From a virus: DNA of 42,607 nt. Position numbers and translations under genes: made by a program. The stretch lies in the IMG/VR virus record IMGVR_UViG_3300015202_000020, positions 1 through 42,607 of that record. One strand, written 5' to 3'. Below, piece after piece: positions 1 to 42,607 of the stretch. The stretch's first letter is position 1, and the number at the start of each line of letters is the position of its first letter. The notes under the pieces were generated by a model, which saw nothing but the letters and a program-made list of their open reading frames with translations, did not search any database and was not told where the DNA came from.

Positions 1-1
1 T

Positions 2-505
2 GGGGGGGGGCATGACGCTATGAGTTGCGATTTACTCGATACAGAGCGTTTTGGGCATCACTACAAGGGTGATATTCGTGACGTGATTAACGAAGGATGG
101 GATTTGATGATAGCCCACCCACCATGCACACATTTATCCGTCAGCGGTGCGCGTCACTTTGCTGCAAAACAGGCCAGCGGTGTGCAACAGGAAGCATTGG
201 AATTCGTGCGTTTCTTAATGGGCGCAAATATTCCCATGATTGCCATTGAAAACCCTATCAGCATCATCAGCAGCAAAATTCGCAAGCCTGACCAGATTAT
301 CCAGCCTTGGCAGTTCGGTCACGGCGAAACAAAAGCAACGTGCCTATGGTTGAAAGGATTGCCGTTGCTGATGCCAACAAACATTGTTGACGGGCGTGAA
401 GCGCGAATTCACAAAATGCCACCCAGCCCGACCAGGTGGAAAGAGCGAAGTCGAACATTCACCGGCATTGGTCAAGCTATGGCCGATCAATGGGGGCTTG
501 CATGA
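2..505 (+). CDS. DNA methyltransferase-like phage protein, C-terminal part (5' end at other end of window)
   Basis: This is the C-terminal part of a phage protein usually annotated as a cytosine DNA methyltransferase-like protein. The frame is open from position 2. It carries the PPC-type motif HPPCTHLSVSG, then IENP and the late motif GETKATCLWL that are typical of this family. The N-terminal ten residues (MKVLIACEYSG-type start) lie at 42577-42607. The first bases are a run of nine G, probably an assembly-end artefact, and a direct join of the two ends would be out of frame. The stop overlaps the NinB start (ATGA). The PPCT variant is not the classic PPCQ, so catalytic activity is an inference. 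Confidence 0.75.
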   Translation, partial: GGGHDAMSCDLLDTERFGHHYKGDIRDVINEGWDLMIAHPPCTHLSVSGARHFAAKQASGVQQEALEFVRFLMGANIPMIAIENPISIISSKIRKPDQIIQPWQFGHGETKATCLWLKGLPLLMPTNIVDGREARIHKMPPSPTRWKERSRTFTGIGQAMADQWGLA

Positions 506-993
506 TTGACCGTCAAGAATACCCAACCCGGAAAATATTTATCAGCAGTGCTCACCATAAAGGCATTGCTTCAACCGTTCTGATGAACCTGCCTGTCGAT
601 GTGAATAAACCGCTTCTGATAACCATCAGCGAAGCACCGAAGCCACGGAATCTTTCACAGAATGCACTTCTATGGGCTGGTGCGCTGAAAGATATTTCAG
701 AACAGGTTTATGTCAATGGCCACACGTTTTCCGCTGAAGTCTGGCACGAATACCTGAAGGAAAAATTCTTGCCAGATGAAACCAGTATGTCTGAAGAAAA
801 TCAGCATAAATACCTGAAGCAGGATTACAAAAAATATGTTGACCTTCCAGACGGTAGAAGGCGGCTTGTTGGCTCGACCACTGAATTGACCGTCAAGGGC
901 TTCGCCCTGTACATGCAGGAAATTGAAGCGTGGGGCGCAACTGAACACGGCGTGATGTATCACGCTAACCCTAACCAGTACGAAGGAAATTAA
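502..993 (+). CDS. ninB: NinB-like recombination mediator
   Basis: 163-residue protein of the NinB/YbcN (lambda Orf) family, which helps load recombinases onto single-stranded DNA covered by SSB. The family pattern is visible in the central segment RNLSQNALLWAGALKDISEQ and in the later GHTFSAEVWHEYLKE and STTELTVKGFALYM. The start at 502 gives an ATGA overlap with the upstream stop, so it is preferred over a longer in-frame start at 436 inside the previous gene. An ERF annealing protein and an SSB are encoded in the opposite early operon and are likely partners. Confidence 0.85.
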   Translation: MIDRQEYPTRKIFISSAHHKGIASTVLMNLPVDVNKPLLITISEAPKPRNLSQNALLWAGALKDISEQVYVNGHTFSAEVWHEYLKEKFLPDETSMSEENQHKYLKQDYKKYVDLPDGRRRLVGSTTELTVKGFALYMQEIEAWGATEHGVMYHANPNQYEGN

Positions 994-1643
994 TGAACTA
1001 TTACCAGCACCACATAGGCGACTTTGACAAGGCAACGCGGCATTTAACGCGCCTTGAACGGTCAATTTATCGTGACTTGATTGAACTTTATTACGACATT
1101 GAAAGGCCGTTGCCAAATGATTTGCCGTGGATTTGCAGAAAAATCATTGCAAATTCCAACGACGAAGCAACGTGTGTTGAACGGATGTTGAACGAGTTTT
1201 TTAACTTAGAGGCAAATGAAGGGGTGCATTCAAGGTGTGAAAATGAAATTTATAAATATCACAACTCCACAAGTCAAAAGGCTGCTGCTGGCCGGGCTTC
1301 GGCGCTTAAAAAATCGGAAAAACAGCAGCAAACGATTGACGCACGTTCAACAAACGTTGAACAGCTGTTGAACGGGTGTGCAACTAACCAAGAACCAATA
1401 ACCAATAACCATAAACCAATAACCAATAAGAAGCAAAAGACAGTTACGCCTTCGGCTTCACTTTTTGTTTTTCCTGAAGGCTTCCCGGTTGATGAATGGG
1501 ACGCTTTCGTTGAAATGCGCAAGGCGGCAAAAAAGGCCATGACTGACCATGCAAAAGAACAGTTAAGTAGTAGCCAAGAGGCGCAGAGCTTATTTCGCAC
1601 TCGTGTACTGATTCCATTTCATCAGGCCGAGGTGGAAGCATGA
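993..1643 (+). CDS. DUF1376 (YdaU-like) replication-associated protein
   Basis: 216 residues. The N-terminus (MNYYQHHIGDFDKATRHLTR, then LERSIYRDLIELYYDIERPL) is the DUF1376 winged-helix domain found in phage replication regions. A polar linker rich in Asn, Pro and Ile follows (about residues 110-150). Near residues 163-190 comes a segment (EWDAFVEMRKAAKKAMTDH) that is repeated in the replication protein at 2657. After AKEQL it diverges into a tail with no resemblance to its paralogue, suggesting recombination or truncation. The start is a TAATG junction with ninB, and the 3' end overlaps the next gene by ATGA. Confidence 0.8.
   Translation: MNYYQHHIGDFDKATRHLTRLERSIYRDLIELYYDIERPLPNDLPWICRKIIANSNDEATCVERMLNEFFNLEANEGVHSRCENEIYKYHNSTSQKAAAGRASALKKSEKQQQTIDARSTNVEQLLNGCATNQEPITNNHKPITNKKQKTVTPSASLFVFPEGFPVDEWDAFVEMRKAAKKAMTDHAKEQLSSSQEAQSLFRTRVLIPFHQAEVEA
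1175..1379 (+). repeat. Iteron-like TGTTGAACG repeats in the DUF1376 gene
   Basis: The core GTTGAAC occurs in direct orientation near 1177, 1189, 1354 and 1367, and inverted (GTTCAAC) near 1345. A separate AACCAATA/ACCAATA tandem lies just downstream, about 1389-1430. Clustered short repeats inside a replication gene resemble origin iterons, as in lambda O, but they could also reflect the low-complexity linker. Confidence 0.35.
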
Positions 1644-2323
1644 AGCCAGTAATCATAGGCGAATGCCAACTGTATTTAGGTGACTGCATGGATATTCTGC
1701 CGACATTGCCTAGGGTTGATGCGGTTATTACAGACCCTCCGTATGGGATGAGCTTTCAAAGCAATCACCGCATAGAGAAGCACTTAAAGATTGCAAATGA
1801 TGACACCGCAGACATTGCCTGCGCGGTGATTGATTGGGCTATAAAAAACACGGCGCACAGCGTTTATGCCTTCGGTCGTTGGGACAACATCAAGGACTAT
1901 CCAAAGCCTAAGAGTCTGGTTACGTGGGTAAAGAACAATTGGAGCATGGGCGACCTATACCATGAACACGCCAGGCAAACAGAGGTCGCTTTTTTCTATG
2001 CTGGTGCAAATCACACATTTCCAGAAGGCAGGCCGACTGACGTAATTAGCTACGCAAGGACTAAAAACGAATTTCATCCAACTGAAAAGCCTGTCGGCTT
2101 GATGCTCCAGTTCATCAAGTGGACTGTCGGAACCATCCTAGACCCCTTCATGGGAAGCGGCACAACAGGCGTAGCAGCCGTACAGCTAGGCCGTAAATTC
2201 ATAGGCATAGAAAGAGAGCCTAAATACTTTGACATAGCCTGCAAGCGTATTGATCAAGCCTATTCACAGGGACAGTTATTCGAGCCTGCAAAGATTGTTC
2301 AGGTACAGGAGACGCTGATATGA
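1640..2323 (+). CDS. Site-specific DNA methyltransferase (N6-adenine/N4-cytosine)
   Basis: 227 residues. Motif IV DPPYGMSF lies near residues 33-40 and the SAM-binding motif I DPFMGSGTTGVAA near 166-178. Motif IV precedes motif I, which is the beta-type order. HPTEKPVGLMLQFI is the typical segment just before motif I. It methylates adenine or N4-cytosine in a short site, probably to shield phage DNA from host restriction. No partner restriction enzyme is seen nearby. It overlaps both neighbours by four bases, so it is translationally coupled in the early operon. Confidence 0.88.
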   Translation: MKPVIIGECQLYLGDCMDILPTLPRVDAVITDPPYGMSFQSNHRIEKHLKIANDDTADIACAVIDWAIKNTAHSVYAFGRWDNIKDYPKPKSLVTWVKNNWSMGDLYHEHARQTEVAFFYAGANHTFPEGRPTDVISYARTKNEFHPTEKPVGLMLQFIKWTVGTILDPFMGSGTTGVAAVQLGRKFIGIEREPKYFDIACKRIDQAYSQGQLFEPAKIVQVQETLI

Positions 2324-2664
2324 AACGCTCATACATCAAATCCAAGCCCCGCAAAACGTCTGCAATACGCATATCTGCGCGTAATCAGGATTGCACCCTT
2401 CGCTTCGACCAGATATGCAATTTCAACCCTGAAACAACGGTGCTATGCCATTCAAATCACGGCGTTGATGGTTTGGGTATGGGAATTAAATCGAGCGACC
2501 TACGCGCCTGTTTTGGCTGTTCTAGCTGCCATGACATTTTGGACTCTCGCGCACCAAGCTGGTTTAGCAAAGATCAGATAGATCACATATTTGAAAACGC
2601 AGTGTCAAAAACACACATCATCCTTAAACGGATGGGATTGATTGAGGATGATGCAAATGATTAA
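2320..2664 (+). CDS. YbcO-like (DUF1364) putative nuclease
   Basis: 114 residues matching the DUF1364/YbcO family: CTLRFDQICNFNPETTVLCH in the first half, then the cysteine-rich CFGCSSCHDILDSR. The family is a zinc-binding HNH-like nuclease fold found in lambdoid nin regions. The Cys and His pairs (C-N, VLCH, CSSCHD) are candidate metal ligands. It starts in an ATGA overlap with the methylase stop. Its exact substrate is unknown. Confidence 0.8.
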   Translation: MKRSYIKSKPRKTSAIRISARNQDCTLRFDQICNFNPETTVLCHSNHGVDGLGMGIKSSDLRACFGCSSCHDILDSRAPSWFSKDQIDHIFENAVSKTHIILKRMGLIEDDAND

Positions 2665-3430
2665 CCCTTGGTTTCGGCTCTATTCGGAATTCGCCAATGA
2701 CCCGAAAGTGCAAAGCATGGCAGAACACATGCAACGCAGATTAATAATGGTGTTCTGCTTACGTTCTTGTGACGTTCTTGTGACGTTGTGTGACGAAGAT
2801 ATAGCTTTTCAACTCAGAATTTCTGCTGAAGATTTGCAGGAAACAAAAGCGTTATTTATGAAAAAAGGCTTCGTTGGTGATGATTGGGAAGTATTGAACT
2901 GGGAAGCCCGGCAATTTGTATCTGACAGCAGTTCTCATAGGACAAAGCTTTACCGTGAACGTCAAAAGCTGAAGAAATTGAACGAAGGGAACGACATGGA
3001 AGCGTCACAAGAACGTCACAGTGACGCCCCAGATACAGATACAGATACAGATACAGATACAGATACAGATACAGATAAAAACAAGGCAAAGAAAAAATCA
3101 GCGCCTTCGGCTTTTGTCTTGCATGAACTAATTCCTGTTGAAGAATGGAATGCTTTTGTGGATATGCGGAAGGCGGCAAAAAAGAAGATGACTGACCATG
3201 CAAAAGAACTGATGGTTAAAAAGCTTTTGGGATTTGCTGGCGCTGGTTATGACGTGAAGGCGATTTTGAATGCTTCAATCATGGGTGGGTGGTCTGGTGT
3301 GTACGAACCGAAGGTGAAACCCGTGGTGGCTGGTTCTGTCGGTTCCAAGCTTGGTGTTCATGGTCAGGCAACAGCAGAGAACGCGAAAAGGTTTATTGAA
3401 AGTATGCAGGCTAACGGGGGTAATTCATGA
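2657..3430 (+). CDS. Phage replication initiation protein
   Basis: 258 residues from ATG 2657, chosen because GAGG sits about nine bases upstream (in-frame alternatives at 2648 and 2651). The N-terminus (INPWFRLYSEFANDPKVQSM) is typical of lambdoid O-like initiators with a winged-helix DNA-binding domain. An Asp-Thr repeat linker follows at about residues 126-139. The C-terminal domain is IPVEEWNAFVDMRKAAKKKM plus LLGFAGAGYDVKAILNASIMGGW. It probably binds the origin, which may be inside this gene, and recruits helicase with the downstream DUF6475 protein. The same C-terminal segment is partly duplicated in the DUF1376 gene. Confidence 0.8.
   Translation: MINPWFRLYSEFANDPKVQSMAEHMQRRLIMVFCLRSCDVLVTLCDEDIAFQLRISAEDLQETKALFMKKGFVGDDWEVLNWEARQFVSDSSSHRTKLYRERQKLKKLNEGNDMEASQERHSDAPDTDTDTDTDTDTDTDKNKAKKKSAPSAFVLHELIPVEEWNAFVDMRKAAKKKMTDHAKELMVKKLLGFAGAGYDVKAILNASIMGGWSGVYEPKVKPVVAGSVGSKLGVHGQATAENAKRFIESMQANGGNS
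2761..2795 (+). repeat. Direct 11-bp repeats, candidate origin iterons
   Basis: ACGTTCTTGTG occurs twice back to back (2761-2771 and 2772-2782), followed by a degenerate third unit ACGTTGTG. A perfect reverse-complement copy (CACAAGAACGT) lies at 3006-3016 in the same gene. This arrangement inside a replication initiator gene suggests an origin. That is inference. Confidence 0.4.
3032..3077 (+). repeat. (GATACA)7 tandem repeat encoding an Asp-Thr linker
   Basis: There are seven perfect GATACA copies at 3032-3073 plus a partial eighth. The unit is six bases, so copy-number change keeps the reading frame and alters only the length of the Asp-Thr hinge between the two domains of the initiator. 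Confidence 0.9.
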
Positions 3431-4068
3431 TTGAAAGCGATTTAAGCCGTTTTGCTTCAATCCTTACGGGTGTATCGGACTATTACGGGAAAACCCTTTC
3501 AGACGGTGTTTTGCGCCTTTACTGGGAAGGTTTGAAGCAATACGACATGCAAGCGGTTGAACAATCACTTTGGAAGCACACGCAAAACCCGGACAACGGG
3601 CAGTTCATGCCGAAGATTTCAGACGTGACCCGGATGATTCAGGGCACAACGTCAGATTCAGCATTGAACGCATGGGCGAAGGTTGACAAGGCAATCAGGC
3701 TGGTCGGCACATACCGTGATGTGATTTTCGATGATGCATTGATTCACCGGGTGATTTACGACATGGGCGGCTGGGTCGGTCTCGGTCAGAAACAAGAATC
3801 AGACTGGCCTTTCGTTGCGAAGGAATTTGAAAACCGTTATCGGGGCTACAAATCCCGCAATGAAATTCCTGAATATCAACCAATCATCAAAGGTCTGGCG
3901 AATATGCACAACGAACGGGGCGGCTTTCAAATGCAAGAGCCTGTTTTGATCGGAAATGCGGAAGCGGCAAATCGGGTCAGGCTTGGCGGCACAAATCAAA
4001 CTCTGATTCAAATGCAATCCGTCAGCGATGCTCTGCCAGCAATCAACCCGCTGAAGCGTATCGCATGA
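3427..4068 (+). CDS. DUF6475-like replication accessory protein
   Basis: 213 residues resembling phage proteins placed after the initiator in replication operons. The recognisable pattern is LRLYWEGLKQYDMQAVEQSL, HTQNPDNGQFMPKISDV, then GGWVGLG and DWPFVAKEFENRYRGY. By position (after the O-like initiator, ATGA overlap) it may be a helicase loader analogous to lambda P, but no ATPase motif is visible, so that role is inferred from context only. Confidence 0.7.
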   Translation: MIESDLSRFASILTGVSDYYGKTLSDGVLRLYWEGLKQYDMQAVEQSLWKHTQNPDNGQFMPKISDVTRMIQGTTSDSALNAWAKVDKAIRLVGTYRDVIFDDALIHRVIYDMGGWVGLGQKQESDWPFVAKEFENRYRGYKSRNEIPEYQPIIKGLANMHNERGGFQMQEPVLIGNAEAANRVRLGGTNQTLIQMQSVSDALPAINPLKRIA

Positions 4069-4292
4069 CCTGCACATGCCAGAACCCGTTTGACGGGCGC
4101 ATAACAATGCCTGTTGGCCGTGATGGTGTGTGGCGCGAATGCTGCCAGTTGCGTCACCTGGCTGACATGCCACTTGCAAGCATCAGGGAAGAACAAAAGA
4201 AGCACAGTGACGACGACTGGTTGATTTTAAGGCCAAAGATTCAGGCAACACGGTTGAAACTGTTTAACGAAATTCACAAATTAAGGAAATGA
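4065..4292 (+). CDS. Small cysteine-containing hypothetical protein
   Basis: 75 residues, function not recognised. The first third has a CTCQNP and a later CC pair (RECCQLRHL), possible metal ligands. The rest is helical and charged. It overlaps the previous gene and the next gene by ATGA, so it is co-translated within the replication block. Confidence 0.7.
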   Translation: MTCTCQNPFDGRITMPVGRDGVWRECCQLRHLADMPLASIREEQKKHSDDDWLILRPKIQATRLKLFNEIHKLRK

Positions 4293-4675
4293 AAATAATG
4301 AGTAACAAACAGAAAACGACTTTTACCGAATTTGATGTTTTGGCGATGATTCAAGAATCACCACGCAAGCACTTCAGTCGAAAGATGATTGCGAGTGAAT
4401 TTGATTGCACGCATGTGACTGCTGGTAAATGGTTGCAGTCTCTCGCTGATTCTGGGCTGATTGATTCCTACATTGAATTCGGTGTGTGGAAATATTTTGC
4501 AATCGTTGAACAGGGCGAACCTGAAGATGATGCGCCGATTGTGCGGCCACGCTCAAACACATCAAGCCCTTTGAACCGGCAGAACTTCGGAATGGTATAT
4601 GACAGGATTCGACGCGATGCGCCATTGATAACGCTTGGAACCGCGTTCGAAGTTTCACCGTACTGGGCTGCCTGA
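4289..4675 (+). CDS. Winged-helix DNA-binding protein
   Basis: 128 residues. Residues about 10-60 look like a helix-turn-helix of winged type: KHFSRKMIASEFDCTHVTAG, then KWLQSLADSGLIDSYIEFGV. The C-terminal half is polar and probably flexible. ATG 4289 overlaps the upstream stop. A second ATG at 4298 also has a suitable AAGGA upstream and may be the true start. A regulatory or replication-accessory role is likely, with the target unknown. Confidence 0.7.
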   Translation: MKIMSNKQKTTFTEFDVLAMIQESPRKHFSRKMIASEFDCTHVTAGKWLQSLADSGLIDSYIEFGVWKYFAIVEQGEPEDDAPIVRPRSNTSSPLNRQNFGMVYDRIRRDAPLITLGTAFEVSPYWAA

Positions 4676-5217
4676 TGTTGCAACAACGAACACGGAAATG
4701 CATTATCAAGGGCTGCACCAATCGTTTTACACGCAGGTCAATCACACACAAAGTCTGTAGCCCTAAGTGCGCGGCAACTCTGGCGCAGTCAATGCGGATT
4801 GAAAAGGAGAAAAAGGAAATTGCAGTTAGACGTGAACAGATCAAATCACGCAGTACGCATTTGATGGAATGTCAGACGGTGTTCAATCGGTTTATACGGT
4901 TGCGTGACGAAGCACTGCCATGCATAAGCTGCCAGAGGCACCACGCAGGCCAGTATCACGCCGGTCATTATTTGGCGGTTGGAATTCATCCTGAACTACG
5001 GTTCGATGAATTGAATGTGCATAAGCAATGCAGTGTTTGCAATAACCATTTATCCGGCAATAAGATTGAGTATCGAAAAAATCTGATTATCAAAATGGGG
5101 ATTGAGGTAGTCGAATATTTGGAAGGTAAGCACGAAGCGAAGAAGTACACGATTGTTGAAATAGTGAATTTAAAACTGGTTTATAAATTAAAAATAAAGG
5201 AATTAAAAAATGATTGA
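4675..5217 (+). CDS. ninG: NinG (Rap) recombination nuclease
   Basis: 180 residues matching NinG. An N-terminal zinc-finger-like part (KCIIKGCTNRFTRRSITHKV then CSPKC) is followed by a coiled region, then the HNH-like core CISCQRHHAGQYHAGHYLAV and VHKQCSVCNNHLSGNKIEYR. Lambda Rap/NinG is a branch-specific endonuclease that trims recombination intermediates. The start forms a TGATG junction with the previous stop. Codons near the 3' end are very A-rich. Confidence 0.88.
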   Translation: MLQQRTRKCIIKGCTNRFTRRSITHKVCSPKCAATLAQSMRIEKEKKEIAVRREQIKSRSTHLMECQTVFNRFIRLRDEALPCISCQRHHAGQYHAGHYLAVGIHPELRFDELNVHKQCSVCNNHLSGNKIEYRKNLIIKMGIEVVEYLEGKHEAKKYTIVEIVNLKLVYKLKIKELKND

Positions 5218-5704
5218 AATTAACGATGACAACATCACTGAAATTTTTCCACCAATTAAGCGCGAGGCAATGACAAAGCAAGATTTTATTAATCATGCTC
5301 ACGACGCTTGCAGCGGCCTAACTAAGGGCGGTGATGCACAAAAAACGATTGGTGATGTGAATAGTGATGAAAGGGGAAGTGGTGCCCGGTTCAATAATGG
5401 AAAGCCTGATTATTCTTTGATTCCAATGTTTACATTGGCTGATGAAGCGCGGGTGTGGGAATATGGTAAAAATAAATATGCTGCTTGGAACTGGGCGAAG
5501 GGTCAGAATTGGTCAATTCCCTACGCTTGCGCTTTGCGCCACCTGGCAGCGTGGCAGGCCGGTGAAGTCAATGACCCAGAATCAGGGTTGCCACATATCG
5601 CACACGCAATGTGTAACTTAAGAATGATTGCCTTGTTTAGTAAAACATACCCTGAAGGCGATGACAGGGCGGTCAGTTGGCTTCTGGAGGCGTTGCATGA
5701 TTAG
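5210..5704 (+). CDS. dATP/dGTP diphosphohydrolase-like (DUF5664) protein
   Basis: 164 residues. The C-terminal 105 residues match the phage family annotated as dATP/dGTP diphosphohydrolase N-terminal or DUF5664: GARFNNGKPDYSLIPMFTL, EYGKNKYAAWNWAKG, ACALRHLAAWQAGE, then DPESGLPHIAHAMCNLRM. The regularly placed His, Glu and Asp residues suggest a MazG-like metal-dependent nucleotide hydrolase that adjusts dNTP pools. The N-terminal 50 residues are poorly conserved-looking. It overlaps ninG by eight bases and the next gene by eight bases. Confidence 0.75.
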   Translation: MIEINDDNITEIFPPIKREAMTKQDFINHAHDACSGLTKGGDAQKTIGDVNSDERGSGARFNNGKPDYSLIPMFTLADEARVWEYGKNKYAAWNWAKGQNWSIPYACALRHLAAWQAGEVNDPESGLPHIAHAMCNLRMIALFSKTYPEGDDRAVSWLLEALHD

Positions 5705-5891
5705 TCAGAGCGATATTTTAACAGGGGTGAGTTGGTGCCGCCGTTCAAAACGGTTTCAAGTTTCTTGCCTGGATGCTACCGGAAAGAGAAAATCGTTGGG
5801 TTATTTTGATGACTTGATGGAGGCTGCGTATGCTTACGCGGCTTACGCAAAAGAAAAACACGGTAAATTTTATAGGAAAGCATCAGCATGA
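5697..5891 (+). CDS. Small AP2-domain-like DNA-binding protein
   Basis: 64 residues, essentially one AP2 domain: GVSWCRRSKRFQVSC, then GKRKSLGYFDDLMEAAYAYA, then a KHGKFYRK ending. In phages AP2 domains often accompany HNH nucleases, but here the domain stands alone. The start at 5697 overlaps the previous stop, and upstream in-frame starts lie deep inside the previous gene. It probably binds DNA, target unknown. Confidence 0.72.
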   Translation: MISQSDILTGVSWCRRSKRFQVSCLDATGKRKSLGYFDDLMEAAYAYAAYAKEKHGKFYRKASA

Positions 5892-6154
5892 ATCAGACGA
5901 AAACACAGAGTTTCATTGAGGCGATGTTGAATACCTTTCTTGGGTATTTCATCAACCTTGCAGCGCAGCCGTTAATCTACGGCTTATTCGGCGTGACGTT
6001 CACCTTCAGTCAGAATATTTTGATAGGGCTGTGTTTCATGGTTATCAGCCTGATTCGAAGTTATGGAATTCGTCGGTGGTGCAATAAGTACCTCCATGAA
6101 TTCGCTGTGTATCTCGCCGGTCTGATTGGTGAGAGAAAAAATAAGGTGTCGTAA
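5888..6154 (+). CDS. Small membrane protein (DUF7220-like)
   Basis: 88 residues with two predicted membrane segments (about residues 16-38 and 41-60) and the conserved-looking pattern QSFIEAMLNTFLGYFINLAA ... FMVISLIRSYGIRRWCN. Proteins with this layout are common in phage early regions, function unknown. It is the last gene of the tightly overlapping early operon and starts in an ATGA overlap with the AP2 gene. Confidence 0.72.
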   Translation: MNQTKTQSFIEAMLNTFLGYFINLAAQPLIYGLFGVTFTFSQNILIGLCFMVISLIRSYGIRRWCNKYLHEFAVYLAGLIGERKNKVS

Positions 6155-6269
6155 ATTCACACAAAGTTATAAATATTTTGTTTTTAAGTGAACACAACGT
6201 GTAGCTGCTGGTGCTAACGTACATCTAAATCTTAACGGGGGCAAACGCTGTGAAGCGCTGCTAATAATT

Positions 6270-6752
6270 ATGGCGATTGGTGATAAGTACGTAGGTTCGG
6301 TCAGAACAAATAATTTAAAGGACGATTCCTTTAATCACAACACAGATGTTCTTGCGGCTGTGGCCCTGTCAGATGCTTTGTTCGGTTCTCTGATGTGGCG
6401 CTTCAAATACGCTGACGATAAAACAACCATCAATAAATTGCACCAGGTATTCATTCCGATTGTGGAAAAGCGTGCGCACGTTGACCGCTGGCCGTCAAAT
6501 GTATTTTCAGACCGGATTGCATACACTGCGTTGATGTACTGGGCATTTCCAAACTGCCCAAGCTGCACCGGAACAGGAAAAGACCGGGAACATGAAGAGT
6601 TTGAGTGTGGTGTATGTCACGGAAGTGCAAAGCGTGAAATTAACGAAAACAGCGCAATCAACAAGTATGTGAAAGAAATGGTTCTTGAACTGGGTTACAT
6701 GCTCGCTGAAGCAGAAGTGAATGCGCAGCGCAAAGTTGGTAGGTCAATCTAG
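6270..6752 (+). CDS. Q-like late antitermination protein
   Basis: 160 residues with a zinc-binding module CPSCTGTG ... CGVCHGSA near residues 97-130, as in lambdoid antitermination Q proteins and DnaJ-type zinc fingers. N-terminal residues 20-90 are helical. Position is the strongest argument: it is the last larger early gene before a consensus promoter (7319-7346) followed by a terminator (7744-7775) and then the whole late region. It would let RNA polymerase read through terminators. A 115-base gap precedes it, and the ribosome site before ATG 6270 is weak. Confidence 0.68.
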   Translation: MAIGDKYVGSVRTNNLKDDSFNHNTDVLAAVALSDALFGSLMWRFKYADDKTTINKLHQVFIPIVEKRAHVDRWPSNVFSDRIAYTALMYWAFPNCPSCTGTGKDREHEEFECGVCHGSAKREINENSAINKYVKEMVLELGYMLAEAEVNAQRKVGRSI

Positions 6753-6775
6753 GTTTAAATTTTAAAGGGGTGGTC

Positions 6776-6946
6776 ATGGCGGCTTTTGCAAAGCTTTTGA
6801 CATGGGTTTTTCTGTTGTTGCATTTGTTTGGTTGGATTGTTTGGCCGTGGTATTTTGTTCTGGCACCAATATTGATTTATGTGGCAATTTTCGTTATTCA
6901 TGGGTCATTTATTGAAATCAGTGACTCTCGTAAGCGCAGAATTTAG
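6776..6946 (+). CDS. Small membrane protein
   Basis: 56 residues: MAAFAKLLTWVFLLLHLFGW followed by further hydrophobic residues to about position 43, then a basic tail ending RKRRI. Two membrane segments or one hairpin are likely. AAGGGG lies seven bases before the start. Function not recognised. Confidence 0.6.
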   Translation: MAAFAKLLTWVFLLLHLFGWIVWPWYFVLAPILIYVAIFVIHGSFIEISDSRKRRI

Positions 6947-6955
6947 GGGGGTATT

Positions 6956-7153
6956 ATGATTTTTCAGAAAGTAGCTGACACACTGGACGAACTGCAAACC
7001 AAAGTCTCCATAATGGAACTTGAAAACATGCGACTTGTAAAGCGCAATGAGGAATTACAGGCCGACTTAACCATGTGCAATCTATATCGAAATGTTGATG
7101 CGTCACTTATCGCCAGGCTACGTACTGAAAATACAATGGTTCAAGATGCCTGA
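6956..7153 (+). CDS. Small coiled-coil protein
   Basis: 65 residues, almost entirely one amphipathic helix (ADTLDELQTKVSIMELENMR and on), so a coiled-coil oligomer is likely. A G-rich ribosome site (GGGGGG) stands just upstream. The stop overlaps the next gene by eight bases. Function not recognised. Confidence 0.6.
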   Translation: MIFQKVADTLDELQTKVSIMELENMRLVKRNEELQADLTMCNLYRNVDASLIARLRTENTMVQDA

Positions 7154-7322
7154 ATTTTTGATTGAGATTTTAGAAGGTGACGGCTGGGTGTCATTTCTCG
7201 ATAGGGGTTCAGAGGTGGTATGCCCAAATGAACCAGAGGCTGTTCGAATGCTGGCTGCACTTCACCAGCAAACGCTCGGCACCTATCGGGCGCTGCCAGT
7301 TGATGATTTTGATGTAGATTGA
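7146..7322 (+). CDS. Small acidic hypothetical protein
   Basis: 58 residues ending in DDFDVD, acidic throughout. The start at 7146 overlaps the previous coding end. The -35 box of the late promoter coincides with the last codons and stop of this gene. Function not recognised. Confidence 0.6.
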   Translation: MPEFLIEILEGDGWVSFLDRGSEVVCPNEPEAVRMLAALHQQTLGTYRALPVDDFDVD

Positions 7323-7346
7323 CAAGATTGCCTATAGTCGTATAAT
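7319..7346 (+). promoter_or_regulatory. Consensus sigma-70 promoter (late promoter, pR'-like)
   Basis: Perfect -35 TTGACA (7319-7324) and perfect -10 TATAAT (7341-7346) with a 16-base spacer. An inverted pair CCTATA (7331-7336) and TATAGG (7353-7358) brackets the -10 box. The promoter lies just after the Q-like gene cluster and before an untranslated region with an internal terminator, like lambda pR'. It should be active constitutively and need antitermination to reach late genes. Confidence 0.8.
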
Positions 7347-7380
7347 GGTTGTTATAGGTAGTCGATTTATTGCATTTCCA

Positions 7381-7500
7381 CGTAAGGCCGAATCTTCAAA
7401 GCTTAGACTTAAAAGACTGCCTTATCAATTTGTCGGAGCAATCCGGGTCAAGCCAACCAAGGCGCAACTTAGGAACACTCTGCACGTCCGAAGATTTTAA
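7381..7500 (+). other. Untranslated leader with inverted repeats
   Basis: Between the late promoter and the tRNA-Tyr there is no convincing gene. GTAAGGC (7382-7388) pairs with GCCTTAT (7418-7424), and AATCTTC (7391-7397) pairs with GAAGATT (7490-7496). These two pairings cross each other, so they would be alternative folds or a pseudoknot. No tRNA cloverleaf could be drawn here. Confidence 0.4.
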
Positions 7501-7505
7501 CTTAT

Positions 7506-7591
7506 GCGTTGTTGACCGAGTGGTAAGGTGTGCGCCTGTAACCCGCAAGTATGCTAGTTCATCGGTGGTTCAACTCCATTACAACGCACCA
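7506..7591 (+). tRNA. tRNA-Tyr (anticodon GTA), class II
   Basis: Seven-base acceptor GCGTTGT/ACAACGC with encoded ACCA, D arm ACC/GGT with GG in the loop, and anticodon loop CTGTAAC (7536-7542). A 16-base variable region is as expected for tRNA-Tyr. The T arm is GGTGG-TTCAACT-CCATT. There is one mismatch next to the anticodon loop (C7535 with C7543). The encoded CCA end supports a functional gene. It lies in the leader of the late transcript. Confidence 0.85.
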
Positions 7592-7599
7592 AATTCAAT

Positions 7600-7672
7600 T
7601 GCACCGTAGCTCAATCGGTAGAGCTGGGAGTCAAATCCACGTATGCACGTTCGACCCGTGCCGGTACAGCCA
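7600..7672 (+). tRNA. Degenerate tRNA or tRNA-like element
   Basis: The acceptor TGCACCG/CGGTACA has one mismatch and an encoded GCCA end. The D arm GCTC/GAGC has GG in the loop, and the T arm GCACG-TTCGACC-CGTGC is perfect. The middle is only 20 bases, two or three too few for a normal anticodon arm plus variable loop. Two weak foldings give anticodon CAA or TCA, neither with a proper stem. It is therefore a decaying tRNA or a tRNA-like processing signal. Confidence 0.55.
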
Positions 7673-7676
7673 AATT

Positions 7677-7723
7677 TTGCCATTAGTGCGCGGGACTGTA
7701 ATTAGTTACCCGGATAGTGGCAA
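7677..7723 (+). other. Stem-loop following the tRNAs
   Basis: TTGCCAT (7677-7683) pairs with GTGGCAA (7717-7723), and inside it CGGG (7691-7694) pairs with CCCG (7709-7712). It sits directly after two CCA-ending tRNA-type units and before the terminator. It may be a remnant of a third tRNA or a processing hairpin. Confidence 0.4.
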
Positions 7724-7744
7724 TTTCCAACAAAGTGCAATCAG

Positions 7745-7775
7745 GCCGCAACGCTCACAACGTCGCGGCTTTTTT
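7745..7775 (+). terminator. Intrinsic terminator after the tRNA cluster (tR'-like)
   Basis: GCCGC (7745-7749) pairs with GCGGC (7765-7769), extended by ACG/CGT after one mismatch and followed directly by six T. It lies about 390 bases after the consensus promoter, so the basal transcript would be a short RNA containing the tRNA-Tyr. Confidence 0.75.
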
Positions 7776-7784
7776 GCGTTTGCC

Positions 7785-7870
7785 GTCCGGTAGCTTAAGG
7801 TCAAAGCGTGGTTGATGCGTAAAGAAGCATTCAACCCACCATGTGAGTTCGAAACTCACCCGGACAACCT
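7785..7870 (+). ncRNA. tRNA-like structure with a long hairpin in place of the anticodon arm
   Basis: The acceptor GTCCGG/CCGGAC has 6 bp. The D arm GCTT-AAGGTCA-AAGC has the usual GG in the loop, and the T arm GTGAG-TTCGAAA-CTCAC is perfect with a canonical T loop. The central 34 bases fold into an 11-bp hairpin with two single-base bulges and loop GTAAAGAA, much longer than an anticodon arm. The 3' end is AACCT, not a clean CCA. It may be a mimic or processing signal rather than a decoding tRNA. Confidence 0.5.
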
Positions 7871-8017
7871 GCCCACGAACGCGGTGCAGTTAAACAAAGT
7901 GTGAAAGCCGCCATTTAGGGTAGAAGCCTTTCTTAAAATCCGTCTGTATAAACGCTTCAACAGACCTGCAACGCGGTAATGCAGACCTATTCAACAAACT
8001 TCAACTTGGCGGCAAAT
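7871..8017 (+). other. Leader of the late operon with short inverted repeats
   Basis: No gene seen. GTCTGT and ACAGAC form a 6-bp stem with a 12-base loop near 7942-7965, and CTGC/GCAG form a smaller stem near 7967-7985. AACGCGGT occurs twice (near 7878 and 7970). Possible 5' untranslated structure for the first late gene. Confidence 0.35.
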
Positions 8018-8458
8018 ATGACTGTTTTATGCTGGGATAGTAAGACGCTTGCAGCCGATAAACGCGCAAACGATGGTCACTTGCACTTCACGACCACAAA
8101 GATTTTCAAGCATGGTGATTTACTAATTGGCTTCAGCGGCACAATTGCCCTTGGTCATGCAATGCGTGAATGGATTGCGAATGGCTGCAAGGTCGCAGAC
8201 TTCCCGGCAAAGCAGTCAACAGAGGAATTTGCCGAAACTGTGGTGATACGTAAGCAGAAGCGCGGAAAGCCTGTAATCACAATATTTGAACAAGAACCCG
8301 TTCCATACCGTATTGAAAATGAATTCTACGCAAGCGGGTGCGGTCGAGACTTTGCGCTTGCTGCAATGTACCTGGGTAAGTCATCCAAAGAAGCCGTTGA
8401 AATCGCATGTCATTTTTCAAGGGCGTGCGGTAACGGTATAGACACCCTCAGTTTTTAA
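8018..8458 (+). CDS. Proteasome/HslV-like Ntn-hydrolase
   Basis: 146 residues from ATG 8018, chosen because it puts Thr directly after Met (MTVLCWDSKTLAADKRAND), the position of the catalytic threonine in proteasome-beta and HslV proteins once Met is removed. GGCGG lies before it. The fold signature continues with TTTKIFKHGDLLIGFSGT and YASGCGRDFALAAMYLG. Phage proteins of this type are short and lack an identifiable ATPase partner here. It may process capsid or host proteins as the first gene of the late operon. The catalytic role is inferred from family resemblance. Confidence 0.7.
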   Translation: MTVLCWDSKTLAADKRANDGHLHFTTTKIFKHGDLLIGFSGTIALGHAMREWIANGCKVADFPAKQSTEEFAETVVIRKQKRGKPVITIFEQEPVPYRIENEFYASGCGRDFALAAMYLGKSSKEAVEIACHFSRACGNGIDTLSF

Positions 8459-8475
8459 AATCAAAGAACAAACAA

Positions 8476-8510
8476 AGCGCTCTGACGTTGCTTGCAACAC
8501 GTTGCGCTTT
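8476..8510 (+). other. Stem-loop between late genes
   Basis: AAAGCGC and GCGCTTT form a 7-bp stem enclosing a smaller GTTGC/GCAAC hairpin. There is no T run after it, so it is more likely an RNA processing or stability element than a terminator. Confidence 0.4.
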
Positions 8511-8592
8511 CCCTGCACGTCATTGAATTGTCAGTCAGGGTTTTATTTAATATGTTGCCGCCCACTGTTCCCATTCTTGTAAGGGTGAGCCT

Positions 8593-8835
8593 GTGGCGTG
8601 TGTAATTCAAAATAGTGCATATCAGATTAGTCTACAAACACCAAACGGAAACCCGTTTGATATGAGTGCATACATTGGTCAAAATCTTTACACATCCCCA
8701 CTAACCCAAGATGAAATTCGGAAGGTGCTGGATGCTTTACGTGAAGGCAAAGCATGGGCAGATGATTTTACGCCAGACGATGTGTTTCTAAAAATGAACT
8801 CAGCAATCGCAATTTTAAAGGGGAAGATGGAATGA
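8593..8835 (+). CDS. Hypothetical protein upstream of methylase
   Basis: 80 residues. It starts at GTG 8593 after AAGGGTGAGCCT, where AAGGG is a good ribosome site. The ending MNSAIAILKGKME overlaps the methylase start by ATGA, suggesting coupled translation. No domain recognised. Short helical C-terminal half (LTQDEIRKVLDALREGKAW). Confidence 0.62.
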   Translation: MACVIQNSAYQISLQTPNGNPFDMSAYIGQNLYTSPLTQDEIRKVLDALREGKAWADDFTPDDVFLKMNSAIAILKGKME

Positions 8836-9587
8836 AATTAGTAACCGATCATTTTCAGCTAATGCAAGGTGACTGTTTGGAGTTAATGAATCAATTACCG
8901 GATGCCAGCGTTGATATGATCTTGTGCGATCTTCCCTATGGAACTACGGGTTGTAAATGGGATTCAGTTATTCCGTTCGCGCCGCTCTGGTCGGAATATT
9001 GTCGCATCGCCAAGTCGAGCGCGGCAATTGTGCTGACGGCATCGCAGCCGTTCACTAGCGCACTGGTTATGAGCAACCCCTTATGGTTCCGCTATCAATG
9101 GGTTTGGGATAAAAAAATTTCAAGCGGCATGTCATACGCTCGTTTTCAGCCGATGCGACAGCATGAAGATATTTTGGTCTTTTGCCGCCGGGGTAGCCGC
9201 GTTCCATATACCCCCCAAATGATAAAGCGCGAAAAACCAATCAAGGAAGGCGGGAAGAAGAAAAGCGAGAGCGCGCCTATCGCCAACTTTAATAGTATGG
9301 GCGGAAAAATCTATGACATGAAGAATCCGACTACTTTGCTTCAGTTCGACAAGGTGCGGCGCGGCTCAGTGCACCCGACACAGAAGCCAGTCGAACTTAT
9401 GGAATATCTGATCCGCACTTATACCAGCGAAGGCGATGCCGTGCTGGACAACTGCATGGGCAGCGGCACAACAGGCGTCGCCTGTATGAACACAGGTCGC
9501 AAGTTCATAGGAATTGAAATGAACGCTGAATACTTTGAGATCGCCAAAAATCGCATTCATGAATCAATAAAGGACAAAACAAAATGA
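8832..9587 (+). CDS. DNA methyltransferase (N6-adenine/N4-cytosine), second copy
   Basis: 251 residues. Motif IV is DLPYGTTGCKWD near residues 33-44. The later HPTQKPVELMEYLIRTYT is followed by motif I, DNCMGSGTTGVAC, near residues 204-216. Order is beta-type, as in the early methylase at 1640, but the two proteins are not close copies (DLPY against DPPY, different central regions). Its position next to terminase suggests it marks DNA during packaging or late replication. No cognate nuclease is nearby. Confidence 0.87.
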   Translation: MKLVTDHFQLMQGDCLELMNQLPDASVDMILCDLPYGTTGCKWDSVIPFAPLWSEYCRIAKSSAAIVLTASQPFTSALVMSNPLWFRYQWVWDKKISSGMSYARFQPMRQHEDILVFCRRGSRVPYTPQMIKREKPIKEGGKKKSESAPIANFNSMGGKIYDMKNPTTLLQFDKVRRGSVHPTQKPVELMEYLIRTYTSEGDAVLDNCMGSGTTGVACMNTGRKFIGIEMNAEYFEIAKNRIHESIKDKTK

Positions 9588-9655
9588 AACCATTCAACTT
9601 AGAAGCCGCCAAAGCTGGCGCACAGGTGATGACTCGCACACACAGGCCAGCTTGA
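9584..9655 (+). pseudogene. Truncated small reading frame (N-terminus of a phage protein)
   Basis: A 23-codon frame beginning in an ATGA overlap with the methylase stop: MKPFNLEAAKAGAQVMTRTH and a few more residues. The start resembles the N-terminus of a longer phage protein family (KPFNLEAAKAGAPV type), but it stops at once inside a terminator hairpin. It is most likely a remnant. Confidence 0.45.
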
Positions 9656-9673
9656 ACGCTGGCTTTCTCTTTT
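9646..9673 (+). terminator. Intrinsic terminator before the terminase block
   Basis: GCCAGC (9646-9651), loop TTGAAC, GCTGGC (9658-9663), then TTTCTCTTTT. The hairpin overlaps the end of the 23-codon frame. Confidence 0.7.
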
Positions 9674-9686
9674 ATGGAATTCAAAA

Positions 9687-9872
9687 ATGAACGCTATTTA
9701 TTACCGCGATGCAGTAATCCGGGCAACAAATGACCCTGACGGCTTGGTTATGGGTGCACTTGTAAAAATGTGGATGGACTACGACAAGGCTAAAGCCATA
9801 TTGCAACACAAAGGCAATGACTCATGGAAATCGCTAACTGACGCTGTGGCTCAGTGCGAATTTACCGGGTAA
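9687..9872 (+). CDS. Small hypothetical protein before terminase
   Basis: 61 residues, starting at ATG 9687 with a weak GGAA upstream. The sequence (DAVIRATNDPDGLVMGALVK then MWMDYDKAKAILQHKG) looks like a compact helical protein. Not recognised. Position just before the small terminase is typical for small phage genes. Confidence 0.5.
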   Translation: MNAIYYRDAVIRATNDPDGLVMGALVKMWMDYDKAKAILQHKGNDSWKSLTDAVAQCEFTG

Positions 9873-9941
9873 GCACAAACACACATCAATTCGGCATGAG
9901 TGCCAAAACATAAGGGGCGACGATTCGCCAAGGGTTCACAC

Positions 9942-10478
9942 ATGGCGCGTAAAACAAAGTTGACTGATAAGGAATGGCAGGTTATCGGAAACCGAATGGC
10001 AGCAGGTGAATCAGTAAGGGCATTAAGCCGTGAATTCGGCGTTCCAGAATCCACCATCAGAACGCGCCTTTCCGCGCAGTCTAAAACGGTCGCAAACCTA
10101 GTCAATACAATGGTTTCAGCAGAAGTTGCCATAAAACAATTGCCTATTTCCGCGCAGGTTTCCGCGCACAACCTTGCTGCGCAACTTCGATCAATATCAA
10201 TGAGCTTAACAAGCGGTGCTGCAAAGGGCGCAATGCTGTATGACCACTTTCAAACTGTGGCGATCGCCAGGTCGAAAAAGGTGAGTGCTGATGGTGAGCT
10301 TGACGAAGATGCAGTGAAGCAGGTGGCTGGACTAATGCGCGTTGCCAATATAGGCGCTGAGGTTCCAATGCAAATGGTGAAGATAACCAAGGAACTTGCT
10401 GAGGCTGGTATTGATGAGAAAGACGCAAACGCGCCAATCAGCACAATAACTGTCAGGGTTGTTGATGCGAAATCTTGA
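9942..10478 (+). CDS. Terminase small subunit
   Basis: 178 residues. N-terminal helix-turn-helix: MARKTKLTDKEWQVIGNRMA, then ESVRALSREFGVPESTIRTR. The long helical C-terminal part suits oligomerisation and contact with the large subunit. It would recognise the packaging site. ATG 9942 with AAGGG upstream is preferred over GTG 9900. The 3' end overlaps the large subunit by 14 bases, a usual arrangement. Confidence 0.82.
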   Translation: MARKTKLTDKEWQVIGNRMAAGESVRALSREFGVPESTIRTRLSAQSKTVANLVNTMVSAEVAIKQLPISAQVSAHNLAAQLRSISMSLTSGAAKGAMLYDHFQTVAIARSKKVSADGELDEDAVKQVAGLMRVANIGAEVPMQMVKITKELAEAGIDEKDANAPISTITVRVVDAKS

Positions 10479-11745
10479 CATGACTATGACCCGGCCACAG
10501 GCTGATTTCTTTCAATTGCCGCACAAGTTCCCGGCCTTCGTAGCTGGGTTCGGAACCGGCAAGACTGAAACGCTGCTGAACTGTGCATTGCGTGACGCGC
10601 TGGATAATCCCAATGCGCTGATTGCCCTGTATGAACCGACTTATGACCTTGTGCGCTTAATCTTAGCGCCCAGAATTGAGGAAAAACTAAATGATGCTGG
10701 AATACGGTACAAATATAATAAAAGCGAAAATATTATCTACGCTTCGTCGCCCGGCTGTGGTGATTTCGTTATGCGTACTCTTGATAATCCTGCCCGTATC
10801 GTTGGTTACGAGAGTTACAGATCGCACATTGACGAACTGGACACTCTCCCGGAAATTCAGGCGGAACAAGCCTGGCGAAAAATTATTGCAAGAAATCGAC
10901 AACGCCCAAAGGGTCTTTCAAATGTCTTCAATCGCGTAAGCGTATATACAACGCCTGAAGGATTCCGGTTCGTTTATAAGAAGTGGGCGAAGAACCCTAA
11001 ACCGGCTTATGGCATGGTTCAAGCGGCCACGGCTTCAAATCCGTTCCTTCCTGATGACTATATTGATTCACTTCGTGAAGATTACCCGCCCCAGTTGATT
11101 GAAGCCTATTTGAAAGGGCAGTTCGTCAACCTGACCAGCGGCGCTGTTTATCCTGAGTTTTCGCGCACTCTGAACCACACTGGTGATGATTTATTGCCGG
11201 GTGAGCCGCTACACATAGGAATGGACTTTAACGTCAACAACATGGCCGCAATCGTGTTTGTGATTCGCAACGACAGGCCGATTGCTGTTCGTGAACTGGT
11301 AAAGGTTCGTGACACCCCTGATATGGCGCTGAAGATAAAAGAGCGTTTTAAATCTCAGGGGCATTCAATAACCATTTACCCAGATGCCAGCGGCAAAAAC
11401 ACAAGCTCAAAGGCGGCAAGTGAATCTGACCTAACCATCCTGCAAAGCAACGGTTTCACAATTCGCGCTAACTCAGTCAATCCACGCGTCAAAGACCGGG
11501 TGAACGCTGTGAACGCGCTGATTCTTAATGCTGCCGGTGAAAGACGCTTCAAAGTCAACACGAACAATTGCCCGACATTCACGAACTGCCTTGAACAGCA
11601 GCCCTATGACCTCAACGGCGAACCAGACAAAAAAACTGGGCATGACCATGCCAATGATGCCGGGGGCTATCCCTTGGCATTCCTATGGCCTGTGGTCAAG
11701 CCTGTACACGCTCACAGCGCAACAATGCCACACATGAACCGATAA
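10465..11745 (+). CDS. Terminase large subunit
   Basis: 426 residues. The P-loop AGFGTGKT lies at about residues 27-34 and a Walker-B-like SHIDELDTL follows in the ATPase domain. The C-terminal nuclease domain shows HIGMDFNVNNMA, YPDASG and HDHANDAGGYPLAF, supplying the metal-binding acidic residues. It drives DNA into the capsid and cuts it. ATG 10465 has GGG seven bases upstream. ATG 10480 is a possible alternative. Four bases separate it from portal. Confidence 0.92.
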   Translation: MRNLDMTMTRPQADFFQLPHKFPAFVAGFGTGKTETLLNCALRDALDNPNALIALYEPTYDLVRLILAPRIEEKLNDAGIRYKYNKSENIIYASSPGCGDFVMRTLDNPARIVGYESYRSHIDELDTLPEIQAEQAWRKIIARNRQRPKGLSNVFNRVSVYTTPEGFRFVYKKWAKNPKPAYGMVQAATASNPFLPDDYIDSLREDYPPQLIEAYLKGQFVNLTSGAVYPEFSRTLNHTGDDLLPGEPLHIGMDFNVNNMAAIVFVIRNDRPIAVRELVKVRDTPDMALKIKERFKSQGHSITIYPDASGKNTSSKAASESDLTILQSNGFTIRANSVNPRVKDRVNAVNALILNAAGERRFKVNTNNCPTFTNCLEQQPYDLNGEPDKKTGHDHANDAGGYPLAFLWPVVKPVHAHSATMPHMNR

Positions 11746-11748
11746 ACT

Positions 11749-13212
11749 ATGTCAGATTTTAAAGAACTGCAAGCGACATACCCGCAAGACAAAGATTACC
11801 CGGCGCGAATGTTCACCATTGCTTCGCTGACCCGCGTGATTGACGGAACGTTATATGACGAACTTGAATATCCTTTCAGCATGGAAAAAAACGGGGCTGG
11901 TGAATACAACCCGCTGAACAAGCGGCGCCCATCTGCCAAAACCAGACTGTGCCGCACTGTGGTGAATGATTCGGTTTCATTGCTGTTTTCTGAGGGGCAT
12001 TTTCCGAAAGTGAATTGCGCTGACGATAAATCACTTCTGTCACTGCAAACCATCATCAAAGAAGCCAAGCTGAATCAGGTGATGATTGACGCTGCAACCC
12101 GTGGTTCGGTTGGGTCTGTTTGTGTGCTTATGCGGATTTTACGCAACCGGGTGTTCTTTGCTGTGATGGATAGCACCTATTTAACGCCCACGTTCGACCC
12201 GGAAGCACCTGACACGCTGTTGAATGTCACTGAACGATACAAGGCAAGCGGTGCGAACCTGAAGGCCGTGGGCTTCGTTGTCGCTGACGCTGATTTGACC
12301 AAACAGTTTTGGTTCCAGCGCGTGTTTGACGCAAATCAAGAAAAATGGTTCGAGCCACTTTCATTGGAAGATGCCCAAAAAGGCGTTGAGCCAAAGGTGA
12401 ACGCCAAGTTGACCACAACCCACGCGCTGGGCTTCGTTCCTGCTGTGTGGATTAAGAACCTACCAAGCAACGACCCGGTTGACGGTGAACCAACGTTCTC
12501 AACAGATGCGGTTGACGTTCAGATTGAAACTGATTATTTGCTATCGCAAGGTGGGCGCGGGTTGAAATATCAATCTGACCCGACATTGCACATTAAAGAA
12601 CCTGCATTCGGCGGTAACAGCGCGATAGTGAAGGGCGCAGCAAATGCAATCATCACCAGCACCGAAGGTGACGCGAAGCTGTTGGAGATAAACGGCTCTG
12701 CTGCTGGCGCTGTCATGGAATGGGTGCAGGGATTGCGTGAACTTGCCCTTGAAGGCATGGGCGGCAACAAATCCAGCAATGACAAGATTGCTTCAGCCCA
12801 GTCAGGCCGGGCAATGGAACTGATGAATCAAACGCTGATTTGGTTGGCTGACAAATTGCGTATTTCATACGGTGAGGGCGCACTGATTGACCTGCTGAGT
12901 ATGATTGCGAAGGCTTCAATCAAATATTCACTGGTTGATAAAAAAGGGAACGCGCTGGGCAAGTTGAACGACGCTGACTTGTCGCTGTCTTGGCCTAAAT
13001 GGTACGCGCCAACCTTCGCAGATAGTCAAACACAAGCAATAACGCTTGATGTATTGCGGCAATCTGGTTTGATTTCTCAGGAAACAGCGGTAAAAACAAT
13101 TGCACCTTCTTACGACATTGAAAACGTTGAAGAAGAAATTGCTAAGGTTGAACCGCCTCCAAATCTGCCACCTAAGCCCCAATCTGAACCATTAAGTAAT
13201 TCAGACGATTAA
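11749..13212 (+). CDS. Portal protein
   Basis: 487 residues, the usual portal length, placed between terminase and capsid genes. Segments such as PSAKTRLCRTVVNDSVSLLF and DSTYLTPTFDPEAP, and the C-terminal ITLDVLRQSGLISQETAVKT helix region, fit the phage portal family. It forms the dodecameric ring for DNA entry. The gene is followed by its own hairpin terminator and a fresh ribosome site. Confidence 0.85.
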   Translation: MSDFKELQATYPQDKDYPARMFTIASLTRVIDGTLYDELEYPFSMEKNGAGEYNPLNKRRPSAKTRLCRTVVNDSVSLLFSEGHFPKVNCADDKSLLSLQTIIKEAKLNQVMIDAATRGSVGSVCVLMRILRNRVFFAVMDSTYLTPTFDPEAPDTLLNVTERYKASGANLKAVGFVVADADLTKQFWFQRVFDANQEKWFEPLSLEDAQKGVEPKVNAKLTTTHALGFVPAVWIKNLPSNDPVDGEPTFSTDAVDVQIETDYLLSQGGRGLKYQSDPTLHIKEPAFGGNSAIVKGAANAIITSTEGDAKLLEINGSAAGAVMEWVQGLRELALEGMGGNKSSNDKIASAQSGRAMELMNQTLIWLADKLRISYGEGALIDLLSMIAKASIKYSLVDKKGNALGKLNDADLSLSWPKWYAPTFADSQTQAITLDVLRQSGLISQETAVKTIAPSYDIENVEEEIAKVEPPPNLPPKPQSEPLSNSDD

Positions 13213-13236
13213 CGAAGTATAAAAGTTTTTTCAACC

Positions 13237-13259
13237 AAGCCCCTAGATGGGGCTTTTTT
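13237..13259 (+). terminator. Hairpin terminator-linker after portal
   Basis: AAGCCCC, loop TAGAT, GGGGCTT, then T run to 13259, continuing CATTTAAGGA as the ribosome site of the next gene. Confidence 0.8.
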
Positions 13260-13275
13260 CATTTAAGGAACTCTG

Positions 13276-13773
13276 ATGAGTGACGAACAAGTTGTTGCAC
13301 CAAAAATCGAACCGCAAACATTTTCACTGGATTACGTGAAAGAACTGCGGGAAGAAAACAAAGCCCACCGATTAACAAATAGTGAATTGGCGGCAAAGCT
13401 CAAAACAAGCGATGAATCCTTGAATGGGTTGAAAACAGAAAGTGAAGCAAAACTGACGGCAGCGCAAAAAGCATCAAACGAGCGCCTTCTGTTGGCTGAA
13501 TTAAAGGTTGCGGCAAAAGATGCGGGGCTAATTGATTTAGACGCGCTGAAACTGGCTGACCTGACAAAAGTTGTATTGAAAGACGATGGAACTATTGAAG
13601 GCGTTGACACACTTTTCAAAGGTCTAAAAGAAACCAAGCCATATTTATTCGGCGCGGCATCAACAAGCACAGCAAAAGAAGCACCGAAAGCTGATGACCA
13701 GAGGGTTAAAACAGCCAAGGACATGACGAAAGAAGAATACGCGGCAGCTTTAGCGAAAATCAAGAACGGCTAA
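13276..13773 (+). CDS. Capsid scaffold-like protein
   Basis: 165 residues, highly charged, with a long coiled-coil (DYVKELREENKAHRLTNSEL and on to about residue 75) and an Ala/Lys-rich C-terminus (DMTKEEYAAALAKIKNG). Composition, size and location directly before the capsid gene fit a head scaffold protein. No protease domain is visible. Some related phages annotate it only as a minor structural protein. Confidence 0.7.
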   Translation: MSDEQVVAPKIEPQTFSLDYVKELREENKAHRLTNSELAAKLKTSDESLNGLKTESEAKLTAAQKASNERLLLAELKVAAKDAGLIDLDALKLADLTKVVLKDDGTIEGVDTLFKGLKETKPYLFGAASTSTAKEAPKADDQRVKTAKDMTKEEYAAALAKIKNG

Positions 13774-13846
13774 TTAATTTTACTTACCTATCACGGCCAG
13801 ATGCCGAAGTGGGAAACATTCAAAACAAATTTAAGGATTTAACAGC

Positions 13847-15205
13847 ATGGCAATTCAAAATATGCCAGCAGCCATTCAGGCTGCTATTCAAGTAGGTTTC
13901 TTAGAAACCGAGTTTCACACCGGTTTAAATTCCGCAATCGGCTATCGCGCCATTGCTGATCGTGAACCAGTTTCCATCAATGTCGGTGAAACCGTCACCA
14001 AAACACGTACAGGTTTAAAAGCGCCTGTCACCACAGCAATCAATCCAACTGGTAACACCAACCTGGATAACGGTCTTACTCCAACACCGTTTACTATCGA
14101 GCAGTACACGCTCGGTATCAGCATGTTTGGTGACACTATTGATTTGAACGTTGTTACGTCACAAGTCGGTATTGCAAATCAGTTCCTGAAAAACGCATTT
14201 ACTAACGGAATGCAAGCACGTCAATCGCTGGACCGTCTGGCTCGTAATGCGCTGTTTAATGCGTACTTAGGCGGCGCCACTCGCGTTCGTGTAACTCTGG
14301 GCGCACCGGCACTGACAATTTCTGTTGATGACGTGCGCGGCTTCCAAAACGTGTTGGTCAATAGTCAGATGGTTCCTGTGTCTGGTACAAATACCGTTAC
14401 ATTGATCGTTGGTGCGAATAGTTATGTATTGAACGCTGTGGCAATCGACGGCTCTAACGTTTCTACATCACCACTTGGTGTTTCTGGAACGTTGACATTT
14501 ACCTCTAACGTAACCGTTGGTGACGGTACTGCATTGAACACTGTTCAGCATCCAAATGCACCGGCTCTGGTTCGTCCTAACGGCAAATGGACTGGTGGTT
14601 CTGCTACTTCCGCAACAACCGCAACTTCTTCATTGATTGCTGCTGACGTTCTGACCTTGGGCGTAATTGAAGATGCTGTTGCCCAGTTGCGCAACAACAC
14701 CGGTATGCAAGATGAAATGTTCAATCTGTATCTGGATAACGTTTCGATGCGTCAACTGTTCGCTGACCAAGATTTCAAACTGATGTATCAAGGTCAATAT
14801 GGCGCACCAGAAGCCCGTCAAGGCAAAATGTTCCAATTGTTTGGCGTGAACTTCATTCCAACAACTGAAGCGCTTGTTCAAGTTGCCAACGTTCCAGCCG
14901 GTATTAACGTTAAAGTTCGCCGTCCAATTCTTGCAGCTCCTGGCGCTTTGATTGAAGGTGATTTTGCAGGCATGGTTCAAAAAGCCAAAGACATGGGCAG
15001 TATCAATGCTGAAATTCAGATGATTGACAGTGTTGTTCAGGTCGTTCGTGCTCCTATCGACCGCCTGCAACAAATCATTGCTCAATCGTGGTTCTGGATA
15101 GGTGGTTTCGTTGCTCCAACTGACGCGACTGCAAACAGCACAATTATCCCGACCGCTGGCGCTCAGTACCTGAAACGCGCTGTTGTGATTGAACATGCTG
15201 GTTAA
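13847..15205 (+). CDS. Major capsid protein
   Basis: 452 residues, between scaffold and head-tail connectors. The start MAIQNMPAAIQAAIQVGFLE and the C-terminal part (VVQVVRAPIDRLQQIIAQSW, FVAPTDATAN) fit a phage major capsid family. A Thr/Val/Gly-rich insertion at about residues 145-260 probably forms a surface domain. Codon choice is clean and expression is expected to be high. A hairpin follows the stop. Confidence 0.8.
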   Translation: MAIQNMPAAIQAAIQVGFLETEFHTGLNSAIGYRAIADREPVSINVGETVTKTRTGLKAPVTTAINPTGNTNLDNGLTPTPFTIEQYTLGISMFGDTIDLNVVTSQVGIANQFLKNAFTNGMQARQSLDRLARNALFNAYLGGATRVRVTLGAPALTISVDDVRGFQNVLVNSQMVPVSGTNTVTLIVGANSYVLNAVAIDGSNVSTSPLGVSGTLTFTSNVTVGDGTALNTVQHPNAPALVRPNGKWTGGSATSATTATSSLIAADVLTLGVIEDAVAQLRNNTGMQDEMFNLYLDNVSMRQLFADQDFKLMYQGQYGAPEARQGKMFQLFGVNFIPTTEALVQVANVPAGINVKVRRPILAAPGALIEGDFAGMVQKAKDMGSINAEIQMIDSVVQVVRAPIDRLQQIIAQSWFWIGGFVAPTDATANSTIIPTAGAQYLKRAVVIEHAG

Positions 15206-15222
15206 TCAGTGACGTTATGAAT

Positions 15223-15249
15223 AAGGGCGGCTTAATTGTCGCCCTTATT
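15223..15249 (+). terminator. Hairpin after the capsid gene
   Basis: AAGGGCG (15223-15229) pairs with CGCCCTT (15240-15246), then ATTTAATTT. The interrupted T run makes it a weak terminator. Confidence 0.55.
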
Positions 15250-15270
15250 TAATTTACCTTGAAAGAAACC

Positions 15271-15447
15271 ATGGCAACTAAAAAACAAAGAGATTCCCAG
15301 GCATTACCCGAATCTGTAACGCTGGTTAATATGTACGGATACTATGATGACAGCGGCATTGCAAAGATGTGGCAAGAAAATCAGGTTGTGACTGACCCGG
15401 CTGAAATTGCTGACTTAATCGCCCGTCAAGTTCCACTGAAAGAATAA
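15271..15447 (+). CDS. Small head-associated hypothetical protein
   Basis: 58 residues from ATG 15271 (GAAAG just upstream). Sequence VTLVNMYGYYDDSGIAKMWQ then TDPAEIADLIARQVPLKE resembles small proteins encoded right after capsid genes (possible head decoration or stabilisation). Function uncertain. Confidence 0.62.
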   Translation: MATKKQRDSQALPESVTLVNMYGYYDDSGIAKMWQENQVVTDPAEIADLIARQVPLKE

Positions 15448-15449
15448 CA

Positions 15450-15836
15450 ATGGCTTTCACAACTGCTGAAAAAGTTGATATACGGCGGTTCTGTGGTTAT
15501 CCCACTTTCGGCGCTCAATACACGCCTGCAAGTGGATACCGTTTTGCTACTCAATACGGTGTATTAGAGTACAAAATCAACAATCTGCTTCCTGAAGAAG
15601 AAGCAGTTGTGAGAACCACATATTTAACAAATCTAAACACGCTTGAACCTGCCATTGTGGCTTCAGCGTCAAACCTTGACACTGACAGCGCGGCTGTTTG
15701 GACGCATAACAAAAATGAAATCAGGGATAGAACAAACCTGCTGAATCAATGGCGCAAAGAACTATGTGCGTTTTTAGGCATCCCGCCCGGTGGTGATTTG
15801 GCCGGGTCTGGCAATTCAATTTCTCTGGTGGTGTAA
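15450..15836 (+). CDS. Head-tail connector (adaptor-like) protein
   Basis: 128 residues, helical, beginning AFTTAEKVDIRRFCGYPTFG. Size and position after the capsid fit the first connector ring under the portal (gp6/gp15-type adaptors). The assignment rests on synteny rather than a diagnostic motif. It joins the next gene by TAATG. Confidence 0.6.
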   Translation: MAFTTAEKVDIRRFCGYPTFGAQYTPASGYRFATQYGVLEYKINNLLPEEEAVVRTTYLTNLNTLEPAIVASASNLDTDSAAVWTHNKNEIRDRTNLLNQWRKELCAFLGIPPGGDLAGSGNSISLVV

Positions 15837-16495
15837 TGAATGGCTCACAAATTCAAGCAAAGGTTTACGCAGGCTATGCTAAAGCTGCATCAGTCATCGG
15901 TGTATCTTACAATCAATATCGCCCCTTATCTGCTTCTTCTCCCCTTGGCAATTTAGTTGCTACCTTACTTGCCGCGCTTGATTCATCGTCAAGCTACAAA
16001 TTCAGAGAGCCGAACGGGTACGGCGACCCGACATGGTTCGCGCTTCTGAATGACGCAACTACGCAAACTGGCGACTACCTGCAAGGCGCTGGTGGGACAT
16101 ACTTTATAGCAGGTAAGCAATTTCTTTTGCCGGTGATTCTGGTCGAGTGCAACCGGTTTTGCCGCATTACCCGTGAAGCGCCTTTAAATACTGTTGGCGC
16201 GTTGCCTTATTCTGGCATTAATCAGGCGGCTGACACAGACATACTAGGAACAAGAGGCGTTCCAACGTCTTACTGGCCTTGTTCGATTCTTGTTGGTGGA
16301 CGCTCAGATAAGGCGAACACGTTACCGGCTGACGTTAGAAACGAAGGCTGGAAAATCTTGCTGCCCCCGTCAGTTCCAATTCTCTTAAAGGCTGGCGACA
16401 TTGTTAGCGACGATTTGAATAAACGATACGTAATTACTGGTGCTGAATTAACAGATTTGGGCTACAGAATCACGGCTCAGGAAGCGCACACATAA
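15836..16495 (+). CDS. Head closure/neck-like protein
   Basis: 219 residues, mixed beta-rich sequence with Gly/Tyr-rich stretches (GAGGTYFIAGKQFLLPVILV). Probably a head completion or neck protein by position between the adaptor and tail genes. The gene starts in TAATG and ends in TAATG, so it is translationally coupled on both sides. Confidence 0.5.
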   Translation: MNGSQIQAKVYAGYAKAASVIGVSYNQYRPLSASSPLGNLVATLLAALDSSSSYKFREPNGYGDPTWFALLNDATTQTGDYLQGAGGTYFIAGKQFLLPVILVECNRFCRITREAPLNTVGALPYSGINQAADTDILGTRGVPTSYWPCSILVGGRSDKANTLPADVRNEGWKILLPPSVPILLKAGDIVSDDLNKRYVITGAELTDLGYRITAQEAHT

Positions 16496-17340
16496 TGGCA
16501 GATATTTCAGATGTTTCCAATGCGTTAATTGCGCTGTGCGTTAGTGCAGTATATCCAAACGGAACGGGTAGCGCTTCTGTTACTGGCTCGGCTGTCAGGC
16601 TGTTTTCTGGCTGGCCTATTCCACAGTTGCTTGACGCTGACTTGTTGGCTGGCGCAAGTCAGATTTCAGTTTTCCCAACCAATACCGAAACGAACACAAC
16701 TCGATACCCGAAAGACTGGGTTAATCAGTCAGTGAATGCGCAAACCATCACGGCAACGCTTTCAGGCCAGATGGTGACAATTGGTGGCGCACAGCCTGCC
16801 ACGTTTTACCCGCACGTAATCAGTGTCTCAGTGAATGGCCTGCCTTACGTGTACACCACATTGCAGGCAGACACGCTGAACAGTATTGCCTCGGCTCTGG
16901 CGGCTTTGATTCCTGGCGCCGTTGCGGTTGGTGCTGTCATAACAATATCGACCACAGCGCGGCTTAATTTTTCCCGGGTCGGGGTGACTGGTTCATCAAT
17001 CCGGGAAATAAGGCGGCAAACACGGGTTATGCAATTGTCTGTTTGGACTTCAACCCCTTCGATGCGTGACACGCTTGCAAAGGCGATTGATACGGCACTG
17101 GCCGCAACAGAGTTTTTGACAATGCCCGATGGATATGGGGCGCGGCTGGTTTATAAAGGCAGTCACATTCTTGACGATGTTCAAAAAGCTTCACTTTACA
17201 GGCGCGATTTTCTTTATATGGTCGAGTACGCCACGACACAAACCGAAACAGACACACAAATCACGCAAATTCAATTGAACGAATCACTGCAAAACGGTGG
17301 CGCAACTGCTTACACAACACCAACAACAACTTATTCATAA
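16495..17340 (+). CDS. Tail completion/terminator-like protein
   Basis: 281 residues. It includes a Val/Thr-rich middle (TITATLSGQMVTIGGAQPAT) and a C-terminal segment PSMRDTLAKAIDTALAATEF that resembles phage proteins joining the tail to the head. Role inferred from location immediately before the sheath. Confidence 0.5.
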   Translation: MADISDVSNALIALCVSAVYPNGTGSASVTGSAVRLFSGWPIPQLLDADLLAGASQISVFPTNTETNTTRYPKDWVNQSVNAQTITATLSGQMVTIGGAQPATFYPHVISVSVNGLPYVYTTLQADTLNSIASALAALIPGAVAVGAVITISTTARLNFSRVGVTGSSIREIRRQTRVMQLSVWTSTPSMRDTLAKAIDTALAATEFLTMPDGYGARLVYKGSHILDDVQKASLYRRDFLYMVEYATTQTETDTQITQIQLNESLQNGGATAYTTPTTTYS

Positions 17341-17348
17341 GGACAGCC

Positions 17349-17492
17349 ATGTATAACCTGCAAGTCGTCGAAGCATTTCTAACCCACGTCAAGGGAGACA
17401 TTATCACTGACGCAAAACTGATTAAACAGTATTTGGTTTCAGAATACCAGAATCACTTTGTAAAAATTGCGGCTCCGATAGCCCCAAACTAA
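17349..17492 (+). CDS. Small protein upstream of the sheath gene
   Basis: 47 residues, MYNLQVVEAFLTHVKGDIIT followed by DAKLIKQYLVSEYQNHFVKI. AAGGA lies six bases upstream. Proteins of this length and type (starting from a helical FLTHVKGD segment) occur before the sheath gene in related phages. A hairpin terminator follows directly. Confidence 0.65.
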   Translation: MYNLQVVEAFLTHVKGDIITDAKLIKQYLVSEYQNHFVKIAAPIAPN

Positions 17493-17518
17493 ACCGCTGT
17501 AATTTATCAAAATCAAAG

Positions 17519-17540
17519 GCCGCTTAGTTGCGGCTTTTTT
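17519..17540 (+). terminator. Hairpin terminator-linker before the sheath gene
   Basis: GCCGC, loop TTAGTT, GCGGC, six T, then CATTTTAGGGG as the ribosome site of the sheath gene. Confidence 0.8.
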
Positions 17541-17559
17541 CATTTTAGGGGCTTAACGT

Positions 17560-19089
17560 ATGCCAGTATCACAACAAGGTAGCATCAACACCACGGCTTT
17601 AATCGTTCCAGATTTGTATGTTCAGATTGTTCCACCACAGGTTTCATTGCTAAATGGTCTGCCAACAAATATTCTGGGTGTCGTTGGAACTGCAAGCTGG
17701 GGCGCGGTTAATAGCCCGGTTGTTGTTTCCAGCATGGCTGACTATGCAAACAAATTTGGTCAGATTCAAAATCGGCTTTATGACATGGGAACCGCTGTTG
17801 CGGCTGCTGTGCTGCAAGGTGCGAATAACTTCCGCTGTGTTCGCGCAACTGACGGAACTGACGTGGCGGCAACAATCGTCATTCAGGCAACGTGTATCAC
17901 ACTGACTTCCAAATATACCGGGTCACTCGCAAACGCTGCAACCGCAACTATTGCCGCTGGAACTGCTGCAAACACTTCCAAAATCACAATCACGATGCCG
18001 AACCAGGTTCCTGAAGTGTTCGACAATATCCCTGGCACTGCAAATGCGCTGTGGGTCAATATGGCTGCTGCAATTAACAACGGTCAAACTGGCTTGCGCG
18101 GTGCTTCACAGTTCGTTACCGCTTCCGCTGGTGCTGGCGTTACTGCCCCAACCCTGACAGCTTACACGCTGGCCGGTGGTACTGATGGCGCAGCAACCAT
18201 CACTTCAACCGTTCTGACTGGTGTTGACACAATCCCACGCAAGGGCATGTATGCACTGCGGAACAGTGGCGCAAGTATCGCAATGCTTGCTGACGCTTTC
18301 GATTCGACACAATGGACATTGCAAAATGCTTTCGGCTTGTCTGAAGGTATTTATATGATCGGTGTTGGCCCTGTCGGTGACACGATTGCAAACGCTGCAA
18401 CAACCAAGTCAACAGCAGGTATTGACAGCTATGCCATGAAAATCATGTTTGGTGACTGGTGCTATTTCAATGACACCGTGAACGGCGTGACGCGCCTGAT
18501 TTCACCACAAGGTTTTGTTGCTGGTCGCCTGGCTAACTTGTCGCCAGAACAATCAAGCTTGAATAAACCGCTGTTCGGTATCGTTGGAACGCAGAAATCG
18601 TATCAGTCACAAACCTACGCTTCCGCTGATTTGCAATTGCTCGGTCAGGCCGGTATTGATGTGATTACCAACCCGATTCCAGCCGGTAACATGTTCGGCG
18701 TTCGCTTCGGCCACAACAGTTCAAGTAATGCCGTGATTAATGGCGACAATTACGCACGGATGACCAATTACATTGCTTACACGCTGAATGCTGGCATGGG
18801 CATCTTTATTGGTAAATTGCAGAGCGCAACAACCCAGCGTCAAGCAGCCGCAACAATCAGCAACTTCCTTGATGGTCTGTCAATTCAAAACATGATTGGC
18901 AATTCAACTGGTTCAGTTCCTTACAGTGTGCAGATTGACATTAACAACAACCCCCCGGCACGGGTTGCACTGGGTTACATGCAAGCTGATGTGAAAGTTC
19001 AGTATTTGTCTGTGATTGAAAAATTCCTTGTGAACCTTGAAGGCGGTCAATCGGTATCAATCAACCGTCAGTCAGTTGCGCTGGTTTAA
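17560..19089 (+). CDS. Contractile tail sheath protein
   Basis: 509 residues. The N-terminal LYVQIVPPQVSLLNGLPTNI, then LGVVGTASWGAVNSPVVVSS, ADYANKFGQIQNRLYDMG and GANNFRCVRATDGT follow the usual sheath layout. The C-terminal part includes RMTNYIAYTLNAGMGIFIGK and a closing beta arm. It forms the contractile outer tube, so the virion is a myovirus. The gene is bracketed by terminator hairpins on both sides. Confidence 0.88.
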   Translation: MPVSQQGSINTTALIVPDLYVQIVPPQVSLLNGLPTNILGVVGTASWGAVNSPVVVSSMADYANKFGQIQNRLYDMGTAVAAAVLQGANNFRCVRATDGTDVAATIVIQATCITLTSKYTGSLANAATATIAAGTAANTSKITITMPNQVPEVFDNIPGTANALWVNMAAAINNGQTGLRGASQFVTASAGAGVTAPTLTAYTLAGGTDGAATITSTVLTGVDTIPRKGMYALRNSGASIAMLADAFDSTQWTLQNAFGLSEGIYMIGVGPVGDTIANAATTKSTAGIDSYAMKIMFGDWCYFNDTVNGVTRLISPQGFVAGRLANLSPEQSSLNKPLFGIVGTQKSYQSQTYASADLQLLGQAGIDVITNPIPAGNMFGVRFGHNSSSNAVINGDNYARMTNYIAYTLNAGMGIFIGKLQSATTQRQAAATISNFLDGLSIQNMIGNSTGSVPYSVQIDINNNPPARVALGYMQADVKVQYLSVIEKFLVNLEGGQSVSINRQSVALV

Positions 19090-19109
19090 TCTAAATCTTC
19101 AACTTTACA

Positions 19110-19133
19110 AAGCCCCTTAACCGGGGCTTTTTT
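19110..19133 (+). terminator. Hairpin terminator-linker after sheath
   Basis: AAGCCCC, loop TTAACC, GGGGCTT, T run, then CATTTAAGGA. Nearly the same arrangement as after portal. Confidence 0.8.
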
Positions 19134-19153
19134 CATTTAAGGAATAAACAGAA

Positions 19154-19585
19154 ATGCCAATTAATAATTACTCAGTAGGGCGTGACATTTCGCTTGATAT
19201 TGTGGGCGTGAATGGTGCAATGGGTTTCAGTCAGATTGTTGGATTCCAAAGTAAGCCTGATGTTACCGACCAGAAAATCAAAGGGCTGGACGGTATCACC
19301 CGTCATTTGCGCTTCCCGGATGGTTGGTCAGGTTCGTTCGATCTGGAACGACAAAACAGCCTGTTGGATGACTGGTGGTCACAGATTGAATTCAACTATT
19401 ACGGCGGGCAGAATGAATTGCCGGTGACGATCACCGAAACAATTCAGGAAGTCAGCGGCGCAATCACCCAGTACCGATATTTGCAGGTGTTGCTGACCAT
19501 TGAAGATGCTGGCTCATGGGCTGGTGACAAATCGGTTAAACAGAAAATCAAATTCGTTGCTGCCCGGCGCGTCAAAATCGCTTAA
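19154..19585 (+). CDS. Tail tube protein
   Basis: 143 residues, directly after the sheath. The sequence (MPINNYSVGRDISLDIVGVN, FPDGWSGSFDLERQN, then TQYRYLQVLLTIEDAGSWAG) fits myophage tube proteins, which stack as hexamers inside the sheath. Size and position agree. A hairpin with T-rich tail follows. Confidence 0.82.
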   Translation: MPINNYSVGRDISLDIVGVNGAMGFSQIVGFQSKPDVTDQKIKGLDGITRHLRFPDGWSGSFDLERQNSLLDDWWSQIEFNYYGGQNELPVTITETIQEVSGAITQYRYLQVLLTIEDAGSWAGDKSVKQKIKFVAARRVKIA

Positions 19586-19603
19586 TTAATTTAAACAAAC
19601 AAA

Positions 19604-19627
19604 GGCCGCTTGATGCGGTCTTTATTT
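19604..19627 (+). terminator. Hairpin terminator-linker after tube
   Basis: GGCCGC, loop TTGAT, GCGGTC, then TTTATTTATAGGAAA, where AGGA serves the next start. Confidence 0.65.
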
Positions 19628-19642
19628 ATAGGAAAAACTCTG

Positions 19643-20011
19643 ATGAGTGAAGCAACAGTAACACTGAAACCAGCGCAGGAAGTTTTGATTAAAGCCAACG
19701 AAGAAACTGTAATCACAGATTCAAAAGGGCGTTCAATCAAAATGAAAAAGCCCGGTGTTTTGGCACAGTATCGCCTGATTGAAGCTCTTGGCGAAGTGTC
19801 GGCAAACACAACGTATATGGCGATGGTAATGCCGTTGATTTATGTTGTTGCAATTGACGATAGTCCAGTTCATCAGCCTAAGTCAAAAATACAAGTTGAA
19901 GCCTTGATTCAGCAGTTGGACGAAGAAGGTATTCAGGCGGTTATGAAACACGTCATGGAAGCATACGGGGAAATCGACCCGGAAGCAGACAAGGCCGCGT
20001 TAAAAAAGTAA
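19643..20011 (+). CDS. Tail assembly chaperone, short (G-like) form
   Basis: 122 residues (MSEATVTLKPAQEVLIKANE and on). It is placed between tube and tape measure, as chaperones of the G/GT type are. It ends AALKK-stop exactly at the slippery heptamer. ATG 19643 is chosen because AGGAAAAACTCTG precedes it, and the longer in-frame start would run through the terminator. It coats the tape measure protein during tail assembly but is not in the virion. Confidence 0.82.
   Translation: MSEATVTLKPAQEVLIKANEETVITDSKGRSIKMKKPGVLAQYRLIEALGEVSANTTYMAMVMPLIYVVAIDDSPVHQPKSKIQVEALIQQLDEEGIQAVMKHVMEAYGEIDPEADKAALKK
20002..20008 (+). promoter_or_regulatory. Programmed -1 ribosomal frameshift site A AAA AAG
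   Basis: In the chaperone frame the codons are TTA AAA AAG TAA, giving the heptamer A AAA AAG just before the stop. This is the most efficient bacterial slippery sequence (as in dnaX). A -1 slip continues into a 57-codon open frame. Confidence 0.85.
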
Positions 20012-20181
20012 TTCGTGCCGGGGCTGTTCGTGAATGCCTTTGGCTGATTAAAAACGGAATACCTTTTGATGTTTCTTTTGGATTGGACGACATAACCCGC
20101 GCTGGCTGGTCAATCATATTTTCCGAAATGGAAGGCGCAACGTTTGACTGCAACACCATGCAATTTAAGGAAGATAGTTAA
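20008..20181 (+). CDS. Frameshift extension of the tail assembly chaperone (T-like part)
   Basis: 57 residues read after a -1 slip at 20002-20008: VIRAGAVRECLWLIKNGIPF and on to MQFKEDS. The frame has no good start codon of its own at its beginning and continues directly from the chaperone. This matches the GT fusion found in long-tailed phages, for a total of about 179 residues. The stop abuts the next gene (TAA then ATG). Confidence 0.82.
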   Translation, partial: VIRAGAVRECLWLIKNGIPFDVSFGLDDITRAGWSIIFSEMEGATFDCNTMQFKEDS

Positions 20182-20658
20182 ATGAAAGAAATGAACGGTA
20201 TTGGCGAATTCATTGCGCACATGGCATTAATGGACGTTCAAGCCGTTCTTTCTATTCATGAAGGCTTGAAAAAATGTGCAATGGCAGTTGAGAAAACGGC
20301 CAAAGAAGAAATTGGCGTTTACCAGGGCGACGCGCCCCCGTTTGGCGCATGGCCTGAACTGGCAGACGCAACAAAAGAAGATCGGCTTAGGAAAGGATTC
20401 ACTGAAAATGACCCGCTGTTGAGAACTGGGGAACTTCGTGATTCGATAAGTCGCACCGTTGACGGTCTGGAAGCGGCTGTAGGGTCAACCAGTGATGTGA
20501 TGGTATGGCAGGAACTGGGAACCGAGAAAATACCGCCCCGGCCTGTTTTAGGCACGGCAGCGGTCAACAATATTCCATTGATTAAACGAACCCTAGGGAT
20601 TGCCGTTGCAAACGGTTTGCTCTATGGCTCGGGCAATTCATTCACGCTTTTAGAGTAA
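20182..20658 (+). CDS. HK97 gp10-like minor tail protein
   Basis: 158 residues with the HK97 gp10-type features LKKCAMAVEKTAKEEIGVYQ, an RTGELRDSISRTV segment and VMVWQELGTEKIPPRPVLGT. These proteins sit at tail joints or completion points. It is unusual, though not unique, to find it between the chaperone and the tape measure gene. It immediately follows the frameshift product. Confidence 0.7.
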   Translation: MKEMNGIGEFIAHMALMDVQAVLSIHEGLKKCAMAVEKTAKEEIGVYQGDAPPFGAWPELADATKEDRLRKGFTENDPLLRTGELRDSISRTVDGLEAAVGSTSDVMVWQELGTEKIPPRPVLGTAAVNNIPLIKRTLGIAVANGLLYGSGNSFTLLE

Positions 20659-20898
20659 AGCGGAAATTATTACGTACATCAAAAAACAGGTGAAGCAAAG
20701 CGCAACGCCTCCAATGATTAGCATGACAAGCGAAATCAAAAATAAATCAATTCGCTGACCCCATGTCATTTGATATTTAAAAACCCATTTTGGGGGTCTT
20801 GGTGTCACATCAATCACATTCAAATCAGGGCTGGGAGCATATTCTGATTTCTTTGTTGACCATTGGTGCAATTGCTTAAACCTTTGTTCGTCATCCAT
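20650..20898 (-). CDS. Reverse-strand membrane protein inserted in the tail operon
   Basis: 82 residues from ATG 20898, with GAAAGG eight bases upstream. The polar, Pro-containing N-terminal half (to about residue 47) precedes a strongly hydrophobic C-terminal half with one long or two short membrane segments (IDLFLISLVMLIIGGVALCF). It is the only gene on the minus strand within the 25-kb late block and lies between two tail genes, overlapping the upstream one by nine bases tail to tail. It looks like a moron gene, perhaps expressed in lysogens. Function not recognised. Confidence 0.65.
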   Translation of the reverse strand: MDDEQRFKQLHQWSTKKSEYAPSPDLNVIDVTPRPPKWVFKYQMTWGQRIDLFLISLVMLIIGGVALCFTCFLMYVIISALL

Positions 20899-20921
20899 AA
20901 CAAACCTTTCTGAAAGCATTC

Positions 20922-22799
20922 ATGTCAATTGAAGCGTACAAAATCGCAGTAAATATGTCGCTAACTAACCATGTTAGTGCAGGTTTGGCAGCGATGGTGA
21001 AAGATTTTGCAAAAACCGAAGAACAAGCCGCTTTGTTGCAAAAACGTCTAAACGGTATCAAATCCGATTTTATGAAGGGCGGTTTGATGCTGGGCGCGGG
21101 TGTTGGCATGTTGAGTTTGCTAAAACACCCACTTGATGACGCGCTGGAATGGGAAAAGACGATGGCAAGGCTGAAGCAAAAAGGCTTAGGCGACGGCCAG
21201 ATTGCAGACGCGAAAAAATTCATCACAGCAAATGATATTATTGGCATGTCAATGCTTGAGCGTGCAAAGATATTTGACGAAGCGCAGGGCAGCTTCAGGC
21301 AATCAGGTATGGGCGGCGCTGAAGCGATGGGCGCGGCCAAGGCCATGATGCAACCGCTGGCCGCATACAAAGTGGCCATGGAAAGCCTTGATAGTGGAAA
21401 GCAGAAGGGCGCAAATGGCGCGTTTTTGCAATTGAACAAAATCGTTGAAATCATGGGTGGATTGAATGACCCGGAACGCGCCAAACAGATTGTTGGTTCT
21501 GTGTTTAAAGCGGTTCAGGGTTCCGGGAAAATGGTTGATGAACGTCAGCTTAGATTGTTTAACACGTTCGGCGGCAGCGCGGTTTCAACAATGACCGACA
21601 AAAACATATTTGCCCACCTTGAACCGCTGATTGGTGAGTTTGGCGGGTCAACTGTGGCAACCGGATTGAATACAGCCTATCGGCGCATGGGCGGCATGAC
21701 AGCCATGTTGCCACGGGCATCAATGCAGGAATTAACAAAGCTCGGGATTTGGGATAAAAACCAACTTGAATTAAATTCGCAGGGCGGTATTAAAAAAATT
21801 AAAGACCGTGACAAATTGGTTGATAAAGACTTGTTTGGCTCGATGACTACTGACACGGTTGCTTTCACTGAAAAACTGATGGCAGTTTATAAAGCGCATG
21901 GCATCGTCACACAAAAGCAGATGGAAACTGAAAATCAAATTCTGTTTTCAACCACTGGCGCACGAATTTATAACAAAGCAATGGCGCAATTGGCCGTGAT
22001 GAAAGAATCCGGCAATGCTTTCGGTGTTTCACAAACGCCTGACCAAGTGAACAACAACAACCCAATGCAGAAAATTTTGGACATGAAAGCTAAGTATGAG
22101 GATATGCAACTGCAATTAGGCCTCGTTGCTTTTCCGCTTTTGATAAAGGCATTAAACATCATCGTCCCAGCACTCACTGATGTTGCACGTTGGATGCGTG
22201 AAAATACCGGTGCGGTGAAAGGTCTTGTGTATGCCTTTGTTGCTCTAGCTTCTGGCCTGGCGTTTCGCGGCGTGGTATTGCTGCTGTCATCAGCCTTCGA
22301 AGGGCTTGGCTTAGCAATGCTAATGAAAAATATCGGTGGTGCCGCTGGCATCACAAAGCTTGGCGGCGCAATGAATTGGCTTGGCGGCTCACTTCAGGCG
22401 CTTGCAATCGGCTGGACTGTAGGAACGATTCTGAATGACACGCTGATTGCTGGCACGAAGTTCGGTGACTGGATTGGCAAAATGTGCGCACGGTTTTTGG
22501 CGTTCTTTGGAAACTCAGAAGCAAAGGCAGCACTGAAAGCCAACGGCGGTGAAATGGATTGGACTTTTGGAAGTGGTCGCGGAATGGTTGGTGACAAGCC
22601 GGGCGGCTATTACGACAACATCAGAACCGCTTCACAAAACAAGGCAAATCAAACCGTTGCCGCTGTCAACCTTGACGGTCAAAAAGTCGGGAACATCGTT
22701 TTTTCACACGGTTACAAACAAGCGTCAAATCCGTTCGGCGGCATCAGCGGTTTTGATATGGGGCAATCCTTAATTTCTCCCGGAATGGCGGCTAGATAA
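20922..22799 (+). CDS. Tape measure protein
   Basis: 625 residues. N-terminal helical region (FAKTEEQAALLQKRLNGIKS), Ala/Met/Lys-rich helices through residue 350, then hydrophobic segments at about residues 435-500 (GLVYAFVALASGLAFRGVVL), and a polar C-terminus. It sets tail length and enters the host envelope with the DNA. 625 residues implies a short tail of roughly 90-100 nm on the usual 1.5-angstrom-per-residue rule. It joins the next gene by TAATG. Confidence 0.85.
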   Translation: MSIEAYKIAVNMSLTNHVSAGLAAMVKDFAKTEEQAALLQKRLNGIKSDFMKGGLMLGAGVGMLSLLKHPLDDALEWEKTMARLKQKGLGDGQIADAKKFITANDIIGMSMLERAKIFDEAQGSFRQSGMGGAEAMGAAKAMMQPLAAYKVAMESLDSGKQKGANGAFLQLNKIVEIMGGLNDPERAKQIVGSVFKAVQGSGKMVDERQLRLFNTFGGSAVSTMTDKNIFAHLEPLIGEFGGSTVATGLNTAYRRMGGMTAMLPRASMQELTKLGIWDKNQLELNSQGGIKKIKDRDKLVDKDLFGSMTTDTVAFTEKLMAVYKAHGIVTQKQMETENQILFSTTGARIYNKAMAQLAVMKESGNAFGVSQTPDQVNNNNPMQKILDMKAKYEDMQLQLGLVAFPLLIKALNIIVPALTDVARWMRENTGAVKGLVYAFVALASGLAFRGVVLLLSSAFEGLGLAMLMKNIGGAAGITKLGGAMNWLGGSLQALAIGWTVGTILNDTLIAGTKFGDWIGKMCARFLAFFGNSEAKAALKANGGEMDWTFGSGRGMVGDKPGGYYDNIRTASQNKANQTVAAVNLDGQKVGNIVFSHGYKQASNPFGGISGFDMGQSLISPGMAAR

Positions 22800-23761
22800 T
22801 GAAGGCAGACACATATTTAACGCTGGCTGATTTAGAATTTACGCGGTATGAAGTGCCGAGTCATATTTCTTTCGGTGGTGAACAAGCCCTTGCAATTCAT
22901 GAACTGGTGGGCGGCAATCGAATTGTTGATTCAATGGGGCGGCAAGACAAGCCCCTTGAATGGTCTGGCGTTTTCTTTGGGGATAATGCCACTGACCGGT
23001 CAAATTATTTGAACTGGCTGCGGATTGATGGCTCACAACACACATTGATGTGGGGTGCGTACAGATACCAGGTAATAATCAAATCAGTCACGCTGGATTT
23101 TGAGCGGTTCTATCAGATACCGTACTCAATTTCATGCGTGGTTGTTTATGACGGCACAAACATGCCTTCAAGTTCACCGGCAACGCCAATTGATAGCGCG
23201 ATAGGTCAGGATTTGAACACAGCCAACACGCTGACGGGTTCAATCGGTGACGGTACGCTGTCAGGTCTGATGAACACATTGAACAGTGCAATCAGTTCGG
23301 TTTCAACGTTCGCACATGCGGCGCAAAGCACAATCAGCAGCGTCATGGCACCACTGCAAGCGGTTCAGGCGCGTGTTGCAACTCTGATTGCTGCGACGGG
23401 TAACACCATTGCAAATATTGCGACACTGGGCGGTGTGCTGCCAAATAATCCGATTGCAAAGAACACGTCAAAACTGACCGGCCAGATTACCGGGTTCACA
23501 CAAATGCCGCTTCTGTTGAATCTTCAGAATGCAACCGGGCGCATGGCTGTGAATCTGAATGCGCAAGCAACGTCAGGCACATCAGTGACCACGGCATCAG
23601 GTTCTAACCTGTTCAGCATGGCTTCGCAGCAGTATGGCGACCCTACGGCGTGGACAACGATTGCAAGGGCAAACAATTTGACTGACCCACAATTGACCGG
23701 AATTCAAACGGTAATACTTCCTGCTTCACAGGATAACAGCGCGGGTGTATTTGGGAGTTAA
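22799..23761 (+). CDS. Baseplate/DNA-circularisation-like protein (Mu gpN type) with LysM
   Basis: 320 residues. The N-terminal part (LADLEFTRYEVPSHISFGGE, LEWSGVFFGDNATDRSNYLN) fits the Mu gp43-like family annotated as DNA circularisation or hub protein. The C-terminal 45 residues (LFSMASQQYGDPTAWTTIAR, then NLTDPQLTGIQTVILP) form a LysM-type peptidoglycan-binding motif. It likely links the tail tube to the baseplate hub. Confidence 0.8.
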   Translation: MKADTYLTLADLEFTRYEVPSHISFGGEQALAIHELVGGNRIVDSMGRQDKPLEWSGVFFGDNATDRSNYLNWLRIDGSQHTLMWGAYRYQVIIKSVTLDFERFYQIPYSISCVVVYDGTNMPSSSPATPIDSAIGQDLNTANTLTGSIGDGTLSGLMNTLNSAISSVSTFAHAAQSTISSVMAPLQAVQARVATLIAATGNTIANIATLGGVLPNNPIAKNTSKLTGQITGFTQMPLLLNLQNATGRMAVNLNAQATSGTSVTTASGSNLFSMASQQYGDPTAWTTIARANNLTDPQLTGIQTVILPASQDNSAGVFGS

Positions 23762-23765
23762 TCAG

Positions 23766-24917
23766 ATGGGTTCATTGAATGGGGCAACAGTTTCACAAGT
23801 CAGGCAGCCACGCGGAATTGTGAACGTTCAGGGCAACAAGCCTGATGGTTCACTTGATGCCGTGACACGCCTTAATGCATGGGTAAGTTTTGAGGTAACG
23901 AACAATATTAATTATGAAGCAGACAGTTTCAGGGTTGTGTTTGCGCTGTCTGCACTTCCACCGGCCTATTCTGATAGCTGGTGGTCAACACAATCACAGA
24001 TTTATTTAGAGATATTTGCTGGGTTCCCAAATGACGCGGTGAACTACACACAATCAGATTTGCAAAGCCAGATTTACGGGCTGATTGACACGGTTGATTA
24101 TGACCCGATTTGCAGAACATTGACGGTTGCCGGGCGTGATTTAACCAGCACCATGATTGACGCAAAAACCACTGAATCATTTCAAAATCAAACATCAAGC
24201 CAGATTGCAAATACCATTGCAGCGCGTCACGGATTAGCCCCAGTTGTCACAAAAACGACAACCACAACAGGTCACTATTACTCAATAGATACCTTGCGGG
24301 TTAATGCGTCACGGTCTGAATGGGATATTTTGACTGCGCTTGCTGGTGAGGAACAGATGGTTGTTTATGTCAGTAGAAATTCGTTGCACTTTGAACCTGC
24401 ACCAGCGGCAAACGCCACGCCTTATCTGCTGACTTGGGAACCGCCAAACAGTCAAAACGGTGCATTCAAGTTCAACGGTAAGCGCATAAGTTTTCAACGC
24501 GCCTTGACGCTGGCAAAAGGTGTTGTGGTGCAGATCATTTCACAGAATCAGCGCGGCCAGAAGATCACGGCAAGTTATCCGAAGGCGGCGGGAAGTGGGC
24601 AAGTTCAGGTTGGTCAGGCCAGCGCAAAAGCGCAGCTTTACACGTATGAATATGCGAATCTGACCCAGCAACAAGCATTGATGAAAGCACAGCAAAAGCA
24701 CAATGAAATTTCAAAGCACGAAGTCAAATTAAGCGCCACGCTTCCAGCAGATAACCTTTTGCAGGTCAGCAATATCATTCAGGTGATTGGAACTGGCACA
24801 GCGTATGACCAGACATATTTGCCAGAAAGCATAACGAAAAGGATGGATGTGCAGGGCGGCTATGAAATGGAAATCAAAGCAAAAAATCACTCACCACAAT
24901 CGGTCATTGCCTTATGA
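23766..24917 (+). CDS. Baseplate hub protein (Mu gpP/gp44-like)
   Basis: 383 residues, resembling the Mu gpP/phage late control D hub family. The N-terminal strand region LDAVTRLNAWVSFEVTNNIN is followed by LIDTVDYDPICRTLTVAGRD and MIDAKTTESFQNQTSSQIAN. The C-terminal part has YLPESITKRMDVQGGYEMEI. ATG 23766 has GGGAG upstream. The start at 23745 lies inside the previous gene. Confidence 0.82.
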   Translation: MGSLNGATVSQVRQPRGIVNVQGNKPDGSLDAVTRLNAWVSFEVTNNINYEADSFRVVFALSALPPAYSDSWWSTQSQIYLEIFAGFPNDAVNYTQSDLQSQIYGLIDTVDYDPICRTLTVAGRDLTSTMIDAKTTESFQNQTSSQIANTIAARHGLAPVVTKTTTTTGHYYSIDTLRVNASRSEWDILTALAGEEQMVVYVSRNSLHFEPAPAANATPYLLTWEPPNSQNGAFKFNGKRISFQRALTLAKGVVVQIISQNQRGQKITASYPKAAGSGQVQVGQASAKAQLYTYEYANLTQQQALMKAQQKHNEISKHEVKLSATLPADNLLQVSNIIQVIGTGTAYDQTYLPESITKRMDVQGGYEMEIKAKNHSPQSVIAL

Positions 24918-25516
24918 AACAACTTTTGAATATTGTAAAGCTACATGCAATTCAGGCGGTGAACACTCGGGCTTTCACGAAACTGGGAAATATTGTCGGT
25001 TATGACCCGAACATGTACGCGGTGAAGGTGGCGATTCAACCAGGCGGAAATCAAACCGGCTGGATTCCGCTGCTGACCCCGTGGGCGGGTAATGGCTGGG
25101 GCATGTTCTGTGCGCCAAACCTTGGGGATATGGTTGAAGTTCAGTTTCAGGAAGGTGATTATGATGCGCCGATTTCGTGCATGCGTTTTTTCACGGATAA
25201 AAACAGGCCGTTGAAAGTTCCAGCCGGTGAATTCTGGCTTGTGCATGCAACCGGGTCGATGCTGAAATTTACCACTGACGGAAAAGTGACACTGACCAGC
25301 AACACTGACATGAATGTGACGGTGAACGGCAATTTGAACGCGGCTGTGACCGGTAACATAACGTCAAACGCTGCACAGTGGAACCACACGGGGAACATGA
25401 CCGTGACTGGAACATTGACCGGAACAACTGACGTTATCGGTGGCGGCAAATCACTGAAAACACATACCCATTCCGGTGTTTCAACTGGCGCGGGTAATAC
25501 AGGGGCACCAAATTGA
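24914..25516 (+). CDS. Baseplate spike protein (gpV/Mu gp45-like)
   Basis: 200 residues. An OB-fold-like N-terminal domain (ITPLLTPWAGNGWG-type segment IPLLTPWAGNGWGMFCAPNL, then GDMVEVQFQEGDYDAP) is followed by a beta-helix with repeating Thr/Asn/Val. The C-terminal tip KTHTHSGV provides the HxH pair that binds iron in P2/Mu spikes. It pierces the outer membrane. ATGA overlap with the hub gene, TTGA overlap with the next. Confidence 0.87.
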   Translation: MKQLLNIVKLHAIQAVNTRAFTKLGNIVGYDPNMYAVKVAIQPGGNQTGWIPLLTPWAGNGWGMFCAPNLGDMVEVQFQEGDYDAPISCMRFFTDKNRPLKVPAGEFWLVHATGSMLKFTTDGKVTLTSNTDMNVTVNGNLNAAVTGNITSNAAQWNHTGNMTVTGTLTGTTDVIGGGKSLKTHTHSGVSTGAGNTGAPN

Positions 25517-25878
25517 GCGATTTAAACCACTACATGTCAGGCTACCTGTCAACTTCACCCACTGGTGACGTGGGCATTGTGTCAGGCAGTACGCAGGGAA
25601 CGCAGCGCGTTTTAAGGCGGCTTCTGACAAATCCGGGTGATTACATTTTCCACCCGACTTATGGGGCAGGGCTGGCCGGTCTGGTCGGCACTGTCACTGA
25701 CGTGAATCAAATCAAGGCATTAATCAGGGGGCAAATATTACTTGAATCCTCTGTTTCAAGAAATCCAGCCCCGGTCATCACAGTGTCACTGCTTTCAAAC
25801 GGGATTGCTGTTGATATTCGGTATAACGATGCAATCACGGGTCAGCCTGTTTCATTGGCTTTTGACGTGAATAAATAA
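25513..25878 (+). CDS. Baseplate wedge protein (GPW/gp25, Mu gp46-like)
   Basis: 121 residues of the gp25-like wedge family: GTQRVLRRLLTNPGDYIFHP then TYGAGLAGLVG is diagnostic. It starts at TTG 25513 in a TTGA overlap with the spike stop. The TTG gives the expected MSDLNHY start, whereas the next ATG (25534) would cut conserved residues. Together with gp47 it forms the baseplate wedges. Confidence 0.85.
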   Translation: MSDLNHYMSGYLSTSPTGDVGIVSGSTQGTQRVLRRLLTNPGDYIFHPTYGAGLAGLVGTVTDVNQIKALIRGQILLESSVSRNPAPVITVSLLSNGIAVDIRYNDAITGQPVSLAFDVNK

Positions 25879-25886
25879 GGGAAAAT

Positions 25887-27011
25887 ATGGCATTAACTTC
25901 ACAAGATTTTCCAACCATTGTCAGGAATTCGGTTGCGGCAATTCAGGCAAGAACTACGGCATTACTTGATTTAACAATCGGTTCTGTTTTACGCGCAATA
26001 CTGGAAGCGAACGCCACGGTTGTGCTGTGGTTGCAGGGGCTAATTCTTCAATTGCTTTCAAACACTCGGGCGGCAACTTCAGCCGGTGCAGCACTTGACA
26101 GTTTCTTTGCCGACTTCGGTTTTTTACGTCTTGCGGCTGTCAGTGCTTCAGGCGTGGTTACCTTTGCAAGGTTCACCAACACATATCAAGCAGTCATTCC
26201 AGTTGGTACGCTGATTTCAACGGGTGACGGAACACAGCAATTTATCATCAACGCTGACACAACAAACGGGGCTTACAACGCTGGTTTGAACGGCTTTGTG
26301 ATTGCGCCCGGCGTTTCAAGTGTGAACGTGACAGCAACGGCGGTGACGGTTGGAACTGGTGCAAACGCGCTGGTTGGTCTGATTTCATTAATCACCCAGC
26401 CGATTCCATACGTTGACACGGTGACGAACGGCGCAGCCTTTACAAACGGGGTCAACGCTGAATCAGATGCAGCATTCAGAACCCGGTTCATTGCTTACAT
26501 TCAGTCTTTGAACTTAGCGACAAAAGCGGCTGTTGGTTATGCGGTCACTTCGCTTCAATCGAATATGAGTTATGTTCTGGTTGAAAACTTCACTTATGGC
26601 GGCGTTTCGCAACCTGGTTATTTTTACGTTGTGGTCAACGATGGAACCGGCGCACCGGGCAGCACGATATTAAACAGCGTTTCAAATGCAATTAATCTGG
26701 TCAGGCCGTTCACGTCAACGTTCGGGGTGTATGCCCCAGTAACCACGGCGGCAAACGTTGCTATGACGATTGTGACGGCTTCTGGCTACATTCACGCAAC
26801 CGTTGCCGCGCAGGTTCAAAGCGCAATCAGTGCATATTTGGGTTCAATGGCAATTGGGCAGTCATTATCATTCAGCCGATTGGCGCAAATCGCCTATGAC
26901 ACATCGCCCGGAATTACCAACGTGACCGGCGTGACGCTGAATGCTTTAACCGCTGATATTAATCCCACAAACCAACAGCTTGTTATTGCTGGCACTGTGA
27001 CGGTGGCGTAA
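25887..27011 (+). CDS. Baseplate protein J-like (Mu gp47-like)
   Basis: 374 residues. The Baseplate_J pattern is clear: TALLDLTIGSVLRAILEANA, AGAALDSFFADFGFLR, then NGVNAESDAAFRTRFIAYIQ and GQSLSFSRLAQIAYDTSPGI. It is the main wedge component connecting sheath and fibres. TAATG junction with the next gene. Confidence 0.88.
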   Translation: MALTSQDFPTIVRNSVAAIQARTTALLDLTIGSVLRAILEANATVVLWLQGLILQLLSNTRAATSAGAALDSFFADFGFLRLAAVSASGVVTFARFTNTYQAVIPVGTLISTGDGTQQFIINADTTNGAYNAGLNGFVIAPGVSSVNVTATAVTVGTGANALVGLISLITQPIPYVDTVTNGAAFTNGVNAESDAAFRTRFIAYIQSLNLATKAAVGYAVTSLQSNMSYVLVENFTYGGVSQPGYFYVVVNDGTGAPGSTILNSVSNAINLVRPFTSTFGVYAPVTTAANVAMTIVTASGYIHATVAAQVQSAISAYLGSMAIGQSLSFSRLAQIAYDTSPGITNVTGVTLNALTADINPTNQQLVIAGTVTVA

Positions 27012-27676
27012 TGGCAACGGGCGACATTGATGATATTGCAAAGCGTATAAATTCGGTTATGCCGCACTGGTTCGCAAACGCGGCTAACCCGATCTATGAC
27101 GCGGTACGGTATGGCATTGCCAGCGGCTTTGCCTTCATTTATTCACTTTACAGCTATGCGGTTTTACAGACGCGCATAAAAACGGCAACTGACGGTTGGC
27201 TTGACATGATTGCTGCTGACTTCTTTGGTTCTGCAATCTTCCGTGGAACGTACCAGACTGACACAAGTTTCAGAAACAAAATTCTGGTCAATCTGTTTCA
27301 GGCAAAAGCAACACGGGCGGCAATCAGTAGCGTTCTGTTTAACCTGACCGGGCGTTATCCCAAGTTTGTTGAACCGGGTCAACCGGCTGACACTGGGGCG
27401 TATGCTGCACCGAATTCAGGTTATGGAGTGGCGGGGGCTTATGGCTCGGTGCTGATGCCGTTTCAGGGCTTCATTCAGGCTTACAGGCCGCTTTCAACCG
27501 GCATTCCAAGCATTGCCGGGTACGGTTCCCCGTCTGCTGGTTATGGCGTGGCATCGCAGGGCGACTATGCAACCATGTCGCAAATTCTGAATCAAGTTGC
27601 TGACGCTGATATTTATGCAGCGATTGAAACGGTGCGCCCGGCTGGAACGATTGCTTGGGTAAAAATAAATAGTTAA
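27011..27676 (+). CDS. Baseplate/tail protein (Mu gp48 position)
   Basis: 221 residues following baseplate J and preceding the tail fibre, as Mu gp48/P2 gpI do. Gly/Tyr/Ala-rich repeats (SGYGVAGAYGSVL, GYGSPSAGYGVASQGDYATM) occupy the second half and probably form a fibre-attachment segment. Domain identity is by synteny. Confidence 0.72.
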   Translation: MATGDIDDIAKRINSVMPHWFANAANPIYDAVRYGIASGFAFIYSLYSYAVLQTRIKTATDGWLDMIAADFFGSAIFRGTYQTDTSFRNKILVNLFQAKATRAAISSVLFNLTGRYPKFVEPGQPADTGAYAAPNSGYGVAGAYGSVLMPFQGFIQAYRPLSTGIPSIAGYGSPSAGYGVASQGDYATMSQILNQVADADIYAAIETVRPAGTIAWVKINS

Positions 27677-27698
27677 AAATTTAGTAGGTCAACACAAC

Positions 27699-27723
27699 AA
27701 GGTCACTTCGGTGGCCTTTTTTT
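27699..27723 (+). terminator. UUCG-loop terminator-linker before the tail fibre
   Basis: AAGGTCAC, tetraloop TTCG, GTGGCCTT, T run, then ATGGGC before the fibre start at 27738. Confidence 0.82.
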
Positions 27724-27737
27724 ATGGGCAAAAATAA

Positions 27738-29066
27738 ATGGATCGTTTGATAAATTATCCGGGGGCAATTCCCCTTGAAACAGACTTACTGAACACGAAC
27801 AAAAACACCATGATTGCGCTGGCAAAATTGGTTGCCGCAACGATGGGAACAACAACACAGGTCAACGGTTTGTCAGTTGTGCAAACAACTGTTGCTTCAC
27901 TTCAGGTCAATGTCAATCCGGGTGAAATTTACAGCTTGCAAAACGTTGACAACACTGCTTTTTCATCTTTGGCGGCTGACACTGCGCACCAGATTATGAA
28001 GCAAGGCATTTTGCTGAATCAGGTGTTGTTGAACTGCCCAGCGCCCGGCACTGTCGGTCAGTCAATCAACTATCTGATTGAAGCAAGTTATCAAGACACT
28101 GACGCGCTGCCAGTGGTACTGCCGTATTACAACGCCAGCAACCCATCGACGGCGTACAGCGGCCCGGCCAACGCAGGCACGACAAATAACACAGTTCGTC
28201 AGGGCACAATCAGCTTAGTGGCAAAGGCTGGTGTGTCTGCGGCTACCGGCAGTCAGACGACCCCTGCGGTCGATTCTGGCTACACCGCGCTTTATGTCGT
28301 GACTGTTGCTTATAGTCAGACGCAAATCGTAGCTGGAAATATCACCGCAGTTGTCGGCGCTCCGTTTCTGAACACTGGCATGTTGGGGCAGATTGCGACT
28401 TTGCTCAATACCCCTGTCCAGTTCGATAACTCGACCAAAGTGGCGAATACTGCGTTTGTGCAGCGGGCACTGGGTAATTTTGCCGTGGCGACGCAGCTTG
28501 GCGTTGGCGCAACTACGAATTTGACTGCCGCACAAGCAGGCCAGTATTTCCAATGCCAAGGCGGAACAGTCAACCTACCAGCATCAGCGGGAATGACGCC
28601 TGGTGCTACTTACTCATTTTCATCAAGTTCATCGACTGCGGTTGTTACAAGCGGAACTGACAAAATATACATAACGTCAGGAGCACTTTCTTCTGTGACA
28701 TTGAATGGTGAAAATATGGTTTTGGTGCTTCTTTCTGTTGGCGTTTGGGAGGTGATCAGCGGGACAATTACATTGCCGTACAGTTCATATTTTGCCTCAT
28801 CCCAGGCGCCAAATGGCTATCAAAAATTACCTAGCGGAAATATACGTCAATGGGGATCCTTAATTGCAAATGCAACTCCTTTTACCGGAACTGCAGCATC
28901 GTTCGCAACCAATTTCCCAAACAATTGCCTTTCTCTTGTGCTAACCCCGTTCACTAGCTCATTTTCAACGGTCGAGGCGCATTATTCGACTAAATCAAAC
29001 TCTGGATTTACGCTGTTATGTAACCAAGCGTCGATAACAGTTTCTTATATTGCGGAAGGCAATTAA
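27738..29066 (+). CDS. Tail fibre protein
   Basis: 442 residues. The N-terminal part (PGAIPLETDLLNTNKNTMIA) attaches to the baseplate. Repetitive Thr/Ala/Gly shaft-like sequence follows, with VQFDNSTKVANTAFVQRALG at about residues 228-247. The C-terminal 85 residues start GYQKLPSGNIRQWGSL and are typical of the gp53-like receptor-binding tip domain. Base composition in the last 450 bases becomes more AT-rich than the shaft, a usual sign of host-range exchange. Confidence 0.82.
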   Translation: MDRLINYPGAIPLETDLLNTNKNTMIALAKLVAATMGTTTQVNGLSVVQTTVASLQVNVNPGEIYSLQNVDNTAFSSLAADTAHQIMKQGILLNQVLLNCPAPGTVGQSINYLIEASYQDTDALPVVLPYYNASNPSTAYSGPANAGTTNNTVRQGTISLVAKAGVSAATGSQTTPAVDSGYTALYVVTVAYSQTQIVAGNITAVVGAPFLNTGMLGQIATLLNTPVQFDNSTKVANTAFVQRALGNFAVATQLGVGATTNLTAAQAGQYFQCQGGTVNLPASAGMTPGATYSFSSSSSTAVVTSGTDKIYITSGALSSVTLNGENMVLVLLSVGVWEVISGTITLPYSSYFASSQAPNGYQKLPSGNIRQWGSLIANATPFTGTAASFATNFPNNCLSLVLTPFTSSFSTVEAHYSTKSNSGFTLLCNQASITVSYIAEGN

Positions 29067-29067
29067 C

Positions 29068-29625
29068 ATGATAATTCTTTATTCACCATCCGCTCATAGC
29101 ACAACATCATTCGGGTTTTATTTCCCCGATGATAAAAACGCACCGGCTGATTCTTTTCCGGCGCTTCAGTCAGATCAACTGATCGCTGTTAATTTACCAG
29201 CCGGCTCAACATACAGTTTTGCCGCACCAGTTCCCCCGGCAATCACTGGAATAATTTCAATTGTTGCGCCAAGCACGGCTTATCAAGTAGCGCAGGCACA
29301 AGCTATGCAATTGAACGCCATGGAATCAGCGTATCAAGCGGCAAACGCTCTGCCAATTTCGTACATGTCTACATCGTTTCAAGCTGACCCGGGTAGCCAA
29401 GCGCTGATCGCAAACGTGCTGCAAGCTTGCGGAGGTTCGCTCCCGACCGGTTTTCAGTGGTTCGACGTGAACAACGCCGGCACTACGATGACGTTCGCCC
29501 AATTGCAAGGGTTAGCCGGTGCAATCCTGATGCGCGGGCAGCCGCTGTTTGTCAATAAGCAGACCAAGAAGGCAGCCATCAAGGCGGCAACTTCAGTGAC
29601 TGCGGTCAACGCGATCACGTTCTAA
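29068..29625 (+). CDS. Tail fibre assembly/DUF4376-like protein
   Basis: 185 residues directly after the fibre. The C-terminal part (NALPISYMSTSFQADPGSQA, TGFQWFDVNNAGTTMTFAQL) resembles DUF4376, found in proteins encoded next to tail fibres and thought to assist fibre assembly or decorate it. ATG 29068 follows the fibre stop by one base. Confidence 0.72.
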   Translation: MIILYSPSAHSTTSFGFYFPDDKNAPADSFPALQSDQLIAVNLPAGSTYSFAAPVPPAITGIISIVAPSTAYQVAQAQAMQLNAMESAYQAANALPISYMSTSFQADPGSQALIANVLQACGGSLPTGFQWFDVNNAGTTMTFAQLQGLAGAILMRGQPLFVNKQTKKAAIKAATSVTAVNAITF

Positions 29626-29627
29626 TC

Positions 29628-30437
29628 ATGTCGCGCTGGACGGTGATCAAGTTGGCGATTGTCTGCGCATTGCTTTCCCCGTTGCTGGTCTGCCTGATGC
29701 TGGGTCAGGCATTCTTTGGAAGCATCGATAGAGCGCACAACATGGCTTTGGGCGTGGATATGACGGGTAACGCTTTATTTGGTGGTGACCCAAGAATGTC
29801 TATTTCTGCCCGTACTGGTAACGGTGTGATTCTGGGCGATCGCTGGGCGGTGATTCTTGCGCCCGTGATTGATTCATTTTTCGGGTCTGGCCACTGCATG
29901 GATGCGGCCACTATTCTGAACCATGAAAACTTGAAAGTTGGTATGAACTATTTATTGATACCTGTTGGAATAATCAAATATTTGGTTATGGCTGCATTCA
30001 GCCTTTTATTCACGGTGATTGCAATTCTGTTTGTGAACTGGTGGGTTGTGCTGAAAGCTGATGCAAACGGCAATTTGCCGCGCTGGTTGAGTTATTTTCA
30101 GACGTTTGACGCGCCGATACCGAAAGGTTGGAAAAACGGCGTGGCATGGCTAAATCGCAATCCAGATTACGGCTTTGATCTGTTTTTCTTTGGCACGAAA
30201 TGGAATGAATCAGATTGGACAGTTCGCAAATTTATACCAAGCCCCACGGCTGACCTGTTCATTGCAACAAATTCACGCGGTGCTTTTAATTTTTATTACT
30301 GCGGAACGAGGGGAACTTATAAATTTGGTTGGAAGGCTTGGAACAATTTCACTGATGGGAAATTTAACAGCAACTTTGGCGGTGGGGGAAATATACCCAT
30401 TTGCATCACACTGAACCCGTTTAAAAAGAAAGTGTAA
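29628..30437 (+). CDS. Hypothetical membrane-associated phage protein (DUF7338-like)
   Basis: 269 residues. An N-terminal signal-anchor-like helix (residues 5-30) and a second hydrophobic segment near residues 110-140 (IIKYLVMAAFSLLFTVIAIL) are followed by an aromatic-rich C-terminal half with many Trp, Phe and Asn. Similar proteins of this layout are widespread in proteobacterial phages near the lysis genes. Function unknown. Confidence 0.6.
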   Translation: MSRWTVIKLAIVCALLSPLLVCLMLGQAFFGSIDRAHNMALGVDMTGNALFGGDPRMSISARTGNGVILGDRWAVILAPVIDSFFGSGHCMDAATILNHENLKVGMNYLLIPVGIIKYLVMAAFSLLFTVIAILFVNWWVVLKADANGNLPRWLSYFQTFDAPIPKGWKNGVAWLNRNPDYGFDLFFFGTKWNESDWTVRKFIPSPTADLFIATNSRGAFNFYYCGTRGTYKFGWKAWNNFTDGKFNSNFGGGGNIPICITLNPFKKKV

Positions 30438-30439
30438 TT

Positions 30440-30769
30440 ATGGATTGGACAGCAATTGCAGAATTGGGGTGTTTTATTTTTGGGGCAATTGGGACGATTT
30501 TTACAACCCTGTATTTTAGAAATCAGGCAAAGACTGACGAAGAAATGAAAAAACATGGTGAAACGATTGATGGGCTGTCAAAGGAACTGGCAAATCACAA
30601 GTTATATGCCGCTGAAAACTACGTGACAAGCCGGGAACTCGATAGAACTGTTGGCGATATTAAACAAACGCTTGAGCGCATGACGAATTCAATTGAAAAA
30701 TTGGGCAGTGAAATGCGTGACATATTTTTGCACATTCAAGCCAAGTTAGACAGCAAGGCAGACAAATGA
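30440..30769 (+). CDS. Membrane-anchored coiled-coil protein before endolysin
   Basis: 109 residues: one membrane helix at about residues 7-27 (AELGCFIFGAIGTIFTTLYF), then a long charged coiled coil (NQAKTDEEMKKHGETIDGLS and on). The start sits two bases after the previous stop and the end overlaps the endolysin by ATGA. Possible holin-like or lysis accessory role by position only. Confidence 0.6.
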   Translation: MDWTAIAELGCFIFGAIGTIFTTLYFRNQAKTDEEMKKHGETIDGLSKELANHKLYAAENYVTSRELDRTVGDIKQTLERMTNSIEKLGSEMRDIFLHIQAKLDSKADK

Positions 30770-31212
30770 ATTTAGATTTACTTGATAAAGAATTGCGCCG
30801 TGACGAAGGCGTTAAATACGTCAAATACCCAGACAGCAAAGGAATTCCCACAACAGGCGTGGGGCATAATCTGAAGGCGTCACCTTTACCCGCTGGCTGG
30901 ACGTTCCCGTTAAATGATGGTCAGGTTAATCAGTTACTCAACCATGATTTAACAGTTACTTTTGCCGCCCTTGATTTGCACCTTCCTTGGTGGCGCACGT
31001 TGTCTGAAGTTCGTCAACGTGTAGTCGCAAACATGGCGTTCAACATGGGAATTGATGGATTGCTTGAGTTCAAAAACACACTGAACTTTATCAAGACAAC
31101 CGACTACAAAGCGGCATCATTCGGAATGCTTCAATCAGCTTGGGCAAAACAGGTTGGTGAACGTGCCGACCGATTAGCTCAGGCAATGAAAACTGACGTT
31201 ATGCCGAACTAA
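30766..31212 (+). CDS. Endolysin, GH24 (T4-type) muramidase
   Basis: 148 residues. The catalytic triad spacing of T4 lysozyme is present: E14 (LRRDEGV), D23 (YPDSKG), T29 (IPTTGVGHN), that is Glu-8-Asp-5-Thr. The C-terminal part (RVVANMAFNMGIDGLLEFKN) is the conserved helix of this family. It cleaves peptidoglycan. No signal peptide or SAR helix is visible, so it needs the holin encoded 0.5 kb downstream. A hairpin terminator follows. Confidence 0.9.
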   Translation: MNLDLLDKELRRDEGVKYVKYPDSKGIPTTGVGHNLKASPLPAGWTFPLNDGQVNQLLNHDLTVTFAALDLHLPWWRTLSEVRQRVVANMAFNMGIDGLLEFKNTLNFIKTTDYKAASFGMLQSAWAKQVGERADRLAQAMKTDVMPN

Positions 31213-31234
31213 ATAAGAAATTAAGCAAAAACAC

Positions 31235-31259
31235 AGCCCCCTTGATTGGGGGCTTTTTT
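31235..31259 (+). terminator. Hairpin terminator-linker after endolysin
   Basis: AGCCCCC, loop TTGATT, GGGGGCT, six T, then ATGGGC and the next start. Confidence 0.82.
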
Positions 31260-31271
31260 ATGGGCGAAGCA

Positions 31272-31736
31272 ATGATTAAAGCGCACGAAGAAAAAGAACT
31301 AATTCAGGTTGATGTATTTAGCTCTGACCATGCTGACAGGGTTACCACATCAATCTTTAAAAAGACCAGGTTGAAATTGATTGAGCGTGAAGGTGCGCGG
31401 TGCTTTATCTGCAATCAAACGGCTGAAGAAGTGGGGCATCCGTTAGAGGCGCACCATCTTGGAATTGAACGCCAATATGCAGAAGCGCCGATTGACTGGG
31501 AACTGGTGAAAAAGGATTACCCGCATTTTGAATGGGATAAATTCGACCCGGCTGACCCTTACGCATTCGTTGACAACATGGAAGCGCAAGGGCTTTTGCT
31601 GTGCAAGCCCCACCACACAGGCAAAGATTCTGGAATTCACTTTATGCCATACAGCTTTTGGATAATGCAGCGTTATTTGAAGGAAGGTTATCAATTCTCT
31701 CCAACTGAAGTGATTCACCATGACGAGGTTGCCTAA
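31272..31736 (+). CDS. HNH-like zinc-binding protein in the lysis cassette
   Basis: 154 residues. CFICNQTAEEVGHPLEAHHL and, later, LLLCKPHHTGKDSGIHF supply paired Cys and His residues in an HNH-like arrangement. The start at 31272 is preferred by analogy with two other linkers where ATGGGC precedes the real start; 31260 is in frame too. A nuclease in the middle of the lysis genes (between endolysin and holin) is unusual. It may act in packaging, as HNH proteins do near terminases, or be a homing-type insertion. Confidence 0.65.
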   Translation: MIKAHEEKELIQVDVFSSDHADRVTTSIFKKTRLKLIEREGARCFICNQTAEEVGHPLEAHHLGIERQYAEAPIDWELVKKDYPHFEWDKFDPADPYAFVDNMEAQGLLLCKPHHTGKDSGIHFMPYSFWIMQRYLKEGYQFSPTEVIHHDEVA

Positions 31737-31960
31737 TGCCTAAATGGATTACCGACATTCTGACCGGCCTTGACGGGCAAACATTTGCAATCGTCAGGGT
31801 GCTTGGTTTCGCGCTGGTGGTGCTTTTTATGCTGCTGGAAGTCGTAGCATTCTTTACCGGCAAACCTTTTGACGGCCAGGCTTACGGCATCGGGTCTGGG
31901 CTGGTAATTGGCGCTATGGGCGCTGCAATCAAATTAACTGAATCGAGTGAGCCAAAATGA
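31736..31960 (+). CDS. Holin-like membrane protein
   Basis: 74 residues with two membrane segments (about 20-40, VRVLGFALVVLFMLLEVVAF, and 49-64, YGIGSGLVIGAMGAAIKL) joined by a short polar turn, and a polar start and end. Size, topology and its position before the spanins fit a class II holin. It joins the HNH-like gene by TAATG and Rz by ATGA. Confidence 0.78.
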   Translation: MPKWITDILTGLDGQTFAIVRVLGFALVVLFMLLEVVAFFTGKPFDGQAYGIGSGLVIGAMGAAIKLTESSEPK

Positions 31961-32424
31961 TGATGGGAATATATTTAAAACTTGCTGCTGCACTGGTTCT
32001 TATTTCTGCACTTGTCGGTGGCGGTGTCTATCTGAACCATGCTGGCTATGAACGCGGAAAAGCGGAAGTGCAACAGCAATGGGACGCACAAAAACTGGTT
32101 GACACGCTTGCCGTTGAACGGCAGGCAGTAGCAAACGCAAACAAAATAAATGAAAGTGAATCGAAATATGTTGAACAAAAACGCATTAATGACAATCTGC
32201 TTGCTGCTCGGTCTAACAGCATGTTCGTCACTGCCACAGCCTGCCCAGCCAGTGTTAGCGCCACCGTTAAAACTGTCGCCGGTTCTGATTCAGCCAGTGG
32301 AAGCGAACGGCCTGCAACGGTCACAGTTGATTTTAGCGACCTTGCAGAAGAAATTAATCAGCTTGGGCATGACTACAACGAACTTGCCGACAAAATAAAC
32401 GCGATAGCCGAAGAAAACAAATAA
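31957..32424 (+). CDS. Rz-like inner-membrane spanin
   Basis: 155 residues: N-terminal membrane anchor (LKLAAALVLISALVGGGVYL), then a long helical periplasmic part (ERGKAEVQQQWDAQKLVDTL) and a C-terminal helix (LAEEINQLGHDYNELADKIN). It pairs with the nested Rz1 lipoprotein to fuse the inner and outer membranes at lysis. Confidence 0.82.
   Translation: MMMGIYLKLAAALVLISALVGGGVYLNHAGYERGKAEVQQQWDAQKLVDTLAVERQAVANANKINESESKYVEQKRINDNLLAARSNSMFVTATACPASVSATVKTVAGSDSASGSERPATVTVDFSDLAEEINQLGHDYNELADKINAIAEENK
32168..32398 (+). CDS. Rz1-like outer-membrane spanin lipoprotein, nested in Rz
   Basis: 76 residues in the +1 frame wholly inside Rz. MLNKNALMTICLLLGLTAC contains the lipobox LTAC, predicting lipidation at Cys19. 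It is followed by the Pro-rich stretch typical of Rz1 (SSLPQPAQPVLAPPLKLSPV). Start options are ATG 32150, 32168 and 32189. The middle one gives the best signal peptide. Nested Rz1 genes are well known in lambda and relatives. Confidence 0.82.
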   Translation: MLNKNALMTICLLLGLTACSSLPQPAQPVLAPPLKLSPVLIQPVEANGLQRSQLILATLQKKLISLGMTTTNLPTK

Positions 32425-32432
32425 ACGATTTC

Positions 32433-32456
32433 AGCCCCGTCACTGGGGCTTTTTTT
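32433..32456 (+). terminator. Hairpin terminator-linker after spanins
   Basis: AGCCCC, loop GTCACT, GGGGCT, seven T, then ATGGGC and the next start at 32469. Confidence 0.82.
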
Positions 32457-32468
32457 ATGGGCGCATGA

Positions 32469-33242
32469 ATGACTTCAATTTTGGTTATACCTGATACACA
32501 ATGCAAGCCAAATCAAGATTTTGAATATTTGCGCTGCATCGGTGAATACATTGTTGCAAAGAAACCGGGTATTGTGGTTCACCTTGGCGACCACTGGGAT
32601 ATGCCAAGTTTAAGCAGTTACGATGTGGGCAAAAAGAGCTATGAGGGGCGCAGATACAAAGCAGACATTCAGGCCGGGAAAGATGGCATGATTGCGCTGC
32701 TTCAGCCAATGCGTGACTATAATTTGATGCGCAGGAAAAACAAGCAATCAATCTACCATCCTGAAATGCATTTTCACATGGGGAACCATGAGAACAGAAT
32801 AAACCGGGCAATCAACGACACGCCAATGCTGGATGGAACAATCAGCACTGATGATTGTGGCGTTGAATCGTTCGGCTGGACAGTACACCCATTTTTGAAA
32901 GTGAACGTGGTGGAAGGCATCGCGTTTGCTCACTACTTCGTCACTGGTCAGATGGGTCGCCCGTGTTCGTCAGCAGCCGCCCAGCTTCGAACAAAGTACA
33001 TGTCAACGATTGCCGGGCATCAGCAGGGATTGCAAACGGCAAACGGATACAGGGCAGACGGTAAGCGCGTGACAGCCATTATTGCCGGGTCGTCATACGT
33101 GCATGACGAAGAATATTTGAACCATCAGTCAAACAAACATTGGCGCGGTGTTTTAATGCTGCACAACGTGTCAGATGGCGAGTTTGACCGCGTTGAAGTG
33201 CCGACTGATTACCTTGTGGCCAAATACAAAAAAACGGCTTAA
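32469..33242 (+). CDS. Calcineurin-like metallophosphoesterase
   Basis: 257 residues. Metal-binding motifs in order: IPDTQ near residue 7, HLGDHWD near residues 39-45, MGNHENR near 104-110 and GHQQG near 183-187. Phage members of this family can act on nucleotides or as phosphatases; the substrate here is unknown. It is the last late gene and is followed by a short hairpin facing the integrase remnant. Its place after lysis suggests a late-acquired accessory gene. Confidence 0.82.
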   Translation: MTSILVIPDTQCKPNQDFEYLRCIGEYIVAKKPGIVVHLGDHWDMPSLSSYDVGKKSYEGRRYKADIQAGKDGMIALLQPMRDYNLMRRKNKQSIYHPEMHFHMGNHENRINRAINDTPMLDGTISTDDCGVESFGWTVHPFLKVNVVEGIAFAHYFVTGQMGRPCSSAAAQLRTKYMSTIAGHQQGLQTANGYRADGKRVTAIIAGSSYVHDEEYLNHQSNKHWRGVLMLHNVSDGEFDRVEVPTDYLVAKYKKTA

Positions 33243-33251
33243 AAGTCGTTT
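33232..33251. terminator. Hairpin between convergent genes
   Basis: AAACGGC, loop TTAAAA, GTCGTTT (one G-T pair), flanked by A and T tracts. It could end transcripts from both sides. Confidence 0.5.
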
Positions 33252-33254
33252 AAT

Positions 33255-33512
33255 TTATAATTTCTTCGCCAGATTTTCGGCGGTTTCGTTGTAATAGATC
33301 ATCAGCATTTTTAAGTCCCTATGCCCGACCATTCGCGCCAGTTCGAGAACATTCAGTTTTTTTGCCAGGCGCGTAATGGCTTCGTGCCGCGTGTCATGGA
33401 AGGTTAAATCTTCAATCAGCGCCTTGCGCTTGGCTTTGCGAAATAAAGCATCTAGGCTTTCTTTGGTTACGTCAAAAACGGTGTTGCGCTCTTTCGGCAG
33501 CATCGCCAGCAA
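33255..33512 (-). pseudogene. C-terminal remnant of a second tyrosine recombinase
   Basis: About 80 residues match the end of a tyrosine integrase: LDALFRKAKRKALIEDLTFH, the catalytic HDTRHEAITRL (HxxR), MVGHRDLKM (GH) and the nucleophile in MIYYNETAENL. A full enzyme needs about 250 more residues upstream, which are absent. It is clearly of another subfamily than the intact integrase at 34937 (HxxR here, YDLR there). It runs head to tail into the broken membrane gene at 33513-33712. Confidence 0.8.
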
Positions 33513-33550
33513 TACTGGTCACGATTGGATTTTTTAGCTTGCTCATTTCG

Positions 33551-33712
33551 ATGATGTTTAACGTAGTGCCACTGGCAAACAAAGACATTCTCAATATTAT
33601 GATTGGCGTACTCGGTACAGCGTGGATTTCGATTATTGGATTTTATTTCGGTAACTCTCAAGGCAGTCAACAAAAAGACATCTTGCTGGCAAACAGCACG
33701 CAAATCAAATAA
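33551..33712 (+). pseudogene. 5'-truncated small membrane protein
   Basis: The open frame continues upstream of ATG 33551 through the integrase remnant without a natural start. The likely remaining protein reads AILVTIGFFSLLISMMFNVV, then PLANKDILNIMIGVLG and TAWISIIGFYFGNSQGS. It has two membrane segments and a polar tail, resembling small phage holin-like or unknown membrane proteins. No ribosome site precedes ATG 33551. The 5' end was probably lost at the recombination junction near 33512. Confidence 0.5.
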
Positions 33713-33721
33713 AGGTAAAGT

Positions 33722-34711
33722 ATGAAAAATCTATTGGCGGCTCTATTCGCTATGTCTCTGGCAGTCATGGCTCACGCTCAAATCTTCGCACCCTATGAGC
33801 TTTACGGCTATCCACCACCACCGGCCACACCTGACGGAAGCAACTTTCACTTTACTGTGCCGCCTGGCGCTAACGCGGTGACTTGGGCTTTTGGTCACGG
33901 CAAATGCGGAGAAGAAGTCTGGTTCCGTAATTTCCAGGGCGCTCAGGTTGCTGCGGCTAATATTCCTCTTTTCATCGCATCCGGTAAAAAGTACATTGTC
34001 TCGGTCGGCGGCGGTAATGCGCCCCAAATGGTATTCAAGTGCGACAATCAGGCAGGTATGCTCAAGTTTGTTCAGACCTACTATAGCCCGAATATGCTCG
34101 GCATTGATTTCGACATCGAGGGCCAGAACAAATACACAGATGCGGACATTGATGCCCTGATTCATCAAATTCAGTATATTCAGAACCAAACAGCGCACCC
34201 TGAGTACAATAACATTCGGTGGTCATTCAATATCGGCGGCTACTTTGGCGGCGGGGAGAATAATCACTACAACGTGCTGGGTAATGCGATCATTGATCGA
34301 TTAAAGCACTATACCATCAATAATTACGTGATCCAGATTCAAGTCATGGATTATTTAAACGATCCGTCGCACTGCATTCAAAAAGCAGATTTAAGCGGCT
34401 GTCAGATCGCATTAAGCGGCATCGAGGACATCAAGAACGTACATAAGTTCTTCAATATCCCATACAGCAAGATAGCGATTAATCCCGGCCTGGGCGTTAA
34501 TGACTTTGGTTATGACGTATTCACGCTTGAAGACGCGGCTGTGCTGGCTCAGTTCGCCATTGATTACGGTCTTGCCGGAATTAGCCCATGGTCAATTTCG
34601 AATGATCAAAGCTGTGCACCGGCAGCTTATAACAACATGACTTGCCATGGCATTCCCGGATTGCCTAACTTCGCATTTACTAAAACTTTTTTGACTTATT
34701 TGCCGCATTAA
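33722..34711 (+). CDS. Secreted GH18 chitinase-like glycoside hydrolase
   Basis: 329 residues. Signal peptide (residues 1-19, cleavage after AHA) for export. GH18 landmarks are present: SVGGG (94-98, the SxGG motif), GIDFDIEG (127-134) with the catalytic DxDxE residues D129, D131 and E133, and QVMDY near the third conserved strand. The first Asp of the full DGxDxDxE motif is Leu (126). A strong AAAGGTAAAG precedes the ATG. It has its own terminator and sits beside attP, where lysogenic-conversion cargo commonly lies. It may let a lysogen use chitin; it could also act on peptidoglycan-like substrates. Confidence 0.82.
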   Translation: MKNLLAALFAMSLAVMAHAQIFAPYELYGYPPPPATPDGSNFHFTVPPGANAVTWAFGHGKCGEEVWFRNFQGAQVAAANIPLFIASGKKYIVSVGGGNAPQMVFKCDNQAGMLKFVQTYYSPNMLGIDFDIEGQNKYTDADIDALIHQIQYIQNQTAHPEYNNIRWSFNIGGYFGGGENNHYNVLGNAIIDRLKHYTINNYVIQIQVMDYLNDPSHCIQKADLSGCQIALSGIEDIKNVHKFFNIPYSKIAINPGLGVNDFGYDVFTLEDAAVLAQFAIDYGLAGISPWSISNDQSCAPAAYNNMTCHGIPGLPNFAFTKTFLTYLPH

Positions 34712-34714
34712 TAC

Positions 34715-34737
34715 TGCCTAAATAATAGGCAAATTTT
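34715..34737 (+). terminator. Terminator after the chitinase gene
   Basis: TGCCTA, loop AATAA, TAGGCA, then AATTTTGTT. Four bases after the stop codon. Confidence 0.65.
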
Positions 34738-34738
34738 G

Positions 34739-34936
34739 TTCCGCAAAATACAATTAACTTTTATTTTCCCCTATGAGTAAAATATTGGTAGAATCATGTT
34801 TTGCGGAACGAAAACTTCGCTGTAAGCCTTGAAAACATTGAGTTTTTACATGAGCTTCCCAAGCTTACGACGAGGGTTCGATTCCCTTCACCCGCTCCAT
34901 GTTTTTATTTCCGCAAAACGATTTATTTCCGCAAAA
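34739..34936. other. attP region: integrase arm-type repeats
   Basis: The 10-mer TTCCGCAAAA occurs at 34739-34748, 34909-34918 and 34927-34936, and in inverted orientation at 34799-34808. The four copies flank the tRNA-derived core, two on each side, as arm-type integrase sites do in lambda-like attP. The last copy touches the integrase stop codon. Confidence 0.78.
34851..34899 (+). other. attP core: 3' half of tRNA-Gly (CCC)
   Basis: Anticodon arm TGAGC-TTCCCAA-GCTTA with anticodon CCC, a short variable loop, T arm GAGGG-TTCGATT-CCCTT, acceptor strand CACCCGC, then TCCA. The D arm and the 5' acceptor strand (expected GCGGGTG) are absent, so this is not a working tRNA. It restores the host gene on integration. 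The host attachment site is therefore a tRNA-Gly(CCC) gene. Confidence 0.88.
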
Positions 34937-35962
34937 TTATTTTGTCGGGCTGACAATCTTACCCCTCCTGAGGTAATGCCGCTGCGTAGTTTTAACGCTG
35001 TCATGCCCCAATAAATCACTAGCCGCCTGGTCGCCTCGATCATCCGAGGTATCGTCTGCTGCCTTCGCTCTTAAGTCATAAAACCAGAACGATCTAATTT
35101 CGTTTTCGGCCTCTGGATTGACTTCAATTGCAGCATTGCGTGCCTTGTCGAACTGGTAGCGCAAAGCTGGCTGAGTCACCTTCCTACCAAAATCATTCAC
35201 GATTAGCGAGCCGGTCACTACCTTGTAGGTTTCTTTCCGCGCATGTATTCTGTCGATTAATTCCCCAAGCTCACCGCTTAAAATGATCCGCAATGGCTGT
35301 TTAGTTTTTTCTTGCGTGACGATCAAGTGATTGTTCACAATATCAAATTCGGTCATAGCGATAGCGTCTGCTGGTCGCTGGCCGGTCAAATATGCCAAAT
35401 CCATCGCATCCTTTAACGGCTGACCAGCGCATTTATAAACTATTTTAAACAGCGCATCAGACACGTAGACGGTACGTTTATCCAGACTATGCCCAGAAAT
35501 GCCTTCACAAGGGTTCTGGGCATCCGTATAGCCCCAGCCTCGCGCATGGTTGAATATCGTTGAAAAAAGCCGCTTACACCTGTTTGCGGTCGTTGGTATG
35601 GCTTTGTGCTTGTCAAGAAACTGTTTGATGTGCATTGGCCGGATTTGATCCAGCGGCGCAGTGCCGAAAAATGCTTCAACATGCTTGATGTCGGACCTAA
35701 ATATTTTTTGTGTATTGTTGGCTAGAGTGTCATAAACTTCTAGCCGGTAGCGAATGATTGCCGCAGAAAATGTCGAAGCCTGAATTGTTTTGGTGACATT
35801 TAATTCTGAATATTTTCTGAGCGCAATAATATAATCTTTGCCCAACGGTATTTCTTTGCGTGGTTTTGCGCCAGTATCAAGGTAATAATAAATCTTGTCA
35901 CCACGGACGCGCTTACGCATCATCGGCGGCAAATTTTTATTGACTGTTGGCTCGCGTCCCAT
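34937..35962 (-). CDS. int: Tyrosine-recombinase integrase
   Basis: 341 residues. The N-terminal arm-binding part (MRKRVRGDKIYYYLDTGAKP) is followed by a SAM-like core-binding domain. The catalytic domain has R196 (LTGQRPADA), R298 in YDLRAKA (the HxxR His is Tyr295, as in many phage integrases), H320 (LLGHDS) and the nucleophile Tyr330 (RHYLRRG). It integrates the phage at tRNA-Gly. The stop lies directly against the attP arm sites, and DUF4224 ends one base before its start. Confidence 0.93.
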   Translation of the reverse strand: MGREPTVNKNLPPMMRKRVRGDKIYYYLDTGAKPRKEIPLGKDYIIALRKYSELNVTKTIQASTFSAAIIRYRLEVYDTLANNTQKIFRSDIKHVEAFFGTAPLDQIRPMHIKQFLDKHKAIPTTANRCKRLFSTIFNHARGWGYTDAQNPCEGISGHSLDKRTVYVSDALFKIVYKCAGQPLKDAMDLAYLTGQRPADAIAMTEFDIVNNHLIVTQEKTKQPLRIILSGELGELIDRIHARKETYKVVTGSLIVNDFGRKVTQPALRYQFDKARNAAIEVNPEAENEIRSFWFYDLRAKAADDTSDDRGDQAASDLLGHDSVKTTQRHYLRRGKIVSPTK

Positions 35963-35963
35963 A

Positions 35964-36164
35964 TTAGATTAAAGGCTCCCATTGCTGTGTATTTTTCACG
36001 GTTTCTTTTGTGCCGTTGACAGATGCCCAAGTTACGACAGGCCGACCGCTTGCATTAAGCCTAAACGGAATGCCCTGTTTGCGCAATACCTCGATCTGCT
36101 TGGATTTAAATATCCGGCCAGTTAATTCAACAAGATCAATATGGCTCAGGAATTTTTCGCTCAT
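35964..36164 (-). CDS. DUF4224 protein, probable excisionase/regulator
   Basis: 66 residues. FLSHIDLVELTGRIFKSKQI then RKQGIPFRLNASGRPVVTWA is the DUF4224 pattern, a small winged-helix-like domain regularly encoded just upstream of integrases in proteobacterial prophages. An excisionase role is inferred from position. ATGA overlap with the upstream gene. Confidence 0.82.
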   Translation of the reverse strand: MSEKFLSHIDLVELTGRIFKSKQIEVLRKQGIPFRLNASGRPVVTWASVNGTKETVKNTQQWEPLI

Positions 36165-36487
36165 GATTTACTTTCTCTGTTGCGGATGGCTTCTGCACAA
36201 TCTGACGCGCCTGTATTTTTACCGTCGATATACTGGTCGAGTCGTCCCTCCTCGTTGCCCTTGTAAGGTGCGTGGCCTTTGTAAAGATTCCAATTATCAA
36301 TCGATATTTCATCACACAGCTTTGCACACGCTTCACACTCTTGTGCCTTGGCGAGTTTGATCAGCTTGGTGATTTGCTGTGTCACGTTTGCATAAGCGTC
36401 GTGGTTGTACCGGAGGTATGCGCAGCCGTCATCAGTATCGAACCCCGATTCTTCCGCAAGTCTCAGCACTTCTTCTTTAGTGGTCAT
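36161..36487 (-). CDS. Small phage protein with Cys pair
   Basis: 108 residues. Begins TTKEEVLRLAEESGFDTDDG and has ECEACAKLCDE in the middle and a C-terminal DCAEAIRNR. This layout is common in small early phage genes (a conserved helical family, function unknown). ATGA overlaps on both sides. Confidence 0.7.
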   Translation of the reverse strand: MTTKEEVLRLAEESGFDTDDGCAYLRYNHDAYANVTQQITKLIKLAKAQECEACAKLCDEISIDNWNLYKGHAPYKGNEEGRLDQYIDGKNTGASDCAEAIRNRESKS

Positions 36488-36663
36488 AGATAAACCTCTG
36501 TAATAAGCTGTCCATCAAGGGTCAGTTTTAACGTATGGGATTTCTCATATAAGTCGCGGCCATTAAGACCCCCTGTGTATTCAGATGTTGTCTCGACTTC
36601 CAGTTGCATCGAATCCATCAGCCACTGAATAACATCGGATTTCATTTTGTCGCTAAGTTTCAT
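36484..36663 (-). CDS. Small hypothetical early protein
   Basis: 59 residues from ATG 36663 (MKLSDKMKSDVIQWLMDSMQ), which overlaps the upstream stop by ATGA. A longer in-frame start at 36702 would sit inside the DUF551 gene. Acidic, mixed helix-strand. Function unknown. Confidence 0.65.
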   Translation of the reverse strand: MKLSDKMKSDVIQWLMDSMQLEVETTSEYTGGLNGRDLYEKSHTLKLTLDGQLITEVYL

Positions 36664-36860
36664 TCCCCCTGCTCCTCTGGTAGTGGTGGAATATACATCC
36701 AATGATCAACATCATTAATATCGTAAGGGTCGCAATGACCTTCCCAATAAAGGCCGCAATCCCCTTTTTCTATCCACCCAAAATCATACTCATCGTCAAG
36801 CTTCAAAATTACGGTGACAAGTTCCTCAGGCAGTCGCTCGCTTGTTTTAATCCAGCTCAT
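36660..36860 (-). CDS. DUF551 small protein
   Basis: 66 residues. MSWIKTSERLPEELVTVILK at the start and DVDHWMYIPPLPEE at the end are the two diagnostic ends of DUF551, a widespread small phage family of unknown function. Confidence 0.85.
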   Translation of the reverse strand: MSWIKTSERLPEELVTVILKLDDEYDFGWIEKGDCGLYWEGHCDPYDINDVDHWMYIPPLPEEQGE

Positions 36861-36987
36861 AGTTCAATTCTCCGCTTGGTTACAGGGTCGTAAAACTTTG
36901 CGCATGTCCAAAATCCATGAATATCTTGCGTTTTAATATAGTGCCTACCATGTTCATCTCAGGCCACTCATTTTTAGTGTCGATCAT
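36857..36987 (-). pseudogene. Frameshifted small early gene
   Basis: The frame opening at ATG 36987 (ATGA overlap with the upstream stop) reads MIDTKNEWPEMNMVG and then stops at 36880. A second frame without any start reads GRHYIKTQDIHGFWTCAKFY then DPVTKRRIEL and ends in an ATGA overlap with DUF551. Joined by a one-base shift near VG/GRH they give one 44-residue protein with coupled junctions at both ends. This is either a recent frameshift or a sequencing error. Confidence 0.55.
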
Positions 36988-37190
36988 TTCGGCTCATCCA
37001 CATTGGCGTAATAAATCAAAGTGATTAACGCAGCCATTAAGGGAGTCAAAATCATCATAGTCCCCCGATCTTCTTGGCTCCAATGTACAAAGTTAAGGTC
37101 AGCCTGAACAAATGCTGTGGCTGCATACCAATGTAATACGGTAAAGAAGTTTGATACAAAAAATACCAAAACTAACTTTTTTGGATTCAT
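36984..37190 (-). CDS. Small two-pass membrane protein
   Basis: 68 residues, with hydrophobic segments at about 5-25 (LVLVFFVSNFFTVLHWYAAT) and 44-60 (MMILTPLMAALITLIYYA). Translationally coupled to both neighbours by ATGA. Function unknown; membrane location in infected or lysogenic cells is likely. Confidence 0.6.
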   Translation of the reverse strand: MNPKKLVLVFFVSNFFTVLHWYAATAFVQADLNFVHWSQEDRGTMMILTPLMAALITLIYYANVDEPK

Positions 37191-37330
37191 TCCGGCTCCT
37201 TTAACAGTTCTGGTATTGATGCAAGGAAGTGGGCGATAGCGCGATTTGCAACTAACGCTTTAATCCGGTAAAGCGTTCGACCATTGTGCTGTTTCGTATC
37301 GTTTTGCAAAAGTTCGTATTTGTTATTCAT
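37187..37330 (-). CDS. Tiny protein with N-terminus of a larger phage family
   Basis: 47 residues. The start MNNKYELLQNDTKQHNGRTL then YRIKAL closely resembles the N-terminus of longer phage proteins that continue into hexapeptide or pentapeptide repeats. Here it turns instead into VANRAIAHFLASIPELLKEP and ends. It may be a truncated or recombined form. ATGA overlap with the downstream gene. Confidence 0.6.
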   Translation of the reverse strand: MNNKYELLQNDTKQHNGRTLYRIKALVANRAIAHFLASIPELLKEPE

Positions 37331-37464
37331 TAAATCCTCGCTGAAGCGCGGATTTCTGCATCGTGTTGCGCTTCTTTTTTCGCAGCTTGATAGTCCTCAT
37401 TGCTGACATATGCCCATAATGAGAATATGGTTACTACTAATATGATTGCGGTTATTCTATTCAT
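37330..37464 (-). CDS. Tiny single-pass membrane protein
   Basis: 44 residues: MNRITAIILVVTIFSLWAYV membrane helix, then a charged helix (SNEDYQAAKKEAQHDAEIRA). The stop shares one base with the next start (TAATG), and the start overlaps the exonuclease stop. Confidence 0.6.
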   Translation of the reverse strand: MNRITAIILVVTIFSLWAYVSNEDYQAAKKEAQHDAEIRASARI

Positions 37465-38132
37465 AATTTTTCATGAAATGTCATCCTTTTGTAAACTTGT
37501 CTTGTTAAATTTACGTCATCAAGACAATAAGCCGCCACCTCAGCAATACGTCCAGCAGCGACATAATCAGCAACCATTGAACCGTCAATATCGCCTTTGC
37601 CTTCCAATCCTAAAGCGCGTGAAAGCTTGTCCAGGCTAGTGCGGTTCTTTGCATCCCAGCGATGCATAGTGTCAAATACATGCTCATCCCATGCTTTAGC
37701 GTGAAATGGAATATTGATCGACGGTTTAACTCCGAGAACAATGGCGCGTTGATAGATGAATCGCAGATCAAAGTCGATAACGTTATGCCCAACAAAAATA
37801 GGCCGAACGTTAGGATTAAGTTTGCAATGCAGATCAATCGTTCCAAAGAAGCATTTCAATATCTCTGCTTCATGGCTTGGATGCTCTGTGCTGTACTGTT
37901 CGGCAGGCTCATCATCAAACGCATAGCCAAGCACACAGATATGACCATGCGCGCCATCAAATGAAGTCTTACGCCATTGCTGATCTGCTTCTGATTCAGC
38001 GTTTTCAGCCATCCATGCATCGATTGTTTCAGGCTTTTTATGCGTAGCAGGTGGGCGAACGTTAGTCAGGAAATCCGCTTTAATCTGCGGATTACTTGAT
38101 GGGATTGTTTCAATGTCGAGTGTGATTATCAT
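37461..38132 (-). CDS. DEDDy 3'-5' exonuclease (PolB-like predicted exonuclease)
   Basis: 223 residues. Exo I LDIET (D6, E8), Exo II GHNVIDFDLRF (near 114-124) and Exo III AYCLDDVNLTR with YxxxD (near 200-210) make a DEDDy set. It sits with SSB and the ERF annealing protein, which suggests it resects DNA for annealing-type recombination. AAGG lies before ATG 38132. Confidence 0.83.
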   Translation of the reverse strand: MIITLDIETIPSSNPQIKADFLTNVRPPATHKKPETIDAWMAENAESEADQQWRKTSFDGAHGHICVLGYAFDDEPAEQYSTEHPSHEAEILKCFFGTIDLHCKLNPNVRPIFVGHNVIDFDLRFIYQRAIVLGVKPSINIPFHAKAWDEHVFDTMHRWDAKNRTSLDKLSRALGLEGKGDIDGSMVADYVAAGRIAEVAAYCLDDVNLTRQVYKRMTFHEKL

Positions 38133-38140
38133 GGCTAACC

Positions 38141-38539
38141 TTAAAATGGTATATCGTCTGAAAAACCGTCATCTGGCAATGTTTGGGCGCGTGGTTGTGG
38201 CGATGGTCTGCGCGAACCTGTTTCTTCGTTATGCTCACGCTTTCCACCTTGCAGAGCTACATCAGATACGCGAATATCCATTGCTTTCTGCTTCACACCG
38301 TCCTTATTAGTCCACTCGCGCTCTGACACGCTGCCGGACACGGTGACGGCTTGGCCTTTTACTAAATACTGCCCCAGTGATTCAGCACGTTTCCCCCACA
38401 GTTGGCAGTTCCACCAAATAGTTGGCTTATCCTTGCCTTGACTATCTGCTACGCTAAAGTTACCAACAGCATCGCCATTTGGTAAAAATTTAACTTCCAT
38501 ATCTCTGCCTAGCGTTCCAGCTACTGTTAGATTGTTCAC
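38141..38539 (-). CDS. ssb: Single-stranded DNA-binding protein
   Basis: 132 residues. OB-fold start MNNLTVAGTLGRDMEVKFLP, the WWNCQLWGKRAESLGQYLVK segment, and the acidic tip DDGFSDDIPF that binds partner proteins. It acts in replication and in annealing with ERF. ATGA overlap with the ERF stop. Confidence 0.92.
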   Translation of the reverse strand: MNNLTVAGTLGRDMEVKFLPNGDAVGNFSVADSQGKDKPTIWWNCQLWGKRAESLGQYLVKGQAVTVSGSVSEREWTNKDGVKQKAMDIRVSDVALQGGKREHNEETGSRRPSPQPRAQTLPDDGFSDDIPF

Positions 38540-39120
38540 GCCTGCTCTCCTTGTAATTGCGCTTTGCGCTGTGTAGCTGCTGATTGCAGTACAGTTAATT
38601 GATCTTTTGTGGCATTGTTTGATACGCAGAATTTCAATGCTACTTTGATTGCGTCAATCGTTATTGCTTCCTGAATAGCAATGAGATTGTCCTCAAAATG
38701 ACTATCAGTGAATTTCTTTGCTTCTGGTGGTTTAACCGCTTCCTGACCGTCATCATCAGCCTGGAATAATCCAGTTATAGCGCTCAGTGCATAGCGTCTG
38801 GCATAAGTGGCCGCCGAGCCATAACCCTGCGCGTCATTCTTCTGCAATGGAACATTCATCGTATCTTCAATATATTCTCCAGATGAATGAATCAATCGAG
38901 TTGTCAGCGACAAAAATCCTACTTCGCTAGGACTGAATGACTGTGTAAATAAAATACCGTTGTCATTTAGTGGCGATTTAACCGCATCAATTACGGATTC
39001 CAAATTTGCATATTTACTTTTGAAATGTGGATTTAGCGCGTCCTTGGCTGCAAACGTAATAGACTGTTGAGCTTTTAGTAGTGATACTGCTATCTTGCTG
39101 ATAGTGTCTGATGTTTTCAT
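38536..39120 (-). CDS. erf: ERF family single-strand annealing protein
   Basis: 194 residues from ATG 39120, with AGAGGG upstream (the longer start would overlap the previous gene more). The ERF core is clear: KDALNPHFKSKYANLESVID, LNDNGILFTQSF, then DAQGYGSAATYARRYALSAI. It anneals single strands in phage recombination and genome circularisation. Works with SSB, exonuclease, NinB and NinG in this genome. Confidence 0.9.
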   Translation of the reverse strand: MKTSDTISKIAVSLLKAQQSITFAAKDALNPHFKSKYANLESVIDAVKSPLNDNGILFTQSFSPSEVGFLSLTTRLIHSSGEYIEDTMNVPLQKNDAQGYGSAATYARRYALSAITGLFQADDDGQEAVKPPEAKKFTDSHFEDNLIAIQEAITIDAIKVALKFCVSNNATKDQLTVLQSAATQRKAQLQGEQA

Positions 39121-39223
39121 AATTCCCTCTATTTGTAGTTGGTAAAACTGGTACGTCATCTTGATCTACTGGACTTCCTGCTGACTCCCATAAATCCATA
39201 AACCAATCTTTTGATCTGCTCAT
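39014..39223 (-). CDS. Small hypothetical early protein overlapping erf
   Basis: 69 residues starting MSRSKDWFMDLWESAGSPVD. The ATGA overlap with the tiny gene upstream argues that this start is used. The 3' part overlaps erf by 107 bases in another frame, so the last 35 residues may not be conserved, or the natural gene has been frameshifted near the erf start. Function unknown. Confidence 0.5.
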   Translation of the reverse strand: MSRSKDWFMDLWESAGSPVDQDDVPVLPTTNRGNYENIRHYQQDSSITTKSSTVYYVCSQGRAKSTFQK

Positions 39224-39324
39224 AATCTCACCGCCTTGTACAACGATTTAATCGCGCCGAACCCCATGCTGCGATAGGCGCGGTAATAGAAATAAATCCA
39301 ATGCAGCCTGTTATGTATGCTCAT
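39220..39324 (-). CDS. Tiny basic protein
   Basis: 34 residues: MSIHNRLHWIYFYYRAYRSM then GFGAIKSLYKAVRL. Rich in Tyr, Arg and His. ATGA overlaps on both sides show coupled translation. Function unknown. Confidence 0.55.
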   Translation of the reverse strand: MSIHNRLHWIYFYYRAYRSMGFGAIKSLYKAVRL

Positions 39325-39530
39325 TTAACCGCCTCTAAGTTCAGCATTCGATTAGCAGCTTCTATCTGAGCATGTAATGCCGCTTTTTTCTCTGATTTCG
39401 CTTGTGCGATTGCTTCGCGCTCGACCTGCGCTGACTTCTGCTCGTCCTCCATGCCATCGTCATATGCAAACAAGCACAACACGCCAAAGACGATCATTCC
39501 GCACAATATCCAGTCTGCTAATTTGTTCAT
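39321..39530 (-). CDS. Small membrane-anchored protein
   Basis: 69 residues from ATG 39530 (AGGAG five to nine bases upstream; the longer GTG start at 39581 is less likely). MNKLADWILCGMIVFGVLCL forms a membrane helix, then a charged helix follows. First gene after the structured RNA region. Confidence 0.65.
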   Translation of the reverse strand: MNKLADWILCGMIVFGVLCLFAYDDGMEDEQKSAQVEREAIAQAKSEKKAALHAQIEAANRMLNLEAVK

Positions 39531-39591
39531 AATGTCTCCTGTTAAATTAATTGTTGGTGGCCGGGCTACTTTCATTCTCACGATTTACCCC

Positions 39592-39708
39592 TCATCGACT
39601 GCGAGCAGGATTTACGGGATCGGGACTAACCGGCCAAATCCAGTCATGCGGTACCAACACATAAGCGGGTGGGCTATAAATTCCCACCGGTTTCCGGTTC
39701 AGGCTCAT
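39592..39708 (-). CDS. Possible 38-residue proline-rich peptide within the structured region
   Basis: ATG 39708 is preceded at good distance by AAGGG. The frame reads MSLNRKPVGIYSPPAYVLVP then HDWIWPVSPDPVNPARSR and stops. It covers the 3' arms of the RNA helices. It could be a real peptide or leader, or chance within a constrained RNA. Confidence 0.35.
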   Translation of the reverse strand: MSLNRKPVGIYSPPAYVLVPHDWIWPVSPDPVNPARSR

Positions 39709-39860
39709 TCGTCCCTTACCGCTAGCCACATCCTGTAATTAGCAGGGTAGTGTCATGGTCGCGCCATGCCGCCGCTTATGTGTTGGTGCTGTGTCGATCC
39801 CAGCTACGACCACCTTGCGGTGCTTCCGACTCTCACGGGTTGCCTGTAAAGCGGGCTCGC
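39601..39860 (-). ncRNA. Candidate large structured RNA in the leftward early operon
   Basis: Four long-range helices are strictly nested. P1 is GCGAGC (39855-39860) with GCTCGC (39601-39606), P2 TTTAC (39846-39850) with GTAAA (39611-39615), and P3 GGGATCG (39795-39801) with CGATCCC (39616-39622). P4 is ACCAACACATAAGCGG (39772-39787) with its perfect 16-base complement (39653-39668). Inside P4 lie local hairpins CATGG/CCATG, CCTG/CAGG, CCGG/CCGG and GTGGG/CCCAC. Between P2 and P3 lies CACC-GCAA-GGTG with a GNRA loop. The GNRA loop and operon direction favour the minus strand. Class not identified. Confidence 0.65.
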
Positions 39861-39933
39861 TATCTAACTTTCGGCGTTCATAACCGCACTGCCTGACGGG
39901 CTGCTTTAACCTGCAGCTCGGGAACTACCGGTA
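39861..39933 (-). other. 5' flank of the structured RNA
   Basis: No gene. On the minus strand CTGC and GCAG form a stem around AGGTTAAA (near 39900-39915), and CGG/CCG with TT/AA form a second irregular stem near 39870-39887. Probably part of the same structured transcript. Confidence 0.4.
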
Positions 39934-40188
39934 TTAACGTGCATTCAGTCCTGAATAAGTCCTGCTGTATTTAATCTGGTCATCTTCGGTTCCAAACATT
40001 TCGATGTGCAGCAACTCGGCGGCATCTTCTGCGCTGGCTTCCATGAGCTTAATTTCGCTCTTGATGTCCTTGCCAACGTCAGAGCCAGAGTTCAGTGCAT
40101 CGGCGATTACTTTGTAGATATGCGCTTGGTCGCCGTTGAACAATTCGATGATGTCTTGCGCGGTGTATTTGCGAGTAGCTTTGATCAT
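39934..40188 (-). CDS. First gene of the leftward early operon, hypothetical
   Basis: 84 residues from ATG 40188 (GGAG about ten bases upstream). MIKATRKYTAQDIIELFNGD then QAHIYKVIADALNSGSDVGK; helical and acidic. As first gene after the leftward promoter it may be an early regulator or host-takeover protein; a position like lambda N, but no Arg-rich motif is seen. Function unknown. Confidence 0.62.
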   Translation of the reverse strand: MIKATRKYTAQDIIELFNGDQAHIYKVIADALNSGSDVGKDIKSEIKLMEASAEDAAELLHIEMFGTEDDQIKYSRTYSGLNAR

Positions 40189-40232
40189 GTCTTTGCTCCG
40201 GTTCGTTTGTGTTTGCTGCTTCAGTGATACGA

Positions 40233-40261
40233 ATAATAGCAACGGTAGAAAATGAAAGCAA
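40233..40261 (-). promoter_or_regulatory. Leftward early promoter (pL-like)
   Basis: Read on the minus strand: -35 TTGCTT (40256-40261), 17-base spacer, -10 TATTAT (40233-40238), leaving a leader of about 38 bases before ATG 40188. Confidence 0.65.
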
Positions 40262-40306
40262 CTGTTATTTTAACTTATTGTGGTTTATTTCGTTCAATTG
40301 TCTAAA

Positions 40307-40315
40307 TTGTTAGAA
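40307..40315. promoter_or_regulatory. Operator-like site near the leftward promoter
   Basis: TTGTTAGAA repeats the half-site found in the paired operators of the repressor/Cro region (41402 and 41456 inverted). It lies about 50 bases upstream of the -35 box. Confidence 0.45.
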
Positions 40316-40326
40316 ATTACAGGCGT

Positions 40327-40349
40327 AAAAAATGCCCTAAACAGGGCAT
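40327..40349 (-). terminator. Terminator for leftward (repressor) transcripts
   Basis: On the minus strand ATGCCC, loop TGTTTA, GGGCAT, then six T. The next minus-strand gene upstream is the repressor, so its mRNA would end here, after a 3' untranslated part of more than 400 bases. Confidence 0.72.
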
Positions 40350-40410
40350 ATTCACAGGTAATTATTCATGCTATGTGCTTGACTTGAAACATAAAATCAA
40401 TAAATTTATT

Positions 40411-40440
40411 TGTTGCCGTGCGGAATTAATGTGGTAATAT
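40411..40440 (+). promoter_or_regulatory. Possible rightward promoter before the antisense-region gene
   Basis: TTGCCG and TAATAT are separated by 16 bases just before the hairpin leader of the 40510 gene. A second candidate, TTGACT near 40380 with TAAATT 16 bases on, lies upstream. Both are moderate matches. Confidence 0.4.
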
Positions 40441-40448
40441 ATTTGTGT

Positions 40449-40499
40449 CGTTACAAATCGTAACGGTTGGGCATAAACGCCTATTTCTAACGACCAACC
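40449..40499 (+). promoter_or_regulatory. Hairpin-rich leader without a ribosome site
   Basis: CGTTAC-AAAT-CGTAACG folds as a short hairpin, and GGTTGG (40465-40470) pairs with CCAACC (40494-40499). The bases directly before ATG 40510 (CACGCCAAATC) contain no Shine-Dalgarno-like sequence. Confidence 0.45.
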
Positions 40500-40509
40500 A
40501 CGCCAAATC

Positions 40510-40872
40510 ATGTCAAAAAGAAAAAAAGAATGGAAGTCGCACTTGTTGGTTATGTGTCAGGTCATGCCTGAACATATTAGGGAAGCTTTTATAAATGAGG
40601 TGTATCTATCCCTGTTTACTCTGAGTGAGCAAGGGCATTTATGCTTTGAACCGTTTCAGTGTGTCCGGTGGCAAGACCAGATTCTAAAATCAATCTTGCT
40701 CATGTCAGCAGAATGCAGAAGTGAGGTGATGGACTGGGCTGGGGCGCTGCGTGACGAATTAATTTCAAAGGGTATTATTGACCCATTGTTTTCTTACGCT
40801 TCGCTGTTGCACCAGGCGAACCCTTACGATATGGCAAACTCTCACCAGTTGCCGCCGAATGTTTTTCATTAA
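40510..40872 (+). CDS. Immunity-region accessory protein, antisense to the repressor transcript
   Basis: 120 residues. Basic start MSKRKKEWKSHLLVMCQVMP, then helical EHIREAFINEVYLSLFTLSE and DWAGALRDELISKGIIDPLF. Not recognised. Its 3' end overlaps the repressor gene by 98 bases tail to tail, and the predicted repressor mRNA 3' region covers it completely. Position next to the repressor recalls rex or superinfection-exclusion genes, but the orientation is opposite to rex. No clear ribosome site. Confidence 0.55.
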   Translation: MSKRKKEWKSHLLVMCQVMPEHIREAFINEVYLSLFTLSEQGHLCFEPFQCVRWQDQILKSILLMSAECRSEVMDWAGALRDELISKGIIDPLFSYASLLHQANPYDMANSHQLPPNVFH

Positions 40873-41356
40873 TCTGATCGACAGATAAGGTGTAATGCTT
40901 CGCAACAACTGCAACCGGATCGGCTTGCGGCATCTGCTGACCATAATTTACTGGCTTGGCCTTATCCTGGCCGGTCTGTGAATTTGAATTTGCGTTGTGC
41001 GCGTCAATCGCATCATAGACAGCCAGCAATACTCTTTTCTTTCCTCGTGGGTCAAGTCCTTCAAACAATGACAGCAGCTCTTTTGTGTCGCTGTCAGTTG
41101 GTGTCGCTGCGTTGCCGCGAACCTGTCTGACGTTCTCGGCTTCCAGCGCAAGACGTGGGCTGACATTCTCCAACGGTATATTAAAAAAATCCGCATACAT
41201 CAAAGCGTTCTTCATTCCTATTGGACGAATCCCGCGCATCTGCTGATAAATAATATTGTGGTTTATTCCGTGTTCACGGGAGAATTCTGATCTATTTACG
41301 CCAGTAAATAATTTTTTCAGATTTTCTGCTTCCTCTTCTTGCGTCCAGATTTTCAT
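40775..41356 (-). CDS. CI-like phage repressor without peptidase domain
   Basis: 193 residues from ATG 41356. Helix-turn-helix near residues 20-60 (VNRSEFSREHGINHNIIYQQ, MRGIRPIGMKNALMYADFFN), then DTKELLSLFEGLDPRGKKRV. The C-terminal 70 residues are polar and disordered-looking. The S24 self-cleavage domain (Ser/Lys dyad) of lambda CI is absent, so induction must be different, for instance by an antirepressor or degradation. It is divergent from Cro across paired operators. Confidence 0.8.
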   Translation of the reverse strand: MKIWTQEEEAENLKKLFTGVNRSEFSREHGINHNIIYQQMRGIRPIGMKNALMYADFFNIPLENVSPRLALEAENVRQVRGNAATPTDSDTKELLSLFEGLDPRGKKRVLLAVYDAIDAHNANSNSQTGQDKAKPVNYGQQMPQADPVAVVAKHYTLSVDQINEKHSAATGESLPYRKGSPGATAKRKKTMGQ

Positions 41357-41401
41357 AGGTAATTCATCCAATAAAAATATATTCAATACATATTGCACAG
41401 T

Positions 41402-41456
41402 TTGTTAGAAGTTGCTATTATCTGTTTTGTCGTAAATATCTAGCAAAATCTAACAA
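41402..41456. promoter_or_regulatory. Paired operators and divergent promoters of repressor and Cro
   Basis: TTGTTAGAAGTTGCTA (41402-41417) and TAGCAAAATCTAACAA (41441-41456) are inverted copies of one 16-base site (14 of 16 positions match). The leftward promoter for the repressor reads -35 TTGCTA (41441-41446, minus) and -10 GATAAT (41417-41422, minus) with 18 bases between. A rightward promoter (TTGCTA 41412-41417, AAATAT 41434-41439) is weaker. Both sites overlap promoter boxes, as expected of repressor/Cro competition. Confidence 0.7.
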
Positions 41457-41464
41457 GGTGAAAA

Positions 41465-41689
41465 ATGGGAAATCAAATTAAGTTTCTAAAGCAAGCGGTA
41501 TTCAAGGCGCGAACACAAACAGCACTGGCACGAACAATCGGAGTTTCCCCCTGTCAGGTCAATCAATGGGTATTAGGTAACAGACCCATTCCATATCCGC
41601 ACTGTCTTTCTATTGAAGAACATTACGGCATCGACAAAATGCTTCTGGTGTCGGCGCGTGATGCAGATTTAATCAACAGCTTTAAATAA
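41465..41689 (+). CDS. Cro-like (YdaS-type) regulator
   Basis: 74 residues. KARTQTALARTIGVSPCQVN then QWVLGNRPIPYPHCLSIEEH is a helix-turn-helix of the Cro/YdaS type. AAGGTG lies before the ATG. First gene of the rightward early operon, opposed to the repressor. Confidence 0.84.
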   Translation: MGNQIKFLKQAVFKARTQTALARTIGVSPCQVNQWVLGNRPIPYPHCLSIEEHYGIDKMLLVSARDADLINSFK

Positions 41690-41780
41690 ATATAGCACAG
41701 GTAGATATTTTTTTTGTGTAATTTAATTAACAAAACTTTTGGCAAATAAAGCCGGGATTGTAACTATGTTCCATCCAGCA

Positions 41781-41794
41781 ATATTGCGCAATAT
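41781..41794. promoter_or_regulatory. Perfect 14-bp palindrome upstream of 41830
   Basis: ATATTGCGCAATAT is a perfect palindrome in the 140-base gap between cro and the next gene. It could be a binding site for a dimeric regulator. Its sequence does not match the repressor operators. Confidence 0.4.
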
Positions 41795-41829
41795 GTAATT
41801 TTATACAGTAGTCCTATAGGGGAAAGTCT

Positions 41830-42039
41830 ATGAAAACGTTCATTTTCGATTTAGTTCTAACAGTGTTGTTAATTGGTGGCATCTGTCAGGTTACAAGCGG
41901 CTGGGCATGTTTCTGCCTGATAGCACTGGTAATGATTTTTGCTGCACGTTGGTATTTCTTGGGTCTTGAGCTTGGCGAATCTGAAGTGCATGACGCTGAA
42001 TTGCGTTGCCCGGTTCTGACGAACTTGAAAGGCTTTTGA
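41830..42039 (+). CDS. Small membrane protein in the early operon
   Basis: 69 residues. Two membrane segments, about 4-22 (FIFDLVLTVLLIGGICQVTS) and 26-42, then an acidic tail. AGGGGAAA precedes the ATG. Possible superinfection or early host-interaction protein by place and topology only. Confidence 0.58.
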   Translation: MKTFIFDLVLTVLLIGGICQVTSGWACFCLIALVMIFAARWYFLGLELGESEVHDAELRCPVLTNLKGF

Positions 42040-42041
42040 AT

Positions 42042-42419
42042 ATGCGAACACAGCATTCCGAAACAAAGTCGGCCAGCTTCCACGCCTTCAGTGTTCCCAC
42101 TTTGGAAAAAATGGAAAAGCGAATTCTGAAAGCATTTTCTGACCGTGGCGTGACGCTGACCCGTGACGAAATTGCAGACAAGCTGAACCGAACCTTACAC
42201 AAACAGGTCGGTGAAAAGAAGGTGAAAGTTTCGTCAGTATGTGGCCGCGTCAATTCGCTGGTCGCCAAGGGCGTTCTGGTGGTTCGTGGCCGTGAAAAAT
42301 CAAAAGACACTGGGCGTCTGGTTGAACTTGTCGGCTTGCCGGTTACAACCCAACTTGATTTAATTGAACTCAGTAAATCTGAATGGGATTTGAAAATGGA
42401 AGGGGCTTTTTTATTATGA
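42042..42419 (+). CDS. Winged-helix DNA-binding protein
   Basis: 125 residues from ATG 42042, two bases after the previous stop (the start at 42006 lies inside that gene). FSVPTLEKMEKRILKAFSDR, TLTRDEIADKLNRTLHKQ, then SSVCGRVNSLVAKGVLVVRG show a winged helix. It may be an early regulator or a replication-linked factor. The end overlaps the next gene by ATGA. Confidence 0.7.
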   Translation: MRTQHSETKSASFHAFSVPTLEKMEKRILKAFSDRGVTLTRDEIADKLNRTLHKQVGEKKVKVSSVCGRVNSLVAKGVLVVRGREKSKDTGRLVELVGLPVTTQLDLIELSKSEWDLKMEGAFLL

Positions 42420-42580
42420 CCAGACGCAGAGTTTTAACTGATTCACAGGTTCGTGAAATCAAGGCAGCACATCAACCAGGTAAGCGTGGCAACGGTTATG
42501 AATCGCTTGCAAAAAAATACGGTGTTGGAATTTCAACCGTTCGTGATTTATTAACCTACCGGGTGAGGTATTCAACATGA
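42416..42580 (+). CDS. Small helix-turn-helix protein
   Basis: 54 residues: RRRVLTDSQVREIKAAHQPG, then YESLAKKYGVGISTVRDLLT. This is a resolvase- or sigma-like helix-turn-helix standing alone. ATGA overlaps on both sides link it to its neighbours. Probably a DNA-binding accessory of the early operon. Confidence 0.72.
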   Translation: MTRRRVLTDSQVREIKAAHQPGKRGNGYESLAKKYGVGISTVRDLLTYRVRYST

Positions 42581-42607
42581 AAGTACTGATTGCATGTGAA
42601 TACAGCG
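42577..42607 (+). CDS. N-terminus of methyltransferase-like protein (continues at window start)
   Basis: Ten codons, MKVLIACEYS plus a partial Gly codon, starting in an ATGA overlap. This is the N-terminus expected for the protein whose remainder is read from position 2. About 8-10 residues between them seem to be missing. Confidence 0.7.
   Translation, partial: MKVLIACEYS

Follow-up and report, generated by a model that had tools for sequence, protein, structure and literature searches.

The DNA analysed here (the window) is a virus record of 42,607 nucleotides. At positions 33722-34711, on the plus strand, there is an open reading frame that starts with ATG and encodes 329 amino acids, exactly where the original prediction had put a gene for a secreted GH18 enzyme. 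By sequence, phmmer, tblastn and fold the product belongs with the P. furiosus/S. venezuelae type of GH18. Inspection and hydropathy predict a Sec signal peptide at residues 1-19 (33722-33778; KNLLAALFAMSLAVMAHA, ending in AHA and followed by Q), and similar signal sequences open the relatives in two other phage loci, L094 and L092. Sequence and alignment place the SxGG motif (strand 3 of the GH18 barrel) at S94-V-G-G97 (34001-34012) and the catalytic motif LGIDFDIE (strand 4) at residues 126-133 (34097-34120), with D129-F-D131-I-E133 intact. Both signatures that had been proposed for the protein, SxGG and DxDxE, are present, as is the signal peptide as judged by inspection. The protein is a lone catalytic domain and is too short for an added chitin-binding domain.

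The gene is co-directional with the late genes. A ribosome-binding-site-like AAAGG (33711-33715, plus strand) lies 6 nt before the ATG; it is reasonable and nothing exceptional, so its earlier description as strong was overstated. Downstream there is a terminator-like hairpin (34715-34731, plus strand) with 6 pairs, 3 of them G-C, and the tail AATTTTG. This hairpin is weak, and the 11 terminator-like sites in the region are not clearly above the number in shuffled sequences (7.0 +/- 2.7). There are 8 promoter-like sites, where 8.6 are expected by chance. As no promoter stands above chance, expression in the lysogen can only be presumed.

Upstream of the gene, all on the plus strand, are an endolysin of the phage lysozyme type (30766-31212), an HNH endonuclease with a relative in the phage locus L091 (31242-31736), an Rz-like spanin (31957-32424) and a metallophosphoesterase (phrog_221; 32469-33242). 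There is a stem-loop at 33232-33251, between the late genes and the GH18 gene. Next come a C-terminal fragment of a second, truncated tyrosine integrase on the minus strand (33255-33512) and a 5'-truncated frame for a small membrane protein on the plus strand (phrog_9990-like; 33512-33712), which stops 9 nt short of the start codon of the GH18 gene. The integrase piece abutting the truncated membrane-protein frame is a recombination scar beside the GH18 cargo. The gene had been described as lying between the lysis genes and attP; that order is right, but the description left out the metallophosphoesterase, the integrase piece and the membrane-protein frame that lie in between.

The attachment site and the phage genome

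The 45 nt at 34855-34899 (plus strand) are identical to the 3' end of tRNA-Gly(CCC) and form the attP core. ARAGORN calls a complete tRNA-Gly(CCC) gene in six of the six genomic loci holding the core that were examined. Between the core and the end of a complete tyrosine integrase gene (34937-35962, minus strand) lie 37 bases. This bears out the attP that had been proposed at tRNA-Gly, and the window virus is a temperate phage at this tRNA gene. The sequence TTCCGCAAAA occurs in four exact copies, one of them inverted, at 34739-34748, 34799-34808, 34909-34918 and 34927-34936. These copies flank the attP core and there is no other exact copy in the window; they are candidate integrase arm-type binding sites.

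Relatives of the sheath and terminase of the window phage occur in the order of Herbaspirillum. The 45-nt core was found in 15 of 398 genomes across the phylum. A search of 300 genomes of the Herbaspirillum order for the tRNA core plus three more window bases gave no match, the pattern being a little too long to make the test a fair one. A single gene seems to be split between the two ends of the window (42550-42607 and 1-60; MKVLIACEYS... and ...GGGHDAMSCDLL...). The record therefore probably represents a circular phage genome that is almost complete and lacks a few bases where the ends meet. At 7506-7672 there are two phage-encoded tRNA genes, tRNA-Tyr(GTA) and tRNA-Leu(CAA), 8 nt apart.

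The integrase and the HNH protein of L091 are 53% and 48% identical to those of the window, and its att site ends in the same last 29 bases of tRNA-Gly. The slot between att and the lysis genes in L091 holds an aspartyl protease and a Lipase_3 (class 3 lipase). The G261 prophage has the terminase (75%), portal, capsid, sheath and baseplate in common with the window; its lysis region runs into unrelated genes and there is no GH18 gene there. Because the L091 slot differs and the G261 prophage is without GH18, the slot is variable and GH18 is dispensable to this phage type. The gene had been taken for cargo beside attP, and this view holds: replaced in L091 and absent after the lysis genes of G261, the window GH18 is optional cargo.

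Fold, family and active site

We modelled the window GH18 protein by AlphaFold2 from a 28-row alignment (pLDDT 85.3, pTM 0.86). In VIA-align the model matched S. venezuelae chitinase 1 (9buf) with a Z of 30.0 and an rmsd of 2.2 over 270 residues, and P. furiosus chitinase (2dsk) with a Z of 28.4; other GH18 chains gave a Z of about 20. Foldseek agrees (E about 4e-15 to 7e-15 for the S. venezuelae and P. furiosus chitinases). A different fold had been named as grounds for rejecting the family assignment; the model is a GH18 TIM barrel. The best viral structural match is Chlorella virus vChti-1 (Foldseek E 8e-13), which, unlike the window protein, has 836 amino acids and comes from a virus of a eukaryotic alga; the identity is 18%.

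With the window protein as query, phmmer gave E values of 4.6e-16 to 9buf and 1.9e-6 to 2dsk, and tblastn found a Burkholderia protein with 32% identity (E 1e-39). From GTDB, 80 of 124 loci were kept as relatives, with 31-38% identity, mostly from Burkholderiales, Chitinibacteraceae and Rhodanobacteraceae. The Pfam family PF00704 (GH18) gave the window protein 11.9 bits, where its gathering cutoff is 29.6. With 19.5 bits the Burkholderia relative in L002 falls short as well, so PF00704 under-detects this GH18 subtype. Searches of PHROGs and NCBIfam gave no significant family.

D129, D131, E133, M209, D210, N260, D261, W290 and D295 are invariant in 81 cellular relatives and are kept in the window protein. 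Position 211 is Tyr or Phe in these relatives and Tyr in the window. In the alignment E133 falls on the residue that was replaced in 3a4w, the P. furiosus 'catalytic site mutant'; a literature search for papers on the residue numbers of P. furiosus chitinase found none. The solved chitinases 9buf and 2dsk are of the same GH18 subtype and have the same DFDIE, MDY, ND and WS core. In contrast with the window protein, to which they are 20-24% identical, they are cellular enzymes, and they keep the T and M of TPM and the R of WS..RD, which the phage protein has lost. Sequence and model together identify the product of 33722-34711 as a GH18 enzyme.

The original prediction also raised the possibility that an Asp-to-Leu change at the first motif position (Leu126) abolishes activity. 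In the 81 cellular relatives this position is mostly Val, Ile or Leu and occasionally Arg or Ala, Val being the commonest and Asp not among the five commonest residues, a count that is biased because part of the set was found with a search pattern that fixed Leu or Ile there. A second search pattern, GxCGxExW, leaves the position free. The solved P. furiosus chitinase reads YLDFDIE and has no Asp at the first motif position either. A residue other than Asp is thus usual in the cellular relatives and is found in the P. furiosus enzyme, which rules out Leu126 as the killer of the enzyme. Judged from these alignments, Leu126 is normal for this GH18 subtype.

Phage copies and their divergence

Among the INPHARED phage records, neither the window GH18 nor the L094 GH18 had a relative. 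IMG/VR gave no relative when searched with the window protein and with the A1 alignment; a broader alignment found three loci there, and another pattern set added none. In L093 and L094, endolysin, Rz-like and lipase genes are followed by a GH18 gene of the same clade. The closest phage copy is that of L094. It belongs to the phage record G007, which is 57 kb long and has a terminal repeat of 59 bp. The G007 gene immediately follows genes for a glucosaminidase endolysin, an Rz-like protein and a Lipase_3, and a profile search for tyrosine integrases together with a reading of the ORFs revealed no recognisable tyrosine integrase in this record.

The G007 protein (L094 10001-11425; G007:C1:2632-4056) has a 97-aa insert shortly after DFDIEGQ. 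The insert weakly resembles repeats in the tail and baseplate proteins of the same phage (BLAST E about 3e-5, composition correction off), a likeness for which phmmer gives no support, and is possibly an accretion domain common to the surface proteins of this phage. The 966-aa protein encoded in L092 (9767-12667; G006) has a signal sequence, and its N-terminal part is a GH18 of this subtype. Its gene lies between tail-sheath-like and structural genes on a phage contig of 32% G+C, and the protein is possibly a virion-associated GH18. Upstream of both lysis/GH18 regions, the window and L094 have a tail-fibre-assembly-like gene (29050-29625 and 6477-7070, respectively; 47% identity). This gene is a shared exchange region of the window phage and the otherwise largely different G007.

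We took as near-invariant the 73 columns in which at least 93% of the cellular proteins have one residue. The window GH18 is changed at 26 of these 73 columns and the L094/G007 GH18 at 33. Nineteen are changed in both, and at nine of the nineteen the new residue is the same (K106, Q135, G172, G173, I190, Q207, L212, N254 and S293). Departures in the window protein include T95V, T170N, A172G, T173G, M207Q, G212L, E252A, T254N, M256G, H288S and R294N, and several changed positions adjoin catalytic strands. On this comparison the sugar-binding cleft of the phage lineage looks altered, and the departures suggest that the substrate or activity of the window GH18 may have shifted.

Trees group the window and G007 proteins (support 99/94 in one and 99 in another). 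Since nine matching replacements are hard to get on two independent long branches, we regard the two as one phage lineage. A wider phage clade with L092/G006 was supported in the full trees, but the window protein leaves G006 once G007 is omitted. Because this wider grouping depends on G007 being in the tree, we claim only the lineage of the window and G007. In the tree the phage copies fall within the burkholderial chitinases and have the chromosomal Paraburkholderia acidicola copy as their sister, a placement that long branches make uncertain. Phage-borne chitinase-type enzymes are already known, and the window GH18 is a new, strongly diverged member.

Role of the enzyme

The best explanation, to which we give a probability of about 0.6, is that the product of the gene is a retaining GH18 glycosidase that is exported, most likely with a chitin-type substrate, and that the gene is optional att-proximal cargo that most likely helps the lysogen or the infected cell. 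The predicted Sec signal would take the enzyme out of the cytoplasm. By analogy with the GH18 family, Glu133, placed by Asp129 and Asp131, would protonate the glycosidic bond, and the N-acetyl group of the substrate would act as the nucleophile in a substrate-assisted retaining hydrolysis. Chitin is a likely substrate; the enzyme would most likely act outside the cell and cut beta-1,4-GlcNAc polymers, either chitin or chito-oligosaccharides. In the att-proximal slot related phages carry other hydrolases or nothing. The gain would most likely go to the lysogen, as a supply of carbon and nitrogen from chitin, or to the infected cell and its neighbours.

There is a tested precedent for benefit to the lysogen, although in a different enzyme family. 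The prophage chitinase of Pseudomonas phage KT1 is associated with a 1.5-fold higher chitinase activity and a 1.4-fold higher growth rate on chitin (PMC11788074). As in the window, the gene is on a temperate phage, which in the case of KT1 is about 41 kb. The KT1 enzyme is expressed by the lysogen and its growth gain on chitin was tested experimentally, whereas the window GH18 is known from sequence and model; the KT1 enzyme is also a GH19 of 177 aa, in comparison with the GH18 of 329 aa described here (PMC11788074). A GH18 has been predicted in silico in the prophage Ph_Salpro2, without structural, phylogenetic or att-site analysis as far as the accessible text of that paper goes (PMC12874462). 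A soil viral chitosanase is likewise a phage-borne chitin-chain hydrolase whose viral copies are phylogenetically distinct from cellular ones; unlike the window protein it is a GH75 with proven activity and a crystal structure (PMC9485262).

Lysogenic conversion is not the sole reading, because a GH18 of the same clade is found in a phage with no recognisable tyrosine integrase and a looser relative is found among virion genes. The protein could be a late-expressed exoenzyme of an extended lysis/release set (endolysin, spanin, lipase, GH18) that degrades GlcNAc matrix or particles at lysis and aids virion spread, lysogeny being incidental. We regard this as a tentative and rather unlikely alternative. 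It fits the position of the window gene, co-directional with the late genes and downstream of the lysis genes, and also the G007 copy right after endolysin, Rz-like and Lipase_3 genes and the L092 relative among tail and structural genes. However, the stem-loop at 33232-33251 and the opposed integrase remnant separate the window gene from the late genes and make read-through into it uncertain. Additionally, the other hydrolases in the L091 slot are typical of cargo, and G007 may be temperate by a route other than a tyrosine integrase.

Two further proposals concern the substrate. It is doubtful that the cleft of the phage-specific GH18 clade (the window phage and G007/G008) was rebuilt, by M207Q, T173G, G212L, T254N and other changes, for a phage purpose on a surface or matrix GlcNAc glycan and not for nutritional chitin, in temperate and possibly virulent phages. 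It is quite improbable that the substrate is another GlcNAc glycan (host capsule, biofilm poly-GlcNAc, N-glycan or a peptidoglycan-linked sugar) and that a re-tuned cleft serves to alter the cell surface or its environment, as might happen in superinfection exclusion or in the behaviour of biofilms. The 26 of 73 changed columns point towards such glycans, as do the columns in which the window protein and the G007 protein are both changed, nine of nineteen with the same residue and several adjoining catalytic strands; the catalytic and core substrate residues are nevertheless kept, the nearest solved structures are both chitinases, and a residue change does not measure specificity.

That the phage lately acquired a host chitinase gene through local recombination or an imprecise excision, and that the gene has no selected role there, is already disfavoured and very improbable: the adjoining attP, integrase remnant and 5'-truncated membrane-protein frame are signs of local recombination, but the identity to cellular relatives is only 31-38%, the protein shares a long branch with the copy of another phage, the G+C content of the gene (0.470) matches that of the phage (0.464), and the frame and catalytic residues are intact, all of which argues for long residence under selection.

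If the exported chitin-type glycosidase that we favour is active, this would be a further phage supplying an exported polysaccharide-degrading enzyme. The att-proximal slot swaps hydrolases (lipase, protease and GH18) between phages, and the changed near-invariant positions could show directly and at low cost whether phages adapt enzymes of this kind to substrates other than chitin.

What the first reader, a model, noticed from the sequence alone, without database searches (positions are those of the whole stretch)
39601..39860. Large nested RNA structure in the leftward early operon, possibly an undescribed phage RNA class
Between two small early genes there are about 400 bases with four fully nested long-range helices of 6, 5, 7 and 16 bp. 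P2 and P3 are directly adjacent on the 3' side, which suggests coaxial stacking. Several local hairpins sit inside the 16-bp helix, and there is a CACC-GCAA-GGTG hairpin. A perfect 16-bp complementarity plus three ordered shorter helices is far beyond chance. It matches no class I can name. Proteobacterial phages are known to carry conserved RNAs of unknown function, so it could be a member of one of those.
Basis: partly seen in the sequence, partly recalled or inferred. Interest (0 to 1): 0.88.

Follow-up and report, generated by a model that had tools for sequence, protein, structure and literature searches.

The report
New tRNA-like phage RNA family
The region encodes a divergent member of a widespread structured RNA, found in more than a hundred phage sequences and in none of the known RNA families, whose layout resembles the bent elbow of a transfer RNA; what it does for phages is unknown, but it can now be tested.

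Summary
On the minus strand of a temperate phage early operon, a 16-bp helix (39653-39668 with 39772-39787) closes a 135-nt RNA. A search starting from a prophage relative led to a large RNA family: 96 IMG/VR modules with the full layout, plus Oxalobacteraceae prophages and named Iodobacter, Caulobacter, Komagataeibacter, Alcaligenes and Pseudanabaena phages.

The layout is: closing helix P4 of 7-24 bp and nearly free sequence; 2-nt linker CG; hairpin P5 (GCGUG-GAWGGA-CACGC); a variable domain of 43-190 nt; hairpin P8 (GCCGG-UNUCRARY-CCGGC) directly abutting P4. P4 covariation is overwhelming (0.576 vs 0.127 shuffled). A covariance model built without the window places its best window hit exactly here (23.7 bits, E 0.0003; next 10.8).

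No Rfam 15 family matched. The layout is that of a tRNA: acceptor-like P4, D-arm-like P5 with GG, T-arm-like P8 with UCRA. The window member keeps the helices but not the canonical loops.

A tRNA mimic acting in trans is the best guess for function (about 0.35). A cis leader and a GOLLD/ROOL-like scaffold are rivals.

The parts
39653..39787 (-). Core module of the structured RNA (135 nt), the window's member of the family
   Evidence: Best hit in the window of two covariance models built without it: R1 17.2 bits, R2 23.7 bits, E 0.00028, next best 10.8. Fold z -4.76.
39772..39787 (-). P4 5' arm ACCAACACAUAAGCGG (acceptor-like closing helix)
   Evidence: Perfect 16-bp complement to 39653-39668; the 15-bp equivalent is kept with compensatory changes in the 8 aligned modules
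39653..39668 (-). P4 3' arm CCGCUUAUGUGUUGGU
39754..39768 (-). P5, D-arm-like hairpin CAUGG-CGCGA-CCAUG; loop lacks the family's GG
   Evidence: Predicted by MFE. It stands where relatives have GCGUG-GAWGGA-CACGC.
39669..39687 (-). P8, T-arm-like hairpin GUGGG-AAUUUAUAG-CCCAC, directly abutting the P4 3' arm; loop lacks the family's UCRA
   Evidence: Predicted by MFE. It stands where relatives have GCCGG-UNUCRARY-CCGGC or GCUGG-AGUARCGC-CCAGC.
39688..39753 (-). Variable domain between P5 and P8 (place of the anticodon and variable arms)
   Evidence: 43-190 nt and unalignable in relatives
39793..39810 (-).
   Evidence: A local hairpin sits at this place in L267, L285, L300 and L183 (sequence reading)
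39606..39649 (-). 3' flank GCAUGACUGGAUUUGGCCGGUUAGUCCCGAUCCC..., shared with closest relatives
   Evidence: 70% identity over 113 nt to L267, E 1.5e-6 in the genome search; the same block in L285 and L272
39550..39573 (-). 3' terminal block GAAAGUAGCCCGGCCACCAACA, about 20 nt before the next gene's start codon; repeats the outer P4 sequence ACCAACA
   Evidence: 96% identical over 23 nt in L272; same block in L267 and L285
39934..40188 (-). Upstream small early gene (84 aa), no known family
   Evidence: no relative found in IMG/VR
39321..39530 (-). Downstream small early gene (69 aa), no known family

Best explanation
Shown: the minus strand at 39653-39787 carries a divergent member of a structured phage RNA family that no Rfam 15 model detects. 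In the family, a long helix of nearly free sequence (P4) closes a junction with a hairpin P5 two nucleotides inside its 5' arm, a variable domain, and a hairpin P8 that directly abuts its 3' arm. Inferred: this is the layout of a tRNA. P4 stacked on P8 would be the acceptor/T arm. The 2-nt linker would be positions 8-9. P5 would be the D arm with G18-G19, and the P8 loop (U-N-UCRARY) would be a T loop with U55-C56-R57-A58, so the two loops would dock as an elbow. A variable, often pseudoknot-capable domain replaces the anticodon arm. How it most likely works (inferred, about 0.35): transcribed with early or tRNA-linked phage genes, the RNA folds into a tRNA-like L and acts in trans by occupying a factor that grips the tRNA elbow or acceptor/T arm, such as a tRNA-processing enzyme, ribosome-linked factor or tRNA-targeting defence nuclease. 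P4 length and sequence are free because only its helical shape is read. In the window's member both loops have drifted, so it either uses a different elbow or has partly lost this contact. The confidence value is for the structural identity (family membership and tRNA-like layout), not for the function.
For: Covariance models R1 (42 phage modules) and R2 (30 modules), neither containing the window, both rank 39660-39780(-) first in the window. Covariation: A4 97.6% paired, score 0.576 vs 0.127 +/- 0.012 shuffled, all nine P4 pairs with double changes; A5 0.563 vs 0.154, with double changes in P5 and P8 too. Check not biased by P4: with P8 chosen by its own motif, 79 of 92 have all 7 inner P4 positions paired vs 2.7 for shuffled partners. 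Folding: z -4.8, -5.8 and -6.3, with P4/P5/P8 recovered. Elbow: loops GAWGGA and UNUCRARY at D- and T-arm positions, and D-loop type linked to T-loop type (odds ratio 24, p 1.4e-8); elbow anatomy from PMC4810234. Some members lie beside tRNAs or permuted tmRNA. Not in Rfam 15.
Against: The window member lacks the canonical GG and UCRA loops, so its own elbow is unproven. The D/T-loop association is not corrected for relatedness. The T-loop equivalent carries one extra nucleotide. P4 is often far longer than 7 bp and no CCA end is evident, so charging or normal tRNA maturation is unlikely. No expression, binding or phenotype data exist. Only 8 of 96 modules lie within 600 nt of a tRNA or tmRNA on the fetched pieces. 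P5 invariance in A4 is imposed by the search pattern.
Confidence: 0.75

Rival explanations
1. Cis-acting leader: the module is part of the early mRNA. By tRNA-like folding or processing in the 5' UTR (RNase P-like or RNase III cuts, or ribosome recruitment) it sets expression of the small gene just downstream.
For: In the window it lies inside a leftward operon, about 120 nt before a start codon, with a conserved block just before the ribosome binding site. Apparent tandem modules also precede small early genes in L267. tRNA-like leaders raise translation 2-6.3 fold (PMC9142559). Long P4 helices are plausible RNase III targets.
Against: Neighbouring genes differ between members (integrase, tRNA, tmRNA, hypothetical genes). 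The next gene is on the same strand in only 54 of 84 cases (mechanical ORFs). P4 lengths of 15-24 bp do not fit RNase P's 12-bp acceptor/T ruler (general knowledge).
Confidence: 0.25
2. Architectural RNA: like GOLLD or ROOL, the modules are building blocks of a large self-assembling or scaffold RNA, and the D/T-like loop pair only fixes the junction geometry.
For: Tandem modules or long non-coding stretches in L267, L370, L367, L330, L348 and Bordetella phage PHB04, some beside tRNAs and tmRNA. GOLLD and ROOL are phage RNAs of unknown function often near tRNA islands that form cages (PMC12286853).
Against: Most members are single modules of 100-220 nt. No sequence or Rfam relation to GOLLD, ROOL or OLE. 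No conserved intermolecular kissing loop was tested.
Confidence: 0.2
3. A DNA element rather than an RNA: P4 arms as terminal inverted repeats of a small mobile element, or a protein-binding palindrome.
For: Arms are perfect inverted repeats; modules occur in tandem and in unrelated phages.
Against: Arms differ freely between members while P5 and P8 stay conserved, the opposite of transposon ends. P5 and P8 hairpins also covary. The module has a polarity. No target duplication is visible at the window copy.
Confidence: 0.04
4. One reading: P1 (6), P2 (5) and P3 (7) are functional long-range helices nested around P4.
For: The complementary strings are present in the right order in the window.
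Against: The P3 arm is kept without a partner in L285 and pairs differently in L267. P3's 5' arm overlaps a hairpin found in relatives. Whole-region fold z is -1.1, and the MFE lacks P1 and P2.
Confidence: 0.07

Closest known systems
tRNA (cloverleaf and elbow)
   Same: Arm order and contacts: acceptor-like helix, 2-nt linker, D-arm-like hairpin with GG, T-arm-like hairpin with UCRA directly abutting the acceptor 3' strand
   Different: Closing helix 7-24 bp, no anticodon arm or CCA evident, 43-190 nt variable domain instead, 8-nt T-like loop. ARAGORN calls no tRNA or tmRNA at the modules tested, except that its permuted tmRNA interval in L300 (2538-2909) overlaps a P4-like hairpin.
TYMV-type viral tRNA-like structures
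   Same: D/T-loop elbow kept while the rest is rebuilt with pseudoknots (PMC4810234); the variable domain here is enriched in stems anchored against P8, and some members fit H-type pseudoknots
   Different: Not at a genome 3' end, no aminoacylatable end, DNA phages, no sequence relation
yjdF riboswitch (tRNA-like fold)
   Same: Non-coding RNA with D/T-like loops in a tRNA-like shape, in 5' leaders (PMC9142559)
   Different: Rfam finds no match; not tied to yjdF genes; no ligand evidence
GOLLD and ROOL
   Same: Phage and prophage RNAs of unknown function, some near tRNAs, sometimes long and multi-domain (PMC12286853)
   Different: Other sequence and structure, no Rfam match, mostly single modules of 100-220 nt
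Permuted tmRNA (RF04321, RF01850)
   Same: tRNA-like domain; sits immediately beside the module in L380 and beside a P4-like hairpin in Bordetella phage PHB04
   Different: The modules themselves have no tag reading frame and no tmRNA model match; members occur without tmRNA

Membership tests
The family described here (models R1/R2) | Covariance-model match above background, window sequence left out of the model | tested here: met
   23.7 bits, E 0.00028, rank 1; next 10.8 bits. R1 17.2 bits, rank 1.
The family described here (models R1/R2) | P4 helix closing the module, with compensatory changes among relatives | tested here: met
   Window aligned with 7 other modules, 15 bp kept; A4 and A5 covariation
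The family described here (models R1/R2) | P5 hairpin 2-3 nt inside P4 and P8 hairpin abutting P4 | tested here: met
   Both in the window MFE, P5 shifted by one nucleotide
The family described here (models R1/R2) | Canonical loops GAWGGA and UNUCRARY, or the linked variant GRAARYAGA with AGUARCGC | tested here: not met
   Window loops are CGCGA and AAUUUAUAG; filed as a divergent member on the model score and the helices, not on the loops
tRNA / tmRNA | Detected by ARAGORN or Rfam tRNA/tmRNA models | tested here: not met
   Window: ARAGORN calls only 7506-7591 and 7600-7672. Modules in the relatives tested: no call at the module, except the L300 tmRNA interval overlap.
tRNA-like structure (elbow mimic) | D-loop GG docking with T-loop UC | not testable with these tools
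   Loop sequences and their linked variation are compatible, but there are no 3D or probing data; these nucleotides are absent in the window copy
GOLLD, ROOL, OLE and all other Rfam 15 families | Score at or above the gathering cut-off, or a low E-value | tested here: not met
   no match at window or family modules; only tRNA, tmRNA and unrelated motifs elsewhere on those loci
   (P3 in L267, L285, L272); P1 and P2 have no aligned relatives
Protein-coding gene | Open frame with a protein family match across the bases | tested here: not met
   Stops in all three frames of the window core; no Pfam or PHROGs match; family variable-domain lengths are spread over all residues modulo three

The most novel reading that the evidence does not exclude
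A widespread, previously uncatalogued class of phage-encoded tRNA mimics: small RNAs with a tRNA elbow, a free-length acceptor-like helix and a pseudoknotted domain in place of the anticodon arm, which act in trans on host tRNA-handling or tRNA-targeting defence factors during infection. The window carries a fast-evolving member with altered loops.
Probability: 0.35. Interest if true: 0.93.

Novelty: categorically new. Interest (0 to 1): 0.85.

Why it matters
If the tRNA-like elbow is right, it gives concrete candidates for phage RNAs that engage host tRNA machinery or tRNA-cleaving defences, testable in culturable phages (Iodobacter PLPE, Caulobacter DMCA, Komagataeibacter phiKX1). The covariation is strong enough to build a family model at once.

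Tried and rejected
Direct BLAST of the window region against phages, plasmids and E. coli genomes: nothing relevant. 50 contigs of relatives: nothing. Neighbouring 84-aa gene as bait: no relatives. Reading-frame translation of the region as bait: nothing. Microcystis phage hit to L183: inside a coding gene, rejected. L232, L289 and L270-type short hits: coding or chance. L183 (Glaciimonas prophage) has a non-coding gap at the same operon position with a long helix, but R2 does not score it, so its membership is left open. Group I/II intron, RNase P, retron, HEARO and c4-like readings: no Rfam support. The weak RNase P-T match (E 0.33) is chance-level. The Bordetella P4-like hairpin scores only 15 bits and is not counted as proven. 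The literature sequence search gave one unrelated hit; text searches found no description of this family, but subscription papers are not covered. Mechanical ORF overlap proved uninformative in GC-rich DNA.

Full report
What is in the window. The record is a 42.6-kb IMG/VR virus sequence: a temperate phage with tail genes, an integrase at 34937-35962 (-), ERF, SSB and a PolB-type exonuclease in a leftward early operon, and a repressor-like gene at 40775-41398 (-). The finding lies on the minus strand between two small genes of that operon, 40188-39934 and 39530-39321. No protein family matches those genes or the frames tested across the region.

Checking the observation. The 16-bp perfect inverted repeat is real (39653-39668 with 39772-39787). 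About 0.001 are expected per window in a first-order model, although real phage DNA holds more long inverted repeats than that. The core it closes folds far more stably than shuffled sequence (z -4.76, 0 of 200). The whole 411-nt region does not (z -1.1, 14 of 100). The strings for the three outer helices exist, but see below.

Finding relatives. Direct searches failed. The operon's exonuclease led to a Glaciimonas immobilis prophage (L183/L224), whose genome gave a host family to search. The window RNA then matched a prophage in genome G359 (L267) at E 1.5e-6, 70% over 113 nt. That prophage has a ~0.9-kb non-coding stretch in an early operon with three apparent modules of the same kind, two of which R2 scores. 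It in turn matched seven more genomes, two of them at E 1e-19 to 1e-21 (one of the weak ones, L289, is a chance match in a gene), and the Iodobacter phage PLPE in unannotated DNA upstream of a recombination-gene operon.

The family. Aligning eight modules, the window among them, the 15-bp closing helix holds in all eight with few mismatches and many compensatory changes. One conserved hairpin, GGCGTGGAWGGACACGC, which is absent from the window, was used as a pattern over IMG/VR. Of 121 matches, 96-99 (depending on the score cut) show the full layout: helix P4 of 7-24 bp and nearly free sequence, linker CG, hairpin P5, 43-190 nt, hairpin P8 (GCCGG-UAUCAAGC-CCGGC and variants), then the P4 3' arm with no gap. 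In an alignment of 42, 97.6% of cells pair, the covariation score is 0.576 against 0.127 +/- 0.012 for shuffled partners, and sliding the partners by one column destroys it. Because modules had been filtered by P4, this was repeated with P8 picked by its own motif alone: 79 of 92 have all seven inner P4 positions paired, against 2.7 with shuffled partners. In A5, P5 and P8 also show changes on both sides.

The window belongs to it. Model R1, built from the 42 IMG/VR modules, places its best hit of the whole window at 39660-39780 (-), 17.2 bits. Model R2, built from 30 modules without the window, gives 23.7 bits, E 0.00028; the next hit has 10.8. The window member is divergent: helices P4, P5 and P8 are there, but both hairpin loops differ from the family.

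What is not supported. L285 keeps the arm CGATCCC without a partner, L267 pairs that flank with another stretch, and in relatives the 5' arm position is taken by a local hairpin. P1 and P2 have no aligned relatives and are absent from the MFE.

Distribution. R2 confirms modules in Caulobacter phage DMCA (64 bits), Komagataeibacter phage phiKX1 (64 bits, beside tRNA-Met), Pseudanabaena phage Pan3 (61) and Alcaligenes phage QDWS595 (48), all in unannotated intergenic DNA. R1 finds 7 of 354 genomes of the Glaciimonas family, and the exact hairpin is in 5 of 379 genomes of the phylum. Some modules sit directly beside tRNAs or permuted tmRNA (L352 1 nt, L330 3 nt, L380 13 nt), but only 8 of 96 lie within 600 nt of one. 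Many overlap a mechanical ORF of at least 100 aa (only 40 of 96 overlap by less than 30%), which is expected in GC-rich DNA and does not show coding: domain lengths are spread over all three residues modulo 3.

Architecture. The arm order, the 2-nt linker, the direct abutment of P8 on the P4 3' strand, a GG in the P5 loop and UCRA in the P8 loop together are the layout of a tRNA, in which G19 pairs with C56 and G18 docks on position 55 (PMC4810234). Loop types change together: GAWGGA goes with UCRA loops, other P5 loops with AGUARCGC-like P8 loops (104/16 vs 4/15, p 1.4e-8; relatedness not corrected). The variable domain is enriched in stems whose 3' strand ends against P8 (58% vs 26% shuffled), and several members fit H-type pseudoknots. 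This is inference from sequence; no 3D or probing data exist.

Mechanism. Shown: a conserved, base-paired RNA shape under selection in many phages. Inferred: tRNA-like elbow. Guess (about 0.35): a tRNA mimic acting in trans on a tRNA-handling or tRNA-targeting factor. Cis leader (0.25) and GOLLD/ROOL-like scaffold (0.2) remain open. tRNA-like leaders are known to raise translation in cis (PMC9142559), and GOLLD and ROOL are phage RNAs near tRNA islands that form cages (PMC12286853). A large phage RNA of unknown role is also the most abundant transcript of the Vibrio phage ICP1 (PMC7567579).

Novelty. No Rfam 15 family matches the window region or the family modules, and text searches of open-access papers found no description. 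Subscription papers and preprints were not searchable, so an earlier description cannot be excluded. tRNA mimicry as such is known, which tempers 'categorically new' for the mechanism but not for the RNA family.

Noticed in passing
window 2768-2785 and 3003-3020: A perfect 18-bp inverted repeat (TGTGACGTTCTTGTGACG) inside a coding gene (2642-3430, +), longer than the 16-bp one of the finding.
   Followed up: no
window 7785-7880 (approx.): A third tRNA-like gene after tRNA-Tyr and tRNA-Leu (GTCCGGTAGCTTAAGG ... GAGTTCGAAACTCACCCGGAC) that ARAGORN does not call.
   Followed up: partly
L276 (genome G111), 1501-1540: A CRISPR array with type I-F-like repeats holds a spacer 88% identical over 40 nt to the non-coding gap of the Glaciimonas prophage (L183 RNA 21-60), so that region is targeted as phage DNA.
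   Followed up: partly
L300 2538-2909 and L380 3426-3728: Phage-borne permuted (two-piece type) tmRNA genes, in Bordetella phage PHB04 with three tRNAs, in L380 beside the RNA module.
   Followed up: no
L298 7944-8060; L308 7798-7924; L332 1542-1615: Rfam motifs Betaproteobacteria-1 (RF02932) and Burkholderiales-2 (RF02917) on the same phage or prophage pieces as the new RNA or its candidate relative.
   Followed up: no
L285, L288, L183: Long pentapeptide-repeat-type or alanine-rich low-complexity genes lie next to the RNA or the corresponding gap in several Oxalobacteraceae prophages.
   Followed up: no
L300 2160-2260 and 2455-2555: Further long (14-19 bp) helices in the Bordetella phage tRNA region that look like the same kind of closing helix but were not scored by R2.
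   Followed up: partly
L366 7645-7757 (-) and 7824-7961 (+); L402 550-687 (-) and 757-882 (+): Pairs of modules on opposite strands, back to back within about 70 nt.
   Followed up: no
L424 1133-1319: A module joining the P4 sequence of one subtype (AAGCAAGGG) with the loops of the other (GATGGA, AATCAAGC), an intermediate between the two loop types.
   Followed up: yes
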